Positions 1 through 64,000 of a stretch of 64,000 bases of DNA are shown one piece after another. This stretch comes from Georgenia yuyongxinii. Lineage in GTDB: Bacteria > Actinomycetota > Actinomycetes > Actinomycetales > Actinomycetaceae. The DNA is taken from positions 1,798,001 through 1,862,000 of the forward strand of contig NZ_CP040915.1 of the NCBI RefSeq assembly GCF_006352065.1, in the 5' to 3' direction. Position 1 is the stretch's first letter. Every line of letters begins with the position of its first letter. The notes under the pieces were generated by a model that did not search any database, was not told the origin of the DNA, and saw only the letters and a program-made list of their open reading frames with translations. The position numbers were made by a program, and so were the translations under genes.

Positions 1-1188
1 GAGCGCTGGCACGATCTCGACCTCGTGGCACTTGCCAGGCTCGGGCTGGGCAGCACCCGCGTCGGCCTCGGCGAGGTGACGGCCGGCAACGCCCTGCTCG
101 ACGAGGTCATGGCTGGTGTCACCGCCGGTGAGATCTCACAGATCCCGGCAGGGATCGTCTACTGCACCGTTATCCACGTGTGCCGGGAGTGCTATGACCT
201 CAGGCGCGCTCGTGAGTGGACGGCCGCGTTGACCCGCTGGTGCGAGCAGCAGCCCGACCTGGTGCCCTTCCGCGGGGAGTGTCTGGCCAACCGCGCCTAC
301 GTCATGATGACGCAAGGGGACTGGGCAGATGCGCTGGCCGAGGCGGACCGGGCCGTCGAGCGCCTCTCCGACCCGCCGGGCCAGCCGGAGCTGGGCTGGG
401 CGATCTATCACCGGGCGGAGATCCTCCGCGTGCTCGGCGAGGACGTGGATGCCGAGGAGGCCTACCGGCGGGCAAACCAGCTCGGCTGGGACCCGCAGCC
501 CGGCCTTGCGCTGCTGCGGGCACGGCAAGGCCGCACCGAGGAGGCCGTGACGGCCGTGCGGCGCGCTCTTGATGCCGCCGGCCAGGGGCCGGTGCGGGGT
601 GTGGTATTGCCCGCCGTCGTCGAGGTCACCCTGGCGGCCGGCGACGTCACGGCTGCCCGGCAGGCAGTGGATGAGCTGGCCGAGATCGCGGGGCGGCTGG
701 ACAGCACCTGGCTCTCCGCGGTGGCTGCCCAGGCGGTCGGCGCCGTGCAGCTCGCCGAAGGCGCCGCCGACGGCGCGCGGGGCACGCTCCGTCGCGCGTG
801 GACCACCTGGCGTGAGCTCGGCGTGCCGTACGAGGCGGCTCGCACCCGGGTGCTGATGGGCCAGGCCTACCGGGCACTCGGGGACGAGGAAGCCGCTCAG
901 CTCGAGCTCGACGCGGCGCGCTGGACGTTCAGCCAGCTGGGCGCCCGGTCCGATCTCACTGCGGTCGAGGCCCTGGCGCGCCGTACCGCAGGGACGGGCC
1001 GGCTGACCGCTCGGGAGGTCGAGGTCGTGCGGCTGGTGGCGACCGGGCGGACGAACCGCGCGATCGCCACCGAACTCTTTCTCAGCGAGAAGACGGTGGC
1101 GCGCCACCTCAGCAACATCTTCACCAAGCTGGACCTGCCCTCGCGCGCTGCGGCCACGGCGTACGCGTACGAGCATCACCTCGTGTAG
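1..1188 (+). CDS. LuxR-type transcriptional regulator, 5' end outside window
   Basis: The frame is open at base 1, so the start and any N-terminal ATPase or ligand domain lie outside the window; about 395 residues are visible. Most of them form Ala/Leu/Arg-rich helices spaced like TPR repeats. The last 65 residues are a LuxR helix-turn-helix: LTAREVEVVRLVATG, then the recognition part LFLSEKTVARHLS and IFTKLDLPSRAAA. The architecture fits the large TPR-containing LuxR (LAL/MalT-like) regulators, which usually sense a small molecule and activate nearby genes. The flavin oxidoreductase gene starting 240 bp downstream on the same strand, preceded by a small inverted repeat, is a plausible target; that link is inference. 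Confidence 0.85.
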   Translation, partial: ERWHDLDLVALARLGLGSTRVGLGEVTAGNALLDEVMAGVTAGEISQIPAGIVYCTVIHVCRECYDLRRAREWTAALTRWCEQQPDLVPFRGECLANRAYVMMTQGDWADALAEADRAVERLSDPPGQPELGWAIYHRAEILRVLGEDVDAEEAYRRANQLGWDPQPGLALLRARQGRTEEAVTAVRRALDAAGQGPVRGVVLPAVVEVTLAAGDVTAARQAVDELAEIAGRLDSTWLSAVAAQAVGAVQLAEGAADGARGTLRRAWTTWRELGVPYEAARTRVLMGQAYRALGDEEAAQLELDAARWTFSQLGARSDLTAVEALARRTAGTGRLTAREVEVVRLVATGRTNRAIATELFLSEKTVARHLSNIFTKLDLPSRAAATAYAYEHHLV

Positions 1189-1309
1189 GCGGATGGGCGC
1201 GGAGCGCTGCTGCTCGGTGGTGGCCTCGCTGGTGGCACTGCGCGCTGCGCCGTCCGGAGCCGGTCTCCACGGGGAGGGCCGTCTCCCCAGCACCGTCGAC
1301 GAGGTCCCG

Positions 1310-1325
1310 TGGGCAGAACTGCCCA
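1310..1325. promoter_or_regulatory. Inverted repeat, possible operator
   Basis: TGGGCAG and CTGCCCA form perfect 7-bp arms around AA. The site lies between the LuxR gene and the flavin oxidoreductase start, about 58 bp before a -10-like TAGCGT (1383-1388). A LuxR-type dimer could bind it, but nothing in the sequence proves this. Confidence 0.35.
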
Positions 1326-1382
1326 TGGTGTCCGGCGCCCCATTTGGGTAGGCCGCCCGACGCCCACGAGGTGGACGGTCCC

Positions 1383-1388
1383 TAGCGT
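1383..1388 (+). promoter_or_regulatory. Possible -10 element (TAGCGT) for the flavin oxidoreductase
   Basis: TAGCGT matches the actinobacterial TANNNT -10 pattern. It lies 40 bp before the ATG at 1429, leaving room for a short leader with the GGAGGGGA ribosome site. No convincing -35 is visible. Confidence 0.35.
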
Positions 1389-1428
1389 CGTCGGTGAGGG
1401 CCCCGGGCGGGGGCCGGAGGGGACCATC

Positions 1429-2550
1429 ATGAGCGAGCACTTTGACACCGTCGTCATCGGCGCAGGACAGGCGGGCCTGGCCACCGGGTACCACCTCACC
1501 CGGCAGGGCGCGGACGTCGTCATCCTTGAGTCCCGAGCCCGAGTGGGCGACGTGTGGCGGGAGCGATACGACTCCCTCCAGCTCTACTCGCCCGCGATCG
1601 GTGACGGGTTGCCGGGCATGGCGTTCCCGGCGCCCCGGTTCAGCTACCCCACGGGCACGCAGATGGCCGACTTCATCGAGTCCTACGCGCAGTCGATGGC
1701 CCTGCCAGTTCGCACGGGCGTCTTCGTGGAACGGGTTCGTGCCCGGACCGACGGCGGCTACCTCGTCGACACCGCGGACGGTCAGCAGCTTGCGGCGGAC
1801 CAGGTCGTGGTAACCACGGGAGGTCACCATCGACCGTTCGTTCCCGCGTTTGCGGGCGACTTGGACCCGGACATCGTGCAGATCCATTCCGCCGGGTACC
1901 GCAACGCGAGTCAGTTGCAGGACGGACCGGTGCTGGTGGTCGGCGCCAGCCACTCCGGCGCCGACCTGGCGTTGGAGGTGGCTAGCGCCCACCAGACCCA
2001 TCTGTCCGGCCGCATCCACGGCGAGATCCCGTACACGCTCGGGCGTCCCTCGGGGTACCTGGCCACCTTGTTCATCCCGTTCGTCTTCAAGCACGGGCTT
2101 ACGCTCAGGACGCCGATCGGACGGCGGCTGGCCCCCAGCGTCCGTCAAGGAGGTGGCCCGCTCATCCGGGTCAAGCGTGCTCATCTGAAAGCCGCGGGCG
2201 TGGAGCTGATCGAAGCCCGCACGGTCGGGGTGCAGGACGGGTTGCCGGTGCTGGACGACGGACGCGTCCTCGACGTGCGCAACGTGCTGTGGTGCACGGG
2301 CTACCGAGAGGACTACCGGTGGGTCGAGCCGGCGCCGTTGGACGAGGACGGGTTCCCGCGCAGCTACCGGGGCGTCGTCGACGATGCGCCTGGCTTGTAC
2401 TTCGTGGGACTTCCGTTCCAATACGCCTTCGCCTCCATGCTCATCCTCGGCGTGGGGCGGGACAGCGCCTATGTGGCCCGGCATATCTCGTCACACCGTC
2501 GGTCGCGGCAAGGTACGGGCGCCGGTGCATTGCGGGCTGGTCAGGTGTGA
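1429..2550 (+). CDS. FAD-dependent NAD(P)-binding oxidoreductase, monooxygenase-like
   Basis: 373 residues. The N-terminus has the FAD dinucleotide fold VVIGAGQAGLATG followed by an acidic LES at the end of beta 2. A second Rossmann motif VLVVGASHSGAD near residue 180 would bind NAD(P)H. HSAGYRN lies where flavin monooxygenases have their FxGxxxHxxxW signature, so it belongs to the CzcO/flavin-monooxygenase-like group, but the substrate cannot be read. The frame extends upstream to 1309; I chose ATG 1429 because it has a strong GGAGGGGA site at 7 nt and begins just before the FAD motif. The next gene begins at or inside the stop codon, so the two are probably co-transcribed. Confidence 0.85.
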   Translation: MSEHFDTVVIGAGQAGLATGYHLTRQGADVVILESRARVGDVWRERYDSLQLYSPAIGDGLPGMAFPAPRFSYPTGTQMADFIESYAQSMALPVRTGVFVERVRARTDGGYLVDTADGQQLAADQVVVTTGGHHRPFVPAFAGDLDPDIVQIHSAGYRNASQLQDGPVLVVGASHSGADLALEVASAHQTHLSGRIHGEIPYTLGRPSGYLATLFIPFVFKHGLTLRTPIGRRLAPSVRQGGGPLIRVKRAHLKAAGVELIEARTVGVQDGLPVLDDGRVLDVRNVLWCTGYREDYRWVEPAPLDEDGFPRSYRGVVDDAPGLYFVGLPFQYAFASMLILGVGRDSAYVARHISSHRRSRQGTGAGALRAGQV

Positions 2551-2551
2551 G

Positions 2552-3040
2552 TTGACCGGGGCGACGGTCTCCGTCGGGCGTGCTCGGCGGGCCGCGAGCA
2601 ACGTGCCGGTGCCGGAAGCGTTCGTGATAGCGCCTATCGCGGCGTGGGTCGCAGGGCGGGCTATACCTCTCCGGGTGCCAGGGCCCCGCCTGGTGTCGAT
2701 CCTGGGCACCGCGCTGGAGGTCGCCGGAAGCTCGATGATCGCGTGGGCGTGGCTCGCGGCCCGAGATGTGTATCTGATCGAGCCCGGTCGGCTGCTCACC
2801 GATGGCGTCTACGGGCGCGTGCGGCACCCGATGTATGTCGGCTGGGCCCTGCTCTACCTTGGCGGCGCCCTGACCTCCCGGAATGGATGGGCGCTGGCGG
2901 TCTTGCCGGTGGCCGTGAGGATCGTGCACCACGAGGTCCTGCGTGAGGAAAGGGCTCTAGTCGAGCGTTTCGGCACGACCTACGAGAAGTACCAGGACCG
3001 CGTGCCGCGGTACGGGCTGTGGGTCATGCCTCGGGGGTGA
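2552..3040 (+). CDS. Isoprenylcysteine carboxyl methyltransferase-family membrane protein
   Basis: Small integral membrane methyltransferase of the ICMT/PEMT-like family. Two or three hydrophobic helices precede the signature GVYGRVRHPMYVGW, which binds S-adenosylmethionine, and the C-terminal HHEVLREERALVERFG with YEKYQDRVPR is typical. The substrate is unknown; in bacteria these proteins methylate varied lipids or small molecules. The start is uncertain: the frame is open far upstream inside the previous gene, and TTG 2552 directly after that gene's stop gives 162 residues; GTG codons a little downstream are alternatives. A second family member lies at 21463. The 3' end overlaps a broken gene on the other strand by 17 bp. 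Confidence 0.75.
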   Translation: MTGATVSVGRARRAASNVPVPEAFVIAPIAAWVAGRAIPLRVPGPRLVSILGTALEVAGSSMIAWAWLAARDVYLIEPGRLLTDGVYGRVRHPMYVGWALLYLGGALTSRNGWALAVLPVAVRIVHHEVLREERALVERFGTTYEKYQDRVPRYGLWVMPRG

Positions 3041-3241
3041 CCGGGGGGTTGGGTGTTCGTGCCGGTTTGGTTTCTGGTTTTCGTGCGGGTTTGGTTTGTG
3101 GGTAGGCGATGCCGGCGTCGAGGTCGATGCCGAAGGGTGGGGCGCCGTCGCCGGGTCGTTCGATCTCGAGGCGTTGGCGTTCGCGTTCGTCGGTCAGGTG
3201 TTTGAGTCCGGGGCGAACATCGAGAAGACCTCGTCGAACAC
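3024..3241 (-). pseudogene. Frameshifted small gene, DUF6191-like
   Basis: Reading from GTG at 3241, one frame gives VFDEVFSMFAP and then runs into a stop. The adjacent frame continues as GLKHLTDERERQRLEIERP, then GDGAPPFGIDLDAGIAYP, and ends at 3024. One extra base in the GGGG run at 3210-3213 would join the two into a clean protein of about 72 residues. The pattern FAPG..H..DERERQRLEIER..GDGAPP..IDLD resembles, from memory, small actinobacterial DUF6191 proteins; function unknown. Either the gene is dead or the base was lost in sequencing. The 3' end overlaps the methyltransferase gene convergently. Confidence 0.5.
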
Positions 3242-3300
3242 GGCCTGATCCTAGGAGCGGTAGCCGGGCGGCGGGGTGGGGACCGCGGGGCTGGGTGTGG

Positions 3301-3391
3301 ATGGACGGTGGGGCGGGGTGTGGATGGACGGTGGGGCGGGGTGTGGATGGACGGTGGGGCGGGGTGTGGATGGACGGTGGGGCGGGGGGTG
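3301..3391. repeat. 23-bp tandem repeat, four copies
   Basis: The unit ATGGACGGTGGGGCGGGGTG plus TGG begins at 3301, 3324, 3347 and 3370. The first three are identical and the fourth diverges at its 3' end; a partial unit precedes 3301. It is strongly G-biased on the plus strand. It lies between the frameshifted small gene and the DUF222/HNH gene and encodes nothing convincing. Copy number is likely to vary by slippage. Confidence 0.9.
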
Positions 3392-3450
3392 CGGAGGCCG
3401 GGCCTGCGCGGCTGCTGATCGACCGCCGCGGGAACGGTGTCGGGAGAATC

Positions 3451-3479
3451 CCGACCCGGGGGCCGTGGCCCCGGGTCGG
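3451..3479 (-). terminator. Hairpin after the HNH gene
   Basis: CCGACCCGGGG (3451-3461) pairs perfectly with CCCCGGGTCGG (3469-3479). It starts 2 nt after the stop codon of the minus-strand HNH gene. There is no U-tract, as is common for high-GC actinobacterial terminators. Confidence 0.6.
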
Positions 3480-3481
3480 TG

Positions 3482-5650
3482 TTAGTAGGGCGGGTCGTCG
3501 TCGCTGGGTGGGGGGAGGCGTTTGCCGAGGGGTTTGGGCGGTGGTCGGATGTAGGTGTGCCCGGTCAGGGCGGTCCAGATGATGTTGCCGGTGGTCTCCT
3601 CGCGGGTGGCGGTCCACCATTTGTTGGTCTTGAGGTTGTGGTGGCGCCGGCACAGGGCCTGCAGGCGGATCTTGGTGGTCTGCTCGATCAGCTCGGCGAT
3701 CGCGGGGTCGTAGGACGCGATGTGGTCCAGGTCGGCCTTCCACGCGGGTTGGCGGCAGCCGGGGAAGGTGCATTGGATGTCGCGGGCGATGACCTGGCGG
3801 GTCAGGTCCGCGCCGGGGCGGTACTTCTTCGACCCCAGGGCGCGGAAGCAGCCGGTGGCGTCGGTGAACAGGCCACGCCAGGTGCCGTCCTGGGCGATCT
3901 CGCGGGCGAGGTCGGCGGGGATGGGGCCGTACCCGCCGAGCTGGGCGGGTTCGTCGTCCAGGCCCAGGAGGGTGGGGGCGGCGATGGTGACCTGGATCTG
4001 GGGTTTGACCCCGTGGTAGGTGGGGAGCTCGTGGCCGTCGAGGTCGACGCCGCGGGTGAGCACGGTGGTGAACAAGTCGGTGAAAACGTCGGCGCGGCGT
4101 TGGTCCAGGGTGCGGGTGTCGAGGTCGTTGGGCCCCTTGGCCGCGTGGGCGAGGGCGTCGAGACAGATCCGGGTGGCCCCGGCCTGGTCGGCGCGGATGA
4201 ACGCCGAGACCCACGCCATGTTCTCCGGGGCGGGCTCGAACCGCACATGGCGGTCGGCGAAAGCCTTCTCCCGGCGTTTGGTCGCGGCGTCGACACCACC
4301 GGCATCCACCGCCGCCAAACGCAGAAGATCACGCAGCTGCGACCCGGTCAGGTCCTCCACCCCCAACGTCACCGCCACCGCCTCCGCACCCTCCACGTCG
4401 GCATCGACATCGGCATCGGCGTCCGCGGCTTCGGCGTTTGCGTCAGCGTCCGCGTCCGCGTCCGCGTCCGCGTCGGCGTCGGCGTCGGCGGTGTCCGTGT
4501 CCGTGTCCGTGTCGATGGCGTCGCCGTCTGTGACCGCATCCGCCTGTGTGGCGTCCTGGTCAGGGGTGGCGGTGGTGTCGGCGGTGTCCGAATCCGGCTG
4601 GTCGCCGCCGCCACCTGCGCCGTCGCCGGCGCCGGCACCGGCGGTGTCGGTGTCGGTGGTGGGGTGGTCGGGGTGGAGGTGGGTGCGGATCGGCACGCCG
4701 AGGATGTCGGCGACGACCTTGCGGTGGTCGGCCACGGACAGCCCGTCCTCACGGTTGAGGAGCACGTCGGCCTTGCGTTTGTCGATCCGGCCGGTGGTCA
4801 GGGCGTCGGCGACCTCGGGGAACAGGTCCAGCCCGGCAGCGAAGTGGACCTTGGCCTGCCCGGCGTAACCGGTGATGCCCAGCCGGGCGGAGATCTCCGC
4901 GCCGGCACTGGTCAGGGCCAGGGAGGTCGGGCCCCGCCGGTCGGTCAGCTCACGCACCGCGCGGGCCTGGACGGCCATCGCCCACGACGCCAACCGCTCC
5001 GCGCCGGCGATCGCCTCGACGATCGTGGCGTCGTCCGCGTCACCGACGCACATCCCGCCCAGCACCGAGGCCAGCCGCCCACCCGGGGCGAGGCGTTCGA
5101 GGAAGACCGCCGGCGCCGACGTCAGCCCGTACCCCGACTCCCACTCCTGCCGGACGCCAGGCCCCTCGTCCCCTTCCGGCTCAAGGTCGTCCGGTGGCGC
5201 ATCGAGGTCGTCCACGGCGTCAATCACAGGGCCGGTGACCGCCGGCCGGGGGGCGACTGCAGAGCCAACGAGCTCAGCCGGGTCGAGCTCGCCACGCCCG
5301 GCCACGTCCCCGCGGCCGGGGTCGAGATCGGCGAAAGGATCGTCCTCCGCGTCGTCGGTGGCCGCGGCGTCGTCGGTGGCCGAGCCGGCGCCGGTGGCCG
5401 TAGCGTCGCCGGTGGTGGAGCCGGCGCGGGTGGCCGCGGCGGCGGCGAGCTCCTCGTACCGGTCCCACCACGGCGCGGAAAGCACCAGCTCGGTCATGTC
5501 CACGGCGACCTCAGCGGCCGCCGTTCCCAGCGCCGCCTCGGGCACCGACAGGTGCACCATCAACGTGCCGTCGGACTCCACGACGCGGACCGAGGGAAAG
5601 GCCAACGCCACCGCGCCGCCCGCCCCGCTCACGCCGTCGTCCTTGACCAT
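3482..5650 (-). CDS. DUF222 / HNH endonuclease-domain protein with Asp-rich linker
   Basis: 722 residues. The middle matches DUF222 (13E12 family): helical, with VHFAAGLDLFPEVADAL and TGRIDKRKADVLL. The C-terminus is an HNH nuclease: CTFPGC, then DLDHIASYDP, then CRRHHNLKTNKWW, giving two zinc-ligand Cys pairs and the catalytic histidines. Such proteins occur in many copies in actinobacteria and their role is unsettled (mobile HNH element, DNA processing). Unusual here is a linker of roughly 100 residues in which Asp alternates with Ala or Thr, encoded by hexamer repeats, plus acidic Ala/Thr-rich stretches near residue 85. ATG 5650 is supported by TAGCGT 6 nt upstream (leaderless). A hairpin follows the stop. 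Confidence 0.85.
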   Translation of the reverse strand: MVKDDGVSGAGGAVALAFPSVRVVESDGTLMVHLSVPEAALGTAAAEVAVDMTELVLSAPWWDRYEELAAAAATRAGSTTGDATATGAGSATDDAAATDDAEDDPFADLDPGRGDVAGRGELDPAELVGSAVAPRPAVTGPVIDAVDDLDAPPDDLEPEGDEGPGVRQEWESGYGLTSAPAVFLERLAPGGRLASVLGGMCVGDADDATIVEAIAGAERLASWAMAVQARAVRELTDRRGPTSLALTSAGAEISARLGITGYAGQAKVHFAAGLDLFPEVADALTTGRIDKRKADVLLNREDGLSVADHRKVVADILGVPIRTHLHPDHPTTDTDTAGAGAGDGAGGGGDQPDSDTADTTATPDQDATQADAVTDGDAIDTDTDTDTADADADADADADADADANAEAADADADVDADVEGAEAVAVTLGVEDLTGSQLRDLLRLAAVDAGGVDAATKRREKAFADRHVRFEPAPENMAWVSAFIRADQAGATRICLDALAHAAKGPNDLDTRTLDQRRADVFTDLFTTVLTRGVDLDGHELPTYHGVKPQIQVTIAAPTLLGLDDEPAQLGGYGPIPADLAREIAQDGTWRGLFTDATGCFRALGSKKYRPGADLTRQVIARDIQCTFPGCRQPAWKADLDHIASYDPAIAELIEQTTKIRLQALCRRHHNLKTNKWWTATREETTGNIIWTALTGHTYIRPPPKPLGKRLPPPSDDDPPY
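4440..4520. repeat. Hexanucleotide repeats encoding an Asp-Ala/Asp-Thr tract
   Basis: On the plus strand GTCCGC, GTCGGC and GTCCGT hexamers run in blocks. Read on the minus strand they give alternating Asp-Ala and then Asp-Thr residues inside the DUF222/HNH protein. Every unit is 6 bp, so gain or loss keeps the frame and changes linker length only. Confidence 0.85.
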
Positions 5651-5656
5651 GAAACG

Positions 5657-5662
5657 ACGCTA
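5657..5662 (-). promoter_or_regulatory. -10 element of a leaderless promoter (TAGCGT) for the HNH gene
   Basis: On the minus strand TAGCGT is followed by 6 nt and then the ATG at 5650. A transcript would start at or next to the A of the start codon, so no Shine-Dalgarno is expected. Confidence 0.55.
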
Positions 5663-5797
5663 TCGGCGACCACTGACATCGACCCGAAAGCCTCTTTGAC
5701 CTGGGCAATCGGACTGAGAACGGGCCGCTTCGTTGGCGCCAGATCCCGTGATGTGAGACGAGTGCCGCGCTGTCGCCGTGGTGGCCGCTCCGAACCC

Positions 5798-5803
5798 TAG
5801 CCT
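5798..5803 (+). promoter_or_regulatory. -10 element of a leaderless promoter (TAGCCT) for the thioredoxin-like gene
   Basis: TAGCCT is followed by 6 nt (TCGGTC) and then ATG 5810. There is no ribosome binding site, which fits a leaderless start. Confidence 0.55.
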
Positions 5804-5809
5804 TCGGTC

Positions 5810-6274
5810 ATGCCGGACATCCTCCTGCGCGCGGCGGTGATCGCCGTGGTCCTCGCTGTGGCCAGCGGCCTGTGGTTGCTGCGGGAGCGCCGCCGTGGCC
5901 AGCTGCGCCCGGTCCGCGCCGGCACTGCGGCGGACTCCCTGACGCTCGCCCGTGTTCGTGCCGCCGTCGGCCCGCTACTGGATCCCGGCGCCCGGGCCAC
6001 GCTCGTCCAGCTCTCCAGCGAGACGTGCACACCCTGCCGGCAAAGCGCGCGCACCTGGTCGAGCCTCACGCCTCACCACCCTGGCGTGAACTTCCTCGAG
6101 ATCGACGCCGCTGAGCACCTCGACCTCGCCCGGGCGTTCGACGTGCTCCGCACCCCGACCACCCTCGTGTTCGACGCGGCCGGCACAGCCGTCGGCCGCG
6201 TCCTCGGACCGCCCACCCCGTCCCAGGCCAGGGAGATCCTGGCCGGCCTCCACCCGATCCCGGAGTACCGATGA
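5810..6274 (+). CDS. Membrane-anchored thioredoxin-like protein
   Basis: 154 residues. One N-terminal hydrophobic segment (about residues 4-24, LLRAAVIAVVLAVASGLWLL) would anchor it in the membrane. A thioredoxin fold follows with the redox motif CTPC inside QLSSETCTPCRQSAR, and the cis-proline region TPTTLVFDAAG. It probably exchanges disulfides with a partner near the membrane. The stop overlaps the start of the next gene (ATGA), so it is translationally coupled to the DUF4395 membrane protein. Thioredoxin-like/DUF4395 pairs occur in many actinobacteria; the partner substrate is unknown. Confidence 0.8.
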   Translation: MPDILLRAAVIAVVLAVASGLWLLRERRRGQLRPVRAGTAADSLTLARVRAAVGPLLDPGARATLVQLSSETCTPCRQSARTWSSLTPHHPGVNFLEIDAAEHLDLARAFDVLRTPTTLVFDAAGTAVGRVLGPPTPSQAREILAGLHPIPEYR

Positions 6275-6723
6275 CCGCCGAAACCACCGCCCGCACGACC
6301 GGCATCGACCCCCGCGGACCGCGCTTCGGTGCCGCGGTCACCAGCGTGCTTCTCGTCGTCGTCATCCTCCTCGGGCAGACACCGACCGCCACGATCCTGC
6401 TCGTCGTCGTCACCGCGTCTTTCGCGCTGGGAGCGGTACGTGGCACCCAGGGCACCTGGCAGGGCTGGCTCTTCCGGACTCTTGTCCGCCCGCGACTGGC
6501 GCCACCGGCCGAGCTCGAGGACCAGGCGCCGCCGCGGTTCGCGCAGCTCGTGGGGCTGGTCGTCACGGGCATCGGTCTCGCCCTGGCGCTGGCCGGTCTC
6601 GGGTGGGCCCTGCCGGTGTTCGCCGGTGTCGCACTCGTCGCGGCATTCCTCAACGCGGCCTTCGGCTTCTGCCTCGGCTGCGAGCTGTATGTGGTCGGAC
6701 GGCGGCTCGTCGCCGCCCGCTGA
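6271..6723 (+). CDS. DUF4395 integral membrane protein
   Basis: 150 residues with about four hydrophobic helices. The start TGIDPRGPRFGAAVT and the C-terminal AAFGFCLGCELY with a CLGC pair are typical of DUF4395. It overlaps the thioredoxin-like gene by 4 bp, and the conserved CxxC at the membrane suggests that the two proteins form a thiol relay. That relay is inference; no member of the family has, to my knowledge, an established function. Confidence 0.8.
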   Translation: MTAETTARTTGIDPRGPRFGAAVTSVLLVVVILLGQTPTATILLVVVTASFALGAVRGTQGTWQGWLFRTLVRPRLAPPAELEDQAPPRFAQLVGLVVTGIGLALALAGLGWALPVFAGVALVAAFLNAAFGFCLGCELYVVGRRLVAAR

Positions 6724-6912
6724 CGGTCAGGGCCGACGGCCAAGACGGCGCTCCATGGCATCTCCTCGTGCAGCTGCAGACGGGACGACGTCCCTGCCCC
6801 TCGGCAGCGGTGATCCGCGGTACGTGGACCCGTCCCAAAGGCCTCCCAAGCCGCCCGCCCGTACTTACTCTGGAACGCGACAGCCAACGTCGTCATCGGT
6901 CGAGGGGGTGCC

Positions 6913-7584
6913 GTGACAACTCGTCTCAGGCTCGCCGCGCTGTGCGCGGCAGCGCTCGTGCTGACCGGATGCGGTGCGGTGATCACCAGCCCTGATCAGG
7001 TGACGCCGGAGGTGTACGTCGAGCAACCGTCCGTCTCCCCGGCCGCTGCCAAACGTTTCGGCGACGACAAGGCCGAGCAGGCCTATCAGGAGGTCACCAC
7101 GTTCGCCCTCGAGCAGGCGTTCCCGGAGGCGTTCCTCGACCCCGCCAAGAAGACGTACACCGCGGCGGAGCTGACGGCGGGTGTCGCACCGCATCTGACG
7201 CCGACGGCGGCACAGGGCTGGTCCTCGCTCGTGACCTTGGCGCTGGCCGGGGACGCCGACGCCCAGGACTCCCTGCGGATCCTGCAGTTCTACAACGTGG
7301 ACTTGCCCGGCTCGGAGCTCCCGCCAGACGGTGACGTGCTCGTCCGGCAGCAGATCACCGACGCCACGGTCGACGTCGAGGAGCCGTCCGGCGACAGCCC
7401 GGAGCGGCTGCTCGTCTCCTTCAGGCACGAGGCGGTGCTCACTTACGCCGAGGCGGGCCGGCCGTACGAGCTCGACGTCACCAAGACGATGTCCTACTGG
7501 CTCTCACCTGCCGGCGCGAACGCCGGTTCGACCTGGCTCATCGCGTCCTACGACGGCTGGATGGACGTCGCCGTCGACAGTTAG
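6913..7584 (+). CDS. Predicted lipoprotein of unknown function
   Basis: 223 residues. The signal peptide MTTRLRLAALCAAALVLTGC ends in a lipobox, LTGC, so the protein should be lipid-anchored outside the membrane. The rest is a soluble mixed alpha/beta domain without a family I recognise; it contains many Glu/Asp residues and a C-terminal TMSYWLSPAG segment. The GTG start at 6913 is chosen because it begins the signal peptide; a GAGGGGGTGCC stretch just upstream can act as ribosome site. TACTCT at about 6877 may be the -10. It converges with the M1 peptidase gene, with only 20 bp between the stops. Confidence 0.7.
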   Translation: MTTRLRLAALCAAALVLTGCGAVITSPDQVTPEVYVEQPSVSPAAAKRFGDDKAEQAYQEVTTFALEQAFPEAFLDPAKKTYTAAELTAGVAPHLTPTAAQGWSSLVTLALAGDADAQDSLRILQFYNVDLPGSELPPDGDVLVRQQITDATVDVEEPSGDSPERLLVSFRHEAVLTYAEAGRPYELDVTKTMSYWLSPAGANAGSTWLIASYDGWMDVAVDS

Positions 7585-7604
7585 CACGGCGGACGCTCGG
7601 CGCC

Positions 7605-9122
7605 TCACCGTTCCAGCGCACCGGCGTCCTTCAGCACCTCGATCACCTCGGGAAGGTCGGCGAAGGCCTCGACGACGTCCTCGGGTGTGGCGACCGAATG
7701 CGCGTTGGCGCGAATGTACGAGCGGAGCGCGTCGTCGAACGCATCGGCGCCGACGGCCCGGCGGGCCTCGATGAGGGCGTCCGTGCCGGCCACGTAGACG
7801 CCTTGGATGTAGGCGTTGCCGGGCCGGTCGAACTGCTCCGCCCAGAACGACATCGGCCGGCCGACGTCACCCAGCACCAGGCGCGGCACGTCCCCGGACG
7901 GCGCCGGGTCCCGGTCCCGGTCGTCGGCCACGACCTGCACGAACGAGGCGAAGGACTCGTCGAGCCACGGGTCACGACCCTGGTTGTTGCCCACGAGACC
8001 GTAGAACCACATGTGGGCGACCTCATGGGTGACCAGCCAGCCGTCCCTGCGGGGGTTGGTGTCCCTGAACTGGACGGCCCCGGGAAACTCGACGCCGTCT
8101 GCGGTGTCGGGCAGCACGCTGACCCACAGGTCGTCGTACGGCATCGGTCCCAGCAGGGCGCTGACCCTTTCCACGGAGCCCGCCAGTTCCTCCGCCCACC
8201 GCTGGGGCGTAGAGCGGATGCCGATGGTCGGTGCACCGACGTGGACCGTCACGTCGCCGACGGTGTACTGGATGACGTCGAGCCGGCCCACCGTCACCGT
8301 GACGTCCCGAACCGCGGGAGCGGTGAACCGGTGGATGGTGGTGCCCGGGTCCTCACCGTCCGTGGTGCCGACAAGCTCGCCGGCGCCCAGCACGTCGTAC
8401 TCCGACGGCGCCGTCACCTCCAGCGACCGCAGCTCGAAGTCCTCACTGGTGGCCGTCTCGCCGGAGACCGGTACGGCGTCGTCCCGCGCCCACCCGACAC
8501 CCCGCTCCCAGGCGAGCATCGGGTACGCGGATCCAAACCACGCGACCTCGTCCTCGGGCGTGACACCGACCCGCTCGCCGGAGTCCTCACCGAACGTGAG
8601 GGTGAAACCGAGGTCGACGTCGATCGGCGTGGCGGCGTCGACGCAGCCCGGCAGCTGCACCTCGATGAGCGTGCCCGGCGATCCCTCCGGCGCCCCCGCC
8701 GGGGACACTTCGGCCACGGCCGGCGCCCCGTCCACGCTGACCGCGTCCATCACCAGCGCGTTGCCGGCCGCCGCGATGGAGGGGTTGTTCGGCCACGCCC
8801 GGAACACCAGCTCGCACACGTCGAGGTCCGGGGTGAACCGCACCCGCTCCTGCCCGACGGCGGAGCGCAGGTCCGTGGCGACCGTGAAGCTCAGGTCCAT
8901 CACGGGTCGTGAGGGGTCAGGTGCGGGCCAGGACGCGGCACCGGACGCCGTCGCCTCGGGCCGTTCCTCGCCCGGGCGCACCGGGCCGGACGACCCGTCG
9001 GCCCCGCTCCGGCTGGGCGCCCCACTGCCGGACGCCCCGCCGCCGGGCGCGTCCGTTCCCGTGCACGCCGAGAGCGCCAGCAGCGCCGTGACGACGGCGG
9101 CCGAGAGCGTTCGGCGCCTCAT
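7605..9122 (-). CDS. M1-family metallopeptidase lipoprotein (last gene of the NRPS operon)
   Basis: 505 residues. The N-terminus MRRRTLSAAVV...LLALSAC is a lipoprotein signal with lipobox LSAC, followed by a Gly/Ser-rich spacer. The body resembles the M1 aminopeptidase fold: the zinc motif HEVAHMWFYGLVG with a downstream ligand Glu in WLDESFASF. The substrate-binding GAMEN loop is not obvious, so peptidase activity is likely but its specificity is open. ATG 9122 is preferred over the upstream start at 9152 because it begins the signal peptide and has TAACGT 7 nt before it, so the gene may also have its own leaderless promoter. It lies 40 bp after the phosphopantetheinyl transferase gene and may act on the secreted product. 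Confidence 0.8.
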   Translation of the reverse strand: MRRRTLSAAVVTALLALSACTGTDAPGGGASGSGAPSRSGADGSSGPVRPGEERPEATASGAASWPAPDPSRPVMDLSFTVATDLRSAVGQERVRFTPDLDVCELVFRAWPNNPSIAAAGNALVMDAVSVDGAPAVAEVSPAGAPEGSPGTLIEVQLPGCVDAATPIDVDLGFTLTFGEDSGERVGVTPEDEVAWFGSAYPMLAWERGVGWARDDAVPVSGETATSEDFELRSLEVTAPSEYDVLGAGELVGTTDGEDPGTTIHRFTAPAVRDVTVTVGRLDVIQYTVGDVTVHVGAPTIGIRSTPQRWAEELAGSVERVSALLGPMPYDDLWVSVLPDTADGVEFPGAVQFRDTNPRRDGWLVTHEVAHMWFYGLVGNNQGRDPWLDESFASFVQVVADDRDRDPAPSGDVPRLVLGDVGRPMSFWAEQFDRPGNAYIQGVYVAGTDALIEARRAVGADAFDDALRSYIRANAHSVATPEDVVEAFADLPEVIEVLKDAGALER

Positions 9123-9129
9123 CGCGCCA

Positions 9130-9135
9130 ACGTTA
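9130..9135 (-). promoter_or_regulatory. -10 element (TAACGT) for the M1 lipoprotein gene
   Basis: On the minus strand TAACGT is followed by 7 nt and ATG 9122. It would give the last operon gene a separate leaderless transcript. Confidence 0.5.
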
Positions 9136-9162
9136 GCGATCACGTCCCACATGCACCGTGGG

Positions 9163-9945
9163 TCAGGCCGTCCGGGCGTGCGCGACGTTCCCCGCCGACG
9201 ACGCGAGGAGGGCGTCGCCGTCGTGCTCGACGACGGTCAGGGGGCCCGGGCCCATGACGGCGACGCTGGCGACGAACGCCGGGCTCGGGTGCAGGTCTGC
9301 CAGCGTCACCGCGGGCGGTGGCGCAGGCCCGGGCCAGGTGAGCAGTGCCGCAGGCAGTTTCGGGCCGGTGACCTGGATCGTCTCAGGCGGAACCGCGAGG
9401 CCCTCCCCGGTCGCCTTGAGAACGGCCTCCTTGCGTGTCCACCACACCGCGAGCGCCGCCCGCCGCGCCGTCGCCGGCAGCTCGCCGAGCTCGCCGAGCT
9501 CGGCGGTGCTCAGCAGCCCGGCGGCGTCCTGATCGGTCAGCCGGGCCAAAGCCTCCACGTCCACGCCGACCGGCGGACCGGTGCTGACCGCCACGACCAC
9601 CTGCCCGGCGGTGTGGGCGAGGCTGAACTCCACGGCAGCCGGTCCCGGAAGCCGGGGCTTGCCGTGGTCCCCGCCGCACCGCGGGCAGGTGGTGTCCAGC
9701 CGCAGCTCGTGCGGCGCGACCCCCACGGCCGGCGCGAGGAGCAGCCGGAGGAGCGCACGGGCCGTGACGAAGCCTGCCCGCGCCCCCCCGACCAGGCGTG
9801 CCGCGCGGCGCCGCTCGACCGGCTCGAGCAGCCGGGTGAGTGCGGGCAGTCCCGCGGGCCCGGCCGGGCCATCGTGCGGACCCTGGCTGTGGTGCCGACC
9901 GGTCGTCGACGGCGTCGCCCACCACACGTCGCACCGCACGCTCAT
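9163..9945 (-). CDS. Sfp-type 4'-phosphopantetheinyl transferase
   Basis: 260 residues. It transfers the phosphopantetheine arm of CoA to a carrier-protein serine. The family motifs are present: GVDVEALARL (Mg-binding Asp and Glu) and WWTRKEAVLKATGEGL (KEA...K). An upstream CPRCGGDHGKPRL segment matches the region before the PPTase fold in Sfp/EntD-like enzymes. ATG 9945 overlaps the stop of the preceding gene (ATGA), so translation is coupled. Its obvious substrate is the carrier domain of the large synthetase three genes upstream, which needs this activation. Confidence 0.9.
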   Translation of the reverse strand: MSVRCDVWWATPSTTGRHHSQGPHDGPAGPAGLPALTRLLEPVERRRAARLVGGARAGFVTARALLRLLLAPAVGVAPHELRLDTTCPRCGGDHGKPRLPGPAAVEFSLAHTAGQVVVAVSTGPPVGVDVEALARLTDQDAAGLLSTAELGELGELPATARRAALAVWWTRKEAVLKATGEGLAVPPETIQVTGPKLPAALLTWPGPAPPPAVTLADLHPSPAFVASVAVMGPGPLTVVEHDGDALLASSAGNVAHARTA

Positions 9946-10607
9946 GCCGCCATCACCCGATCGAGCAGGTCCAGCCCGAGGTCGGTGGCCGCCCGCCGGG
10001 GCGGGCGCAGCCCGACGTCGGTGAACCAGTCGGCCGTCGCCTCGGGGTGGGGACCGACCACCCCGACCACCCCGTGGCCGAACCGGGTGACCACCGCGGC
10101 GGGCAGCCCGTTGTCGTACTGGGCGACCACCTCGGCGCTGCCGCGAGCGGGGTCGAGCACGAAGTAGGGCCCGTCCTGGAAGTAGACCTCGCGGCGAAGC
10201 CCGCCCCACCGCACCCGGAGGACCGCGTCCCCGTCCGAGGTCACGGTCGCGCCGGGCGACTCGATGTACCGGTCCGTGTCCCCGGGCAGCAGGCCGAAAC
10301 CGGGCGTCTCGCCGGCCAGGTACGCGCCGAGGCAGAACCCGAGGTAGCGGCCGCCGCCGGCCACGTACTCGCGGACCGCTCGGGCACGACGGCGGAGCCG
10401 GCGGTACGCCGGGCCCAGCTCACCGCCGCCGGGCTGGGCGTACAGCGCTGCACCGCCGAGCACGTCCGGCGTGAGGGGCAGCTCCTCCCGGGGCCCCACG
10501 AACCGCACGTCGAAGTCCCAGCGGGAGGTGCGCAGCAGCCCGGCGACGGCCTCGGGACACCCCGGTGACGACGCCGGCCCCCGGTATACCAGCGCGCGGG
10601 CGGCCAT
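9942..10607 (-). CDS. BPL_N-like class I amidotransferase-fold protein
   Basis: 221 residues. It has the fold of the N-terminal domain of eukaryotic biotin-protein ligase (BPL_N), a class I glutamine amidotransferase relative: YRGPASSPGC at the start, the nucleophile elbow YLGFCLGAYLAG, and VGPHPEAT giving a His-x-Glu pair. Cys, His and Glu are therefore all where a catalytic triad would be. No fused ligase domain exists. Reaction unknown. It starts 3 bp after the membrane acyltransferase-like gene and overlaps the PPTase gene by 4 bp, so it is an integral operon member; a role in amidating, releasing or trimming the peptide product is conjecture. Confidence 0.75.
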   Translation of the reverse strand: MAARALVYRGPASSPGCPEAVAGLLRTSRWDFDVRFVGPREELPLTPDVLGGAALYAQPGGGELGPAYRRLRRRARAVREYVAGGGRYLGFCLGAYLAGETPGFGLLPGDTDRYIESPGATVTSDGDAVLRVRWGGLRREVYFQDGPYFVLDPARGSAEVVAQYDNGLPAAVVTRFGHGVVGVVGPHPEATADWFTDVGLRPPRRAATDLGLDLLDRVMAA

Positions 10608-10610
10608 GGG

Positions 10611-12155
10611 TCAGCCCGAGGTCGTCGGACGGCGGGTCTCGGTCCCTGCGGCGAACGAGACGGCGGCCGGCGGAGCAGCGGCGGAGGGCACCCCCGCGGG
10701 TACCCCGGCGAGGTGTGCCTTGCGTGGCCGGGCGTGCATCGGGGGACGGGCGAGCCGACCACGTCGCACCGCGCCCCTCGAGCCGGTTCCCGTCGGGCCC
10801 CCGCCGCTCGGTGCGCCGTCGCCCCGGCCTCGGCCGAGGACCAGGTTGCGCGTGAGCCGCGTGGCCCACCACACCACTGCTTCGAGCGGACCGCGGCCCA
10901 GCCACTTGGCCCACAGCATCGCGAACACGACGAACCCGACCACCTGAACGGCGTAGTCCAGTCCCTCGTTCTCGGGCATGAACCCGGCACCGAGCAGGAG
11001 CAGGTGCGCGACGTACAGCGTCAGCGTCATGCTGCCGGCCTTGGCGAGCGGCGCGAGGGGTGCCCACGCCACCCGGCCGAGCAGGATCGCCAGACCGATC
11101 ACTGCCAGCGAGACGCCCATCGTGAAGAGCAGGTCCACCGGTGTGGTCGTGTGCGGCGCCATGACACCCAGCCACCACGGGCTCGTCGTCGGCAGGGTGC
11201 CGTCCCCGCCCCACACCATCAGGTCGGTGTACTGCTCGAGCGGCATCGTGGCCAGCGCGACCGGCTCGAGCGCAGCCCGGCCGCCTAGCTGGACCATGGC
11301 GAACCATGAGGCGCCCGCAGCGGCCACGGCCAGCACCAGCCCGGCGAACGTCATCCGGATGACCACGCCGCGGGAGGACAGCCGCGAGCGGCCCACCGCC
11401 ATCCCGAGGGCCAGGTACGCCACCCACGGCAGCGCTGGGTATACCCCGGTGAGCGACAGGCGAACCAGCTCCGCGGCCGGATCGGCGACGAGCTCGGCGA
11501 AGGTCGGGTTGGCCAACGGCGGGACCGGCAGGTCGCCGCGCAGCAGGTGGCTGACGACCGGGATGAAGACGGCGGCGAGCAGCGCGAGCACCGCGAGGGC
11601 CCTCGGCGAGAGGCGTAGCAGCGGGATAGCGAGAACAAAGAGCACGGCATAGAACGGCAGGATCACGCGGGCGTCGTCGTAGTTCACGAGCGGCCCGACC
11701 AGCAGCCCGATCGCGCCGATGAGCAGCGCCCGGACGACCAGCGAGACCCCGGCCGCCACCAGGCGGCGGCCCCCGGGGCGGCGTTCCCGACCGGTCATGA
11801 ACGCGATGCCCACACCGGCGACGACGGCGAACAGCGCCGCCGACTTCCCTGAGGAGAGGATCCACGGCAGCGACATGTTGCCGTCGTCGGTCGCCGGGTC
11901 GAAGATGTGCACCGCCATCATCCCGAGCAGCGCGACGCCACGGGCCACGTCGACCCCGATGAGGCGGGCGGCGGACCGCTGCGGCGCCGGCGCGGAGGTG
12001 TCGGGGGGCGCCGGGACGCAGTCGTGCGGGATGTCGACCGCGGGCGGGGGCCACGCGAGGTCGACGGGACCAGGCGTGGACAGCACCGCCGTCTCGGTTC
12101 CGGCGGACCGGGCCGGCGCGAGCGCGGTGCTTCCCGGCGGGTGGGGTGCGTTCAC
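10611..12155 (-). CDS. Multi-pass membrane protein, HGSNAT/DUF1624-DUF418 type
   Basis: 514 residues. A Pro/Ala-rich tail of about 65 residues precedes some ten hydrophobic helices. The first helix, RLIGVDVARGVALLGMMAVH, carries the Arg/Asp/Arg and MxxH pattern of the heparan-glucosaminide N-acetyltransferase-like family, where a His in the membrane accepts an acyl group. The C-terminal helices (LTLYVAHLLLLG, FAMLWAKWLGRGPLE) look like DUF418. An acyl- or amino-transfer reaction across the membrane, or a transport role, is possible. GTG 12155 overlaps the synthetase stop (GTGA). A C-terminal basic tail of about 60 residues is cytoplasmic or disordered. Confidence 0.75.
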   Translation of the reverse strand: MNAPHPPGSTALAPARSAGTETAVLSTPGPVDLAWPPPAVDIPHDCVPAPPDTSAPAPQRSAARLIGVDVARGVALLGMMAVHIFDPATDDGNMSLPWILSSGKSAALFAVVAGVGIAFMTGRERRPGGRRLVAAGVSLVVRALLIGAIGLLVGPLVNYDDARVILPFYAVLFVLAIPLLRLSPRALAVLALLAAVFIPVVSHLLRGDLPVPPLANPTFAELVADPAAELVRLSLTGVYPALPWVAYLALGMAVGRSRLSSRGVVIRMTFAGLVLAVAAAGASWFAMVQLGGRAALEPVALATMPLEQYTDLMVWGGDGTLPTTSPWWLGVMAPHTTTPVDLLFTMGVSLAVIGLAILLGRVAWAPLAPLAKAGSMTLTLYVAHLLLLGAGFMPENEGLDYAVQVVGFVVFAMLWAKWLGRGPLEAVVWWATRLTRNLVLGRGRGDGAPSGGGPTGTGSRGAVRRGRLARPPMHARPRKAHLAGVPAGVPSAAAPPAAVSFAAGTETRRPTTSG

Positions 12156-15100
12156 TGTGTCTCCTGCGTCGGGTCGACTCGCGTCGGGTCAGGCTGCGGC
12201 TGCGCGGGCACCAGCTGCCCGGCCGGCGGTTGCGTGTGCGGCGTACGGTCGGGCTGCACCCGGGCCGGGTGCTGCGTGGTCTGGGCGGGGATGCCCCGCC
12301 AGGCGGTTCCCGGTTCGAGCCGTTCGCCCTTCATCACCAGCGAGAGCGGGGCGAGATAGGCGTCGGCGCCCACCGCGGAGTCGTAGAGCACGATCGATCG
12401 GGTGCCCACCGTCGAGCGGGCGCCGATGTCGATCGTCGACATCTTCATGACCCGGTCCTCGAACAGGTGGGTCTGCAGCGAGGCGTGCGGGCCCACGACG
12501 GCGTCGTCCCCGATGCGGACGAGGTCGAACTCGGTGGTGTAGGTGGTGGAGATCAAGGTGCGGCGGCCGGCCTTCACGCCGAACAGCCGCAGCATCGGTC
12601 CGAGCAGGGGCGTACCGGTCAGGATGTCCAGCAGCGCGGGGACCGCGGCCGCCTCGTAGATGCCGGTGACGAACTCCGTGCGCCGCACGAAGGAGCTCCA
12701 CAGCGGCTCCACCCGCCGGACGTACCGCCCCACCACGACCCACTTCAGGGCGGCGACGGCGAGCACCACGCCGAGGCTGGCGGTCAGCGCCAGCACGGGG
12801 GTGGCCAGGACGGTGACGACCGTGGGGGCCGCGCCGGCCACGAAGGACAGCGCGTAGAGGGTGGCGAAGGTCGACAGGGAGAGGATCGACGCGGGCAGCG
12901 TCATCCGGAAGAACTCGATGACGTAGCGGTTGCGCACCTGCCGGCGGCTGGGACGGAACGTCTGTGCCTCGGTGAACTCGTCGTACATCTCCCGGCGCGG
13001 CAGGAAGATCGGCGGCGAGCCCAGCCAGCTCGTGCCCGGCGGCACGCCGCCCACCGGGGGCACCGACAGCACGCCCACCAGGGAGCCGTCGCCCAGGTGG
13101 ATCCCCGACGGCACGTAGGACGCGTTGCCCACGAAGGTGCGGGTGCCCACGTCCGTGGCCCGGAAGGCGACGTGGCCGTTGGCGTAGGACGCGGCGCCGA
13201 CGCTGGCCATGTCCGCCACGAAGCTGTCGTCCTCGAGGGTGAGCAGGTCCGGGTCGATGTTGGCGATGGTGGAGACCTCCGCGCCGCGGCCCACCCTCGC
13301 CCCGAGGGCACGCAGCCACATGGGGGTGTACAGCGTGGAGTACATGGTGTTGTTCAGGTCCAGGCTGAGCTCGAGCAGCTTGTCGCCGAACCACTTCTCC
13401 ATGCCGAGCTGGGAGCGCAGGTGGTGCACGCCTACCGGCGTGGCGGGCAGCGCCAGGCGCCGCACCCCGAGGATGAGCACGCAGGAGGTCGCCACGAACA
13501 GCGGGCCGCAGCAGGCGGTGACCACCAGGGCGGCGACCTCGCCGCTGGTGAGCAGCGTCCACCAGACCAGCACGACGATCGGGACGAGCGCCGCCAGCGG
13601 CATCAGCTCGAGGACGGCCAGGCCGACGGCGAAGCCCGGCAGGAGCCGCCGCGGCCAGGCCCGCGGGGCCTCCTGGCACTGGGCCATCAGCTCGAGCACG
13701 GGGTCGCCCGCGGACGGCAGCACCCGGGCCGGGGAGCCGGCCCAGGTCTCGCCGTCGGGCACGTGCTGCCCGGCCTCGAGCAGCGTCTGCTCGCGCAGGA
13801 TGGCGTGCGCGCCCACCTCGCACGGTCCCTCGAGGACGGTGTTCGCCCCGACGACGGCGTCCCGGCCGACCGCCAGGTGCCCGATCGTCAGCACCCCGTC
13901 GTCGAGGTGGCTGGCGTTGAGGTGCGCGGCGTACCCCACGGTCGCGCCGTCGCCGAGATAGATGAACCGCGGCAGCGAGATCTGCGCGGTGCCGATGTGG
14001 CACGCCTCGCCGATCCGGGCGCCGCCCAGGCGCAGGTACGCGGCTGCCCACGGCGAGCCGGAGAGCATGTTCAGCGGCGAGAGCGTCATGGCCTTCTCGG
14101 CCGCCCAGACCCGCAGGTGCACGTGCCCCCACAGCGGGTAGGTGCCCTCCCGCAGCCCCAGGGTGAACAGGCGCACGGCGACCAGGGGGAGGAGCCAGCG
14201 CCCGATGAGGTAGGACACCGGGAAGGTCAGCACCAGCTGCTCGATCATCGCCACGGACGGGATGCCGTCGTTGATGGCGTAGACGAGCCCGATCGGGAGC
14301 ATGAACACCACGAGCATCGTGTAGACCCACGCGAGCTGGGTGCTGCCGAACAGCATCACCCGCCACCGGCGTGGCGGCGTGGGTCGGGCGGCGGCGGTGG
14401 GCTCCGTCCGGCCGGCGGCGTCGCGCTCGAGGAGGATCTCGTCCTGCCGCTGGGCGAGGGCGCGGACGGTGGGGTGGGCGTACAGGTCGAGGATGGACAG
14501 GCCGGAGTCGGCGAGGTCGGCCCGCAGCCGCGAGACCACGGTGGCCGCGAGCAGGGAGTGGCCGCCCAGGTCGTCGAAGAAGTCCGCCTCGACGGACACC
14601 GAGCCGGGGGACAGCCGCAGGACCTCCTCCCACGCCGCCGCGATCCGTTCCTCGGTGGGGGTGGCGGCGGGCACGTGCCCGCCCCCGCCCATGAGGCGGG
14701 GACTGCTGGGCTCCGGGAGGCTCTTGCGGTCGACCTTCCCGCTGGGCAGCATCGGGACCGCGTCGAGCACCTCGAGATAGGCGGGAACCATGTACGCAGG
14801 GAGCCTGCGCCGCGCCGTCGCGTGGAGGCGGCCGACGACGTCGTCGGTGCGGGGTGCGTCGTCCGTGAGCAGCACATAGCCGGCCAGCTCGCCGCCGCTG
14901 CCGGCCGTGGTGAGCAGCTTGACGACGGCGACGGCGACGTCCTCGTCCTCGATCAGGACGTTCTCGATCTCCTGCAGGTCCGCCCGGTGCCCGCGGATCT
15001 TCACCTCGCTGTCGGCGCGTCCGAGGTACTCGATCTCGCCGTCGGGCAGGATCCGGCCGAGGTCGCCGGTGCGGTACAGGCGTTCACCGGCCCGCCCGTC

Positions 15101-16291
15101 GGGGTCGGGGATGAACCGGTCAGCGGTGAGGTCGGGCCGGTTGACGTACCCGCGCGCGACACCGGGCCCGCCCACGCAGATCTCGCCGACCTCGCCGTCG
15201 GGCACGGGGTGGCGGTCCTCGTCGAGCAGGACGACCGAGTACGTGGGCAGCGCGCGGCCGATCGTGACGGGCCGGCCCACCTCGAGCTCGGCCCACGTGC
15301 ACGTCACCGTGGTCTCGGTAGGTCCGTAGGTGTTGAGGATGCGCCGGCCGGTCCCGCCCCAGCGCTCCACCAGCTCGGGTGGGCAGGCCTCGCCGCCGAC
15401 GTTGACGGTGCGGATGGCCGGCGGCGTGCGGTCGAGAGTCGCCAGGACCGTCGGGACGCAGTAGAGCATGGTGATCGCCGCGTCCTCGAGGAAGTCGGCG
15501 AGCCCGGTGCCGATGCGGCGGGCGTCCGTGGGCCCGGCGACGACCGTGGCACCCACGGCCCACGTGGGCCAGATCTCCTCGATGGAGAAGTCGAAGGCGA
15601 TGGTCATGCCCTGGTAGACGCGGTCGGACGGCATGACGCCGTACACCTGCGGGACCACGCTGAGGAAGTTGCAGATGCTGGACTGGCAGACCTCCACGCC
15701 CTTGGGCCGGCCGCTCGACCCGGAGGTGTAGATGATGTAGCAGACCGGGTCCCCCGACGCCTCGATGCGGGGCCGGTCCGCCGCGGCGCCGCGCACCTGG
15801 GCCGCGACCGTCTCCACGGCCAGCACCCGCGCCTCCAACCCGGCGCAGACCGCGGTCAGGGCGCCGGTGGTGAGCATCAGGTCGATACCGGAGTCCTCCG
15901 CGATGAAGGCCACGCGGTCCGCCGGCGAGGCGGGGTCGATGGGCACCAGGGTGGCCGAGGCCTTCAGCGCCGCCAGGAACGCGACGTACATCTCGGTCGA
16001 GCGCGGCAGGAGCAGTCCCACCCGCGACCCAGGGGCCAGGCCGTCACCGAGGAGGTGGTTCGCCAGCTGGTTGGCCCGTCGGTCGAGCTCGGCGTAGGAC
16101 AGGCTCTCGCCATCGCACTCGAGGGCGACGGCGCCCGGCCGTTCGTCCACGGTGTGCTCGAAGACGTGCTGCATCCGGGCGTGCACCGGCCCGGGGCTGA
16201 ACGTCCGTGCGGCGGGGGCGCGGGCCGTGCCGGGCTGCTCTGCACCGACGGTGCCTGGTGTGCTGGTCGCTGCTGGTCGCAGGTCCGTCAC
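12152..16291 (-). CDS. Pls/PosA-type NRPS-like poly-amino acid synthetase
   Basis: 1379 residues. The adenylation domain (about 40-530) has core motifs YIIYTSGSSGRPKG (185-198), FDFSIEEIW (233-241), NTYGPTETT (320-328), YRTGDLGR and a C-terminal PSGKVDRKSL with the catalytic Lys. A carrier domain follows with DDLGGHSLL (Ser 579). There is no condensation or thioesterase domain. Instead residues 645-1379 alternate transmembrane segments (about 650-710, 885-950, 1150-1220) with three left-handed beta-helix (hexapeptide-repeat) regions. This is the layout of Pls, the epsilon-poly-lysine synthetase, and of the Pls/PosA family. It should activate an amino acid and polymerise it at the membrane. 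GTG 16291 has GGGAGG at 6 nt. It heads a five-gene operon. Confidence 0.88.
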   Translation of the reverse strand: MTDLRPAATSTPGTVGAEQPGTARAPAARTFSPGPVHARMQHVFEHTVDERPGAVALECDGESLSYAELDRRANQLANHLLGDGLAPGSRVGLLLPRSTEMYVAFLAALKASATLVPIDPASPADRVAFIAEDSGIDLMLTTGALTAVCAGLEARVLAVETVAAQVRGAAADRPRIEASGDPVCYIIYTSGSSGRPKGVEVCQSSICNFLSVVPQVYGVMPSDRVYQGMTIAFDFSIEEIWPTWAVGATVVAGPTDARRIGTGLADFLEDAAITMLYCVPTVLATLDRTPPAIRTVNVGGEACPPELVERWGGTGRRILNTYGPTETTVTCTWAELEVGRPVTIGRALPTYSVVLLDEDRHPVPDGEVGEICVGGPGVARGYVNRPDLTADRFIPDPDGRAGERLYRTGDLGRILPDGEIEYLGRADSEVKIRGHRADLQEIENVLIEDEDVAVAVVKLLTTAGSGGELAGYVLLTDDAPRTDDVVGRLHATARRRLPAYMVPAYLEVLDAVPMLPSGKVDRKSLPEPSSPRLMGGGGHVPAATPTEERIAAAWEEVLRLSPGSVSVEADFFDDLGGHSLLAATVVSRLRADLADSGLSILDLYAHPTVRALAQRQDEILLERDAAGRTEPTAAARPTPPRRWRVMLFGSTQLAWVYTMLVVFMLPIGLVYAINDGIPSVAMIEQLVLTFPVSYLIGRWLLPLVAVRLFTLGLREGTYPLWGHVHLRVWAAEKAMTLSPLNMLSGSPWAAAYLRLGGARIGEACHIGTAQISLPRFIYLGDGATVGYAAHLNASHLDDGVLTIGHLAVGRDAVVGANTVLEGPCEVGAHAILREQTLLEAGQHVPDGETWAGSPARVLPSAGDPVLELMAQCQEAPRAWPRRLLPGFAVGLAVLELMPLAALVPIVVLVWWTLLTSGEVAALVVTACCGPLFVATSCVLILGVRRLALPATPVGVHHLRSQLGMEKWFGDKLLELSLDLNNTMYSTLYTPMWLRALGARVGRGAEVSTIANIDPDLLTLEDDSFVADMASVGAASYANGHVAFRATDVGTRTFVGNASYVPSGIHLGDGSLVGVLSVPPVGGVPPGTSWLGSPPIFLPRREMYDEFTEAQTFRPSRRQVRNRYVIEFFRMTLPASILSLSTFATLYALSFVAGAAPTVVTVLATPVLALTASLGVVLAVAALKWVVVGRYVRRVEPLWSSFVRRTEFVTGIYEAAAVPALLDILTGTPLLGPMLRLFGVKAGRRTLISTTYTTEFDLVRIGDDAVVGPHASLQTHLFEDRVMKMSTIDIGARSTVGTRSIVLYDSAVGADAYLAPLSLVMKGERLEPGTAWRGIPAQTTQHPARVQPDRTPHTQPPAGQLVPAQPQPDPTRVDPTQETQ

Positions 16292-16317
16292 GGACGTCCT
16301 CCCGGTTGGGCGCCGGG

Positions 16318-16323
16318 ACCGTA
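16318..16323 (-). promoter_or_regulatory. Possible -10 element (TACGGT) of the NRPS operon
   Basis: TACGGT on the minus strand lies 26 bp before GTG 16291 and leaves room for the GGGAGG ribosome site. No good -35 is visible. The 270 bp between pepN and the synthetase must carry the operon promoter; this is only the best candidate. Confidence 0.3.
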
Positions 16324-16561
16324 CGTGGTTCAGGCTCGGCGCTGGCTCGTCTCGAGTCCAACAGAGGTACGACGGCGGGCCTCAGACGGGTTCGGGTGAA
16401 CCGGGGTGGAAAGGCCAGGGTGAGGTGGTGGGGCGACCAGGGGGGTGATGGGGGGCGATAGGAGGGCCTGGACCAGTACCCGCCGTGACCGGTGCGGCCG
16501 GGTGGGTGGTGTCAAGGTGACAGGCCCCGTGAACGCGGCCCACGTGGCGCTCGCGGGAGCC

Positions 16562-19201
16562 CTATCCGCTCGCGAGCTGGGCGCGCAGAGCCCGCAGCAG
16601 GTGGTCCCGCGCCTCGATAACCAGCCGGCGCAGCGCAGCCGGCGCGTCCGGGTTCACCTCGAGCCACTCCGTGGTGCGACGCACGGCGGGGTGGTCGGCA
16701 GGGTCGCGGGCCGGCTCGGCGTCCTGGTGGGCCGGGTAGAGGCCGCGCACCAGGCGGTCGGCGATCTCGATGCTGTGCTCGACCCAGACATGGCGCAGCG
16801 CCGCGAAGTAGCGCTCCGTGTACGGCGCGGTCAGCTCGCGGTGCAGCGGCTGGGCGAAGCCGGCGAGAGTGGCGTCCACATGGTCGTTGGTGAGCGCGCC
16901 GGGGGTGAACAGCTCCTGCCACGCCGCGGCCTTGACCTCCGGGTCGGGGACGGCGGACAGCGCGGCGAGGTGCTGGGTGGCGCCGTCTGCGGTGGCGTCG
17001 CGGGCCAGCTCGCCGTCGAGCTCCTCCCTCGTGGCGTCGCCGACGGCGGCCAACGCCTGCCACAGCGACCACCGCAGCTCCGGGCCGAGTGGCAGCCCCG
17101 GAACCTCACCGGCCAGCACGGCGCGCAGCCGCGGTGCCGCCGCGGGGGCCACCGCCGCGGCGGAAGCGAGGGCGCGCGCCCACACGAGCTGGACGTCGGA
17201 GCCCGGCGCGGCCGCCAGCAGCCGGGACCAGGCGCCGTCGGCCTGCTCGTCCCGAACCTGGGGGCGTTGCGCGGCCGGCAGGTAGTGCTCGACGGCGGTG
17301 CGGGCGTTGCCGGTGAGCCCGGCCAGTACGGCGGTGTCGGTCTCGCCGGGACCGTGCCGGAGCACGAGGTCGAGGTAGTCCGCGGCGGGCAGCAGACCGT
17401 CACGGGTGGCGTTCCACAGTGCCGACCAGACGAGCGAGCGTGGCAGCGCGTCGGTCAGCGCGCCCAGGTGCTCCCGGGCGGTGGCCAGGCTGGCCGGATC
17501 CAGCCGCACCTTGGCGTACGTGAGGTCGTCGTCGTTGACCAGGACGAGGTCCGGGAGGGGCAGCCCTCTCGCGTCGGGCACCTCGGTGGCAGCTCCGGTG
17601 ACGTCCACCTCCAGCCGGTGGGTGCGCCCCAGCGTGGGCGCGGCTCCACCCGTCCGGGGACCGGCGCCGTCCGTCACCGAGTACAGGCCCACCGCCAGGC
17701 GGTGCGGGCGCAGCACCTCCTGCCCCGTCACCGGGTCGGCGCCCTCCTGGGTGACGACCAGGCGGGCGACGTGGCCGCCGTCGGCGGTGACCTGCGCCGT
17801 GAGAACCGGGGTGCCCGCGGTCTCCAGCCACACCCGCGACCACGCGGCCAGGTCACGGCCGGAGGCGCCCTCCAGCGCGGTGAGGAGGTCGCCCAGCGTG
17901 GTGGCGGACCACTGGTGCTGCCGAAAGTACGCCCGTGCACCGGCGAAGAACGCGTCCGTGCCCACGTAGGCGACGAGCTGCTTGAGCACCGCGGCGCCCT
18001 TGGCGTAAGTGATGCCGTCGAAGTTCTGCTTGGCGGCCTCGAGGTCGGGAATGTCGGCGACGATGGGGTGCGTGGTGGGCAGCTGGTCCTGGGTGTACGC
18101 CCAGGCCTTGCGCCGGTGCGCGAACGCCACCCACGCGTCGGTGAACTCGGTCGCGGCCACGGAGGCGTGGGCGCCCATGTAGTCGGCGAAGGACTCCTTC
18201 AGCCACAGGTCGTCCCACCAGCGGGGCGTGACGAGGTCCCCGAACCACATGTGCGCCATCTCGTGCAGGATCGTGTTGGCCCGGGCCTGGTACTGCGCCC
18301 GCGTGGCGGCGGACCGGAACACGTAGCTCTCGGTGAACGTCACGCAGCCGGGGTTCTCCATCGCACCGAGGTTGTACTCGGGCACGAAGACCTGGTCGTA
18401 CTTGCCCCACGGGTAGGGGAAGGCGAAGGCCTCGTGGAAGAAGTCGAGCCCCTGCCGCGTGACCTCGAGGAGATGCTCAGCGTCGAGGTGCTCGGCAAGG
18501 GATGCCCTGCAGAGCAGCCCGAGCGGGACCTCGAGGGTGCCGCCGTCGGGCAGCGGGGCGGACCAGGGCCCGTTGACCCGGTGGTACGGGCCGGCGACGA
18601 CGGCGGTGAGGTAGCTCGACATCCGCGGCGTGGGGGCGAAGGTCCAGCGGCGCAGCGCGGGGTGCGCGCTGTCGGCCGGCAGGTCCTCCACCTCCGCGGG
18701 GACCTGGTTGGAGAGCACCTCCCAGGCGGCTGGCGCGAGCACCTCGAACGTGAAGGAGCCCTTGAGGTCGGGCTGTTCGAAGGTGGCGAACACCCGACGC
18801 GAGTCGGCCGGCTCGTATTGGGTGTAGAGGTAGGTCGCGCCGTCCACGGGGTCGGTGAAGCGGTGCAGGCCCTCACCCGTGCGGGAGTAGAGACCCTCAC
18901 CCTCGACCGTCACCTCGTTCTCGGACCCGTCCGCCGTCAGCCCGGTCAGGAGCACACGGGCGCCGTCGTGCTCCGGCTCGACCGAATGACCGTTGACGAC
19001 GACGGAGCTCACCTCACCGAGGAAGTCCAGGAAGGTGGTCGGTGCCGTGGCGGTGAACCGCACGGTCGTGGTGGTGGGGAAGGTGGTGCGCGCCGGGTCG
19101 GGCGCCCCGCTCAGGTCCACGCGCACCAGGTACTCGCTCACGCGCAGGTGGGTGCTGCGCTCGCGGGCCTCGGTGCGGGTCAGGTTCGCCGTGGTGCTCA
19201 T
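16562..19201 (-). CDS. pepN: Aminopeptidase N, M1 family
   Basis: 879 residues from ATG 19201 (a TTG 12 bp upstream is possible). Cytosolic zinc aminopeptidase that removes N-terminal residues. Visible motifs: substrate-binding GAMEN (279-283), zinc HEMAH (313-317) with the third ligand in LKESFAD (near 336), and KGAAVLKQL. The C-terminal half is the alpha-helical ERAP1_C-like domain. There is no signal peptide, unlike the lipoprotein M1 enzyme at 7605. It ends 270 bp before the synthetase operon on the same strand; being a housekeeping enzyme, its closeness to that operon may be chance. Confidence 0.93.
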   Translation of the reverse strand: MSTTANLTRTEARERSTHLRVSEYLVRVDLSGAPDPARTTFPTTTTVRFTATAPTTFLDFLGEVSSVVVNGHSVEPEHDGARVLLTGLTADGSENEVTVEGEGLYSRTGEGLHRFTDPVDGATYLYTQYEPADSRRVFATFEQPDLKGSFTFEVLAPAAWEVLSNQVPAEVEDLPADSAHPALRRWTFAPTPRMSSYLTAVVAGPYHRVNGPWSAPLPDGGTLEVPLGLLCRASLAEHLDAEHLLEVTRQGLDFFHEAFAFPYPWGKYDQVFVPEYNLGAMENPGCVTFTESYVFRSAATRAQYQARANTILHEMAHMWFGDLVTPRWWDDLWLKESFADYMGAHASVAATEFTDAWVAFAHRRKAWAYTQDQLPTTHPIVADIPDLEAAKQNFDGITYAKGAAVLKQLVAYVGTDAFFAGARAYFRQHQWSATTLGDLLTALEGASGRDLAAWSRVWLETAGTPVLTAQVTADGGHVARLVVTQEGADPVTGQEVLRPHRLAVGLYSVTDGAGPRTGGAAPTLGRTHRLEVDVTGAATEVPDARGLPLPDLVLVNDDDLTYAKVRLDPASLATAREHLGALTDALPRSLVWSALWNATRDGLLPAADYLDLVLRHGPGETDTAVLAGLTGNARTAVEHYLPAAQRPQVRDEQADGAWSRLLAAAPGSDVQLVWARALASAAAVAPAAAPRLRAVLAGEVPGLPLGPELRWSLWQALAAVGDATREELDGELARDATADGATQHLAALSAVPDPEVKAAAWQELFTPGALTNDHVDATLAGFAQPLHRELTAPYTERYFAALRHVWVEHSIEIADRLVRGLYPAHQDAEPARDPADHPAVRRTTEWLEVNPDAPAALRRLVIEARDHLLRALRAQLASG

Positions 19202-19335
19202 TTGGGCACTCAACCACCTTGGCGCCCGCGGTCACCAGCCCGCGGGTAGGCGGATGAGCTCCCGCCGCGGGCGAGCCGGTGCCACGCTGGGACCAACCGG
19301 GAGCGCCGGGCCGGCGGCGCGGGAAGAGGTGCGTC

Positions 19336-20253
19336 ATGGACCACGCCTTCCCCGACGGCGCGGTGGTCGTCGGCGTCGACGGCAGCGGCAAGGCACAGCA
19401 CGCCCTGGTGTGGGCAGGGGAGGAGGCCGCCCGGCGCCGGTTGCCGATCCACGTGCTCTACGCGTTCTCCCCACGGATCTCGGCCCGGTCCTACGAGCTG
19501 CTGCCGACGGCCGAGCTGATCGCCGCGGGGGAGAGGATCACCGCCACCGCCGCTGCGGAGCTGCGCGCCGCCCATCCGGAGGTCGACGTGACCGCCGAGG
19601 TGCAGCTGGACGAACCTGCCGTCGCGCTGGTGGATGCCTCAGGGCGCGCGTCCATGAGCGTCCTCGGCGCCCGTGGCCTCGGGACGGTGCTGGGACGACT
19701 CCTCGGCTCTGTCTCGCAGAAGGTGGCCGCCCACGCAGCGGGACCGGTCGTCGTCGTGCGGGAGGGGGCCACCCGCTCCGACGGCCCGGTGGTCGTGGGC
19801 GTCGACCCCGAGCACGACGCGCCCGAGCCGCTCGAGTTCGCCTTCACGCACGCGGCGGCCCACGGCGTCGGAGTGCGGATCGTGCACGCGGCGCACCACG
19901 AGAGGCTCCGTGCCGACCTGGCGGACGGGCGGGTCCACGACCTTCTCGCCGAGGCGGACCGGCACGGACTGGAGGCGGCCCGCGAGCTGGGAGCACGCTG
20001 GGCGCAGCGCCACCCCGCGGTGCCGGTGGAGGCCCGGACGGTCCTGGGCCGGCCGGTGGACGAGCTCGTGCGCGAGGCCGCCGACGCCAGCCTGCTGGTG
20101 GTGGGTGCGCGCGGCCACCACGGGCTGGCGGGAGTGCGGCTGGGATCGGTGGCCCGCGGGGTGCTGCACGAGGCGCCGCTCGTCGCCGTCGTGCGCCGGC
20201 ATGACGGCAACCCGAGAGACCATGACGGGGTGATGCCGGCCACCGCATCATGA
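19336..20253 (+). CDS. Tandem universal stress protein (two USP domains)
   Basis: 305 residues. Two UspA-type domains, each starting with a beta strand and VGVD motif (AVVVGVDGSGKAQHAL; VVVGVDPEHDAPEPL) and ending in the nucleotide-binding G-x2-G-x9-G-S signature (VLGARGLGTVLGRLLGSVSQ; VVGARGHHGLAGVRLGSVAR). Such tandem proteins bind ATP and act in dormancy or stress responses in actinobacteria. The frame runs upstream to 19279; ATG 19336 is chosen because GAGG lies at the right distance and it starts next to the first domain. The last residues DGVMPATAS come from the first copy of a short repeat that continues past the stop. Confidence 0.88.
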   Translation: MDHAFPDGAVVVGVDGSGKAQHALVWAGEEAARRRLPIHVLYAFSPRISARSYELLPTAELIAAGERITATAAAELRAAHPEVDVTAEVQLDEPAVALVDASGRASMSVLGARGLGTVLGRLLGSVSQKVAAHAAGPVVVVREGATRSDGPVVVGVDPEHDAPEPLEFAFTHAAAHGVGVRIVHAAHHERLRADLADGRVHDLLAEADRHGLEAARELGARWAQRHPAVPVEARTVLGRPVDELVREAADASLLVVGARGHHGLAGVRLGSVARGVLHEAPLVAVVRRHDGNPRDHDGVMPATAS

Positions 20254-20303
20254 CGGGTCGGTGCCGGCCACCGCATCATGTCGGTGCCGGCCACCGCGTC
20301 GCC
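20235..20303. repeat. Three direct copies of an 18-bp sequence at a gene end
   Basis: GCCGGCCACCGCATCATG occurs at 20235-20252 and 20263-20280, and with one A-to-G change and a different tail at 20286-20303. The first copy encodes the C-terminus and stop of the universal stress protein. Confidence 0.85.
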
Positions 20304-20397
20304 CGGGCGCCTGACGGCCGGGCGGACGGCGTCGTCCTGGCCCCGCGCCTATCCTGAGCGGGCCGGCGCCGGCCGGCCCCGAGCCAGGAGGGGCGAC

Positions 20398-20907
20398 ATG
20401 ACGACGCAGCAGCAGGCTGCGCCCACCGGACAGGACGACGACGGGCGCAAGGAGACCCCGGAGGAGCGGTCGGACCGCAACTGGAACGAGCTGCTCCAAG
20501 AGCTCCGGGTGACGCAGACCGGCGCGCAGATCCTCACCGGTTTCCTCCTTACACTGCCCTTTCAGCCGGCCTTCGCGGACCTGGACGACTTCCAGGTGAC
20601 GGTCTACCTGCTGCTGGTGAGCCTCGCGGCACTGACGACCCTGCTCGTGGTCACCCCGGTCAGCGCGCACCGCTTGCTGTTCCAGCGGCGGCTCAAGCCC
20701 GAGCTGGTGCGCGGCGGGCACCGCGCCGCCCTCGGCGGGCTCGCCTGCCTGGCGCTCGTGGTCACCGGCACCATCCTGCTGGTGTTCGACGTCGTCGTCG
20801 GGCGCGGGGCGGCCCTCGCGGCCGGCGGGGTCACCCTGGGCCTGATCCTCTTTGGGTGGGTGCTGTTCCCGCTGGTCTACGGACGCCGCGGCAACCCGCG
20901 GCGATGA
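20398..20907 (+). CDS. DUF6328 membrane protein
   Basis: 169 residues. The hydrophilic N-terminus ends in RSDRNWNELLQELRVTQTG, followed by TGAQILTGFLLTLPFQPAF and four predicted transmembrane helices, the pattern of the DUF6328 family. Function unknown. ATG 20398 has AGGAGGGG at good spacing, and TATCCT at 20350-20355 may be the -10 of its promoter. The next gene starts 4 bp after the stop, so the two probably share a transcript although their functions look unrelated. Confidence 0.75.
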   Translation: MTTQQQAAPTGQDDDGRKETPEERSDRNWNELLQELRVTQTGAQILTGFLLTLPFQPAFADLDDFQVTVYLLLVSLAALTTLLVVTPVSAHRLLFQRRLKPELVRGGHRAALGGLACLALVVTGTILLVFDVVVGRGAALAAGGVTLGLILFGWVLFPLVYGRRGNPRR

Positions 20908-20911
20908 GCTG

Positions 20912-21343
20912 ATGAGGGAGACGTCGAAGGTGCGGGTGACCGACTCGGTGCTGCTCGATCCCCGGGAGCTGCGCTGGCGCTTCTCCCGTGCCGGCGGGCC
21001 CGGCGGGCAGGGGGTCAACACCACGGACTCACGCGTCGAGGTCAGCGTCGATCTCGCCGGCTCGCCCGCGTTCTCGCCGGCCCAGCGCGAGCGGGCCCTG
21101 GCGCGGCTCGGGGACCGAGTGGTCGACGGCGTGCTGACGGTGACGGCATCGGAGCACCGGTCCCAGCTGCAGAACCGCCATGCCGCGCTGGACCGGCTCA
21201 CCGCGCTGCTCCGCGAGGCGCTCGCACCGCCGCCCCGGCCCCGCCGACCCACCCGGATCTCGCGCGGAGCGGTGCGGCGGCGGGCCGCGGCGAAGCAGCA
21301 GCGCAGCCAGGTCAAGCAGCTGCGGCGGCGTCCCGACGACTGA
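20912..21343 (+). CDS. arfB: Peptidyl-tRNA hydrolase ArfB-like (class I release factor domain)
   Basis: 143 residues. It carries the release-factor catalytic motif in SRAGGPGGQGVNTTDSRVEV (GGQ), and a basic C-terminal tail rich in Arg and Lys (RRRAAAKQQRSQVKQLRRR) like the tail that ArfB/ICT1 threads into the empty mRNA channel. Expected role: rescue of ribosomes stalled without a stop codon. It lacks codon-recognition domains, as ArfB does. ATG 20912 is used; the upstream frame inside the DUF6328 gene has no support. Confidence 0.87.
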   Translation: MRETSKVRVTDSVLLDPRELRWRFSRAGGPGGQGVNTTDSRVEVSVDLAGSPAFSPAQRERALARLGDRVVDGVLTVTASEHRSQLQNRHAALDRLTALLREALAPPPRPRRPTRISRGAVRRRAAAKQQRSQVKQLRRRPDD

Positions 21344-21462
21344 GGGCATGGTCTACCGGGCGTGGGACGCGCTCAGCCTTCTCGGCGGACAGGTGTGCTG
21401 ATGCTCGTGGCACCGGCCGCCGTCGTCGCCGCCCGGGCGCCCGGGCGTGACATCCTGGTCCG

Positions 21463-21939
21463 GTGAACCGTGCCGACTGGCTCGTCGCCGCCCAGGCCGC
21501 GGCGCTCACGGGCATCGTGTGGCCCGGGCGGGCGCGTTGGGCCCTACCGCCGGTGGCCACTGCCGCGGCGAGCCTGCTGGTGGCCGGTGGAGCCGCGCTA
21601 GCGGTGGCCGGCGTTCGTCCGCTGGGGCCGCACGTCACCCCGCGGGTCGCCCCGCCGCCGGGCGCTCAGCTGGTCACCACCGGCGCCTACGCCGTGACCC
21701 GCAACCCGATCTACACCGGCCTGCTGGCGGGGTCGGTCGGGGCGGCGGTGCTGCGCCGTCGCCCCGCGCCACTGGTCAGCGCCGGGCTGCTCGGCCTGGT
21801 CCTGGCGACGAAGGTGCGCCTGGAGGAGCGGGCCCTCGAGGGGCGGTTCGGGTCGCGCTACCGCGCGTATGCCGCGCGAACTCCTCGCCTGGTGCCGCGC
21901 CGGCGCCGCCTGGTGCCGCGCCGGCGCCCGCCCGGCTGA
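21463..21939 (+). CDS. Isoprenylcysteine methyltransferase-family membrane protein (second copy)
   Basis: 158 residues, several hydrophobic helices, then the family signature GAYAVTRNPIYTGLLAG and the C-terminal LEERALEGRFGSRYRAYAARTPR. It differs clearly from the copy at 2552. Substrate unknown. GTG 21463 is preceded by CATCCT at 6 nt, so a leaderless start is plausible. The C-terminus is odd: LVPRRR is repeated, encoded by a 21-bp direct duplication at about 21890-21931, which looks like a recent slippage event and adds basic charge to the tail. Confidence 0.75.
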   Translation: MNRADWLVAAQAAALTGIVWPGRARWALPPVATAAASLLVAGGAALAVAGVRPLGPHVTPRVAPPPGAQLVTTGAYAVTRNPIYTGLLAGSVGAAVLRRRPAPLVSAGLLGLVLATKVRLEERALEGRFGSRYRAYAARTPRLVPRRRRLVPRRRPPG

Positions 21940-21979
21940 CACCGCCGTCACGAGACCCATCCCGAACCCTGGAGGCGCC

Positions 21980-23215
21980 ATGGCCCCGCCCCGGACGCTG
22001 CTGATCGTCCTCGCCGGTGGTGCGGGCGCCCGGTTGGGCTCGGTGGCCGACGCGGCCGCGGCGTCGGCGCTGCGCTTCGCGGGCAGCCACCGCCTCATCG
22101 ACTTCCCGCTCTCGCACGCCCGCAACAGTGGCATCCCCGACGTGTGGGTCCTCGAGCGGCACCATGCGATCACCGCGCACCTCGCCGGCGGCCGCCCGTG
22201 GGACCTCGACCGGACCCGGGGCGGTCTGGTGGTGCGCGGCCTGGGCGAGGTGGCGGACGGGGCGGCGGCCGGCAGCGCGGACGCGCTGTGGGCGCAGGTG
22301 GACGCGATCGGGGCGTACGAGCCGGAGGTGGTGCTCGTCGCGCCGGCGGACGCGGTCTACCGGATGGACTACTCAGCCGTCGCCGCGGAGCACCTGCGCA
22401 TCGGGGCCGCCGCGACCGTGGTGACCACGCGGTACGACGGCGACCGCTCCCGGCACGGTGTGGTGGTGGTGCGTGAGGGCCGGGTGACCCACTACGCCCA
22501 CCGGCCACGGGTGGCGCGCACGGACGTCATCGCGACCGGTGTCCTCGCGTTCGAGCCCCGTGAGCTGCTCGCGCGCCTGACCAGCCTGCGCCGGGACCGC
22601 GCCGGTGACGGGGCCCTCGGGGACATCGGGGAACGCCTCATGCCGGGCGTCGCGGACGCGGGCGACGCCGTCGAGCTGCGGCACACCGGCTACTGGCGCG
22701 ACGTGGGCACCGTGGCGGAGTACTGGCGCGCACACATGGACCTGCTGACCCGGCCGCCCTTCGACCTCGACGATCCCGCCTGGCCCATCTCCACCCGCCA
22801 GCTACGGCACGCCGCGGCGCGGCTCACCGCCGGCGCCGAGGTGGACCGCGCGCTGGTCAGCGCCGGCGCGGTCGTGGAGGGCACCGTGCGGCGCAGCGTG
22901 CTGGGGCCCGGTGTGCACGTGTCACCGGGCGCGGTGGTCTCGGACGCCGTCCTTCTCGACGACGTACGGATCGGCCCCGGGGCCCAGGTGCACCGCGCGG
23001 TCGTGGACGAGGGAGCCCGGGTGCGGGGCCGCGCGGAGGTGGGTGCGCCCGCGCCGACCGGTCCCGCCGCGGAGGCGGACGCCGCCGTCGAGGCAGGTGC
23101 CGCCGTCGGAACAGGTGCCGCCGTAGGCGACGGCGAGATCGCCCTGGTGGGCGCGCGGGCCGTGGTGCACCCCCGCAAGCGGGTACCGCCGGGCGGGCGC
23201 TACGGGGCCCGGTAG
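21980..23215 (+). CDS. GlgC-like nucleotidyltransferase with atypical active site
   Basis: 411 residues. The N-terminal nucleotidyltransferase domain has LAGGAGARLGSVADAAAAS and FAGSHRLIDFPLSHARNSGI, matching ADP-glucose pyrophosphorylase except that the KPA segment near the allosteric/substrate site is replaced by Ala/Ser. VAPADAVYRMDYSAV keeps the catalytic Asp region and GYWRDVGTVAEYW the substrate loop. The C-terminal part has hexapeptide repeats (beta-helix) followed by an Ala/Val/Gly-rich low-complexity tail. It may be a diverged GlgC, a sugar-nucleotide transferase of another specificity, or a regulatory homologue. ATG 21980 has GGAGG at 5 nt. Confidence 0.75.
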   Translation: MAPPRTLLIVLAGGAGARLGSVADAAAASALRFAGSHRLIDFPLSHARNSGIPDVWVLERHHAITAHLAGGRPWDLDRTRGGLVVRGLGEVADGAAAGSADALWAQVDAIGAYEPEVVLVAPADAVYRMDYSAVAAEHLRIGAAATVVTTRYDGDRSRHGVVVVREGRVTHYAHRPRVARTDVIATGVLAFEPRELLARLTSLRRDRAGDGALGDIGERLMPGVADAGDAVELRHTGYWRDVGTVAEYWRAHMDLLTRPPFDLDDPAWPISTRQLRHAAARLTAGAEVDRALVSAGAVVEGTVRRSVLGPGVHVSPGAVVSDAVLLDDVRIGPGAQVHRAVVDEGARVRGRAEVGAPAPTGPAAEADAAVEAGAAVGTGAAVGDGEIALVGARAVVHPRKRVPPGGRYGAR

Positions 23216-23264
23216 TCCGAACGCGGCGACAGGTGGGCCCTGCCGACAGGTGTGTCGCGATCCT

Positions 23265-25346
23265 CTAGCGTGCCGCGCCGGCGGACGCCCGGGTGGCGGC
23301 CACCAGGTGCTCGGGGACCGGCTCGTAGTGGTCCGGCACGGCCCGGTAGTGGCCACGCCCGGCGGTCAGTGCACGCAGGTCGACGGCGTAGCGCCGCAGC
23401 TCCGCGGCCGGCACCAGCGCCTCGATCACTTCCTCGCCGCCCGTGCCACCGCCGGTGTCCACCACCCGGCCGCGCCGGGTCGCCAGATCGGCGAGCACGT
23501 CGCCCTGGCTGGCGCTGGGCACCACCACCGTGACCGCCACGACCGGTTCGAGCACCACGGTGCCGGCCTGCGCGAGCGCCTGCGACAGGCCCATCGCTGC
23601 GGCCGTGCGGAACGCCATGTCGGAGGAGTCCACCGAGTGGTACTTGCCGTCCACGCACTCCACCCGCAGGTCTGTCACGCGGTGCCCGAGCGGCCCGCCC
23701 TGGCGCATGGCGTCGTCGACCCCGCGCTGCACAGCCGGGAGATAGTTGCGGGGGATGGCGCCGCCGACGATCTTGTCGACGAACTCCAGACCGGTCCCGC
23801 GCGGGGCGGGGGAGACCCGCAGCTGGACGACGGCGAACTGGCCGTGCCCGCCCGACTGCTTCTTGAGCTTGCCCTCGATGTCGACCGGCCGGGAGATCGT
23901 CTCCCGGTACGGGACCTTGACGTCCTCGGTCTCGACCTTCACGCCAAACTTCCGCTCGAGGCGCTCCAGCGCCACGGCGAGGTGGGTGTCGCCGACCGCC
24001 GTGAGGAGCACCTGGCCGGCCTCCTCGTCCTGCACGACCGTCAGCCCCGGGTCCTCCGAGCACAGCCGGCGCAGCGCCTCGGGCAGCTTGTCGTCGTCGG
24101 ACTGCGTCACCGGGCGGACCGCCCGGGTGAACCCGGCCGCCGGGGCCGGCAGCGGGGACAGCGCGACGGGCCGGCCGGGCAGGGCGAGCAACGACCGCGT
24201 AGGGGATCCGGCCAGCTTCGCGACGCCCGCGATGTCGCCGGCGACGACCTTCTCGGCAGTCAGGTGGTCCCGGCCACGCAGGAAGAACAGGCCGTGCAGA
24301 CGTTCTTCGGTCCCGGTGGTGGTGTTCGTGAGGTGGTCGTCGCCGCGCAGCGTGCCGGAGAGCACCTTCAGCAGCGACACCTGCCCGACGAACTGATCGG
24401 CCATGGTCCGGAACACCTGGACGAGTGGCTCGCCGACCGGGTCGGCCGTGACCGTGGCCTCCTGACCACCGACGAGGATGCCGACCGGGCGCACGTCGGG
24501 GGAGGGGCCGAGCTCGCAGACGAAGTCACCCAGGCGGTCCACGCCGACGCCCGTCGCAGCCGAGCCAAGCAGCACGGGGTGGACGGCGGCCGAGGCCACC
24601 TCCCGGGCCAGCGTGCGCTCGACGTCGGCCGCCGAGATGGACTCGCCGGCGAGGTACCGCTCGAGCTGGTCGTCGTCACCGGAGACGACCTCCTCGACGA
24701 GCTCGTCGTGGCGGCGCCGCTCGTCGTCGACCTGGTCGGCGGGAATCGCCACCTGGGAGCCGCGCCCCTCGGCGTCGTACTCCCGCGAGCTGTCGAAGAT
24801 CAGGTCGGTGACGCCGTGGAAGCCCTGCTGGCTCCCCACCGGCAGCTCGATCGGTACGACACCGGCGCCGAAGGACTCACGCAGCTGGGTCAGCGTGCCC
24901 TCGAAGTCGGCACCGGCCTTGTCCTCCTTGCTGAGGAAGAAGAGCCGGGGCAGGCCGAGCTCCTCGCACCTGCCCCAGGCTCGGACGGTGCCGGCCTGGA
25001 CGCCGTCGACCGCGCTGACGATGATCACCGCGAGGTCGGCGACGGACAGGGCGGCGTCGACCACCTGGGTGAAGTCGTCGTGGCCGGGGGTGTCGAGCAG
25101 GTTGACCTTGCAGGTCTGCCCGGCCTGGGTGGTCCAGTCCAGGGCGGCGACGGCGATGGTCAGGGTGGCGCGGCGGCGCACCGACTCCGGCTCGACGTCG
25201 AGGATCGACGTGCCGTCGTCCACCCGCCCCAGGCGGGTCGCGGACCCGGCCCGGTACAGGAGCGCCTCGGCGAGCGAGGTCTTCCCGGAGGCCTGGTGCC
25301 CCAGCAGCACCACGTTGCGGATGGCGGTGGTGACGACGTCGCCCAT
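23265..25346 (-). CDS. EF-G2-like translational GTPase
   Basis: 693 residues with elongation-factor-G architecture: P-loop GHQASGKTS, DTPGHDDF, then EF-G domains II-V ending with a domain V region (VVVPSASQGDVLADLATRRG). It differs from EF-G: the guanine-specificity motif NKxD reads SKED, and the RGITI segment of switch I is replaced by RRATLTIAV. This fits the actinobacterial EF-G-like group (EF-G2/FusA2), reported to lack normal translocation activity. Role unsettled. ATG 25346 follows a GGGGAG site; the frame is open further upstream but without ribosome site. It converges with the GlgC-like gene. Confidence 0.85.
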   Translation of the reverse strand: MGDVVTTAIRNVVLLGHQASGKTSLAEALLYRAGSATRLGRVDDGTSILDVEPESVRRRATLTIAVAALDWTTQAGQTCKVNLLDTPGHDDFTQVVDAALSVADLAVIIVSAVDGVQAGTVRAWGRCEELGLPRLFFLSKEDKAGADFEGTLTQLRESFGAGVVPIELPVGSQQGFHGVTDLIFDSSREYDAEGRGSQVAIPADQVDDERRRHDELVEEVVSGDDDQLERYLAGESISAADVERTLAREVASAAVHPVLLGSAATGVGVDRLGDFVCELGPSPDVRPVGILVGGQEATVTADPVGEPLVQVFRTMADQFVGQVSLLKVLSGTLRGDDHLTNTTTGTEERLHGLFFLRGRDHLTAEKVVAGDIAGVAKLAGSPTRSLLALPGRPVALSPLPAPAAGFTRAVRPVTQSDDDKLPEALRRLCSEDPGLTVVQDEEAGQVLLTAVGDTHLAVALERLERKFGVKVETEDVKVPYRETISRPVDIEGKLKKQSGGHGQFAVVQLRVSPAPRGTGLEFVDKIVGGAIPRNYLPAVQRGVDDAMRQGGPLGHRVTDLRVECVDGKYHSVDSSDMAFRTAAAMGLSQALAQAGTVVLEPVVAVTVVVPSASQGDVLADLATRRGRVVDTGGGTGGEEVIEALVPAAELRRYAVDLRALTAGRGHYRAVPDHYEPVPEHLVAATRASAGAAR

Positions 25347-25615
25347 TGCGCACTCCCCGTCGAGTGGGTGACAGCCGTGCCGGTGCCCGGCCTTGACCCA
25401 GAATGCTAGTTGGCCGGGCGGCCGGGGCGGAGGCGTCTGGAGCATTTGCCGAGGCCGGATCGGACGGTGCGTCAACCGGATCGGACGGTGCGTCGAGCGG
25501 GAGCGACGCGGCCGTGTGGGACACGGCACGGCTCCGCGTGTCGGCTGGGTGCCGCGCCGCGGCGCGTAGCAGGGTGGTCGGGGCCGCGAGAGACGTGGCG
25601 AGGAGAGGATCGACG

Positions 25616-26413
25616 TTGGCAGGCAAGACCTGGTCCACCCAGACCCAGCTGGGCACGATGTTCTCGCTGACGGCTCGGCAGGTGGGCACACATCTGTCGG
25701 AGCTGGGCCTCAAGGACGGTGCGCGCGCCACCGACCGTGCCGTGGACGAGGGGCTGGCGAAGGACGCCAAGCTGCGTGACGGCACCGTGTTCTACGTCTG
25801 GCACACCGACCGGGTGGCCGAGCTGCTCCGCGGTCGGGGGCTCGAGGCGTCCGCAGCGGGCGCGGCCGGTGGGACCGGGCGTGCTCGGCCGGCCGCCGGC
25901 GCCGGGTCCGGCGCCGCGCGCTCCACCGCAGCCAGCCCTCCGCCGCGTCCCACCGAGGGGTACGGCAAGGTCGTTGCGACGGACGGCTCCGCGCTCGGCA
26001 ACCCCGGACCGACCGGCTGGGCCTGGGTCGACCAGACCACGGGGGAGACCGGGTCCGGGGGCCTGCCTCACGGCACCAACAACATCGGCGAGCTGCTCGC
26101 CCTGCTCGAGGCGCTGCGCCACGCTGGCCCCGCCGTCGACCTGCTCGTGCGCGCCGACTCCCAGTACGTCATCAACATCGCCACCAAGTGGGCGAAGGGG
26201 TGGAAGCGGCGCGGCTGGCTGAAGGGCGACGGGAAGGTCCCCGAGAACCTCGAGCTCGTCCAGGCGATCGACGCCGAGCTCGAGGCCCGGACCGGTCGCA
26301 CCGACTTCGAGTGGGTGCGTGGCCACGCCGGCGACGAGCACAACGAGCACGCCGACGCCCTCGCGGTCGCCGCCGCCAGGGCCGCGGCACCGACCCGCGC
26401 CGGCGCCGGCTGA
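25616..26413 (+). CDS. rnhA: Ribonuclease HI with N-terminal extra domain
   Basis: 265 residues. The C-terminal RNase H fold has the four acidic residues: Asp in ATDGSALGNPGP, Glu in NNIGELLALLEAL, Asp in RADSQYVIN, Asp in HNEHADALA, plus the basic handle KWAKGWKRRGW. It cuts RNA in RNA-DNA hybrids. The first 75 residues (TQLGTMFSLTARQVGTHLSE...DGTVFYVWHTDRVAELL) look like a small winged-helix-type domain, linked by an Ala/Gly/Pro-rich stretch; this is not part of canonical RnhA. The start is TTG 25616, 8 nt after AGGAGAGG; ATG 25658 is an alternative that would cut into the extra domain. Confidence 0.85.
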   Translation: MAGKTWSTQTQLGTMFSLTARQVGTHLSELGLKDGARATDRAVDEGLAKDAKLRDGTVFYVWHTDRVAELLRGRGLEASAAGAAGGTGRARPAAGAGSGAARSTAASPPPRPTEGYGKVVATDGSALGNPGPTGWAWVDQTTGETGSGGLPHGTNNIGELLALLEALRHAGPAVDLLVRADSQYVINIATKWAKGWKRRGWLKGDGKVPENLELVQAIDAELEARTGRTDFEWVRGHAGDEHNEHADALAVAAARAAAPTRAGAG

Positions 26414-26465
26414 CCGGCGCGCCGGGCCCGCGGGGCTAGCCGGCGCGCCGGGCCCGCGGGGCTAG
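26414..26465. repeat. 26-bp tandem duplication
   Basis: CCGGCGCGCCGGGCCCGCGG plus GGCTAG occurs twice in a row (26414-26439 and 26440-26465), directly after the RNase HI stop codon. The unit contains the palindrome CCGGCGCGCCGG and can form hairpins, so it may act as terminator between the two converging genes. Confidence 0.85.
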
Positions 26466-26478
26466 CCGGCGCTGTGGC

Positions 26479-27477
26479 TCACCGCAGCGCCGGGATGACC
26501 TCGAGCTCGAAGAGCTCGATGCTCTCTGTTCCGTACGCCGCGTCCGGGAAGTAGAAGATCCCGTAGGTCATGCCCGCCTCCCGCAGGGCCGTCAGCTTCT
26601 CCACGACCTGCTCGGGCGTCCCGTACGCGGGCAGGTCCTTGTACCCACGGACCTGCCGCTCGACGTCGTCGGCGCTCATGTGCGGGCTCAGCCGGGCCAC
26701 GAGGCTCTCGACCTTCTCGGCCACCTCACGCTCGTCGCGACCGATGGTGACGTTGTAGTTGGCCGAGCGGGTGATCTGCTCGAAGTCCGTGCCGACCTCC
26801 GCGCAGTGCTCGCGCAGGATCGCGCTCTTGCGGGTGAAGCCCTCGAGCGTGCCGTCGAAGTTGGTGTACCGGGCGTGCTTGGCGGCGAGACGCAGCGTGA
26901 CCTTCTCCCCGCCGCCGGCCACCCACACCGGCACCCCACCGGGCTGGAGGGGCAGCGGGCGGCAGATCGCGCCGTCGACGTCGTAGTGGTCGCCGTGGAA
27001 GGTGACCTCACCGTCGCGCCACGCCTGCTCGAAGATCTCCAGGCCCTCGCGCAGCCGGGCCAGCCGTTCACCCGCCCGCGGGAACCCGTAGCCGTACGCG
27101 CGCCACTCGTGCTCGTACCAGCCGGCCCCGATGCCCATCTCCAGCCGGCCGCCGCTGATGTGGTCGACGGTGGCGGCGACCTTCGCCAGGTACATCGGGT
27201 TGCGGTAGCTCATGCAGGTGCACATCTGCCCCAGCCGGACGCGGTCCGTGATCGCGGCCAGCGCCGCCATCAGCGACCACGCCTCGTGGGTGGCCTCCTC
27301 CGTGGCGTGCGGAGTGGTGTGGAAGTGGTCGTAGACCCACAGCGAGTCCCAGAAGTCGCCGGCGTCCGCACGCCGGGCGAGGGAGCGCATGGTCGGCCAG
27401 TGCTGGGAGTCGTCGATGCCGACGAGGTCGAGGCGCCAGCCCTGGGGAAGGAAGTGACCGAACCGCATCTGTGTCAT
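26479..27477 (-). CDS. LLM-class F420-dependent oxidoreductase (luciferase-like)
   Basis: 332 residues, one TIM-barrel domain. MRFGHFLPQG at the start, LGQMCTCMSYRNPMYLAK and GAGWYEHEWRAYGYGFP are typical of bacterial luciferase-like enzymes of the actinobacterial TIGR-type F420-dependent group. It would use reduced F420 (possibly FMN) to reduce or oxidise a small molecule; the substrate is unknown. Presence implies that the organism makes F420, but no biosynthesis gene is in the window. A DUF4126 gene starts upstream on the same strand with a 21-bp gap, so both are probably on one transcript. Confidence 0.83.
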   Translation of the reverse strand: MTQMRFGHFLPQGWRLDLVGIDDSQHWPTMRSLARRADAGDFWDSLWVYDHFHTTPHATEEATHEAWSLMAALAAITDRVRLGQMCTCMSYRNPMYLAKVAATVDHISGGRLEMGIGAGWYEHEWRAYGYGFPRAGERLARLREGLEIFEQAWRDGEVTFHGDHYDVDGAICRPLPLQPGGVPVWVAGGGEKVTLRLAAKHARYTNFDGTLEGFTRKSAILREHCAEVGTDFEQITRSANYNVTIGRDEREVAEKVESLVARLSPHMSADDVERQVRGYKDLPAYGTPEQVVEKLTALREAGMTYGIFYFPDAAYGTESIELFELEVIPALR

Positions 27478-27498
27478 GCGGGGAAGCCTAAAGGCGGG

Positions 27499-28134
27499 TC
27501 ACCCGGCCAGCCCGCCACCCGGCCCGGCCGGACGCCGCCCGGGCGGGCGCTCGCGCCGCCCGGTGAGCCGCCGTCGGACCGCCAGGACCAGCAGTGCGAC
27601 CAGCGCCGCCACCAGCGCCGCCACCACCACCGGGAGCAGGAGCGAGACCACGACCAGGCCCACCGCGGAGACGTCCTCGGCGGTGGAGACGACCGGGGCG
27701 CCGGCACCCGCCGTCGTGAGGTTGACCGCGGGCCGGGCGATGCTCTTGACGGTGTGGGTCGCCAGGGCCAGCAGGACACCGAGGACCACCGGCACCCAGC
27801 CCCACCCCTCCAGGGTGGCCGGGTCGGTCACGGCGGGGGTCTGGGAGGCCGAGCCGGCAGCCAGGACGAGACCGCCTGACGCGGGCCGCACCACGGTCTG
27901 GAGCACGTCGTTGATGCTGTCGAGCACCGGAATCTTGTCCGCGACCACCTCGACGGCGAGGAGGACCGCCAGCACCACCAGCGCGATGTCACCCTCGAGC
28001 CAGCCCCACCCGGCCGGCAGCGTGAGGACGTCGGTGAACCGGGAGAGCAGGCCGAGGGCGAGGAGCGGGATGTAGGCGTTGAGGCCGGCGGCCATGGCCA
28101 GCCCCGAACCGGTGAGCAGCTCGAGCACGGGCAC
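27499..28134 (-). CDS. DUF4126 membrane protein
   Basis: 211 residues. The N-terminus LELLTGSGLAMAAGLNAYIP is characteristic of DUF4126, and five to six hydrophobic helices follow, with PVLDSINDVLQTVVRPASGG in a loop. The tail is Arg/Pro/Gly-rich. Function unknown; a transporter or lipid-associated role has been guessed for the family. The start is GTG 28134, with a second GTG 6 bp later. The open frame continues upstream over the divergent pgsA-like gene but has no support there. Confidence 0.78.
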   Translation of the reverse strand: MPVLELLTGSGLAMAAGLNAYIPLLALGLLSRFTDVLTLPAGWGWLEGDIALVVLAVLLAVEVVADKIPVLDSINDVLQTVVRPASGGLVLAAGSASQTPAVTDPATLEGWGWVPVVLGVLLALATHTVKSIARPAVNLTTAGAGAPVVSTAEDVSAVGLVVVSLLLPVVVAALVAALVALLVLAVRRRLTGRRERPPGRRPAGPGGGLAG

Positions 28135-28206
28135 AGCGTCCCACGCGCCGGGGCGCGCCGCGCCGCTCCGCGGCCGCGGTGTCCAGGCAGAACGGTTGCG
28201 CCTGCG

Positions 28207-28212
28207 TAACCT
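28207..28212 (+). promoter_or_regulatory. -10 element (TAACCT) of a leaderless promoter for the pgsA-DUF881-sbp operon
   Basis: TAACCT is followed by 6 nt (GGGGCG) and GTG 28219. It heads the run of overlapping genes to 30972. Confidence 0.55.
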
Positions 28213-28218
28213 GGGGCG

Positions 28219-28833
28219 GTGAGCATGCAGACCGGGGACGAGCCGGCGCCCCCGACGGCGTCCGAGCGGGTGCTCACGCTCCCCAACGCCATCTCGTTCG
28301 CCCGGCTGCTGCTGGTGCCCGTCTTCGGGGTGCTCATCTTTACGGAGCGCGACGTCGCCGCGCTCGTCGTCCTCGTCGTCGCGGGTGCGAGCGACTGGTT
28401 CGACGGGGTCATCGCCCGGCGGTTCAACCAGATGAGCCGGCTCGGTCAGCTCCTCGACCCCGCGGCGGACCGCCTCTACATCTTCGTCACGCTCGTGGGC
28501 CTCGCCTGGCGCGAGCTGGTCCCGTGGTGGCTCGTGGTCGTCATCGCGCTGCGCGATGTCCTCCTGGCCGCGCTGCTGCCGGTCCTCACCCGGCACGGGT
28601 ACGGGCCGCTGCCCGTGCACCTGGCGGGCAAGGCGGGCACCTTCGCCCTCATGTACGCCTTCCCGCTGCTGCTCCTCGCCAACGTGCCGGGCACGTTCGG
28701 CACGGTGGCGTGGACCTTCGGGTGGGCGAGCGCGCTGTGGGGGGTGGGCCTGTACTGGCTCGCCGCCGTGCTCTACGTCGACCAGGTGGTCCGGATCGTC
28801 CGGTCGGACCAGCGCGGTGCGCGCCCCGCATGA
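28219..28833 (+). CDS. CDP-alcohol phosphatidyltransferase (PgsA-like)
   Basis: 204 residues with about six hydrophobic helices. The family active site is visible as DWFDGVIARRFNQMSRLG then QLLDPAADRLY, i.e. DGxxAR...G...D...D. It makes a phospholipid from CDP-diacylglycerol and an alcohol; by position it corresponds to M. tuberculosis PgsA2 (Rv1822), whose alcohol is not settled. GTG start with a leaderless promoter. Its stop overlaps the next start (ATGA), tying lipid synthesis to the DUF881/sbp proteins. Confidence 0.85.
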   Translation: MSMQTGDEPAPPTASERVLTLPNAISFARLLLVPVFGVLIFTERDVAALVVLVVAGASDWFDGVIARRFNQMSRLGQLLDPAADRLYIFVTLVGLAWRELVPWWLVVVIALRDVLLAALLPVLTRHGYGPLPVHLAGKAGTFALMYAFPLLLLANVPGTFGTVAWTFGWASALWGVGLYWLAAVLYVDQVVRIVRSDQRGARPA

Positions 28834-29819
28834 GCCCCACCGACGACGGCGCCGCGTCGGCGGGCGGCACCGGTCCGACGCCGGGCCCCGGCGGGCGACG
28901 CCGGCCCGACGAGTCGATGTCCCTCCTGCGTGACGTCCTCGACAACCCCCTGGACGCCGGGTACACCGCGTGGGCCGCCCGCGCCGCCGGTGCTGAGCCC
29001 CCGTCCGCGCTGCCCTGGTGGCGGCGCGGCTTCGTCGTGCTGGCGTGCGCCGTCATCGGCGCCGGCGCGGTGTGGTCGGCGAGGGCCCTGCGCCCCGCCG
29101 AGGAGGTCGTCACCAGCGCCTACGGCCTCCTCGTGGAGGAGATCGACCAGCGCCGGGCCGAGGGCGACGCGCTGCACCGGGACAACGACGTGACGGCCGC
29201 CGAGATCGAGCAGCTGCAGGAGGCGGCCCTGGCCGGTCAGGCCGAGGAGCTCCTGGAGCGGGGCCGTGTGCTGGGCGTCGCGTCGGGCCAGACCCGGGTG
29301 CGCGGGGAGGGGCTCGTGATCGAGCTGGCCGACTCGCGTGCCGCTCAGGAGGGCGCCCCGGGCACCGAGGACGAACGTGTGCAGGACATCGACCTGCAGG
29401 TGCTGGTCAACGCGCTGTGGGCCTCCGGCGCCGAGGCGATCGCCATCGACGGCCAGCGGCTGGGCTCGACGAGCGCCATCCGCGCCGCCGGGCAGACGAT
29501 CCTGGTCAACCTCGTGCCCGTGGTCTCCCCGTACGTGGTCGAGGTCGTCGGGGACCCGGTGGACCTCCAGACCGAGCTGTCCCGCACAGCGGCCGCCAAC
29601 CACCTGTCGGTGCTGCGGACCACCTACGACATCACGGTTTCCATGCGCCCCGCCGACGACCTCGACCTCGGCGGGAACCCGTCACGCATGTTGCGGTTCG
29701 CCGAACCAGTGACCGGTGCACCGGGCGCACCGGAGGGCGCAGGAACGGCGCCGCCGGGCCCGGGTGTGCCAGGGTCGGGGCAGGATAGTGCGGGGACGAC
29801 TGATGGAGGGGTGAGCTGA
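28830..29819 (+). CDS. DUF881 membrane-anchored protein (first copy)
   Basis: 329 residues. A cytoplasmic, Pro/Gly-rich N-terminus is followed by one transmembrane helix (FVVLACAVIGAGAVWSA, about residue 70), a coiled-coil-like stretch (EEIDQRRAEGDALHRDNDVTAAEI) and the extracytoplasmic DUF881 domain with VRGEGLVIELADSR and QVLVNALWASGAEAIAIDGQ. Function unknown; it co-occurs with sbp and often lies near division or envelope genes. The stop shares one base with the next start. Confidence 0.82.
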   Translation: MSPTDDGAASAGGTGPTPGPGGRRRPDESMSLLRDVLDNPLDAGYTAWAARAAGAEPPSALPWWRRGFVVLACAVIGAGAVWSARALRPAEEVVTSAYGLLVEEIDQRRAEGDALHRDNDVTAAEIEQLQEAALAGQAEELLERGRVLGVASGQTRVRGEGLVIELADSRAAQEGAPGTEDERVQDIDLQVLVNALWASGAEAIAIDGQRLGSTSAIRAAGQTILVNLVPVVSPYVVEVVGDPVDLQTELSRTAAANHLSVLRTTYDITVSMRPADDLDLGGNPSRMLRFAEPVTGAPGAPEGAGTAPPGPGVPGSGQDSAGTTDGGVS

Positions 29820-30151
29820 TGCTGGCTGTGATCGGCCTGGTGATCGGGGTGGTGGCCGGCTTCCTGCTCGAGCCCACCGTGCCCCTCGGGCTGCAGCCGT
29901 ACCTGCCCATCGCGCTGGTCGCGGCCCTGGACGCGCTCTTCGGGGCGGCCCGGGCACGCCTGGACGGGGTCTTCAACGACCGTGTCTTCGTCGTCTCGTT
30001 CGTCTTCAACGTGCTCATCGCCGCGTTCATCGTCTTCCTCGGCGACCAGCTAGGCGTGGGCACGCAGCTGTCCACCGCCGTCATCGTGGTCCTGGGCATC
30101 CGGATCTTCTCGAACGCCGCCGCGATCCGCCGGCACGTCTTCAAGGCTTGA
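29819..30151 (+). CDS. sbp: Small basic protein family membrane protein
   Basis: 110 residues, three hydrophobic helices, with LEPTVPLGLQPYLPIALVAA and LDALFGAARARLDGVFNDRV, the core of the DUF1290/small basic protein family (Bacillus Sbp, encoded near ftsAZ). Membrane protein of unknown activity, conserved between two DUF881 genes in actinobacteria. Both ends overlap neighbouring genes (ATG shares a base with the previous stop; the next start overlaps its own stop). Confidence 0.85.
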   Translation: MLAVIGLVIGVVAGFLLEPTVPLGLQPYLPIALVAALDALFGAARARLDGVFNDRVFVVSFVFNVLIAAFIVFLGDQLGVGTQLSTAVIVVLGIRIFSNAAAIRRHVFKA

Positions 30152-30972
30152 CCTTGACCGGCGAGCACAGCAGCAAGGGCACCGACCGGCAACCCGCCGG
30201 GCGGCCCGATGCGGAGCGGAACAAGCCCGATCAGCCGGAACCTCAACCCGCGGCGCCGCGCTGGCGCACCCTGCTGACACCGCGCCTCAACAACACCCAG
30301 CTGATCGCGTTCGTCCTGTGCGCGGCCCTCGGCTTCGGGGTCGTCGTCCAGGTGCGCCAGACGCACGACGACGCCCTGGCCGGCATGCGCCAGGACGACC
30401 TGGTGCGCCTCCTCGACGAGCTCACCCGCCGCAACGCCGACCTGGCCGAGGAGCAGCAGCAGCTCCGGTCGGATCTCTCCGACCTCCGCTCCAGCTCCAG
30501 CAGCCGCGAGGCGGCTGCCACGGCAGCCGCCGAGCAGGCCCGGGTCCAGGGCGTCCTCGCCGGCACGCTGCCGGTGCGCGGCCCCGGCATCCGCCTGAGG
30601 ATCGACGACCCGCAGGGCGGGGTCCGCGCTCAGACGCTGGTGACCATCCTCGAGGAGCTGCGCAACTCCGGTGCCGAGTCCGTCGAGCTCTCGGGGCAGC
30701 GGATCACTGCCTCCAGCTGGATCCTGGACGACGCCGTCGATGGGGTGGTCGTGGACGGGGTTGCCATCTCACCGCCCTACGAGTGGGTGGCGATCGGCGA
30801 CCCCGACACGATGGCCGTGGCCCTCGGTATCCCTGGTGGGGCGCTTGCCGCGGTTCGCAACGCGGGCGGAGAGGCCGACGTCGACGAGGTCGAAGACCTG
30901 GAGATCACCTCGGTACGCCCACTCGAGCCGCCGGAGCATGCCACGCCCGCCCCCGCCAACGGCGACGGGTGA
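30148..30972 (+). CDS. DUF881 membrane-anchored protein (second copy)
   Basis: 274 residues with the same layout as the first copy: hydrophilic N-terminus, one helix (LIAFVLCAALGFGVVVQV), a coiled coil (DLVRLLDELTRRNADLAEEQ), then the DUF881 domain with RGPGIRLRIDDPQGG and LRNSGAESVELSGQ. The start TTG 30148 overlaps the sbp stop; a second TTG lies 6 bp on. The two DUF881 proteins bracket sbp and may form a heteromeric envelope complex with it. Confidence 0.82.
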   Translation: MTLTGEHSSKGTDRQPAGRPDAERNKPDQPEPQPAAPRWRTLLTPRLNNTQLIAFVLCAALGFGVVVQVRQTHDDALAGMRQDDLVRLLDELTRRNADLAEEQQQLRSDLSDLRSSSSSREAAATAAAEQARVQGVLAGTLPVRGPGIRLRIDDPQGGVRAQTLVTILEELRNSGAESVELSGQRITASSWILDDAVDGVVVDGVAISPPYEWVAIGDPDTMAVALGIPGGALAAVRNAGGEADVDEVEDLEITSVRPLEPPEHATPAPANGDG

Positions 30973-31003
30973 TGCTCAGAGGCACGTGCGGTGCGCGGAC
31001 CTC

Positions 31004-31009
31004 TAGAGT
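31004..31009 (+). promoter_or_regulatory. Possible -10 element (TAGAGT) upstream of garA
   Basis: TAGAGT lies within the palindrome CTCTAGAG, 65 bp before the garA ATG. This would give garA and the MerR gene their own transcript with a leader of about 60 nt. Confidence 0.4.
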
Positions 31010-31074
31010 GGAGACCAGCACCGTGGGCGTCCGATCGCGCCCCTGACCGCGCCCGAACCCCTGGAGGCAGGCAC

Positions 31075-31596
31075 ATGACCAGCACCCCGGAGCGACCCGA
31101 CCGCCCGGAGGACCGGCCCGACCGCGCGGAGGAGCAGCAGCCCGGCCGCCCGGACGTCACCAGCACCGCCCGGTTCGGCGCGATCGGTCACGAGACCGAG
31201 TCCGAGCTTGCCGCGCAGGGGCTGGGTATCGACGACGCCGCCGCGATCGAGGCGCTGCCGCCGTCCTCGGCGCTGCTGGTCGTCCAGCGTGGCCCCAATG
31301 CCGGGGCCCGCTTCCTGCTCGACGCCGAGCGCACCACGGCCGGGCGTCACCCGAGCTCGGACATCTTCCTCGACGACGTCACCGTGTCGCGCAAGCACGC
31401 CGAGTTTCTCTCGGTCGAGGGCGGCTTCGCCGTCCGCGACGTCGGCAGCCTCAACGGCACGTACGTCAACCGAGAGCGGATCGACTCCGTCGCGCTGCGC
31501 GCCGGCGACGAGGTCCAGATCGGCAAGTACCGACTGACCTACCACCCCAGTCCCCAGCGCGGTGCCGCCTCCGCGGCCGGCGCGGAAGCCAGGTGA
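31075..31596 (+). CDS. garA: FHA-domain regulator GarA/OdhI-like
   Basis: 173 residues. A polar N-terminal tail with a Thr-containing segment (PDVTSTARFGAIGHET) precedes an FHA domain (TAGRHPSSDIFLDDVTVSRKH... GSLNGTYVNRERIDS). In Mycobacterium and Corynebacterium GarA/OdhI binds and inhibits 2-oxoglutarate dehydrogenase and is switched off when a PASTA kinase phosphorylates an N-terminal threonine. The tail here matches position but not the exact ETTS motif, so phosphorylation needs a test. A PASTA kinase gene lies at 62040. ATG 31075 has CTGGAGG at 9 nt. The stop overlaps the next gene (GTGA). Confidence 0.88.
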   Translation: MTSTPERPDRPEDRPDRAEEQQPGRPDVTSTARFGAIGHETESELAAQGLGIDDAAAIEALPPSSALLVVQRGPNAGARFLLDAERTTAGRHPSSDIFLDDVTVSRKHAEFLSVEGGFAVRDVGSLNGTYVNRERIDSVALRAGDEVQIGKYRLTYHPSPQRGAASAAGAEAR

Positions 31597-32369
31597 GCGG
31601 CGCCACCGAGCGGCGCCAGGCAGCCGAGGAGCCGGTCGCGGCCCACTCCGAGGCGGAGGCCGCGGCCTCATGGCCTCCAGGGGTGTCGCACGAACCCGCG
31701 ATGAGCATCGGCGCGGTCCTGGCCGCGCTCAAGCCTGAGTTCCCCGCCGTGACGATCTCGAAGCTGCGCTTCCTGGAGGAGCAGGGGCTCGTCCAACCCC
31801 ACCGCAGCGGCTCCGGGTACAGGATGTACTCCCGCGCGGACGCCGAGCGGATCCGGTATGCCCTGACCGCCCAGCGCGACAGCTATCTGCCCCTGCGGAT
31901 CATCCGCGAACAGCTCGCAGACCTGGACGCCGGCCGCGGCGTCGAGCCGCTCTCGCACGCCCGCATGGTCACGCGCGACGGCGAGCTGGTCGCCCCGGCG
32001 ACCGGGGCCCGGGTGAGCGCCCGAGAGGTCTGTGAGCTCACGGGCGCCACCGAGGCCGAGCTCGACGAGATGGCCCAGGCGGGCCTCGTCCTGGCCGACA
32101 CCCGCGGCCGGTTCCCCGGCCGCGCCGTCCAGGTGGTGCAGGCGGTCCTCGCCCTGCGCCGGCACGGCATCAGCCCGCGGCACCTGCGCACTGTGCGCAC
32201 GAGCGCCGAACGGGAGGCCGACGTCATCGACCAGGTCGTCGCCCCGCTGCGCGCACAGCGCTCAGGGGCCGCGCGCGAGCGGAGCGCGGCGCAGGCGGCG
32301 GAGCTCGCCGAGCTCTACGCGCGCCTGCACGCCGAGCTGCTGCGCACCGCCGTCGACCAGCTCGGCTGA
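31593..32369 (+). CDS. ftsR: MerR-family regulator, FtsR-like
   Basis: 258 residues. An Ala/Glu-rich leader of about 35 residues precedes a MerR winged-helix (MSIGAVLAALKPEFPAVTIS, then KLRFLEEQGLVQPHRSGSGY), followed by a helical effector/dimer region. By position after garA it corresponds to Rv1828 / FtsR of C. glutamicum, an activator of ftsZ. Its GTG overlaps the garA stop. The regulator probably controls cell-division or growth genes elsewhere; a MerR-type inverted repeat at 33138 within the same block is a candidate target. Confidence 0.8.
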   Translation: MSGATERRQAAEEPVAAHSEAEAAASWPPGVSHEPAMSIGAVLAALKPEFPAVTISKLRFLEEQGLVQPHRSGSGYRMYSRADAERIRYALTAQRDSYLPLRIIREQLADLDAGRGVEPLSHARMVTRDGELVAPATGARVSAREVCELTGATEAELDEMAQAGLVLADTRGRFPGRAVQVVQAVLALRRHGISPRHLRTVRTSAEREADVIDQVVAPLRAQRSGAARERSAAQAAELAELYARLHAELLRTAVDQLG

Positions 32370-32428
32370 CCCCGCGAACCCGGACGAGCGGGACGGTGGT
32401 TCCGGGCGCGTCGGGACCGGCGGCGACG

Positions 32429-32434
32429 TACCGT
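32429..32434 (+). promoter_or_regulatory. -10 element (TACCGT), leaderless promoter of the bifunctional-nuclease gene
   Basis: TACCGT, 6 nt, then ATG 32441. Confidence 0.5.
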
Positions 32435-32440
32435 TGCGCC

Positions 32441-33136
32441 ATGCGCGAGATGGTGGTTCTCGGCGTCCGGGTCAGCGTGCCCGGCAACGAGGTCGTCGTG
32501 GTGCTCGGTGAGCCCGGCGGCGACCTCGTGCTGCCGATCGTCATCGGTCCGCGTGAGGGGGCGGCGATCGCCTCGGCGCAGGCGGGGCTCGTCCCGCCGC
32601 GTCCCCTGACCCACGACCTGCTCGTCTCCATCCTCGACAGGCTCGGGGTCAAGGTGGTCGAGGTGCGCGTCACGCACGTGCTGCACGGCATCTTCCACGC
32701 CGAGCTCGTGCTCGGTGGCGGGGCGGTGGTCGACGCGCGACCCTCCGACGCCATCGCGATCGCGCTGCGGGCGCACTGCCCGGTCCTGTGCGAGGAGAGC
32801 CTCCTGGCACTGGCGGGCGTGCCCGTGGAGGACGCCGGCCTCGACGCGTCCGAGGTCAGCGAGGCAGGTGCGGCGTCCGGCACGCCTCCGGCCCGGGCCG
32901 AGGAGTCGCCCGAGGTGCTGGAGGAGTTCCGCGTCTTCCTCGAAGGCGTCGAGCCCGAGGACTTCGAGGACCCGGGCGGGAACGAGCCGCCCGCCGGTGG
33001 GGAAGCGGGTGGCCCGGAGGGGCCTGGTGGTGAGAAGGGCCCGCGGCACCGGGCCGACAAGTCCGGACCCGGCGAGGAGGAGCCCGGTGAGCCCGGCTCT
33101 TCCCGTGGGCCCGACCAGGGGCCGCAGCGGCACTGA
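32441..33136 (+). CDS. Bifunctional nuclease (DUF151) domain protein
   Basis: 231 residues. The first 135 residues are the BFN/DUF151 domain: LVLPIVIGPREGAAIA, the conserved HGIFHAELVL and VDARPSDAIAIALRA. The domain is widespread and has been called a bifunctional nuclease in plants; in bacteria its activity is uncertain. The last 80 residues are acidic and Gly/Pro/Glu-rich, probably disordered. It is the equivalent of Rv1829 in the garA block. ATG 32441 follows TACCGT by 6 nt. Confidence 0.83.
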   Translation: MREMVVLGVRVSVPGNEVVVVLGEPGGDLVLPIVIGPREGAAIASAQAGLVPPRPLTHDLLVSILDRLGVKVVEVRVTHVLHGIFHAELVLGGGAVVDARPSDAIAIALRAHCPVLCEESLLALAGVPVEDAGLDASEVSEAGAASGTPPARAEESPEVLEEFRVFLEGVEPEDFEDPGGNEPPAGGEAGGPEGPGGEKGPRHRADKSGPGEEEPGEPGSSRGPDQGPQRH

Positions 33137-33137
33137 A

Positions 33138-33156
33138 CCTCAAGTTCCGCTTGAGG
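33138..33156. promoter_or_regulatory. MerR-type inverted repeat CCTCAAG-N5-CTTGAGG
   Basis: CCTCAAGTTCCGCTTGAGG is a perfect 7-bp inverted repeat with a 5-bp spacer. It resembles the well-known SoxR box core (CCTCAAG...CTTGAGG) and other MerR operators. It lies between the DUF151 gene and the second MerR gene, 50 bp upstream of a good -35, so it is a candidate operator for one of the two MerR proteins encoded on either side. Confidence 0.55.
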
Positions 33157-33205
33157 GTAAGACACGCCCGAGCGACACGCCGGACGATGCTCACGGCCAG
33201 CCTCG

Positions 33206-33234
33206 TTGACCTGCCCGGGGCCGGGTCCTAGCGT
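33206..33234 (+). promoter_or_regulatory. SigA-type promoter TTGACC-17-TAGCGT
   Basis: A -35 TTGACC (33206-33211) and -10 TAGCGT (33229-33234) with a 17-bp spacer, the best full promoter in the window. Transcription would start near 33241, leaving an 80-nt leader to GTG 33319. Confidence 0.6.
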
Positions 33235-33318
33235 GGACCACGCACGACCAACTCAGCAGTATCCTCGGCCATGGCGCGCCAGCGCGGGACGAGGGAACAG
33301 CGACGAACGGAGATCCCT

Positions 33319-33900
33319 GTGAGCGGCACTGATGCGACGGCCGGCGCCGTTCCCGGCGTCCCCCAGCGCGCCCAGGGCATGCTGTTCGGTGACACGCTGC
33401 CCGACCTCGACCAGGACACCGGGTACCGCGGACCCACCGCCTGCAGGGCGGCCGGTATCACCTACCGCCAGCTCGACTACTGGGCCCGCACCGGCCTCGT
33501 CGAGCCCAGCATCCGCGGGGCCAAGGGCTCCGGCAGCCAGCGGCTGTACAGCTTCCGCGACATCCTCGTCCTCAAGGTCGTCAAGCGGCTGCTCGACACC
33601 GGTGTCTCGCTCCAGCAGATCCGCACCGCGATCACCCACCTGCACGAGCGCGGCGTGGAGGACCTCGCCCAGATCACCCTCATGAGCGACGGCGCGTCGG
33701 TCTACGAGTGCACGTCCGCCGACGAGGTCATCGATCTGGTCCAGGGCGGTCAGGGAGTCTTCGGCATCGCCGTCGGCCGCGTGTGGCGGGAGGTCGAGGG
33801 CGACCTCGCGAAGCTGCCCACCGAGCGGGCCCACCACGACGAGGGACCTGATGTCGAGGACGAGCTCGCCCGCCGGCGTGCTGCCCGCAACGCGGGCTGA
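33319..33900 (+). CDS. MerR-family transcriptional regulator (second, Rv1830-like)
   Basis: 193 residues. MerR domain: ACRAAGITYRQLDYWARTGL, then SGSQRLYSFRDILVLKVVKR and LLDTGVSLQQIRTAITHL. The C-terminal half contains DLAQITLMSDGASVYECTSA and a dimer region; no metal or drug-binding Cys cluster is visible. It corresponds to Rv1830, the last gene of the conserved garA block. GTG 33319 is chosen over ATG 33271 because GGAGAT lies 6 nt before it; the longer form would add 16 basic residues. Confidence 0.82.
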   Translation: MSGTDATAGAVPGVPQRAQGMLFGDTLPDLDQDTGYRGPTACRAAGITYRQLDYWARTGLVEPSIRGAKGSGSQRLYSFRDILVLKVVKRLLDTGVSLQQIRTAITHLHERGVEDLAQITLMSDGASVYECTSADEVIDLVQGGQGVFGIAVGRVWREVEGDLAKLPTERAHHDEGPDVEDELARRRAARNAG

Positions 33901-33957
33901 CTGCCGCCCATGACGGTGGCCGACTGCCGCCCGCACCGCCGCGCCACCGGGCGCCGG

Positions 33958-33963
33958 TAGGCT
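33958..33963 (+). promoter_or_regulatory. -10 element (TAGGCT), leaderless promoter of pyrD
   Basis: TAGGCT is followed by 6 nt (CACCGC) and GTG 33970. Confidence 0.55.
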
Positions 33964-33969
33964 CACCGC

Positions 33970-35007
33970 GTGTACCCACTCCTCTTCCGCACGGTCGCCG
34001 TGCGCCTCGATCCCGAGCGCGCCCACCGGGTGGGGATGGCGCTGATGCGCGCTGCCAGCGGCGTCCCCGTGCTCGCCGGCGCCGTCCGCGCCACCCTCGG
34101 TCGACGCCCGGACCGGGCCGTCCCGGCCGCCCAGGACGGTGGCCCCTTCGCACGGCCCGTTCCCGGGGTGCTCGGGCTGGCCGCCGGGCTCGACAAGGAC
34201 GCCGACACCGTCCTGGGGCTGGACATGCTCGGCTTCGGGTTCATCGAGGTGGGCACGGTCACTGCTCTGCCCCAGCCGGGCAACGAGGCGCCGCGGCTGT
34301 GGCGACACGTGGAGCGCCGCGCGCTCCGCAACCGCATGGGGTTCAACAACCGCGGCGCCGCGGCCGCGGGGGAGCAGCTGCGCCGCCTGCGCGGCACCCG
34401 CCGCGGACGCTCCGTGGTGGTGGGCGCCAACATCGGCAAGAGCAAGGTCACGCCGCTCGCCGACGCCGTCGCCGACTACGAGGCGAGCGCCCGAGAGGTG
34501 GCCCGCTGGGCCGACTACCTGGTGGTGAACGTCTCCTCGCCGAACACGCCGGGACTGCGCGACCTGCAGGCCGTGGACACCCTGCGCCCCATCCTCACGG
34601 CCGTCCGGACCGCCGCCGACCGTGCCGCCGGCCGGCCCGTGCCGCTGCTGGTCAAGATCGCGCCCGACCTCGCGGACGACGACGTCGACGCCGTCGCCGA
34701 CCTGGCTCGCGAGCTGGACCTGACGGGGGTGGTGGCCACCAACACCACCATCGCCCACGACCTGGGCCCCGGCGGGCTGTCCGGCGAGCCGCTGCGCGAG
34801 CGTGCCCTCGCTGTCGTGCGTCGTCTCCGGACGCGGCTGGGGGAGGGGCCCGTCATCATCGGCGTCGGCGGGATCTCCTCCGACGCCGACGCCGAAGCCA
34901 TGCTGGACGCCGGCGCGGACCTGCTGCAGGCCTACTCCGCCTTCATCTACCACGGCCCCGCGTGGCCCGGCCGGATCAACCGCACGCTGGGTGCCCGCCG
35001 AGCCTGA
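33970..35007 (+). CDS. pyrD: Dihydroorotate dehydrogenase, quinone-dependent (class 2)
   Basis: 345 residues. Oxidises dihydroorotate to orotate in pyrimidine synthesis, passing electrons to membrane quinone. Class 2 features: an N-terminal amphipathic helix region (YPLLFRTVAVRLDPERAHR), FMN-site motifs LGLAAGLDKDAD, GFIEVGTVT, NRMGFNN, the catalytic-serine loop VNVSSPNTPGLRDLQ, VKIAPDL, TNTT and IGVGGISSDADA. Length is normal. A hairpin that includes the stop codon (34997-35015) ends the gene against the converging DUF3043 gene. Confidence 0.95.
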   Translation: MYPLLFRTVAVRLDPERAHRVGMALMRAASGVPVLAGAVRATLGRRPDRAVPAAQDGGPFARPVPGVLGLAAGLDKDADTVLGLDMLGFGFIEVGTVTALPQPGNEAPRLWRHVERRALRNRMGFNNRGAAAAGEQLRRLRGTRRGRSVVVGANIGKSKVTPLADAVADYEASAREVARWADYLVVNVSSPNTPGLRDLQAVDTLRPILTAVRTAADRAAGRPVPLLVKIAPDLADDDVDAVADLARELDLTGVVATNTTIAHDLGPGGLSGEPLRERALAVVRRLRTRLGEGPVIIGVGGISSDADAEAMLDAGADLLQAYSAFIYHGPAWPGRINRTLGARRA

Positions 35008-35015
35008 GGCTCGGC
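34997..35015. terminator. Hairpin spanning the pyrD stop codon
   Basis: GCCGAGCC and GGCTCGGC pair around the TGA stop as loop. It sits between converging pyrD and DUF3043 genes. No U-tract. Confidence 0.45.
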
Positions 35016-35045
35016 AGGCGACGAGGAGTCAGCCCGCCCGGTGGC

Positions 35046-35624
35046 TCAGGACGGGTACTCGCCGCGCTTGACCTGCGGCTTGGGCTGGCGCAGCCGGCGC
35101 CAGTAAAAGCTGCGCCCGAAAGCGTAGAACGCCGTCCACGGCGCGATCGCGCTCGCGCCGAACTTCTTGGTGAGCCTGCGCTTGAGGATCTGGGCCATGA
35201 TCGTCGAGTCGATGATGGACACCAGCAGCACGCCGTACATCCCGAGCACGACGATCTGGGCGAGCTGCGGCACGGAACCCGCGAAGAGCATGACGACGAT
35301 CATGACCAGGGCGACCGGCATGAAGAACTCGGCGATGCTCCACCGGGCGTCGACGTAGTCGCGGGCGTAGCGGCGCACCGGGCCCTTGTCCCGCACGGGC
35401 AGGTACCGCTCGTCGCCGGTGATCATCGCCTGCCGCTGCTTCGTGTAGGCCTCGTTGCGGAGCTCCCGCGAGCGGCGCTTGGCCTCCTTGCGGTCGTCCG
35501 GGACCAGCGGGCGCCGGTTCTGCGCCTCGACCTCCCGGCGCTTGGGCGTCGGGCGCCCCTTGCCGGACCGCACCTCCTCGAGAGGCTCGGGCTCGACAGG
35601 GGTGGGCTTACGTCGTCCGATCAC
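35046..35624 (-). CDS. DUF3043 membrane protein
   Basis: 192 residues. A basic, hydrophilic N-terminus (KPTPVEPEPLEEVRSGKGRP, then NRRPLVPDDRKEAKRRSREL) precedes two transmembrane helices (FFMPVALVMIVVMLFAG and AQIVVLGMYGVLLVSIIDS). This is the actinobacterial DUF3043 pattern. Function unknown. The start is GTG 35624, supported by TATCCT exactly 6 nt upstream (leaderless), divergent from the dipeptidase gene. Confidence 0.8.
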   Translation of the reverse strand: MIGRRKPTPVEPEPLEEVRSGKGRPTPKRREVEAQNRRPLVPDDRKEAKRRSRELRNEAYTKQRQAMITGDERYLPVRDKGPVRRYARDYVDARWSIAEFFMPVALVMIVVMLFAGSVPQLAQIVVLGMYGVLLVSIIDSTIMAQILKRRLTKKFGASAIAPWTAFYAFGRSFYWRRLRQPKPQVKRGEYPS

Positions 35625-35630
35625 CCCAGC

Positions 35631-35636
35631 AGGATA
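35631..35636 (-). promoter_or_regulatory. -10 element (TATCCT), leaderless promoter of the DUF3043 gene
   Basis: On the minus strand TATCCT is followed by GCTGGG and GTG 35624. Confidence 0.5.
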
Positions 35637-35685
35637 AGCGAGCCGGGCCGACCTCTTGGTATCGGCCCAGCCGGCGGCTCGCCGG

Positions 35686-35691
35686 TAACCT
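35686..35691 (+). promoter_or_regulatory. -10 element (TAACCT), leaderless promoter of the M20 dipeptidase gene
   Basis: TAACCT lies 6 nt before GTG 35698 and 3 nt before GTG 35695; the spacing favours 35698 as start. Confidence 0.5.
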
Positions 35692-35697
35692 CGGGTG

Positions 35698-37059
35698 GTG
35701 ATCACCGTCGAACAGCTCGCCCAGCGCACCGCCGACGCCTTCGGGCAGGTGCGCGCCGACCTCGAGGACCTCGTGCGTATCCCGAGCGTGTCCTCGCCAG
35801 CCTTCGACCAGGCCCACGTGCGCGCCAGCGCCGAGGCCGTCGCGGAGCTCCTGCGCGGCGCCGGGTTGCCCCAGGTGGACATCCTCCAGGTGGAGCTACC
35901 CGACGGCGCGACCGGCCGCCCCGCCGTCGTCGCCCACCGACCGGGGCCCGACGGCGCCCCCACCGTGCTGCTCTACGCCCACCACGACGTCCAGCCCCCG
36001 GGCGAGGCGGCCGGGTGGACCTCCGCCCCCTTCGAGCCGGTCCAGCGCGGGGAGCGCCTGTACGGGCGCGGCGCTGCCGACGACAAGGCCGGGATCATGG
36101 CCCACGTGGGCGCCCTGCGCGTGCTCGGCGAGGACCTCGGTGTCGGCGTCACCGTGTTCGTCGAGGGCGAGGAGGAGATCGGCTCGCCGACCTTCACCCC
36201 CTTCCTGCACGCCCACCGGGACCGCCTCGCCGCCGACGTCATCGTCGTGGCCGACTCCAGCAACTGGAAGGTCGGCATACCGGCGCTGACCACCTCGCTG
36301 CGCGGGCTCGTGGACTGCGAGGTGGAGGTGCGGGTGCTCGACCATGCCGTGCACTCCGGCATGTTCGGCGGGCCCGTCCTGGACGCCGTCACCCTGCTGG
36401 CCCGGCTCATTGCCACCCTGCACGACGACGAGGGCACCGTCGCCGTCGCCGGGCTGGTCTCCCGCGACGACGCTGCCGTGGACTATCCCCACGACGAGCT
36501 GCGCGCCGACGCCTCCGTGGTTGAGGGCTACCGGCTCGCCGGCACCGGCCCGCTCGCCGCCCGCATGTGGACCAAGCCGGCGATCTCCGTCATCGGGCTG
36601 GACGCCACCTCCGTGGCCAAGTCGTCCAACACGATCGCCCCCGTCAGCCGGGCGAAGCTGTCGATGCGTATCGCACCCGGCCAGGACCCGGCCGACGCCG
36701 AGCGGGCGCTGCGTGAGCACCTGCTCGCCCACGCACCCTTCGGCGCCCAGGTCACGGTCACCCCGGGCGAACGCGGCCAGGCCTTCGACGCCACAGAGGA
36801 CACCGAGGAGATGCGCAGCGCCCGGTGGGCGTTCCACCAGGCCTGGGGTCACGAGCCGGTCGACATCGGCGTGGGCGGGTCCATCCCGTTCATCTCCGAG
36901 CTCCAGGAGGTCTTCCCGCAGGCCAAGATCCTCGTGACCGGCGTGGAGGACCCGGACTCGCGCGCCCACAGCGAGGACGAGTCTGTCCACCTCGGCGAGC
37001 TGGAGAAGGTGGTGCTGGCCGAGGCGCTGCTGCTCGCCCGGCTGGCCAAGCAGGTCTGA
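35698..37059 (+). CDS. M20-family dipeptidase
   Basis: 453 residues. Zinc dipeptidase/deacylase. Metal-site motifs in order: LLYAHHDVQP, GRGAADDKAG, EGEEEIGSPTF, VADSSNWKVG, and the C-terminal DSRAHSEDESVHL; the lid domain has DHAVHSGMFGG and SSNTIAP. The family cleaves varied dipeptides and acylated amino acids. Cytosolic, no signal. Start at GTG 35698 (or 35695) follows from a -10 at exactly leaderless distance. The glycerate kinase gene begins 2 bp after the stop, so both share a transcript. Confidence 0.9.
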   Translation: MITVEQLAQRTADAFGQVRADLEDLVRIPSVSSPAFDQAHVRASAEAVAELLRGAGLPQVDILQVELPDGATGRPAVVAHRPGPDGAPTVLLYAHHDVQPPGEAAGWTSAPFEPVQRGERLYGRGAADDKAGIMAHVGALRVLGEDLGVGVTVFVEGEEEIGSPTFTPFLHAHRDRLAADVIVVADSSNWKVGIPALTTSLRGLVDCEVEVRVLDHAVHSGMFGGPVLDAVTLLARLIATLHDDEGTVAVAGLVSRDDAAVDYPHDELRADASVVEGYRLAGTGPLAARMWTKPAISVIGLDATSVAKSSNTIAPVSRAKLSMRIAPGQDPADAERALREHLLAHAPFGAQVTVTPGERGQAFDATEDTEEMRSARWAFHQAWGHEPVDIGVGGSIPFISELQEVFPQAKILVTGVEDPDSRAHSEDESVHLGELEKVVLAEALLLARLAKQV

Positions 37060-37061
37060 GC

Positions 37062-38387
37062 GTGCACGTCCTCCTCGCCCCCGACCGTTTTTCCGGCACC
37101 CTCACCGCCGTCGCCGCCGCCCGCGCCCTCGCGCGCGGCTGGCGGGAGAGCGCCGCCGATGACGTCGTCTCCGAGGTCCCCATGTCCGACGGCGCCGCCG
37201 GGCTGCTCGACGTCGTCGCCGCCGCGCGGGGCGGCACGCTCGTCCCGGTGACGGTTCCCGGCCCCCTCGGGGTGGCGGTGCCCGCTGCCGTGCTCCACGT
37301 GCCCGGCCCGGGCGGGGGCACCGCCTACGTCGAGGCCGACCAGGTGCTCGGCGCCCACCTCGTGGCGGCGGCCGACCGGCGTCGCGCCGCCACCGCCGGC
37401 ACGTCCGCCGGACTGGGTGAGCTGCTGCTCGCCGCAGTGGGGAGCGGGGCCGGTCGCGTCGTCGTCGGCCTCGGACCGGGTGTGGTGCATGACGCCGGAG
37501 CCGGGCTGCTCGCCGTGCTGGGCGGCACCGCCGCCGCGGGGGACCGGCGCGACGACCTGCTCGAGGCAGGTGGGCTCGCGCTCGCCGACCTCCGGGTCGA
37601 TGACGTGCTCCTAGCGGCGGCTCGGGACGCCCTCGGAACGGTCGACGTCGTCCTGGCCCTCGCCGACGACGCCCCCCTCCTCGGGCTCCACGGCGCCGGC
37701 GCCATCCTCGGTCAGGATCCGGGTGTCGGCCCGGCCGTCGCCCAGGAGCTCGAACGCGCCCTCGGGCACGCGACCACCGAGCTCGAGCGCACCGCCGCGC
37801 GCCTCGTCCCGCGGCGCCCGAGCCTGGCGTTGGCGGACGGCGCGGCCCGGCCCGGCCCACCGGTCGCTGCGCGCTCACCCGGCGCCCAGGGTCATTCGGC
37901 CGGTGGTGCCACGGGCCACGCGCACGGTGCCGCGGCCGAGCCGGCCCGGTTGGCGCGCCGGTCGGGCACCGGCGCCGGCGGCGGCGCGGCGTTCCTTCTG
38001 CGGCTCCTCGGGGCCCGGGCGCTGGCGGGGGCCGAGCTGGTCGCGGACGCCGTCGACCTGGCCGGGCACGTCGCCCGCGCAGACCTCGTCGTCACCGGCG
38101 GCCGGGTGCTCGACGCAGCGGCGCTGACCGAGTCGGTGCCCGCCACCGTCGGGCGCCTGGCCATGGCGCGCGGCCTGCCCGTCGTGGCCGTCGCCGAGGA
38201 GGTCCACACGAGTCGTCGTGAGGTGGCCCAGATCGGGATCAGCGGCACGTACGAGGTGGTGGAGCGGCGCCGCGCCGGCGTGGCGGCCCCGGCGGGGGAG
38301 ACGGGTACGGGCCATCCCGTGGCGCCCGCGCCGGCCGAGCTTCTCGCGGCCCGGGGCTCGCGGATCGCCCGCACCTGGTCCTCGTGA
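37062..38387 (+). CDS. Glycerate kinase
   Basis: 441 residues. GlxK/GarK-type glycerate kinase: LLAPDRFSGTLTAVAAARAL (family consensus APDkFKGtltA), VPMSDGAAGLLDVV, and the C-terminal DLVVTGGRVLDAAALTESVP with AMARGLPVVAV. It phosphorylates glycerate for entry into glycolysis. Oddities: a stretch near residue 265 (about 50 residues, Pro/Ala/Gly/His-rich) is inserted before the GGGAAFLLRLLGA segment, and DGAG-type active-site Asp residues should be checked. GTG 37062 lies right after the dipeptidase stop; the open frame upstream overlaps that gene and is not coding. Confidence 0.8.
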   Translation: MHVLLAPDRFSGTLTAVAAARALARGWRESAADDVVSEVPMSDGAAGLLDVVAAARGGTLVPVTVPGPLGVAVPAAVLHVPGPGGGTAYVEADQVLGAHLVAAADRRRAATAGTSAGLGELLLAAVGSGAGRVVVGLGPGVVHDAGAGLLAVLGGTAAAGDRRDDLLEAGGLALADLRVDDVLLAAARDALGTVDVVLALADDAPLLGLHGAGAILGQDPGVGPAVAQELERALGHATTELERTAARLVPRRPSLALADGAARPGPPVAARSPGAQGHSAGGATGHAHGAAAEPARLARRSGTGAGGGAAFLLRLLGARALAGAELVADAVDLAGHVARADLVVTGGRVLDAAALTESVPATVGRLAMARGLPVVAVAEEVHTSRREVAQIGISGTYEVVERRRAGVAAPAGETGTGHPVAPAPAELLAARGSRIARTWSS

Positions 38388-38471
38388 GGGTGGCGCCAAC
38401 GCCGTGTCCGGCGCCCTTCGTCGTGGGTCGTGCCACACGCCGCAGGCCGTGCAACAACTGGCAGCAACGAC

Positions 38472-38496
38472 GTAGGCTGCAACTCAGCGCGTAGGC
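38472..38496 (+). promoter_or_regulatory. Two -10-like TAGGCT elements upstream of erpA
   Basis: TAGGCT occurs at 38472-38477 and again at 38491-38496, 19 bp apart. Either could be the -10 of the erpA promoter, with a 65-90 nt leader. Confidence 0.35.
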
Positions 38497-38567
38497 TGGC
38501 GGGAACACGGCCGTCACCATGACGGTTGCATCCGTCGAGGCCGTCCATCGACGAAGCGGAGAGACGA

Positions 38568-38918
38568 ATGAGCGAGATCACCGAGATCGCCACCCACGGG
38601 GTGGAGCTGACCGATGTCGCATCGAACAAGGTCAAGACCCTGCTCGAGCAGGAGGGTCGGGACGACCTGCGCCTGCGTGTGGCCGTGCAGCCCGGTGGCT
38701 GCTCCGGTCTGATCTACCAGCTGTACTTCGACGAGCGCCTGCTCGACGGGGACGCGGTGCGCGACTTCGGTGGCGTGGAGGTCGTGGTGGACCGCATGAG
38801 CGTGCCCTACCTCGACGGCGCCACGATCGACTTCGCCGACACGATCGAGAAGCAGGGCTTCACGATCGACAACCCGAACGCCGGCGGGTCCTGCGCCTGC
38901 GGCGACTCCTTCCACTGA
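38568..38918 (+). CDS. erpA: Iron-sulfur cluster insertion protein ErpA-like
   Basis: 116 residues, A-type carrier (HesB/IscA). The three cluster-binding cysteines are in VQPGGCSGLIYQL and GGSCACGDSF. It passes Fe-S clusters to apo-proteins, and its place just before the respiratory genes (Rieske protein QcrA needs a 2Fe-2S cluster) is sensible. ATG 38568 follows a GGAGAGACGA site. A hairpin follows the stop. Confidence 0.9.
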   Translation: MSEITEIATHGVELTDVASNKVKTLLEQEGRDDLRLRVAVQPGGCSGLIYQLYFDERLLDGDAVRDFGGVEVVVDRMSVPYLDGATIDFADTIEKQGFTIDNPNAGGSCACGDSFH

Positions 38919-38949
38919 CCGACGGCGCCTGAGCCAGTCGATCTCGCGC

Positions 38950-38980
38950 GGCCCCGCGCCGGAGCACCCGGCACGGGGCC
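38950..38980 (+). terminator. Hairpin after erpA
   Basis: GGCCCCGCGCC and GGCACGGGGCC form an 11-bp stem with one G-T mismatch around a 9-nt loop, about 30 bp after the erpA stop. No U-tract. Confidence 0.55.
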
Positions 38981-39032
38981 GTTGCGCTGCCCGGCCACCC
39001 CGGGTGCCAAGACACCCCGATATGGAGAACCT

Positions 39033-40010
39033 GTGCGTCGTCGCCCTACCGTCCTGACCTCCCTGGCACTTGCCGCCGCCCTGACCCTCGCCGCCTGCTC
39101 GGGCGGGGAGAGCGACCCGGAGCCGAGCGGCAGCGCCGACGAGACCGCCTCCGCCGAGGCCACCCCCGCCGGCACGGAGATGCCGCAGGTCGAGGGCGGG
39201 TTCGGCGAGGACCCGACGATCACCTTCCCGGGCAGCGGCGCGCCCGCCGACCTGCAGGTCGAGGTCGTGGAGTCCGGCGACGGCGACGAGGTCGGCGCGG
39301 ACGACTACGTCATCGCCCACTACAAGGGCCAGGTCTGGGACGTCGACGAGCCCTTCGACAGCTCGTTCGAGCGTGGCGCCCCCACCGGCTTCAGCCTCAA
39401 CGCCGTCGTCCAGGGCTGGAAGCAGGGCCTGACCGGTACCCACGAGGGCGACCGGGTGCTGCTCTCCATCCCCTCCGACCTCGGGTACGGCGACGACGGT
39501 CGCCCGCCGAGCATCCCTGGCGGCTCCACCCTGGTCTTCGTCGTCGACATCGTCGACGCCATCGCCCCCGACGCGTCGGGCCAGGCGGACGCCACCCCGG
39601 TCGAGCCGGCCCCCGACCTGCCCGTCGTCGTCGAGGGCGACCTCGGTGGCCCGGCCACCGTCCGTGTCGAGGAGGGGGCGCCGGAGCCCACCGTTGGCAG
39701 CGTCACGGTCATCGCCACTGGAACTGGCGAGGCCGTGCCCGAGACGCCCGGGACCACGCTGGTCCTCCAGCTCGCCGAGAACCTGTGGGACAACAGCCAG
39801 CCGAACTCCACCTGGGAGACCACCGGCGTGACCGACGGTGTGAAGATCGGCGGGGGTGGCCTCTTCGACCAGCTCGTCGGCGTGCCCGTCGGCTCGCGTG
39901 TCGTGCTCCAGCAGCCCGGCGCGCCTGGCGCGGACGGCGCGGAGGCCGCGCCGGCCATCGCCGGCGTGGTGGACATCGTCGCCGTGGTCCCCGCGCCCGC
40001 CGGCTCCTGA
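39033..40010 (+). CDS. FKBP-type peptidyl-prolyl isomerase lipoprotein
   Basis: 325 residues. The signal RRRPTVLTSLALAAALTLAAC carries a lipobox, so the protein is anchored outside the membrane. Residues about 85-180 are an FKBP domain: YVIAHYKGQVWDVDEPFDSS, FSLNAVVQGWKQGLTGTHEG, IPSDLGYGD and PGGSTLVFVVDIVD. A second, weaker FKBP-like half follows (VTVIATGTGEAVPETPGTTL ... VPVGSRVVLQQPG), lacking several active-site residues. It likely helps to fold secreted proteins. GTG 39033 has GGAGA at 6 nt. It is followed by a strong hairpin and then ctaC. Confidence 0.85.
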   Translation: MRRRPTVLTSLALAAALTLAACSGGESDPEPSGSADETASAEATPAGTEMPQVEGGFGEDPTITFPGSGAPADLQVEVVESGDGDEVGADDYVIAHYKGQVWDVDEPFDSSFERGAPTGFSLNAVVQGWKQGLTGTHEGDRVLLSIPSDLGYGDDGRPPSIPGGSTLVFVVDIVDAIAPDASGQADATPVEPAPDLPVVVEGDLGGPATVRVEEGAPEPTVGSVTVIATGTGEAVPETPGTTLVLQLAENLWDNSQPNSTWETTGVTDGVKIGGGGLFDQLVGVPVGSRVVLQQPGAPGADGAEAAPAIAGVVDIVAVVPAPAGS

Positions 40011-40024
40011 CCCACGCTTCGCCA

Positions 40025-40067
40025 CCGGCCCCGGTCCTGTCCCCCTGTGGGACGGGCCCGGGGCCGG
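40025..40067 (+). terminator. Long hairpin after the FKBP gene
   Basis: Arms 40025-40043 and 40049-40067 pair at 17 of 19 positions around the loop CCTGT, 15 bp after the FKBP stop. No U-tract. Confidence 0.65.
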
Positions 40068-40409
40068 CGTCGTTGTGCCGTGACGGGTTGGGGCGGCGTC
40101 GCGCGGTGAAGGTCCGGGCTGGCGCCGTCGTGCGGGAGCGGCCGCGTTGGCCGCATTCACCCCCGAAGCAGCCCCGGCGCTGGAGCGTCCGGTAAAGCGG
40201 ACAATAGGGGCCGAAACGCCCGCAGGGATCTGACGGATCGTCAAAAATCGAGGCCTGAGCCCCGCCGTGGCGGGCGCGAACCGGCGCCGGGGACCGGTAG
40301 GGTGACCGACGAAGGACGTTGGTCCCGGGTTCGTGCGCGCGCTTGAGCGCTGCGCTCGGCTGGGCCTCGTCCGCCAGTACCACAGCACCGTGTCGGAAGG
40401 TCAGGTCCC
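40068..40409 (+). promoter_or_regulatory. Intergenic region upstream of ctaC
   Basis: About 340 bp without a gene. It holds TAGGGT (40298-40303), a plausible -10 that would leave a 100-nt leader before GTG 40410, and a short inverted repeat TGACG-GAT-CGTCA at 40231-40243, followed by an A-run unusual for this genome, which may be a regulator site. No open frame here looks coding. Confidence 0.35.
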
Positions 40410-41312
40410 GTGCGATCACCGTCTCTCTCCAAGGTGAGGCGCCCAGCGCGCACCCTCGCTCTCACCGCAGCGGTGGCGCTCGTCGCCGCCGGCTGCGCCG
40501 CCGAGCGCCAGTTTCCCAGCGAGCCGGGCAAGGGTGTCGACGTCGGCTTCCTGCCCTCCGAGCGAGGGCTGACAGATCAGACCTCCGGCATCATCGACCT
40601 CTGGAACGGGTCGTGGATCGCCGCGCTGGCCGTCGGCGTGCTCGTGTGGGGCCTGACGATCTGGTGCATCGTGGCCTACCGCAAGCGCAAGAACGACAAC
40701 CAGCTCCCGGTGCAGCTGCGCTACCACGTGCCGCTCGAGCTGATGTACACCGTGGTGCCCATCCTGATGATCGGTGCCCTGTTCTTCTTCTCCAGCCGCG
40801 TGCAGGGCGACATCCAGGACGTCTCCGCCGAGCCCGACGTCGAGATCGAGGTCTACGGCAAGCAGTGGAGCTGGGACTTCAACTACCTCAGCGACGACGT
40901 CTACTTCTCGGGACACCGCGTCAACCTCACCGGTGAGGAGGGCGTGGAGGAGACGCTGCCCACCCTGTACCTCCCGGTGGACGAGACGGTCGAGTTCACT
41001 GTGAAGTCCCGCGACGTCGCCCACTCGTTCTGGATCCCCGCGTTCTTGTACAAGGTCGACAACTTGCCAGGCCGCGTGAACACCTTCCAGGTGACCCCGC
41101 AGCGCGAGGGCGTCTACTCCGGCAAGTGTGCCGAGCTGTGCGGGGAGTTCCACTCCGAGATGCTGTTCAACGTCGAGGTGGTGGATCGCGCCACCTACGA
41201 CGACCAGATGGACCAGCTCCGCCAGGCCGGGCAGACCGGACGCCTCGGTGACGAGCTCAACCGCCAGTACAACGTTGTCGACGAGGTCGGCACCGAAGGG
41301 AGCCAGAACTGA
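40410..41312 (+). CDS. ctaC: Cytochrome c oxidase subunit II
   Basis: 300 residues. A lipoprotein-type signal (LVAAGC) precedes two transmembrane helices ([39 protein letters not shown]) and the extracytoplasmic cupredoxin domain. [25 protein letters not shown], and the Cu-A ligands in [12 protein letters not shown] are all present. It takes electrons from the bcc complex (QcrC heme c) in the aa3-bcc supercomplex. GTG start; the stop shares a base with ctaD. Confidence 0.96.
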
Positions 41313-43090
41313 TGGCGGCCACCACCCAGGCTGGTCTGGACGTCGTGCCGGGGCTGCGTCCCCACAAGCAGGGCCTCGGCAAGACCCTCGTCTCGTGGAT
41401 GACCTCCACGGACCACAAGACCATCGGGTACATGTACCTGATCACCGCGTTCATCTTCTTCTGCATCGGCGGTGTGATGGCCCTGCTGATCCGGGCCGAG
41501 CTGTTCGAGCCGGGGATGCTGCTGCAGTCCAAGGAGCAGTACAACCAGCTGTTCACGATGCACGGCACGATCATGATGCTGCTGTTCGCGACGCCGCTGT
41601 TCGTGGCGTTCGGCAACATCCTGGTGCCGGTGCAGATCGGCGCGCCGGATGTGGCGTTCCCGCGGCTGAACATGTTCGCGTTCTGGCTGTTCCTCTTCGG
41701 TGGCCTCATCGTGATCGCGGGCTTCCTCACCCCCAAGGGGGCGGCGAGCTTCGGCTGGACGGCGTACATGCCGCTGGCGAACGCGACATTCTCCCCGGGC
41801 CTGGGCGGTGACCTGTGGGTGCTGGGCCTGGCGATGACCGGTTTTGGCACGATCTTCGGGTCGGTGAACTTCATCGCCACGATCGTCACGCTGCGGGCGC
41901 CGGGCATGACGATGTTCCGGATGCCGATCTTCACCTGGAACATCCTCATCACCTCGATCCTGGCGCTGATGGCGTTCCCGGTGCTCGCGGCGGCCCTGTT
42001 CGGCATGGTGTACGACCGGGTGCTGGGCGGGCAGATCTACAACCCTGAGGCGGGCGGCGCGCTGCTGTGGCAGCACCTGTTCTGGTTCTTCGGGCACCCC
42101 GAGGTCTACATCATCGCGCTGCCGTTCTTCGGGATCATCTCCGAGATCGTGCCGGTGTTCTCCCGCAAGCCGATCTTCGGCTACAAGGGCCTGGTCTTCG
42201 CCACCATCGCGATCGCTGCCCTGTCCATGACGGTGTGGGCGCACCACATGTTCACCACCGGCGGCGTCGCGCTGAGCTTCTTCTCGTTGATGACGATGAC
42301 CATCGCGGTGCCGACCGGGGTGAAGTTCTTCAACTGGGTCGGCACCATGTGGCGGGGGAAGATCACGTTCGAGACGCCGATGCTCTTCACGCTCGGATTT
42401 CTCGTGACGTTCCTGTTCGGCGGGCTGACCGGTGTGATCATGTCGAGCCCTGCGATGGACTTCCAGATCCACGACACGTACTTCATCGTCGCGCACTTCC
42501 ACTACGTCGTCTTCGGCACCGTGGTGTTCGCGATGTACGCGGGCTTCTACTTCTGGTGGCCGAAGTTCACCGGCCGCATGCTTGACGAGAAGATCGGCAA
42601 GATCCAGTTCTGGTTGCTCTTCTTCGGCTTCCACAGCACGTTCCTCGTCCAGCACTGGCTGGGTGTGCAGGGCATGCCCCGCCGGTACCCGGACTACATG
42701 CCCGAGGACGGCTTCCAGCTGTACAACCAGGTGTCGTCGGTCGGCGCGATCATCCTGGCGGTCTCCACGCTGCCGTTCCTCTACAACGTCTACAAGACGC
42801 AGCGCGGCCCTCGGACCGTGTTCGTCGACGACCCGTGGGGCTTCGGGCAGTCCCTCGAGTGGGCGACGGCGTCGCCCTTCCCGCGGCACAACTTCACCTC
42901 GCTGCCGCGCATCCGGTCCGAGCGGCCCGCCTTCGACCTGCACCACCCGGAGGTCGCCGCGCTGGACCACGCCGAGCCGAACCAGGACGTCCTCGACTCC
43001 ATCTACGCCGGCGCGGAGCGCACCGGCCGCACGCAGGTGCTCGAGGAGCGCGTGCGGCGTAACGACGACACCGAAGGGACCGGGCGATGA
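41312..43090 (+). CDS. ctaD: Cytochrome c oxidase subunit I
   Basis: 592 residues, twelve predicted helices. Heme a, a3 and Cu-B site motifs are visible: [15 protein letters not shown], the Cu-B His-Tyr helix [28 protein letters not shown], and [16 protein letters not shown] with the heme-ligand His pair. Proton-pumping terminal oxidase. It overlaps both neighbours (ATG on the ctaC stop; ATGA with ctaF), so the three subunits are translationally coupled. Confidence 0.97.
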
Positions 43091-43557
43091 GTGAGCGACT
43101 GGTCGGCCACGCCGACGAGCATGCAGGCGGTCATGTCGAGCAGGCACAGTCCAAGCCGATGCGTGTCGAGGCGTGGCTCCTCAGCGCCGGCGTCGTCTTC
43201 TTCGTGCCCATCGGCGTGATCTACGGCTGGGCCTCGGACTGGGAGCCCGTCGGGGTGGTGAGCTTCCTCCTGCTCGGTGGCATGTTCGCCCTCGCCGGTG
43301 GCTACATGTGGCTCACCGCGCGGCGGATCGACCCGCGCCCGGAGGACAACCCGACCGCCGACATCGAGGACCGGGCCGGCGACGTCGGCACGTTCTCCCC
43401 GCACAGCTGGTGGCCGCTGGTGATGGGCGCCGGCGTCGCCCTCGCCTTCCTCGGCGTGGGCGTGGGCTGGTGGCTCACGGGCATCGGAGCCGTCGTCGCC
43501 CTGGTCGCCGTCGCCGGTCAGCTCACCGAGTTCTCCCGCGGGATGCACGCCCACTGA
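43087..43557 (+). CDS. ctaF: Cytochrome c oxidase subunit IV (actinobacterial CtaF)
   Basis: 156 residues, four predicted helices. [23 protein letters not shown] and [20 protein letters not shown] with [12 protein letters not shown] are hallmarks of actinobacterial CtaF. It is a structural subunit of the aa3 oxidase. Here an N-terminal His-rich segment ([14 protein letters not shown]) of about 20 residues precedes the first helix. A strong terminator follows. Confidence 0.93.
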
Positions 43558-43577
43558 GCAGCGCACCTCGCGCAAGG

Positions 43578-43605
43578 AGGCCCCCGGACTTACGTCCGGG
43601 GGCCT
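43578..43605 (+). terminator. Terminator after ctaF
   Basis: AGGCCCCCGGAC and GTCCGGGGGCCT form a perfect 12-bp stem with loop TTAC, 20 bp after the ctaF stop, then TCTGCGT. Confidence 0.85.
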
Positions 43606-43691
43606 TCTGCGTGCCAGGAGGCCGCTGCAGGAACCCGAGGAGGGGACCCAGCGTCATTGAGGGACGACCAAGGGCCCAGGAGTGTGCCACG

Positions 43692-43739
43692 AGGGACGAC
43701 AAGGCCCCCAGGACGCATCCTGGGGGCCTTGTCGTCCCT
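43692..43739. terminator. Perfect 22-bp-arm hairpin between ctaF and sodA
   Basis: Arms 43692-43713 and 43718-43739 are perfectly complementary with loop CGCA. Sitting between converging genes, it can terminate both. A near copy of its left arm (GAGGGACGACCAAGGGCCCA) lies just upstream at about 43661-43682. Confidence 0.8.
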
Positions 43740-43788
43740 GGAGGGCATCATGGCCCCGCCGAGGTCATCACGCGCCGACGAGAGGTCG

Positions 43789-44412
43789 TCAGGCCGGCAC
43801 GATGAGGCCCGAGGCCTGGGTGGCGCGGCTGAGGCGGGCGGTCACGTCCTGCCAGTTCACGATGTTCCAGAAGGCCTTGACGTAGTCGGCCTTGACGTTG
43901 AGGTAGTCGAGGTAGAACGCGTGCTCCCACATGTCGAGCATGAGGAGGGGCAGCGTGCCGACCGGGACGTTGCCCTGCTGGTCGAAGAGCTGGAAGATCA
44001 CGAGCTTCTTCGAGATCGAGTCGTAGGCCAGCACCGACCAGCCGGAGCCCTGGATGGACGTGGCGTTGGCCGTGAAGTGGTTCTTGAACTTCTCGAAGTC
44101 GCCGAAGCCGTCCTTGATGGCCTCCGCGAGCTCGCCCTCGGGCTCTCCGCCGCCCTCGGGGGAGAGGTTGTTCCAGAAGACGGTGTGGTTGACGTGCCCG
44201 CCGAGGTTGAACGCGAGGTTCTTCTCGAACAGGTTCACGGCCGCGAGGTCCCCCGACTCACGGGCGGCGGCGAGCTTGTCTAGGGCCGCGTTCGCGCCGT
44301 CGACGTACGCCTTGTGGTGCTTGTCGTGGTGCAGCTCCATGATCTTGCCGCTGATGTGCGGCTCGAGGGCGGCGTAGTCGTAGGGCAGGTCGGGCAGCGT
44401 GTACACAGCCAT
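43789..44412 (-). CDS. sodA: Superoxide dismutase, Mn/Fe type
   Basis: 207 residues. Metal ligands: His in [13 protein letters not shown], His in [15 protein letters not shown], and Asp/His in [24 protein letters not shown] and [12 protein letters not shown] are typical; Gln in DQQGN is the Mn-type position but metal choice cannot be read reliably. It detoxifies superoxide and lies between the two respiratory operons. ATG 44412 follows GGAGG at 6 nt; the open frame extends upstream without support. Confidence 0.95.
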
Positions 44413-44662
44413 GAATGTCCTCCAGGCGTCGTGGGGTGCCATGCCGGCACCGTGTGCTTGTGGTCCCGGGAAGAACCCGGTCACAAGGGACAACCTATTC
44501 GGTTGCCGTCTGTTCCCGCCTGTCCATGGCCTGAGACACACTCCAGCGCGCCCGCGGGGCCCTGACCTCGGGAGACGTGGACAGTCGGACGGACCTGCCG
44601 CCGCGGACTGGTCGACGACCCTGCCCTTCTCGCGCCGGCAGGCGGACCGCGCGGCGCGCACA
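44413..44662 (-). promoter_or_regulatory. sodA upstream region
   Basis: About 250 bp between sodA and the qcrB terminator. TAGGTT on the minus strand (44492-44497) is a plausible sodA -10, leaving a leader of about 75 nt. No other gene is visible. Confidence 0.35.
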
Positions 44663-44715
44663 CACGAAACGACGGCGGCCGGCCCCCAAGGGGAGCCGGC
44701 CGCCGTCGTTTCGTG
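44663..44715. terminator. 21-bp-arm hairpin after qcrB
   Basis: Arms 44663-44683 and 44695-44715 are perfectly complementary; the loop CCCCAAGGGGA extends the stem. It begins 6 bp after the qcrB stop on the minus strand. Confidence 0.85.
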
Positions 44716-44721
44716 CGGAAC

Positions 44722-46497
44722 TCAGTCCTCGCGCGACCGGGCGAGCATCGCGACGGAGCTGGAGGCGGGCACGCCCGGGTCGTGGTGCCCCTGCGGCACC
44801 TCGAGCTCGACCTCGACGCCGCCGCCGCGGACCTGACGGGCCGGGCCCTCGTCGCCGAGGATCTCGCCGCCGTGGCCGGTGGCGGCCAGCTCGGCCGGGG
44901 TGACTGGCTCGACACGGTCCTCGTAGAAGAACCGGGACAGCTTGTGGCGGATCATGTCGGTGCGGTAGCCGGGCCGGTCCACACCGTTCCGGTCGGTCGC
45001 GGGCTCGATCTCGATCGGGCGGCGCGGCTCGTGCGCCACCAACAGCCACCGCTCGTGGTCGTCGAGCGGCTTGTGGACCTCCATGAACGCGCCGTTGGCC
45101 AGCTGCACCACGCGGCCGGTCTCGTGGCCGTGCAGGGCGAGCTCGCGGTCCCGGCGCTGCAGTGCCAGGCACGCACGCTTGGTGACGATGAAGGCGATGA
45201 CCGGGCCGACGAAGAACAGGATGCGGAAGGCCCAGGTGATGTCGTTGATGGACAGGTCGAAGTGCGTGGCGAGGAGGTCGTTCGACCCGGCCAGCACGAG
45301 GATCACGAACGAGGTGAGCCAGGCGACACCCAGTGCCGTGCGCACCGGGACGTTGCGCGGGCGGTCGAGCACGTGGTGCTCGCGAACGTCCTTGGTGGCC
45401 GCCGCCTCGAGGAACGGGTAGACGGCCATGAAGGTGAACAGCAGACCCGGGATGACCACGCCGGGGATGAGGATGTTCAGCGACAGCGTGTAGCCGCCGA
45501 TCATGACCTCCCAGCCCGGCATGAGCCGCAGGGCGCCCTCGAGGAAGAGCATGTACCAGTCCGGCTGGGCGCCGGCGGAGACGGGGGAGGGGTCGTACGG
45601 GCCGTAGTTCCAGACGTTGTTGATCGACAGGAACGTGCCCATCAGCGCCAGGAAGCCGAAGACGATGAAGAAGTACCCGGCCATCTTGGTGACGTACACC
45701 GGGAAGGCGGGGAAGCCGACGACGTTGCCGTCGGTGCGGCCGGGCCCGGGGTACTGGGTGTGCTTGTGCACGACCATCAGGATGAGGTGCACAGTCACCA
45801 GCGCGATGATCAGGCCGGGCACGAGCAGGATGTGCACGGTGAACAGGCGCGGGACGATGTCGGTGCCGGGGAACTCGCCGCCGAAGAGCCCGTAGCTGGC
45901 GTAGGAGCCGATGATCGGGATCGACTTGGCGACGCCGTCGGCGATGCGCAGGCCGTTGCCGGACAGGACGTCGTCCGGCAGGGAGTAGCCCGAGAAGCCG
46001 GCCGCGAGGCCGAGGATCAGCAGCGTGAACCCGATGAGCCAGTTGAGCTGGCGGGGCTTGCGGAACGCACCGGTGAAGAAGATGCGCATCATGTGCGTGA
46101 CGATGCCGGCCATGAAGAGCAGGGCGGCCCAGTGGTGCATCTGCCGCATGAGCAGACCACCCTTGACCTCGAACGACATGTAGACGGTCGAGGCGTAGGC
46201 CGCGGACATCTCCATGCCCTGGTGGGACACCGGCAGGGCGTCCGTGGGGTAGGTCGTGTGGGTCATCGACGGCTCGAAGAACATCGTCAGGAAGATCCCG
46301 GTGATCACCAGGGTGACGAAGCTCCACAGCGCGATCTCGCCGAGCAGGAAGGACCAGTGCTCGGGGAAGATCTTCCGGGAGATGAACTTGACGGCCTTGC
46401 CGGCGCCGGTGTGGGTGTCGAGGTAGTCCGCGGTGGCGGCCATCGGCTTGGACGGCTTGTACCCGCTGTAGTGGTCGCGGGGGACTGTGGTGCTCAC
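44722..46497 (-). CDS. qcrB: Cytochrome bc complex subunit b (QcrB)
   Basis: 591 residues. Eight-plus helices; heme b ligands lie in RQMHHWAALLFMAGIVTHMM and LFTVHILLVPGLIIALVTVH, and PDWY plus LEGALRLMP is the Q-site loop (PEWY-like). The C-terminal 150 residues are a hydrophilic actinobacterial extension. It oxidises menaquinol. GTG 46497 overlaps the qcrA stop (GTGA), as for every junction in qcrC-qcrA-qcrB. QcrB is the target of drugs such as telacebec in mycobacteria (general knowledge). Confidence 0.96.
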   Translation of the reverse strand: MSTTVPRDHYSGYKPSKPMAATADYLDTHTGAGKAVKFISRKIFPEHWSFLLGEIALWSFVTLVITGIFLTMFFEPSMTHTTYPTDALPVSHQGMEMSAAYASTVYMSFEVKGGLLMRQMHHWAALLFMAGIVTHMMRIFFTGAFRKPRQLNWLIGFTLLILGLAAGFSGYSLPDDVLSGNGLRIADGVAKSIPIIGSYASYGLFGGEFPGTDIVPRLFTVHILLVPGLIIALVTVHLILMVVHKHTQYPGPGRTDGNVVGFPAFPVYVTKMAGYFFIVFGFLALMGTFLSINNVWNYGPYDPSPVSAGAQPDWYMLFLEGALRLMPGWEVMIGGYTLSLNILIPGVVIPGLLFTFMAVYPFLEAAATKDVREHHVLDRPRNVPVRTALGVAWLTSFVILVLAGSNDLLATHFDLSINDITWAFRILFFVGPVIAFIVTKRACLALQRRDRELALHGHETGRVVQLANGAFMEVHKPLDDHERWLLVAHEPRRPIEIEPATDRNGVDRPGYRTDMIRHKLSRFFYEDRVEPVTPAELAATGHGGEILGDEGPARQVRGGGVEVELEVPQGHHDPGVPASSSVAMLARSRED

Positions 46498-47552
46498 TTC
46501 AGACGCTCCCAGTAGGACGGGCCGATCGGCTCGGTGAAGTCGCTGCGCGCGACGAGGTAGCCCTCGTCGTCGACCGCGATGGGCAGCTGGGGCAGCGGCC
46601 GCTTGGCGGGGCCAAAGACCACCTTGGCCTCGTCGGTGACGTCGAACGTCGACTGGTGGCACGGGCACAGCAGGTGGTGGGTCTGCTGCTCGTAGAGGGC
46701 CACCGGGCACCCGACGTGGGTGCAGATCTTGGAGTAGGCCACGATGCCGTCGTAGGACCAGTCCGCGCGCTCGGGGCGCTCCTTGAGCACACGCGGGTCG
46801 ACGCGGACCAGCAGGACGACCGACTTGGCCTTCTCCTCGTAGAAGTCCTCCTCGTCGTTCAGGCCCTGGGGGATGACGTGGAAGACCGACCCGATGGTGA
46901 CGTCCGACGCCTTGATCGGGGTGTCCTCGGGATCACGGGCCAGACGCCGCCCGCGGGAGCCGTCCGGCAGGGTGCCGTACGTGCCTTCGGGGGTGTCGCC
47001 CCAGATCGTGTGCTTGAACTTCGAGACATCCCAGTCGTCGCCGAGGTTGCCGATGAGCGGCACGAGGATCGGCAGGGGAGCGAGCGCGGCGGCGCCGGCG
47101 ATGGCGCCCTTGAGGACCGGGCGGCGGGCGATGCCCGACTCGTTGACGCCATCGATCATCATCTGGGCCGCGACCTGCTTGGTCTCCGGGTCCGACTCGG
47201 TCGGGTGCCGCAGCTCGATGCGCTCGTAGTAGAACATCACCGCCTTGGCCCAGTGGATCGCGGCGGCACCGATACCGAAGAACCCGATGCCCAGACCGAG
47301 GCCGAGCACCAGGGTGGAGAGCCGCACGTTGCCGAGCGTGCTGTCCAGCGGGATCGCGAAATATCCGACGACCGCGCCGATCGAGGCGAGGATCGACAGG
47401 GTGAAGAGGATGAGGACGAGCCGCTCGGCGCGCTTGCGCGCCCCGGAGTCGGCGTCGGTCAGGCGCGGGAGGTTCTCCTCGAGGCCGGGGTTCTCGAAGC
47501 GCTCGGGAACCTCCGTCGTCGGGGCGGGGTTGTACTGGTCGATGCTGCTCAC
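46494..47552 (-). CDS. qcrA: Rieske iron-sulfur subunit (QcrA)
   Basis: 352 residues. Three transmembrane helices (the actinobacterial form) followed by the Rieske domain: CTHVGCPVALYE and CPCHQSTFD bind the 2Fe-2S cluster with two Cys and two His. It shuttles electrons from quinol to QcrC heme. GTG 47552 overlaps the qcrC stop. ErpA, encoded 8 kb away, is a plausible cluster donor. Confidence 0.96.
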   Translation of the reverse strand: MSSIDQYNPAPTTEVPERFENPGLEENLPRLTDADSGARKRAERLVLILFTLSILASIGAVVGYFAIPLDSTLGNVRLSTLVLGLGLGIGFFGIGAAAIHWAKAVMFYYERIELRHPTESDPETKQVAAQMMIDGVNESGIARRPVLKGAIAGAAALAPLPILVPLIGNLGDDWDVSKFKHTIWGDTPEGTYGTLPDGSRGRRLARDPEDTPIKASDVTIGSVFHVIPQGLNDEEDFYEEKAKSVVLLVRVDPRVLKERPERADWSYDGIVAYSKICTHVGCPVALYEQQTHHLLCPCHQSTFDVTDEAKVVFGPAKRPLPQLPIAVDDEGYLVARSDFTEPIGPSYWERLK

Positions 47553-48331
47553 GACGACTTCGCTCCGATCCAGACGGCCAGGCCGATGAGGCCGCCGATG
47601 CCGATCACCCACACCCACAGGCCCTCGGCGACCGGGCCGAGGGATCCGAACGTGATCCCTCCGACGGAGGTCTCCCGCTGCTCCATGAGGAAGGCGATGA
47701 TGTCCTGCTTGCCCTCGGGGCTGATGTTGGCCTCGTTGAAGACCGGCATCGACTGCGGCCCGGTGAGCATCGCCTCGTAGATCTCGGTGGGCGTCGACTC
47801 GTAGAGGGCGGGGGCGTACTTGCCCTCGCTGAGCGCACCACCGGCGCCGACGGCGTTGTGGCACATGGCGCAGTTGGTGCGGAACAGGGCCATGCCGTTG
47901 GCGGAGTCGCCGGCCGCGGGGTCGACCTGGTCGGCGGTGGGGATGGTCGGGCCGGGGCCCAGGGATGCGACGTAGGCCGCGACCTGGCTGATCTGCTCGC
48001 CGTCGAACTGCGGTTCCTTCGCCTCCGCCTGCGGGGAGTTGTTCGCCATCGGCATGCGCCCGGTCGCCATCTGGAAGTCGACCGATGCGGCACCCACGCC
48101 GATGAGCGACGGCGCCAGGTCGGTGCCCTCGGCGTCCAGTCCGTGGCAGGTGGAGCAGTTCGCCTGGAACAACGCCTCACCCTGCTTGATGTCCTGGGCG
48201 GTTCCGGTGGTCGTCGCCTCCGCGGGGCGCGGGGCGAGCACGGCGTACAGGGCGCCGGTCAGGATCAGGGCGAGCAGCACCAGGACGGCCGGTGCGTACC
48301 GGCTCCTTCTGCTGGCGGCGAGTGCCTTCAC
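47549..48331 (-). CDS. qcrC: Diheme cytochrome c subunit (QcrC)
   Basis: 260 residues. Signal/anchor helix at the N-terminus, two c-type heme sites (CSTCH and CAMCH, each with a distal Met region such as GRMPMANN and QSMPVFN), and a C-terminal anchor (LWVWVIGIGGLIGLAVWIG). In actinobacteria without soluble cytochrome c it passes electrons straight to CtaC. GTG 48331. It lies 60 bp after ctaE. Confidence 0.96.
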   Translation of the reverse strand: MKALAASRRSRYAPAVLVLLALILTGALYAVLAPRPAEATTTGTAQDIKQGEALFQANCSTCHGLDAEGTDLAPSLIGVGAASVDFQMATGRMPMANNSPQAEAKEPQFDGEQISQVAAYVASLGPGPTIPTADQVDPAAGDSANGMALFRTNCAMCHNAVGAGGALSEGKYAPALYESTPTEIYEAMLTGPQSMPVFNEANISPEGKQDIIAFLMEQRETSVGGITFGSLGPVAEGLWVWVIGIGGLIGLAVWIGAKSS

Positions 48332-48391
48332 GATGGCGATTCCTCGTTCGGGTTCGTGGGGACGGGCAGGGCAGAGGCCGAGGGGCCGGTG

Positions 48392-49030
48392 CTACCTGAG
48401 GACGTAGATGATGAAGAACAGGGCGATCCAGACCACGTCGACGAAGTGCCAGTAGTACGACGTGACGACCGCACTGCCCGCCTCGAGGTGGCCGAACCGC
48501 TTGGCGCTGAATGCCCGTCCGAGGACGAACAGGAACGCGATGAGGCCACCGATGACGTGGAGCGCGTGGAAGCCGGTGGTGATGTAGAAGACCGACCCGT
48601 AGGAGCCGGAGGAGATCGTCAGCCCGTGCTGGACGAGCTCGGCGTACTCGGCGACCTGACCGGACACGAAGAAGGCGCCCATCAGGAAGGTCAGCGTGTA
48701 CCACTCGACCATGCCCCAGCGCGCGACGTTCAGCAGAGAACCCGTGCGGGTGGCCTGGAAGCGCTCGGCGGCGAACACCCCCATCTGGCAGGTGACCGAG
48801 CTCAGGACGAGCACGGTGGTGTTCGCGAAGGAGAACGGGAAGTTCAGGATGCTGGAGGTCTCGGTCCACACCTCCGGCCCAGCGACAGACCGGTGTGTGA
48901 AATACATCGCGAAGAGACCCGCGAAGAACATCAGCTCGCTGGACAACCAGACGATGACGCCGACCGACAAGGTGTTCGGCCGTGTCACCGATACGTGGGC
49001 AGCGCTCGGGGCAGCAGTGGTTGACGACAC
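48392..49030 (-). CDS. ctaE: Cytochrome c oxidase subunit III
   Basis: 212 residues, five predicted helices: [40 protein letters not shown] and [20 protein letters not shown] are the family signature. Stabilises the aa3 oxidase. It is the first gene of the ctaE-qcrCAB operon and reads from GTG 49030, with CATAAT 6 nt upstream, a leaderless start. Confidence 0.95.
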
Positions 49031-49036
49031 GACGTC

Positions 49037-49042
49037 ATTATG
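49037..49042 (-). promoter_or_regulatory. -10 element (CATAAT), leaderless promoter of ctaE-qcrCAB
   Basis: On the minus strand CATAAT, 6 nt, GTG 49030. It is the closest match to TATAAT in this GC-rich window. Confidence 0.5.
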
Positions 49043-49366
49043 GCCCAGGTCCGGGGCAGGATCGCCAGTTAGCGGCCGCGCGAGTCGCGCAAGAACCCAG
49101 AATCAGCGTACTGGCGCGGGATCTTTGCTGAACCGAGACCTTGGTCCCGGCCCGCTTTGTCGTGATCGTCCGGGTCTGTCCCGCGGGTCGCGACGTCCGG
49201 GATGGTGGTGCGGACCTCCGGCCGGTGGGCCGGTGCGGGGGACCGCGGCGCCGGGCCACTACCATTGGCGCCAGGACGGTGACGCGCGGCGCGCGCCGCC
49301 CGTGCACCCTTACACGCAACCGGCGCGGCCGTGGCCGCCGCCCGTGGGACCTCCTGGAGGACGACG
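49043..49366. other. Divergent intergenic region between ctaE and the receiver-like gene
   Basis: About 320 bp without a convincing gene. It holds the ctaE promoter on one side and TACCAT (49260-49265) as a possible -10 for the plus-strand genes on the other, 100 nt before ATG 49367. Confidence 0.4.
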
Positions 49367-49801
49367 ATGACCAGCACCCAGACCACACCTGCACGTGCGG
49401 GGGATGAGACGGGGACGGTCGACCTGCTGATCTACAGCGACGACGTCGACACCCGACGGACGGTGATCGAGGCGGTGGGCCGGCGCGCCGCCAAGGGCCT
49501 GCCGCTGATCCGGTGGACCGAGGCCGCCACGCACGCGGGCGTGCTCCAGAAGGTCGCCGACGGCGACTTCGCGCTGCTCGTGCTCGACGGCGAGGCCGCG
49601 AAGGTCGGCGGCATGGCGGTGAGCCGGCAGCTCAAGAGCGAGATCTACAACTGCCCCCCGATCCTGCTGCTGATCGCCCGTCCGCAGGACGCCTGGCTGG
49701 CCACCTGGTCCGAGGCCGACGCCTACGTCTCCGCCCCGCTCGACCCGATCGACCTGCAGGAGGCGGTGGCGCTCCTCCTGCGCGAGCAGGCCGCGAAGTG
49801 A
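49367..49801 (+). CDS. Degenerate response-regulator receiver protein
   Basis: 144 residues, a lone CheY-like fold with no output domain. The acidic pair (YSDDVD) and an Asp at the phospho-acceptor strand (LLVLDGEAAKVGGM) are present, but the switch Thr/Ser is replaced (LLLIARPQD) and the conserved Lys of the KP motif is lost (YVSAPLDPIDL). It may therefore not switch by phosphorylation. ATG 49367 has CTGGAGG at 8 nt. Its stop overlaps the trpD start (GTGA), so the two are translated together, which suggests a regulatory or structural tie to tryptophan synthesis or simply shared expression. Confidence 0.78.
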   Translation: MTSTQTTPARAGDETGTVDLLIYSDDVDTRRTVIEAVGRRAAKGLPLIRWTEAATHAGVLQKVADGDFALLVLDGEAAKVGGMAVSRQLKSEIYNCPPILLLIARPQDAWLATWSEADAYVSAPLDPIDLQEAVALLLREQAAK

Positions 49802-50865
49802 GTGCCGCGGTCAGCACTCACGCGCCCGAGCCGACCTGGCCCGGTCTGCTCCTCCAGCTGGTCCACCGCCAGGACCTGACCGCCGCCGAGACGGCGTGGG
49901 CCATGGACCAGGTCATGCAGGGTCTGACCTCACCGACGGTGCTCGCGGGGTTCCTCGCCGCCCTGGCCACCAAGGGGGAGACGGTCGAGGAGCTGCGCGG
50001 CCTCGCGGACGCCATGCTCGATCACGCCATGCCCATCCACGTGCGCTCCGACGTCGTCGACATCGTGGGCACCGGCGGGGACCGGCTGCAGACGGTCAAC
50101 ATCTCCACCATGGCCTCGCTCGTGATCGCCGCCGCCGGGGTGGGGGTGGTCAAGCACGGCAACCGGGCGTCGAGCTCACGCTCCGGGTCGGCCGACGTGC
50201 TGGAGGCGTTGGGGGTGGACCTGAACCTGGAGATCCCGCGCGTCGAGTCGGTGTTCGCCGAGCTGGGGATCACGTTCTGCTTCGCGAACCTCTTCCACCC
50301 CTCGTTTCGGCACGCGGCGGTGGCCCGCAAGGAGCTGGGGATCGGCACGGCGTTCAACCTGCTGGGCCCGCTGACCAACCCGGCCCGCCCCCGGGCAGGA
50401 GCGATCGGTGTCTCCGACGCGCGCACGGCCCCGCTCGTGGCCGGTGTCCTGGCGAGCCGCGGCACCCGGGCGCTGGTGTTCCGGGGGCAGAACGGGCTCG
50501 ACGAGCTCAGCGGGACGGTTCTCAACGAGGTGTGGGAGGTCCGCGACGGCGCCGTCACCGAGCACACGGTCGACGCCGTGCGGGAGCTGGGCCTCGCCCC
50601 GGCCACCGTGGCGGACCTGCGCGGTAAGGACGCGACGTACAACGCCGGCGTGGCCCGGGACATGCTCGCCGGGCGGGCCGGACCGGTCCGTGAGGCGGTG
50701 CTGCTCAACGCCGCCGCCGCGTTCGTGGCCGACGGCACCCTCCCGGGCACGTCGGAGGGTCGACTGGTCGCTCGGCTCGCCATCGGTCTCGAGCACGCCG
50801 CACGCTCGGTCGACTCCGGGGCAGCTGCGGACCTGCTCGAGCGCTGGGTGACGCTGACGCGCTGA
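49798..50865 (+). CDS. trpD: Anthranilate phosphoribosyltransferase
   Basis: 355 residues. It joins anthranilate and PRPP in tryptophan synthesis. Motifs: DIVGTGGDRLQTVNIST (PRPP), KHGNRASSSRSGSADVLEAL, and FNLLGPLTNPARP. Full length and intact. GTG 49798 overlaps the preceding stop. No other trp gene is in the window, so it is separated from the main trp operon as in many actinobacteria. A GC-rich hairpin follows. Confidence 0.95.
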   Translation: MSAAVSTHAPEPTWPGLLLQLVHRQDLTAAETAWAMDQVMQGLTSPTVLAGFLAALATKGETVEELRGLADAMLDHAMPIHVRSDVVDIVGTGGDRLQTVNISTMASLVIAAAGVGVVKHGNRASSSRSGSADVLEALGVDLNLEIPRVESVFAELGITFCFANLFHPSFRHAAVARKELGIGTAFNLLGPLTNPARPRAGAIGVSDARTAPLVAGVLASRGTRALVFRGQNGLDELSGTVLNEVWEVRDGAVTEHTVDAVRELGLAPATVADLRGKDATYNAGVARDMLAGRAGPVREAVLLNAAAAFVADGTLPGTSEGRLVARLAIGLEHAARSVDSGAAADLLERWVTLTR

Positions 50866-50881
50866 GCCCCGCCACCCACGC

Positions 50882-50915
50882 GCGCCCCGGCTCCGAGACA
50901 TCGGTGCCGGGGCGC
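50882..50915 (+). terminator. Terminator after trpD
   Basis: GCGCCCCGGC and GCCGGGGCGC pair perfectly around a 14-nt loop, 16 bp after the trpD stop. Confidence 0.7.
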
Positions 50916-50926
50916 TGTCGGTCGTG

Positions 50927-50971
50927 GCAGTGACGGTTGGTGCAGTGACGGTTGGTGCAGTGACGGTTGAG
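50927..50971. repeat. 15-bp tandem repeat, three copies
   Basis: GCAGTGACGGTTGGT at 50927 and 50942, with a third copy at 50957 changed at the last bases. Non-coding. Confidence 0.85.
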
Positions 50972-50997
50972 CAGGAGACAGTCACCGCGGCGCGGGC

Positions 50998-51035
50998 CTG
51001 TTGCGCCGAGACCTGCCTGTTGCGCCGAGACCTGC
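50998..51035. repeat. 19-bp tandem duplication
   Basis: CTGTTGCGCCGAGACCTGC is present twice in a row (50998-51016 and 51017-51035). It lies in a non-coding stretch next to the 15-bp repeats. Confidence 0.85.
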
Positions 51036-51252
51036 CGGTGGAACGGCAGGTGTGGGTCGCTAAGTGCAGGTCTCGCCGCTCTTTAGAAGCTCACGAGATC
51101 GAGCTCCCGCGCCGCAGAGCTCCGACCAGCACGGGGGACATCACCCTCGCGCCAGTCGCACTATTCGGCCTTGCTGGCCACGGCGGTTGGGGTCGTCGGG
51201 GTTCAAACGAGTGCGTGCGCGATGACAGACATCGACACGGAGCCGTGCTGGA

Positions 51253-51303
51253 AACGAAATGGCCGAAATGGCTGAAAAAAACAACCACCTCGGCCATTTC
51301 GTT
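51253..51303. repeat. 14-bp-arm inverted repeat with A-rich loop
   Basis: AACGAAATGGCCGA (51253-51266) and TCGGCCATTTCGTT (51290-51303) are perfect complements. The 23-nt loop contains a further half-copy (AATGGCTGA) and a run of seven A. It could be a structured RNA or a protein site. Confidence 0.75.
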
Positions 51304-51418
51304 GGTGGCTCTGGCCCGATCGAGGCGGATCTGTCCGATGGGCTGCGGACCAGCTGGGACGAGGTCGCCCCACGTCACCGGCCCACTACACTGTCCGCCT
51401 CTGTCCGCGCATGCTCTA

Positions 51419-51697
51419 TCAGTCGAGTCCGATGTGGAATGCCTGCTCGAGGTCGTGCTGGGAGTAGGCCTGGAACGCGATGTAGGTCTTCATGCCCTTC
51501 ACGCCCTCCACCTTGCCGACGTGGTCGGCGACGACCCGCGCGAGGTCCTCGTGCTCGCGCACCCGGGCGATGGCGATGAGGTCGATGTCCCCGGTCACCG
51601 AGTACACCTCGCTGATGCCCTCGAGGTCGGCCACCTGCTGGGCGACCTCAGGGATTCGGGCGACGTCGGCGTCGATGAGCACGATGGCGGTCAGCAT
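51419..51697 (-). CDS. Stand-alone Lrp/AsnC effector domain (RAM domain)
   Basis: 92 residues. It begins MLTAIVLIDADVARIPEVAQ and contains VYSVTGDIDLIAIARVREHE, the core of the RAM ligand-binding fold of Lrp/AsnC proteins, without the N-terminal DNA-binding helix-turn-helix. Such short forms oligomerise and bind amino acids, but their regulatory target is unclear. ATG 51697 follows AAGGAG at 6 nt. The gene stands alone between the repeat-rich region and the exonuclease gene. Confidence 0.85.
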   Translation of the reverse strand: MLTAIVLIDADVARIPEVAQQVADLEGISEVYSVTGDIDLIAIARVREHEDLARVVADHVGKVEGVKGMKTYIAFQAYSQHDLEQAFHIGLD

Positions 51698-51767
51698 GTT
51701 CGCTCCTTGATCGTTATGGGGGCGCGGGGCGCACGCAGGCGCGCCGCGCGGCGGGATCTTGAGCCCA

Positions 51768-53546
51768 TCATCCTCTGGCCGGCAGGCGGTGTCGTGCAGC
51801 GCCGCGCACCGGGCACGCCAGGGGCACCTCCCCCTGCACGACCTCGACCAGCCGGACCCCGGGCCGCTCGAGCCAGGTGGCGACCAGCTCCGACTCCTCC
51901 ACGGGAGCTGCACCGCACGCGGTGTCCGGTGCGGGCACGGCCTCGGCGCTGACACGCAGCGACTCGGCCACGAGGACCGGGTCGATGCCGCGCGGGGCGA
52001 CGGCGGTGCCGGCGAGCCTGCCGTGCCGCACCAGGACGAGCTCCCACCCGCCGGCGTCGCGGCGGCGTGCGGCGAGGATCTCCGGCGTGGTCACCAGCGG
52101 CCGCAGCCGCTCCGCGCGCCGGGCACCGGCCAGCAGGGCATGGAGCCGATCACGCTGGGTGGCCGCCTCCTCGTAGCGTTGCTGCGCAGAGAGCGCGCGA
52201 ATCTTCTCGTGCAAGGCCGTGACCACGTCGTCCACGTCGGTGCGCAGAGCCTGCCGGACGCCGTCGGCCACGCGGGCGTAGGCGTGGGCGTCCTGCCCAC
52301 CGGTGCAGGGGGCGCCGCACCGGCCCATCTCGGCGAGCGCGCAGGCGCTCGCGCCGGTTCGCGGGACGAGCGGGAGCCGCGCGTTGCACCGCCGGACGGC
52401 GACCGCCTCCTGCAGGGCCTCGAGCGCCTCGGTGGCGGCGCGGGTCGAGGTGAACGGCCCGAGCGCCTGGTCCATCAGCGAGGCGGGCAGCTTGCGGACC
52501 ACGCTCAGGCGCGGGTACGCCTCGTCGGTCAGGCGCACCCACGGCCTCCGGTCGGGACGGCGGGAGCGGCGGTTGTAAGGCGGGTCGAGCTGGGCGATCA
52601 GCCGCAGCTCGCGGACCTGCGCCTCCAGGACGGTCGCGCACGGGATGTGCCGCACGGCCGCGGCGATGTCGAGCATCTCCCCGATGCGGGCGCGTTTCTC
52701 CGCGGCAGTGAAGTAGCTGCGCACACGCCGGTACAGGTCGGTCGCGGTGCCGACGTAGAGCACCTCCCCGCCCGGGCCGATGAACTGGTATACGCCCGGG
52801 GCGTGGGGCAGGCCGTCCGCCAGGGTCGACTTGCGGCGCCGCTGGTGCGGGACCGGGTCCGACGCGGTGGCCAGGTCCTCCAGGTGGGTCACCCCGACCG
52901 GGGCGAGCCTACCGAGCAGGGCGTGGAGGACGTCGACGGTGGCGCGGGCGTCGTGCAGGGCGCGGTGGTCCGGAGTGACGGCCGTGGAGAACAGCGCCGC
53001 CAGGGTGCCGAGCTTGTGGTTCGGCGCCTCGTCCTTGGTCACCACCCGGCGCGCGAGCTTGACCGTGTCCACGATGGGCGGGCGGGGCCAGACGAGGTCC
53101 ATCCGCTCCGTGGCGTGGCGCAGGAACCCGGCGTCGAACGCGGCATTGTGCGCGACGAAGACCGAACCGCGGTCCAGGCCGGCGAACTCGAGGAAGGCGG
53201 GCAGCACCTCGGTGATCGGCGGCGCCTGGATCACCATGGCGTTGGTGATCCCCGTGAGCACCGTGATGGTTGGCGGGATGGCCATGCCGGGGTTCACGAG
53301 CGTCTGGAACTCGCCGAGCACCTCACCGCCGCGCACCTTCACGGCGCCGATCTCCGTGATCTCGGACCCGGTGGGGGAGCCGCCCGTGGTCTCGAGGTCG
53401 ACGACGACGAAGGTCACCTCGTGCAGGGGGGTGCCCAGATCGTCCAGCCCGAGCTGGACGGGGGTGCCGGTGCCGCTCGCCGCGCGGGTGGCGTCGTCGA
53501 GCGCCAGACGGCGACCCTGGGCGACCTCGAGGAGCGAACGCTGCAT
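51768..53546 (-). CDS. DEDD exonuclease fused to UvrC-like GIY-YIG region
   Basis: 592 residues. The N-terminal 3'-5' exonuclease of the DnaQ/epsilon type shows DEDDh motifs: FVVVDLETTGGSPTGSEI, FVAHNAAFDAGFL, and HRALHDARATVDVL. Then a GIY-YIG domain related to UvrC/Cho: LPHAPGVYQFIGPGGEVLYV, GTATDLYRRVRSYFT. The remaining third resembles UvrC (CNARLP, a UVR-like EKIRALSAQQRYEEAATQRD). It is an actinobacterial combination and probably acts in DNA repair. ATG 53546 is preferred because TAGCGT lies 7 nt before it (leaderless); an upstream ATG at 53576 has no signal. Confidence 0.88.
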   Translation of the reverse strand: MQRSLLEVAQGRRLALDDATRAASGTGTPVQLGLDDLGTPLHEVTFVVVDLETTGGSPTGSEITEIGAVKVRGGEVLGEFQTLVNPGMAIPPTITVLTGITNAMVIQAPPITEVLPAFLEFAGLDRGSVFVAHNAAFDAGFLRHATERMDLVWPRPPIVDTVKLARRVVTKDEAPNHKLGTLAALFSTAVTPDHRALHDARATVDVLHALLGRLAPVGVTHLEDLATASDPVPHQRRRKSTLADGLPHAPGVYQFIGPGGEVLYVGTATDLYRRVRSYFTAAEKRARIGEMLDIAAAVRHIPCATVLEAQVRELRLIAQLDPPYNRRSRRPDRRPWVRLTDEAYPRLSVVRKLPASLMDQALGPFTSTRAATEALEALQEAVAVRRCNARLPLVPRTGASACALAEMGRCGAPCTGGQDAHAYARVADGVRQALRTDVDDVVTALHEKIRALSAQQRYEEAATQRDRLHALLAGARRAERLRPLVTTPEILAARRRDAGGWELVLVRHGRLAGTAVAPRGIDPVLVAESLRVSAEAVPAPDTACGAAPVEESELVATWLERPGVRLVEVVQGEVPLACPVRGAARHRLPARG

Positions 53547-53553
53547 GCCGGTC

Positions 53554-53559
53554 ACGCTA
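53554..53559 (-). promoter_or_regulatory. -10 element (TAGCGT), leaderless promoter of the exonuclease gene
   Basis: On the minus strand TAGCGT is followed by 7 nt and ATG 53546. Confidence 0.5.
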
Positions 53560-53653
53560 GGTGCCGGCACTGACATCGCCCGGCAGGCGCCCCCGGCGAG
53601 GCGGCGGACGAGCCCGCCCGCTTTCCTCTCCCCCCGGCTCCCCCCGCCGCCTA

Positions 53654-53715
53654 CCCGCGAGATGTCATCTTCTCCGTGAGATGTACATCTCACGGAGAAG
53701 ATGACATCTCGCGGG
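53654..53715. repeat. Perfect 62-bp palindrome
   Basis: Every base from 53654 to 53684 is complementary to its mirror base from 53715 back to 53685 (31-bp arms, no loop; centre GTAC). It starts with CCCGCGAGATGTCATC and ends with the reverse complement. It lies between the 3' end of the acyl-CoA synthetase gene and the exonuclease gene, both on the minus strand. It could form a cruciform or act as terminator. A diverged relative sits at 61986-62025. Confidence 0.95.
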
Positions 53716-53741
53716 CAGGGCGGGGCGGGTGTTGCCGAGTC

Positions 53742-55571
53742 TCAGCGGGACTCGGTGGCGCGCCGCGCCGCGGCGCCCACGTAGAACTCCTCCACGGCGT
53801 CGGCGTAGTCGCCGAGCACCTTGTCGCGCTTCACCTTCAGCGACGGTGTGAGGTAGCCGTTCTCGACCGTGAAGTCGCCCTCGAGCACGTGGAACGCCCG
53901 GATCGACTCGGCGCGGGAGACCTTCGCGTTGGCCCGGTCGACGGCCATCTGGATGTGCTCGCGGACCATCGGGTCGGTCCTGGCCTGCTCGGCCGTGAGC
54001 GCCTCGCGCCCGTGGTTGGCGAGCCAGCCGGGCAGCATCTCGGCGTCGAGCGTGACGAGGGCGCCGATGAACGGCCGCTGGTCGCCAACGACCACGCACT
54101 GCGAGACCAGCGGGTGCGCCCGGATGGAGTCCTCCAGCGGCGCCGGGGCGACGTTCTTCCCGCCCGCGGTGACGATGATCTCCTTCTTGCGGCCGGTGAT
54201 CCGCAGGTAGCCGTCCTCGTCCATGGACCCGATGTCCCCGGTGTGGAACCATCCGTCGCGCAGGCAGGCGGCGGTGGCCTCGGGGTCGTTGTGGTAGCCG
54301 CGGAAGACCGGGACGCCCTGGACGAGGATCTCGCCGTCCTCGGCGATCCGGACGGCCGTGCCGGGCAACGGTGGGCCCACCGTGCCGATCTTGATGCGCT
54401 CAGGCCGGACGACGTTGGTGGGTGCGGTCGTCTCGGTCAGCCCGTAGCCCTCGAGCACCCGTAGTCCGACGCCCCGGTAGAAGTGGCCCAGGCGCTCGCC
54501 CAGCGGCGCGCCGCCGGAGACGGCGTAGGTCGCCTGACCGCCCAGCGCCGCCCGCAGCTTCGACAGCACGAGCTTGTCGGCCAGCCGGTGCTGGGCCTTG
54601 AGGATGGCGCCCGGCCCGCCCGTGTCGAGCGAACGGGACCAGGTGATGGCCACCTTCGCCGCCCAGCGGAAGATCTTCAGCTTCAGCCCACCGCCGGTCT
54701 TTTGCTCCGAGGCGTTGTAGACCTTCTCCCACACGCGCGGCACCGAGAGGATGAACGTGGGCCGGAAGGTGGCGAAGTCCGCGACCGCCTGCTTGGCGTC
54801 TGCGGTGTGACCGAGCGGTCGCCCGGACAGCAGGACCAGGACCTCGACGAACCGCGCGAAGACGTGCGCCAGCGGCAGGAAGAGCAGCGAGCGTGACCCG
54901 GGCTGCTCGAAGACCTCCTTGATCGCCTCGATCGCCTCGAGGGACACGTTGACGAAGTTGCCGTGCGTGAGCTCGGCGCCCTTGGGTCGTCCGGTGGTGC
55001 CGGACGTGTAGATGATGGTGGCGAGGTCGTCCATGCCCACCGAGGTGTGCCGCGCCTCGAGCTCGGCGTCGGGCACCGCCGAGCCGAGCTCGGCGAGTGA
55101 GTCCAGCGCGCCGTCGTCGATCTGCCACAGGTGCTGCAGCGTGGGCAGGCCGCCGTCCTCGGACCGGGCCTGCTCGACGACGGCGGCGTTCTCTGCCGTC
55201 TCCACGACCACCGCCATCGCGCCGGAGTCGGCAAGGATCCACTGGGCCTGCTCGGGGGAGCTGGACTCGTAGATCGGCACGGGGACAGCGCCGGCGTGCC
55301 ACGCCGCCAGGTCGAGGAGGGTCCACTCCAGGCGGGTGCGGGACATGATGCCCACGCGGTCGCCGCGCTGAACACCGGCCGCGATCAGGCCCTTGGCGAC
55401 CGCCTCCACGCGTGCCAGGGTCCATGCGGCGTCGTGCCGCACCCAGGCGCCGTCGACCTTCTCCTCGTACAGGACCGCCGTGGGCCGCTGCTTGGCGTGG
55501 TCGACCAGGTAGTCGGTGATGCTGCGGCCAGGGTCGACCTCGACCCGACGAGGCACGCGGAATTCGTCCAT
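53742..55571 (-). CDS. Long-chain fatty acid--CoA ligase (AMP-forming)
   Basis: 609 residues. Adenylate-forming enzyme: ATP motif IIYTSGTTGRPKGAEL, LFLPLAHVFARFVEVL, GYGLTETTAPTN, and GYLRITGRKKEIIVTAGGKN with the C-terminal Lys in SLKVKRDKVLG. The size and the ACSL-like FADD15-type pattern point to a long-chain acyl-CoA synthetase for lipid metabolism. ATG 55571 begins the conserved region; the frame runs on upstream over the divergent glucokinase gene without support. It is followed by the 62-bp palindrome. Confidence 0.9.
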   Translation of the reverse strand: MDEFRVPRRVEVDPGRSITDYLVDHAKQRPTAVLYEEKVDGAWVRHDAAWTLARVEAVAKGLIAAGVQRGDRVGIMSRTRLEWTLLDLAAWHAGAVPVPIYESSSPEQAQWILADSGAMAVVVETAENAAVVEQARSEDGGLPTLQHLWQIDDGALDSLAELGSAVPDAELEARHTSVGMDDLATIIYTSGTTGRPKGAELTHGNFVNVSLEAIEAIKEVFEQPGSRSLLFLPLAHVFARFVEVLVLLSGRPLGHTADAKQAVADFATFRPTFILSVPRVWEKVYNASEQKTGGGLKLKIFRWAAKVAITWSRSLDTGGPGAILKAQHRLADKLVLSKLRAALGGQATYAVSGGAPLGERLGHFYRGVGLRVLEGYGLTETTAPTNVVRPERIKIGTVGPPLPGTAVRIAEDGEILVQGVPVFRGYHNDPEATAACLRDGWFHTGDIGSMDEDGYLRITGRKKEIIVTAGGKNVAPAPLEDSIRAHPLVSQCVVVGDQRPFIGALVTLDAEMLPGWLANHGREALTAEQARTDPMVREHIQMAVDRANAKVSRAESIRAFHVLEGDFTVENGYLTPSLKVKRDKVLGDYADAVEEFYVGAAARRATESR

Positions 55572-55719
55572 GCTGTCTCCAGTGGCAGTAGGGCTGCTGC
55601 CCGGAGCGTAACGGCCCAGGTCGCCGCCGGGGCACGGGTTGGCGCAAGCGGCGTGGCGCGGGCCCGCAAGACCTGCGCGGGCACGACGATGGGCAGCAAC
55701 GAGGACGAGGAGCGTGGGC

Positions 55720-56652
55720 ATGGACGCCATCGGCGTGGACATCGGCGGGACGAAGATCGCGGCAGGGGTGGTCGCCGACGACGGCACCTTGCGCGCGCAG
55801 CGCTGGTACGACACCGATCCGGGCGACCCCGCCGCCATCGAGGAGTCCGTGATCCGGGCGGTGTCGGAGCTGCGTGAGGAGCACAAGGTGGCCGCGGTGG
55901 GCGTGGCGGCGGCCGGCTTCATCAGCCCACGGCGCGACGCCGTGCTGTTCGGCTCGAACATCGCGTGGCGTGACCACCCGCTGCGGAACCGGCTCGCGGC
56001 CGGCATCGACCTGCCGATCGTCATCGAGAACGACGCGAACGCCGCCGGGTGGGCGGAGTTCCGCTTCGGCAGCGGTCGCGACGCCGAGCACATGGTGATG
56101 GCCACGGTCGGCACCGGTCTTGGCGGCGCGATCGTCGTCGACGGGCGCCTGCTGCGCGGGGCGTTCGGCGCGGCCGGGGAGATCGGGCACATGCAGATGG
56201 TGCCGGGCGGTCACTACTGCGGCTGCGGGCACGAGGGCTGCTGGGAGATGTACGCCTCTGGGCGGGCGCTGACCCGGGCGGCGCGCGCCGCCGTCGTGGC
56301 CTACCCGGACCGGGCGGGCGCGCTGGTGGACCTGGCCGGTGGGCCGAAGATCAAGGGCCCGCACGTGACGCAGGCGGCGCAGGCGGGCGACCCGCTCGCC
56401 GTCGAGCTGTTCGAGGACCTGGGGTTCTGGTTGGGCGCGGGCATCGCCGACCTCGCCGCGATCGTGGACCCGGAGATCGCCGTCATCGGCGGCGGCGTGG
56501 CGGCGGCCGGTGACCTGTTGCTGGAACCGGCCCGTGAGTCCTTCCGCAGCCACCTGTCCGCGCGCGGCTACCGCGGCGAGCTGACCGTCCAGCTCGCCGA
56601 GCTGGGCAACGAGGCCGGCATGGTCGGCGCGGCGGACCTCGCCCGCACCTGA
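55720..56652 (+). CDS. glk: ROK-family glucokinase
   Basis: 310 residues. Phosphorylates glucose with ATP. ATP-binding VDIGGTKIAAGVV at the N-terminus, the catalytic Asp in ENDANAAGWAE, VGTGLGGAIV, and the ROK zinc-binding motif GHYCGCGHEGCWEMY. In many actinobacteria this is the main glucokinase. ATG 55720 has GAGGACGAGGAGC upstream. Divergent from the acyl-CoA synthetase gene. Confidence 0.9.
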   Translation: MDAIGVDIGGTKIAAGVVADDGTLRAQRWYDTDPGDPAAIEESVIRAVSELREEHKVAAVGVAAAGFISPRRDAVLFGSNIAWRDHPLRNRLAAGIDLPIVIENDANAAGWAEFRFGSGRDAEHMVMATVGTGLGGAIVVDGRLLRGAFGAAGEIGHMQMVPGGHYCGCGHEGCWEMYASGRALTRAARAAVVAYPDRAGALVDLAGGPKIKGPHVTQAAQAGDPLAVELFEDLGFWLGAGIADLAAIVDPEIAVIGGGVAAAGDLLLEPARESFRSHLSARGYRGELTVQLAELGNEAGMVGAADLART

Positions 56653-56700
56653 GGCGGGGGAACTGCCGCGGGGGCAGCGCTCTCATAGGGCAGCGCGCTC

Positions 56701-56748
56701 AGACGACGGCGCCGTCAGACGACGGCGCCGTCAGACGACGGCGCCGTC
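56701..56748. repeat. 16-bp tandem repeat, three copies
   Basis: AGACGACGGCGCCGTC occurs at 56701, 56717 and 56733. The stop codon of the membrane protein gene (56731-56733) lies at the junction of copies two and three, so the last copy encodes its C-terminus. Confidence 0.9.
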
Positions 56749-57315
56749 GGAGCGGTCGTCGGGGTCAGAGCCGTCCGGCATGCGCCACAGGAGCAGTGCG
56801 ACCCCAGCGAGCATCGTCAGGCCCAGCACGGTAAGCACGGTGGAGGGCAGGGGCCGCCATGCGATCGCCAGGACGATGGCGACCACCACCGAGCCGACCG
56901 CGGCCACCCAGCCCAGCGTCAGGGCGGGGTCGGCGTGCGAGAGCGGCTCGGGCTCGGGCGGGACGTACCCCTCGTCGTCGTCCTCGTCCGCGACGTAGTC
57001 CCGCGGACCGGGGAGCGGTAACGCACCCGTCGCGCCGGGTGCCGCGCCGCTCGCGGCGTCGACCCGGCCGACGGCGTCGGCCGTGCCGTCGTCCGTCCAG
57101 CCCACGGTGTTCCCCGGGCCGTCCGGCCGGGCCCCCTCGGTGGTGGGGCCGCCGTCGGCGGAGGGCCCTCGCGCGGGGTCGCGTGGCGGGTCCGCGACGG
57201 CCGGGACCTCGAGCTCGCCGAGGGAGGCGGTGAGCTCGGCCCAGCGGGCCGCGACGGTGGCGTCATCGAGCGAGTCGCTCGAGTCGTGCTCCCCGTCGCG
57301 GGTAGGTCCTGCCAT
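56731..57315 (-). CDS. Hypothetical two-helix membrane protein
   Basis: 194 residues. A long hydrophilic Asp/Pro/Gly-rich N-terminal part (about 125 residues, with EPEPLSHADPALTLGW at its end) precedes two hydrophobic helices (WVAAVGSVVVAIVLAIAW and VLTVLGLTMLAGVALLLW). I do not recognise a family. ATG 57315 is chosen because TAGAGT lies 7 nt before it; GTG 57324 is an alternative but lies inside that -10. The C-terminus DGSDPDDRSDGAVV is partly encoded by a tandem repeat. Confidence 0.65.
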   Translation of the reverse strand: MAGPTRDGEHDSSDSLDDATVAARWAELTASLGELEVPAVADPPRDPARGPSADGGPTTEGARPDGPGNTVGWTDDGTADAVGRVDAASGAAPGATGALPLPGPRDYVADEDDDEGYVPPEPEPLSHADPALTLGWVAAVGSVVVAIVLAIAWRPLPSTVLTVLGLTMLAGVALLLWRMPDGSDPDDRSDGAVV

Positions 57316-57320
57316 GGAGA

Positions 57321-57334
57321 TCACTCTAGAGTGA
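57321..57334. promoter_or_regulatory. Palindromic bidirectional -10 (TCACTCTAGAGTGA)
   Basis: The 14-bp palindrome contains TAGAGT on both strands. On the minus strand it is 7 nt before ATG 57315 (leaderless); on the plus strand it could drive plsC (GTG 57398) with a leader of about 60 nt. It could also be an operator. Confidence 0.45.
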
Positions 57335-57397
57335 ACGAAGGCCGCCGCGGTGTTGGCAGTTCGACGGCCCGCGGCCCACGGCGGAGGTTGACGACAA

Positions 57398-58396
57398 GTG
57401 TTCTACCGGTTGATGAAGGCGACGCTGGGCTCCATCCTGCGGGTCTTCTACCAGCCGTGGATCCGCGGCGCCGAGCGCATCCCGTCCTCGGGGCCGGTGA
57501 TCCTCGCGTCGAACCACCTCGCGGTCATCGACTCCTTCTTCCTGCCCCTGATGATCAGCCGCGAGGTGGTCTTCCTGGGCAAGCAGGACTACTTCACGGG
57601 CACCGGGCTCAAGGGGCGCTTCGTCGCTGCCTTCATGCGCGGCGTCGGCACGATCCCGGTGGACCGCTCCGGCGGCAAGGCGTCCGAGGCGGCCCTGCAG
57701 ACCGGGCTTCGCCGGCTGCGCGAGGGCGGGTTGTTCGGGATCTATCCCGAGGGCACCCGCAGCCCCGACGGGCGGCTGTACCGGGGCAAGACCGGGGTGG
57801 CCCGTCTCGCGCTGGAGTCGGGGGCGCCGGTGGTACCGGTGGCGATGATCGGCACGAACATCGCCCAGCCGATCGGCAAGCGCATCCCGAAGCTGCACCG
57901 CATCGGCGCGGTGGTGGGGGAGCCACTGGACTTCAGCCGCTACCGCGGACTGGAGAACGACCGGTTCGTGCTGCGGTCCATCACCGACGAGATCATGTAC
58001 GAGCTCATGCGCCTGTCCGGCCAGGAGTACGTGGACATGTACGCCGCGACGATGAAGACCCGGCTCGCCGCCGCGAAGAAGGAGCAGGGCCGTAAGCATC
58101 CCGACGCCGTCGCCGAGGCCGCGGCGGCCGCACCTATCGGCGCCCCGGGTGGCCGTCCCGTGCCCGAGGTGGTCGTGCCCGAACCCTCCGAGGACGAGAT
58201 TCGCGCCGCCGCCGAGGTGTTGGGGGAGGCCGACGCGGCCGGCGCAGTCGAGCCGGCCGGCGGGATTGGTAAGGCCGGTAGGGCAGATCCGGCCGGCTTG
58301 ACCGGTACGGCAGATCCGGCAGCCGGTACGACCGGCGAGCCCGGTACAGCGGGCCAAGTCACGATGACCGGCGACACCGACACCGCGCGCGCCTAG
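57398..58396 (+). CDS. plsC: 1-acyl-glycerol-3-phosphate acyltransferase (PlsC-like)
   Basis: 332 residues. The acyltransferase signature is split as usual: NHLAVIDSFFLP (HX4D) and YPEGTRSPDGRLYRGKTG (EGTRS). One N-terminal hydrophobic segment would hold it at the membrane. It makes phosphatidic acid from lysophosphatidic acid, or a related lipid. The C-terminal 90 residues are Ala/Gly/Pro-rich low complexity (repeated AGRADPAGLTGTADPAAG-like units) and probably disordered. GTG 57398 is the first plausible start; no perfect ribosome site. Confidence 0.85.
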   Translation: MFYRLMKATLGSILRVFYQPWIRGAERIPSSGPVILASNHLAVIDSFFLPLMISREVVFLGKQDYFTGTGLKGRFVAAFMRGVGTIPVDRSGGKASEAALQTGLRRLREGGLFGIYPEGTRSPDGRLYRGKTGVARLALESGAPVVPVAMIGTNIAQPIGKRIPKLHRIGAVVGEPLDFSRYRGLENDRFVLRSITDEIMYELMRLSGQEYVDMYAATMKTRLAAAKKEQGRKHPDAVAEAAAAAPIGAPGGRPVPEVVVPEPSEDEIRAAAEVLGEADAAGAVEPAGGIGKAGRADPAGLTGTADPAAGTTGEPGTAGQVTMTGDTDTARA

Positions 58397-58415
58397 CCGC
58401 CCCCAGCGGGCGGCT
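58395..58415 (+). terminator. Hairpin after plsC
   Basis: AGCCGCCC and GGGCGGCT pair around CCAGC, overlapping the plsC stop. Confidence 0.55.
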
Positions 58416-58451
58416 GCGACCCCGGTCCCGGCCGGCCCACGGGCCGCAGCC

Positions 58452-58457
58452 TAGAAT
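58452..58457 (+). promoter_or_regulatory. -10 element (TAGAAT) for the phosphofructokinase gene
   Basis: TAGAAT is a strong -10 match and leaves a leader of about 80 nt with GGAAGG before ATG 58542. No -35 is obvious. Confidence 0.5.
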
Positions 58458-58541
58458 GGGGCCGGCCAGCGCACCGTGGTGCGCACCGGTCCGCCGCGGC
58501 CCTCGCCGCGGCCACTCAGTGAAGTCAACGGAAGGTTGCCG

Positions 58542-59768
58542 ATGTCGGTCCGTCGTGTCGCCCTGCTCACCGCAGGCGGATTTGCCCCCTGCCTGTCCTC
58601 CGCCGTCGGCGGCCTGATCGAGCGGTACACCGAGATCGCTCCCGAGGTCGAGATCATCGCCTACCAGCACGGCTATCACGGCCTGCTCACCGGTACGAAG
58701 ATCGTGGTCGACGACGAGGCCCGCAAGCGCGCCGGGATCCTGCACCGCTTCGGCGGCAGCCCCATCGGTAACTCCCGGGTGAAGCTCACCAACGCCAAGG
58801 ACCTGGTCTCCCGCGGCCTCGTCAAGGAGGGCGAGGACCCCCTGCAGGTGGCGGCCGAGCGGCTGCGTGCGGACGGCGTCGACGTCCTGCACACCATCGG
58901 CGGGGACGACACGAACACCACCGCGGCTGACCTGGCCGCCTACCTCGAGGACAACGGCTACCACCTGACCGTGGTGGGCCTGCCCAAGACGATCGATAAC
59001 GACATCATCCCGATCCGACAGTCCCTCGGCGCGTGGACCGCGGCCGAGGAGGCAAGCGAGTTCGCGCAGAACGTGTTCGGCGAGCACCGCTCCGGGCCGC
59101 GCCAGCTCATCGTGCACGAGGTCATGGGGCGGCACTGCGGGTGGCTCACGGCCGCCGCCGCGAAGTCCTACCGCGGCTGGCTCGACACCCAGGAGTGGGT
59201 GCCCAGCATCGGGCTGACCAAGGAGCGGTGGGACATCCACGCGGTGTTCCTGCCGGAGATGAAGGTCGACATCGCGGGCGAGGCCGAGCGCCTGCGCGGC
59301 GTGATGGACACCGTCGGCAACGTCAACATCTTCCTCTCTGAGGGGGCCGGCGTGCCGGAGATCGTCGCCGAGCTCGAGGCCAAGGGCGAGGAGGTCCAGC
59401 GCGACCCGTTCGGTCACGTCCGCCTCGACACCATCAACCCCGGTGCCTGGTTCGCCAAGCAGTTCGCCGAGCTCATCGGTGCCGAGAAGGTCATGGTGCA
59501 GAAGTCCGGGTACTTCTCCCGCTCTGCCCGCGCCAACGCCGAGGACCTGCGCCTCATCAAGTCCATGACCGACCTGGCCGTCGAGTCCGCCCTCAAGGGC
59601 GAGTCAGGCGTCATCGGCCACGACGAGGAGGACGGCGACCGGCTCAAGGCCATCGCGTTCCCCCGCATCGCTGGCGGCAAGGCCTTCGACATCACCCAGG
59701 ACTGGTTCGGCGAGCTCATGGCCGGCATCGGCCAGCCCGTCGCGGCGGCCGCGCCCGCGTCCCACTGA
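58542..59768 (+). CDS. pfp: Pyrophosphate-dependent 6-phosphofructokinase
   Basis: 408 residues. Phosphofructokinase fold: TAGGFAPCLSSAVGG at the N-terminus, IGGDDTNTTA and LPKTIDNDI. The second Asp of GGDD and the Lys of PKTIDND are the two residues that mark PPi use instead of ATP (ATP enzymes have GGDGS-type and PGTIDND). It therefore probably runs fructose-6-phosphate to fructose-1,6-bisphosphate with pyrophosphate, reversibly, as in other actinobacteria. ATG 58542 has GGAAGG at 8 nt. Confidence 0.88.
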   Translation: MSVRRVALLTAGGFAPCLSSAVGGLIERYTEIAPEVEIIAYQHGYHGLLTGTKIVVDDEARKRAGILHRFGGSPIGNSRVKLTNAKDLVSRGLVKEGEDPLQVAAERLRADGVDVLHTIGGDDTNTTAADLAAYLEDNGYHLTVVGLPKTIDNDIIPIRQSLGAWTAAEEASEFAQNVFGEHRSGPRQLIVHEVMGRHCGWLTAAAAKSYRGWLDTQEWVPSIGLTKERWDIHAVFLPEMKVDIAGEAERLRGVMDTVGNVNIFLSEGAGVPEIVAELEAKGEEVQRDPFGHVRLDTINPGAWFAKQFAELIGAEKVMVQKSGYFSRSARANAEDLRLIKSMTDLAVESALKGESGVIGHDEEDGDRLKAIAFPRIAGGKAFDITQDWFGELMAGIGQPVAAAAPASH

Positions 59769-59772
59769 GCGA

Positions 59773-59797
59773 CCCGGGCCCGCCACGCGGGCCCGGG
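59773..59797 (+). terminator. Hairpin after the phosphofructokinase gene
   Basis: CCCGGGCCCGC and GCGGGCCCGGG pair perfectly around CAC, 4 bp after the stop. A degraded copy of the same unit follows at about 59804-59829. Confidence 0.75.
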
Positions 59798-59855
59798 CCC
59801 ACTGACCCGGGCTCGCCACGCGGACCCGGTCACCCTCGGCGCAGGTGACCGAGGA

Positions 59856-59893
59856 CGACGGCGCCCCCACCCGCCCGGGTGGGGGCGCCGTCG
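59856..59893. terminator. 18-bp-arm hairpin upstream of the DAHP synthase gene
   Basis: CGACGGCGCCCCCACCCG (59856-59873) is perfectly complementary to 59876-59893 with a 2-nt loop. It would act as second terminator or insulator between two plus-strand genes. Confidence 0.7.
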
Positions 59894-59993
59894 GCCAAGC
59901 CCGGGTGGGGACGACGGCGCGCCAGCCGGCGGTGCCGACGCCGGGGTGGTTCCCGGCCGTTGGACGCCGTCCGAAGCATCAGCGCGGGGCACC

Positions 59994-59999
59994 TATTCT
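59994..59999 (+). promoter_or_regulatory. -10 element (TATTCT), leaderless promoter of DAHP synthase
   Basis: TATTCT, 7 nt, then GTG 60007. It is the strongest sign that GTG 60007 is the start. Confidence 0.55.
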
Positions 60000-60006
60000 G
60001 GTCCGC

Positions 60007-61359
60007 GTGAGTATCGAGGCAACTGACGAGGTCCTGACCGGGCTGCAGCACTGGCGCGAGCTTCCCGCCGCCCACCAGCCCACCTGGCCCGACGCCGGCG
60101 CGGTGGATGCGGCGACCCGGGAGCTTCGCGAGTGGCCCCCGCTCGTCTTTGCCGGCGAGGCCGACAGCCTGCGGGACAAGCTGGCCGCGGCGGCCCGCGG
60201 GGAGGCGTTCGTCCTCCAGGGCGGGGACTGCGCCGAGACGTTCGCCGAGTCCACCGCGGACCGCATCCGCAACAAGATCCGCACGATCCTGCAGATGGCG
60301 GCGGTACTCACCTACGGCGCCTCGGTGCCGGTGGTCAAGCTGGGCCGGATGGCCGGGCAGTACGCCAAGCCGCGCAGCAGCGACCTGGAGACGCGCGACG
60401 GCGTCACCCTGCCCGCCTACCGCGGCGACGCCGTCAACGGCCACGCCTTCACGTCGGAATCCCGCATCCCGGACCCGCAGCGGCTGCTGCGCGCCTACCA
60501 CCACTCCGCGACCACGATCAACCTGATCCGCGCCTTCACTCAGGGCGGCTACGCCGATCTGCGGCTCGTCCACGACTGGAACCGCGGCTTCATGTCCAAC
60601 CCGGCCTACGCCCGATACGAGGTGCTCGCCGCGGAGATCGACCGCGCCATGCGGTTCATGGACGCCGCCGGGGTCGACTTCGAGGCGCTGCGGACGGTGG
60701 ACTTCTACACCTCCCACGAGGCGCTGCTGCTCGAGTACGAGTCGGCGATGACGCGCATCGACTCGCGCACCGGGCTGCCGTACAACACCTCCGCGCACTT
60801 CCTGTGGATCGGGGAGCGCACCCGCCAGGCCGACGGCGCCCACGTGGACATGCTCGCCCGGGTGCGCAACCCGATCGGCGTGAAGCTCGGGCCCACCACC
60901 ACCGGCGACGACGCGCTCGCCCTCATGGACAAGCTCAACCCCGACGGCGAGCCCGGCCGCCTGACCTTCATCACCCGCATGGGTGCCGGAAAGGTCCGGG
61001 ACAACCTGCCCGGGCTCGTCCAGCGGGTCACCGCCGACGGGCGGCCGGTCACCTGGATGTGCGACCCCATGCACGGCAACACCATCACCTCCCCGTCCGG
61101 GTTCAAGACCCGCGAGCTGGCCACCATCCTGGACGAGGTGCGCGGCTTCTTCGAGGTGCACAAGGCGCTGGGGACCGTGCCCGGCGGGCTGCACGTCGAG
61201 CTCACCGGCGACGACGTCACCGAGGTGCTGGGCGGTAGCGAGGAGGTCGACGACGCTGCGCTGGCCCGCCGGTACGAGACGCTCGTGGACCCGCGGCTGA
61301 ACCACCAGCAGTCGCTCGAGATGGCGTTCGACGTGGCCGAGATGCTGCGCGGCCACTGA
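60007..61359 (+). CDS. aroG: Class II 3-deoxy-7-phosphoheptulonate synthase
   Basis: 450 residues. First step of the shikimate pathway, from PEP and erythrose-4-phosphate. Class II (plant/AroA-II-type) motifs: FVLQGGDCAETFAES, VVKLGRMAGQYAKPRSS, HDWNRGFM, and WMCDPMHGNT; the metal-binding Cys in GGDC, His and Glu in HVELTGDDVTEVLGG are present. In M. tuberculosis the homologue is regulated by aromatic amino acids through extra N-terminal elements; here the N-terminus is short, so feedback may differ. The sulfite-oxidase-like gene begins 9 bp later. Confidence 0.93.
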   Translation: MSIEATDEVLTGLQHWRELPAAHQPTWPDAGAVDAATRELREWPPLVFAGEADSLRDKLAAAARGEAFVLQGGDCAETFAESTADRIRNKIRTILQMAAVLTYGASVPVVKLGRMAGQYAKPRSSDLETRDGVTLPAYRGDAVNGHAFTSESRIPDPQRLLRAYHHSATTINLIRAFTQGGYADLRLVHDWNRGFMSNPAYARYEVLAAEIDRAMRFMDAAGVDFEALRTVDFYTSHEALLLEYESAMTRIDSRTGLPYNTSAHFLWIGERTRQADGAHVDMLARVRNPIGVKLGPTTTGDDALALMDKLNPDGEPGRLTFITRMGAGKVRDNLPGLVQRVTADGRPVTWMCDPMHGNTITSPSGFKTRELATILDEVRGFFEVHKALGTVPGGLHVELTGDDVTEVLGGSEEVDDAALARRYETLVDPRLNHQQSLEMAFDVAEMLRGH

Positions 61360-61368
61360 CCCGGTGCC

Positions 61369-61971
61369 GTGACCACCGACGAGCCGGCCCTCCTGCCTGT
61401 GGAGCGGCACCTGCCGCCCGGGCAGCACCTGGTCGACCCGGCGCCGATCATGCACTACGGGCCGGTGCCGCGCCGTCGTCCCGAGCGGTGGACCTTCACC
61501 GTGGGCGGGGCGTGCGAGGGTGGCGGCGAGCAGACCTTCAGCTTCGCCCAGCTCGCCGAGCTGCCCACGCACGAGGTCGTCGCGGACCTGCACTGCGCGA
61601 GCGGGTGGTCCGCCGTGGACGAGCGGTGGTCCGGCCCGCTCGCCCGGGACGTCGTCGAGCTGGCCCCGCCGCGCAGCGACGCAGAGCATGTGCTCGTCTT
61701 CGCGGAGTACGGCTACAGCGCCACCGTGCGGCTGGAGGACCTCATGTCGGCGCGCACGCTCCTGGCCACCCACCACGACGGCGCCCCGCTGGACGACGAG
61801 CGTGGCGGACCGTTGCGCCTGATCCTGCCCCACCTGTACTCGTGGAAGGGGCCGAAGTGGCTGCGCGGGTGGAACTACCTCACCGCGGTCGAGCGCGGCT
61901 TCTGGGAGGAGCGGGGCTACCACCTCCGCGGGGACGCCTGGCGCGAGGAGCGGTACTCCTACCAGGAGTAG
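61369..61971 (+). CDS. Molybdopterin-dependent oxidoreductase, sulfite-oxidase-like
   Basis: 200 residues, a single Mo-cofactor domain of the COG2041/YedY-like fold. The Mo-ligand cysteine lies in ADLHCASGWSAVDERW, and IMHYGPVPRRRPERWTF, PLRLILPHLYSWKGPKWLRG and RGFWEERGYH are typical of the actinobacterial cytosolic subgroup. No Tat or Sec signal and no heme or Mo-dimer domain, so its electron partner is unknown. GTG 61369 is probably co-transcribed with the DAHP synthase gene. Confidence 0.87.
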   Translation: MTTDEPALLPVERHLPPGQHLVDPAPIMHYGPVPRRRPERWTFTVGGACEGGGEQTFSFAQLAELPTHEVVADLHCASGWSAVDERWSGPLARDVVELAPPRSDAEHVLVFAEYGYSATVRLEDLMSARTLLATHHDGAPLDDERGGPLRLILPHLYSWKGPKWLRGWNYLTAVERGFWEERGYHLRGDAWREERYSYQE

Positions 61972-61985
61972 CCGCTCCGTCGGGG

Positions 61986-62025
61986 CGCGAGATGACAGCT
62001 CACCGAGGAGACGACATCCCGCGGG
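61986..62025. repeat. Diverged relative of the 62-bp palindrome
   Basis: Bases 61995-62025 match the right arm of the palindrome (53685-53715) at 26 of 31 positions, and the preceding CGCGAGATG matches the start of the left arm. It looks like an internally deleted copy. It lies between the converging molybdenum-protein and kinase genes. Confidence 0.75.
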
Positions 62026-62039
62026 ATTTGCTGGCGTTG

Positions 62040-63965
62040 CTACACCACCGTCAGGGTGATCACGCTGTCGCGGGGGAGCATCGCGCCGGCGGCGGGGTCC
62101 TGGGCTCGCACGGTCCCGAAGAACCCGCCGAGGACCTCCTCCACCCGCACCCGGAAGCCCGCGGTCTCAAGCACCTGGGTGGCCTGCCGTACCTGGCTGC
62201 CCACCACGTCGGGCACCGCGAACAGCTCCGGCCCCTTCGAGACGACCAGCGCGACGGCGTCGCCGCGGTAGAGCTGGGCCGCACCGGGCGCGGGGGACTG
62301 GGCGATCACCGCACCGGCCGCGACCGAGTCGGAGAACTGCTCGGTGACCTCACCGGCGACCAGCCCGGCGCCCTCGAGCGTCGCGACGGCGTCCGCCTGC
62401 GCTGCCCCGGTCACGTCGGGCAGCCCGACGGGCTCGCGCCCGGCGGAGACCACCAGCTCGACCCCCGTGGTGTGGGGGACCACCTCGCCGGCGGCGGGCG
62501 TCGAGGACAGGACAATGCCGGCGGGGACCGTGCCGTGGTACTCCTCGCGAGCCTCCGGCGCTGGCAGGCCCGCTTCGGCGAGCGCCGCCTCGGCGTCCTC
62601 CAGGCTGGTGTCTACCAGTGTCGGGACCGTGACCATGAGGATGCCCAGGGAGACCGAGACCTGCACCTCGCTGCCCTTGCGTGCGTCCGCGCCACCGGCG
62701 GGGTCGGTGGAGATGACCTCGCCCTCGGGGACGGTGTCATGGTGGGTGCGGCTGACAGCCGGCTCCAGCTCGGCGTCGCGCAGCCCGGCGACAGCGTCGT
62801 CCTCCGCCTGACCGACGACGGTGGGGACGGTGACCATCGCGCCCGGGCCCACCTGGAACCACCAGAGCGTGCCCGCACCGGCCGCGACGACCAGGACGAG
62901 CAGGACCGCGAGCACCCGCGGCCACACGCGCCGACGGCGAGGCCGGGCGGGGGCCTCGGCCTGCGGGCGCGTGATGGCACCGATGGGCAGCGCGACCGTC
63001 CCGTGACCGTTGCGGAGATCGGTGACGCGGGTGGCGTCGTCGTCCACCTCACCGTCGCCCGCTCCCGACGGCGTCGCCGGCCCGGGCCGTACGTCGGCAC
63101 GGCGCGTGAGGGTGGTCGGGTCCAGGGTGGCAACCGTGCGGCGCAGGAGCATGAGCGCAGCGCCGGCGTCCTGGGGGCGTTCGTCGGGGTCGCGGGCGGT
63201 CAGGGCCCCGACGAGCTCGTCGACCTCGACCGGCAGCCACGCCACCGCGGCCGACGGGGCAGGCACGGAGGAGTTGACGTGCTGGAAGGCCACCTGGATC
63301 GGCGCGTCGCCGGTGAAGGGCTGGCTGCCGGTGAGCAGCTCGTAGAGGAGCACCCCGACGGCGTAGACGTCGGCGCGCGGGTCGGCTCGGCCGTCGGTGA
63401 CGATCTCGGGCGCGAGGTAGGCGACCGTGCCGAGCACCGTGCCGGTGGTGGCGGCAGTGGCCTCGCTCACCGCGCGGGCGAGCCCGAAATCGGCCACCTT
63501 GGCGCGCCCGTCGGCGGTGAGGAGCACGTTCTCGGGCTTGATGTCGCGGTGCACCAGGCCCGCCCGGTGGGCGCTGGCGAGCGCGTCGAGCACCTCGTCG
63601 GCCAGCGAGAGGGCCTCTCCGAGCGGCAGCGCACCGCGCTCGCGCAGCACGGTGCGCAGGTTCGGCCCGTCGACGTACTCCATCGTCAGGTAGCTGGCCT
63701 CACCGGCGACGCCCTGGTCGTGGACGGCCACGATGCCCGGGTGGGTCAGCCGGGCCGCGGCGCGCGCCTCGCGGCGGAAGCGCGCCACGAAGTCGGCGCT
63801 CTCCGCCAGGTGCGGGTGCATCACCTTGACGGCGACGGTGCGCTCGAGCCGCCGGTCCACGGCCCGGTACACGGTGGCCATCCCGCCGCGCGCGACCCGC
63901 GCGGTCACCTCGTACCGGTCGTCGACCAGCTGGCCGATCATCGGGTCGAGGGCGGTGGTGTCCAC
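62040..63965 (-). CDS. PASTA-domain Ser/Thr protein kinase
   Basis: 641 residues. N-terminal Hanks-type kinase: VARGGMATVYRAVDRR (P-loop), Lys 47 in AVKVMH, catalytic HRDIKPEN (139-146), DFG (159-161), and APEIVTDGRADPRADVYAVG. A juxtamembrane stretch, one helix (VLAVLLVLVVAAGAGTLWWF, near residue 350), and four extracytoplasmic PASTA repeats follow. It should sense muropeptides or lipid II and phosphorylate targets such as GarA (31075). It lies next to DAHP synthase as pknL does in mycobacteria/corynebacteria, but its symbol is left open. GTG 63965 has a -10 (TAGGCT) 6 nt upstream. Confidence 0.9.
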   Translation of the reverse strand: MDTTALDPMIGQLVDDRYEVTARVARGGMATVYRAVDRRLERTVAVKVMHPHLAESADFVARFRREARAAARLTHPGIVAVHDQGVAGEASYLTMEYVDGPNLRTVLRERGALPLGEALSLADEVLDALASAHRAGLVHRDIKPENVLLTADGRAKVADFGLARAVSEATAATTGTVLGTVAYLAPEIVTDGRADPRADVYAVGVLLYELLTGSQPFTGDAPIQVAFQHVNSSVPAPSAAVAWLPVEVDELVGALTARDPDERPQDAGAALMLLRRTVATLDPTTLTRRADVRPGPATPSGAGDGEVDDDATRVTDLRNGHGTVALPIGAITRPQAEAPARPRRRRVWPRVLAVLLVLVVAAGAGTLWWFQVGPGAMVTVPTVVGQAEDDAVAGLRDAELEPAVSRTHHDTVPEGEVISTDPAGGADARKGSEVQVSVSLGILMVTVPTLVDTSLEDAEAALAEAGLPAPEAREEYHGTVPAGIVLSSTPAAGEVVPHTTGVELVVSAGREPVGLPDVTGAAQADAVATLEGAGLVAGEVTEQFSDSVAAGAVIAQSPAPGAAQLYRGDAVALVVSKGPELFAVPDVVGSQVRQATQVLETAGFRVRVEEVLGGFFGTVRAQDPAAGAMLPRDSVITLTVV

Positions 63966-63971
63966 AGGCGC

Positions 63972-63977
63972 AGCCTA
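63972..63977 (-). promoter_or_regulatory. -10 element (TAGGCT), leaderless promoter of the kinase gene
   Basis: On the minus strand TAGGCT, 6 nt, GTG 63965. Confidence 0.5.
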
Positions 63978-64000
63978 CTTGGCCGGACGGCGCCGGCCCG

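Follow-up and report, generated by a model that had tools for sequence, protein, structure and literature searches.

A Pls/PosA-family synthetase and its recurring helper genes: a probable operon for a short cationic homopolymer in Georgenia yuyongxinii

Results and discussion

Five adjacent genes of Georgenia yuyongxinii, found in the window (as we call the whole 64,000-nt stretch of DNA analyzed here), probably build a short cationic chain from a single small amino acid and then modify and trim it. The enzyme that would build the chain belongs to a familiar type. The recurring set of helpers next to it comprises a BPL_N protein, a membrane protein of the HGSNAT type, a 4'-phosphopantetheinyl transferase (PPTase) and an M1-family peptidase; we did not find it described as a set in the open-access library searched. 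The predictions below are based on what our analysis established: which genes are present, the families to which they belong, their motifs and predicted folds, and how they co-occur.

Operon layout

The original prediction placed five compact minus-strand genes at 7605..16291, which is confirmed by the coordinates, the junctions and Pfam domains scoring over curated cut-offs (Table 1). The synthetase and membrane-protein genes overlap by GTGA, the BPL_N stop and the PPTase start by ATGA, and the membrane-protein/BPL_N and PPTase/M1 junctions are gaps of 3 nt and 10 nt, respectively.

Table 1. Genes of the operon, with positions in the window
Product	Position	Strand	Length and features
Pls/PosA-family synthetase	12152-16291	minus	1379 aa; GTG start after GGGAGG
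HGSNAT/TmAT-type membrane acyltransferase (putative)	10611-12155	minus	514 aa; DxxRx10H motif, residues 69-83
BPL_N protein, class I glutamine-amidotransferase fold	9942-10607	minus	221 aa; C92-H187-E189
Sfp-type 4'-phosphopantetheinyl transferase (PPTase)	9163-9945	minus	260 aa; VGVD and WWTRKEAVLK motifs
M1-family metallopeptidase, lipoprotein	7605-9152	minus	515 aa; lipobox LSAC; HExxH-x18-E

Synthetase

The synthetase comprises an A domain (residues ~44–530) and a T domain (548–614, with a DDLGGHSL motif at residue 573), followed by three soluble parts between three clusters of membrane segments. In Pfam it corresponds to PF00501 + PF13193 + PF00550, with scores over curated cut-offs (AMP-binding 273.7 bits, PP-binding 50.6, Hexapep 43.0), and the Pfam scan matched no classical condensation or thioesterase domain. 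TIGR02353 matches residues 657–1336 with 535.9 bits against a cut-off of 423.1, which bears out the earlier placement of the C-terminal half in the Pls/PosA family. The hydrophobic clusters (645–704, 891–940 and 1134–1187) agree, at the level of hydropathy only, with the family description of three soluble domains and six membrane helices. Of the alternating membrane and beta-helix regions proposed for this A-T protein, the alternation of membrane and soluble parts stands (by hydropathy) and so does the hexapeptide repeat in the first soluble part (Hexapep over cut-off at 808–837); in the second part (1048–1073) Hexapep scores 21.1 against 27, below its cut-off. These sequence matches support membership of the window synthetase among the Pls/PosA cationic homo-poly-amino acid synthetases, and characterized enzymes sharing the A-T-tandem layout produce homopolymers, according to the accessible part of PMC10522769.

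The pocket code of the window A domain, DFEYNGTVTK, was read from a MAFFT alignment in which motif anchors fixed the code positions; the commonest code in the window clade is DFEYLGTVTK. The Asp and Glu that bind the two amines in PosA (D217, E221) are present at code positions 1 and 3 (motif anchors). The style of placement was compared with the published code in PMC10522769, the accessible text of which gives the PosA code as DMEHNGTVSK, ties Phe at position 2 to poly-DAP/DAB enzymes with shorter substrates, and reports Phe at this position in the Streptomyces albulus poly(L-diaminopropionate) synthetase (PDAPs). Because position 2 of the window enzyme is Phe, not Ala, the Lys (epsilon-polylysine) subtype is ruled out; this refines the original prediction, whose epsilon-polylysine synthetase layout agrees with the Pls/PosA family. 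The paralogue L001 has Ala at position 2, and the window genome holds a separate classical-type synthetase locus at C1:3747028.

Comparison with known systems

The epsilon-poly-L-lysine locus pls-pldII (Streptomyces albulus; coryneforms) shares with the window an A-T-tandem membrane synthetase and an M1-type peptidase gene nearby, but it has Ala where the window pocket has Phe, the window M1 gene is fifth rather than directly coupled, and the window adds genes for the HGSNAT-type, BPL_N and PPTase proteins. The gamma-poly-Dab cluster pldA-dat-ask represents a related branch. One of its members, L094, has 46.6% identity to the window protein, lies outside the window clade and also has Phe at position 2; its code DFECLSAVTK differs from the commonest clade code in 3 of 10 positions and from the window's in 4 of 10. 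Since dat and ask, present there, are absent from the five operon genes, a gamma-poly-Dab cluster is ruled out by gene content. An HGSNAT-type gene lies beside dat-ask in L111 and L113; the third such locus, L094, has none in its 16 kb, which we count against our main reading, and no BPL_N was seen in any of the three. PosA of Acinetobacter baumannii shares family, architecture and 7 of 10 pocket residues with the window enzyme, and has Met, His and Ser in place of Phe, Tyr and Thr; posA forms a single-gene operon (PMC10522769, accessible part), in contrast to the five genes of the window operon. PDAPs of S. albulus PD-1 has the layout, a similar length and the pocket Phe in common with the window synthetase, and the two possibly belong to one orthologous group; the accessible part of PMC4668381 mentions no helper genes.

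HGSNAT-type membrane protein

The membrane protein matches HGSNAT_cat (PF07786) with 45.2 bits against a cut-off of 22, and carries DVARGVALLGMMAVH, the DxxR motif region, at residue 69; D69, R72 and H83 are invariant across 25 sequences. Eight of the ten best PDB matches to its predicted fold are titled human HGSNAT and the other two "membrane proteins"; the fold match is moderate (TM ~0.40), which counts against the main reading. Based on PF07786 and on the DxxR motif and predicted fold that it shares with human HGSNAT, we assign it as a putative HGSNAT-type member of the TmAT superfamily. TmAT proteins carry acyl groups from cytosolic acyl-CoA across the membrane, and their usual acceptors are carbohydrates (PMC12423673, accessible part), whereas the acceptor in the window would be polymer amines; this, too, we count against the main reading. 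No role for the HGSNAT-type protein beside such synthetases was found in the open-access literature searched.

BPL_N protein

The BPL_N protein matches PF09825 with 54.6 bits against a cut-off of 24.2, over positions 3–98 of 283 only, and no signal peptide was seen in it. Its predicted model (pLDDT 97.1) has the class I glutamine amidotransferase fold, with the glutaminase subunits Pdx2 and HisH as the nearest folds. The Cys-His-Glu triad is kept in 87 of 88 members, the single member without the Cys being a gene cut short by the simple gene caller. We regard the window protein as a candidate cytosolic polymer hydrolase; the open-access literature searched yielded no role for it beside such synthetases.

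Export-like BPL_N proteins, as called by applying a crude rule (hydropathy and RR) to the gene starts that the simple gene caller proposed, occur in 22 loci, in 21 as an extra copy and in L079 as the sole copy. In the BPL_N tree, three rows inside a 25-row exported clade were called cytosolic, and the export-like rows L069_14660 and L079_8559 lie outside it. Export-like BPL_N and M1 occur together in none of 81 loci (the best 80 of 396 relatives plus the window; Fisher p 4.8e-6, uncorrected); the M1 set fell from 31 to 30 when L053 was left out, its M1 sitting behind a second, Lys-type synthetase. An independent-pairs test on the tree was not significant (median p 1), hence the exclusivity is a matter of raw counts of related loci, and we count this against the main reading.

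PPTase and M1 lipoprotein

PPTases activate carrier domains. The window protein scores 48.9 bits for the ACPS domain (cut-off 25) and contains the WxxxKExxxK motif, which points to the Sfp type; no NCBIfam model exceeded its cut-off. The lipoprotein matches Peptidase_M1 with 46.1 bits, over the curated cut-off, and HExxH and the third zinc ligand are 100% conserved in 35 sequences. GAMEN, the substrate motif of classical M1 aminopeptidases, is absent from it, and the corresponding stretch, read by eye, is DGVEFPGA, the Glu of which is also 100% conserved in 35 sequences. A pls-coupled aminopeptidase (PldII) breaks down epsilon-polylysine, as described in the accessible parts of PMC9223678 and PMC8117764. 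The earlier statement that the accessory set has no assigned roles therefore fails for the pls-coupled aminopeptidase and the PPTase, and survives for the BPL_N and HGSNAT-type proteins.

Recurrence in other genomes

The 81 loci comprise the window and the best 80 of 396 relatives of the synthetase, so that the sample leans to near relatives of the window enzyme. Locus L096 (G624) was not used, as the gene caller took the wrong strand. Genes for BPL_N, HGSNAT-type and M1 proteins adjoin related synthetases in many genera, and the gene set is therefore more than a chance arrangement. On a Rhodococcus erythropolis plasmid, the RefSeq-annotated synthetase, BPL-N and HGSNAT-type genes show 4-nt overlaps. 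The full order of synthetase, HGSNAT type, BPL_N, PPTase and M1 is found in the window and two Georgenia loci (3/81; best 80 of 396 plus the window). A PPTase of the window's family is present in 13 loci, but just 3 of the 81 (same selection) have it inside the apparent operon, which is counted against the main reading; the predicted co-occurrence with the synthetase thus holds for BPL_N, HGSNAT type and M1 and is weaker for the PPTase. Neither of the two outcomes that the original prediction named as refuting it was therefore observed. Synthetase loci L028, L040, L042, L059, L063, L074 and others lack these partners. BPL_N was not found in 17 of the 81 loci (best 80 of 396 plus the window), six of which have at least 6 kb on both sides; this, too, speaks against the main reading. 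The synthetase tree was built by FastTree, and some of its long branches are flagged.

In a sample of the class, at most two candidates were scored per genome, so that its synthetase counts are lower bounds. BPL_N was detected in 11 of its genomes, in six of them within 36–138 nt of a TIGR02353 match; one of the six, G601, is not independent of the 81 loci, being the same genome as L064. In the window genome one gene lies between BPL_N and the TIGR02353 match, in G603 BPL_N stands at a contig start with just a weak A-domain-like match nearby, and in G465, G592 and G564 there is no synthetase near BPL_N within the stretch examined. In a sample of the phylum, 31 of 296 genomes match BPL_N at E 0.001; only those of the window and G288, a further orphan, are better than 1e-10, and weaker matches were treated as background.

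Predicted function and alternatives

The original proposal of a cationic homopolymer that the operon would make, modify and trim at the cell surface is in keeping with the gene anatomy. On balance, we lean towards a short diamino acid (2,3-diaminopropionate, ornithine or 2,4-diaminobutyrate) as the monomer of a cationic isopeptide homopolymer that is finished at the membrane. The PPTase would arm the T domain and the A domain would activate the diamino acid; linking the units iteratively and passing the chain outward would fall to the C-terminal domains embedded in the membrane. The HGSNAT-type protein would take acetyl (or another acyl) from acyl-CoA in the cytosol and place it, across the membrane, on amines of the chain as it emerges; BPL_N, as a thiol hydrolase with the class I amidotransferase fold, would cut chain remaining in the cytosol, and the M1 lipoprotein would trim the chain outside. 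Product, substrate, acetylation, hydrolysis and export direction are what we infer.

The substrate signals are in conflict, which we count against this reading: the window genome has no SbnA match over cut-off and no Dat match at E 1e-100. There is a serious, if somewhat less than even, chance that the synthetase is an orthologue of S. albulus PDAPs and the operon a beta-poly-DAP locus with extra helpers. In each of the Streptomyces genomes of L049, L050 and L065, TIGR02353 has exactly two matches (E 1e-80), of which one is the window-clade gene, and the other synthetases of the first two, L121 and L123, match epsilon-poly-L-lysine synthase 7WEW over the whole A domain (1010 and 988 bits); S. 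albulus PD-1 carries Pls together with a PDAPs gene of 4338 bp that has this layout too (PMC4668381, accessible part), and PDAPs has the position-2 Phe. However, that those strains are related to S. albulus is deduced from 7WEW matches in two of three genomes, and in the window genome SbnA scores 236.8, under its cut-off of 349.95. With DAP supply by an over-cut-off SbnA set aside, a below-threshold enzyme or import may serve. L-Ornithine as the monomer, with a PosA-like delta-polyornithine as the product, appears rather doubtful. It requires no special supply genes, both SbnA over cut-off and Dat being missing from 4 of 14 genomes checked, and the window pocket differs from the PosA code in 3 of 10 places; yet position 2 is Phe, not Met, pointing to shorter substrates (PMC10522769, accessible part). 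A gene of the dimethylargininase/arginine dihydrolase superfamily lies near the synthetase in 14 of the 81 loci (best 80 of 396 plus the window), and for the one protein tested, L017, solved relatives are led by AgrE/ArgZ (E 7e-31, against 5e-8 for dimethylargininase), which NCBIfam names arginine dihydrolases; but NCBIfam scores L017 itself higher as the citrulline-forming dimethylargininase (200.1 against 140.2 bits for arginine dihydrolase, both below cut-off). An argB-like kinase gene (so read by eye; AA_kinase in Pfam) ends at the synthetase start in Geodermatophilus L010 and lies ~240 nt before it in L008, but the window has neither kind of gene. Moreover, S. albulus uses ornithine to donate the amine of DAP (PMC4668381, accessible part), so its supply would suit DAP too.

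We consider it unlikely that BPL_N serves as a genuine amidotransferase subunit or as a scaffold without activity, despite its nearest folds being glutaminase subunits: the triad is almost universally kept, export-like and orphan secreted-looking members exist, and no recurring partner synthase was recognized among the 66 other genes in apparent operons (41 Pfam-scanned together, some singly). The export-like and orphan members likewise make an ammonia-donor role unlikely. We give very little credit to a synthetase that decorates a lipid, glycan or teichoic acid with one or a few amino acids instead of making a free homopolymer, with the HGSNAT-type protein acetylating the conjugate; the carbohydrate acceptors usual for TmAT proteins would suit it, but the characterized synthetases of this layout listed in PMC10522769 make homopolymers and no recurring glycan or lipid gene was seen in the operons (41 of 66 scanned together).

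Conclusion

According to the accessible part of PMC4668381, how the peptides are released in PDAPs and where their mass distribution comes from still have to be worked out. For the release of such polymers, the limit on their length and the protection of the producer, the acyltransferase and the two kinds of hydrolase that recur next to the synthetase offer candidates that are concrete and can be tested. Acetylated chains, if that is what is made, could escape a search for free cationic polymer, and such missed chains might help explain the many predicted loci without a known product. Extending our preferred reading of a short-diamino-acid homopolymer, we suggest, as a speculation that may well prove wrong, that the branch has a conserved finishing system: a transmembrane acetyltransferase that caps or partly neutralizes the emerging chain, and a new Cys-His-Glu isopeptidase family of the amidotransferase fold, serving as a cytosolic guard and, where the M1 peptidase is absent, often having an exported twin. 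If this is true, the branch would have acetylated oligomers, set in length and charge, as its natural products.

Organization of the operon

The tight gene junctions, together with the TIGR02353 and Pfam matches collected in the table, bear out the original prediction of a compact five-gene minus-strand operon around a Pls/PosA-type synthetase. Facing the M1 gene in convergent orientation, a lipoprotein-like gene keeps the same position in two Georgenia loci (L004 and L005), is weakly conserved in Agilicoccus and has no NCBIfam match.

Features of the operon and of the compared loci
Feature	Position	Strand	Remarks
Five-gene operon	window 7605-16291	minus	junctions are overlaps or gaps of ≤10 nt
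Gene 1			A-T synthetase; C-terminal half matches TIGR02353 (Pls/PosA family), 535.9 bits vs cut-off 423.1
Genes 2-5			HGSNAT_cat membrane protein, BPL_N protein, Sfp-type PPTase, M1 lipoprotein; all above their own Pfam cut-offs
Lipoprotein-like gene	window 6913-7584	plus	223 aa
Agilicoccus counterpart	L114:3837-4604
Second synthetase, window genome	L112:7223-12498 (C1, ~3.745-3.750 Mb)
argB-like kinase genes, two Geodermatophilus genomes	L010:5519-6778; L008:3580-4566		upstream of synthetase, beside GNAT gene
Streptomyces celluloflavus locus (genome of L048)	L111:6031-14355		synthetase, then dat, ask, HGSNAT-type gene
M1 gene, same stretch	L111:2-1204

Synthetase subfamily and its helper genes

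The A-domain code of the window synthetase is DFEYNGTVTK, and D-F-E occupies code places 1-3 in 81 of the 84 aligned sequences; the three exceptions are L001 (DAESIGTVIK), the paralogue in the window genome, and L053_15159 (DAESIGTVVK) and L040_1048 (DALLVGGIMK), both of them neighbours in other loci. Its code identifies the paralogue as a Lys-type synthetase. An M1 gene starts where the paralogue stops and a PPTase gene lies nearby; this is a classical pls-pldII type locus, with the arrangement described in PMC8117764 and PMC9223678.

In a FastTree phylogeny of 90 rows with the Lys type as outgroup, the window protein clusters first with Georgenia sequences (supports 96 and 100) and next with Agilicoccus and Geodermatophilaceae (support 100). 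The dat-ask rows L094, L111 and L113 and one cyanobacterial row lie outside the 81-row window clade. The synthetase belongs to a known family, as an ordinary representative of a less studied subfamily. One short contig (L095, genome G008) holds several synthetase-like fragments, apparently in pieces.

In profile searches of 81 loci (the window and the best 80 of 396 relatives), 64 had BPL_N near the synthetase, 51 had the HGSNAT type and 30 had M1 (L053 dropped); a dimethylargininase/arginine dihydrolase-like gene turned up near it in 14. When only the 62 loci flanked by 6 kb or more on each side are counted, BPL_N, HGSNAT type and M1 number 56, 41 and 25. Common orders in these 81 loci are synthetase-BPL_N-HGSNAT followed by an exported BPL_N or by M1 and, near the window, synthetase-HGSNAT-BPL_N; the complete window order occurs in three. 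As annotated in RefSeq, the synthetase, BPL-N and HGSNAT-type genes overlap by 4 nt on a Rhodococcus erythropolis plasmid.

In an even class sample of 393 genomes, 11 encode the window's BPL_N family (E up to 1e-20) vs 114 with TIGR02353 matches; in six of the 11 the two lie 36-138 nt apart; the window genome has a single gene between them. In a phylum sample (296 genomes), TIGR02353 occurs in 22, and a strong BPL_N match accompanies it only in the window genome. The association thus concerns this synthetase subfamily rather than Pls/PosA proteins in general. The helper set recurs, and we found no description of it in the open-access literature searched; the roles proposed for its genes are those that we infer.

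Candidate monomers

PMC10522769 links Phe at pocket position 2 to poly-DAP/Dab enzymes. In S. albulus, polylysine and poly-DAP each have their own synthetase, both with the architecture seen here (PMC4668381). Each of three Streptomyces genomes that carry a window-clade gene contains exactly two TIGR02353 matches; in the two genomes tested, the other match aligns with epsilon-poly-L-lysine synthase (7WEW) over the whole A domain. Because this complement resembles that of S. albulus, the window clade may correspond to the PDAPs group; however, the window genome yielded no SbnA match above cut-off and no Dat match at E 1e-100, which counts against this reading.

Other neighbours hint at ornithine, which might serve as the monomer or as the amine donor for DAP, as PMC4668381 reports for S. 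albulus. The best solved relatives of the dimethylargininase/arginine dihydrolase-like protein are AgrE/ArgZ, but its NCBIfam score is higher for dimethylargininase, below cut-offs. The synthetase begins where an argB-like gene ends in L010, and in L008 the interval is ~240 nt; the L010 gene is the second of its kind in its locus. We regard DAP as the leading candidate at somewhat below even confidence and ornithine as rather unlikely, with Dab or others taking what remains.

The membrane protein and possible acetylation

Like TmAT superfamily members, the membrane protein carries a DxxR motif (PMC12423673), here followed by His as DxxRx10H. For its ten best solved folds (E 3e-4 to 3e-3, TM ~0.40), the title reads human HGSNAT in eight and just "membrane proteins" in two; the matches that come next are to other proteins, at low probability. 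Distant synthetases on two plasmids have other helper sets, with ectB just upstream in Skermanella (L119). In the Sphingomonas set (L118), PPTase and soluble GNAT acetyltransferase genes join the synthetase by 4-nt overlaps. Among the dat-ask loci, an HGSNAT-type gene follows dat-ask in L111 and adjoins the cluster in L113, and none was found in L094. Given acetyltransferase-type genes at L111, L113 and the Sphingomonas synthetase, acetylation of the polymer product would be a recurring possibility.
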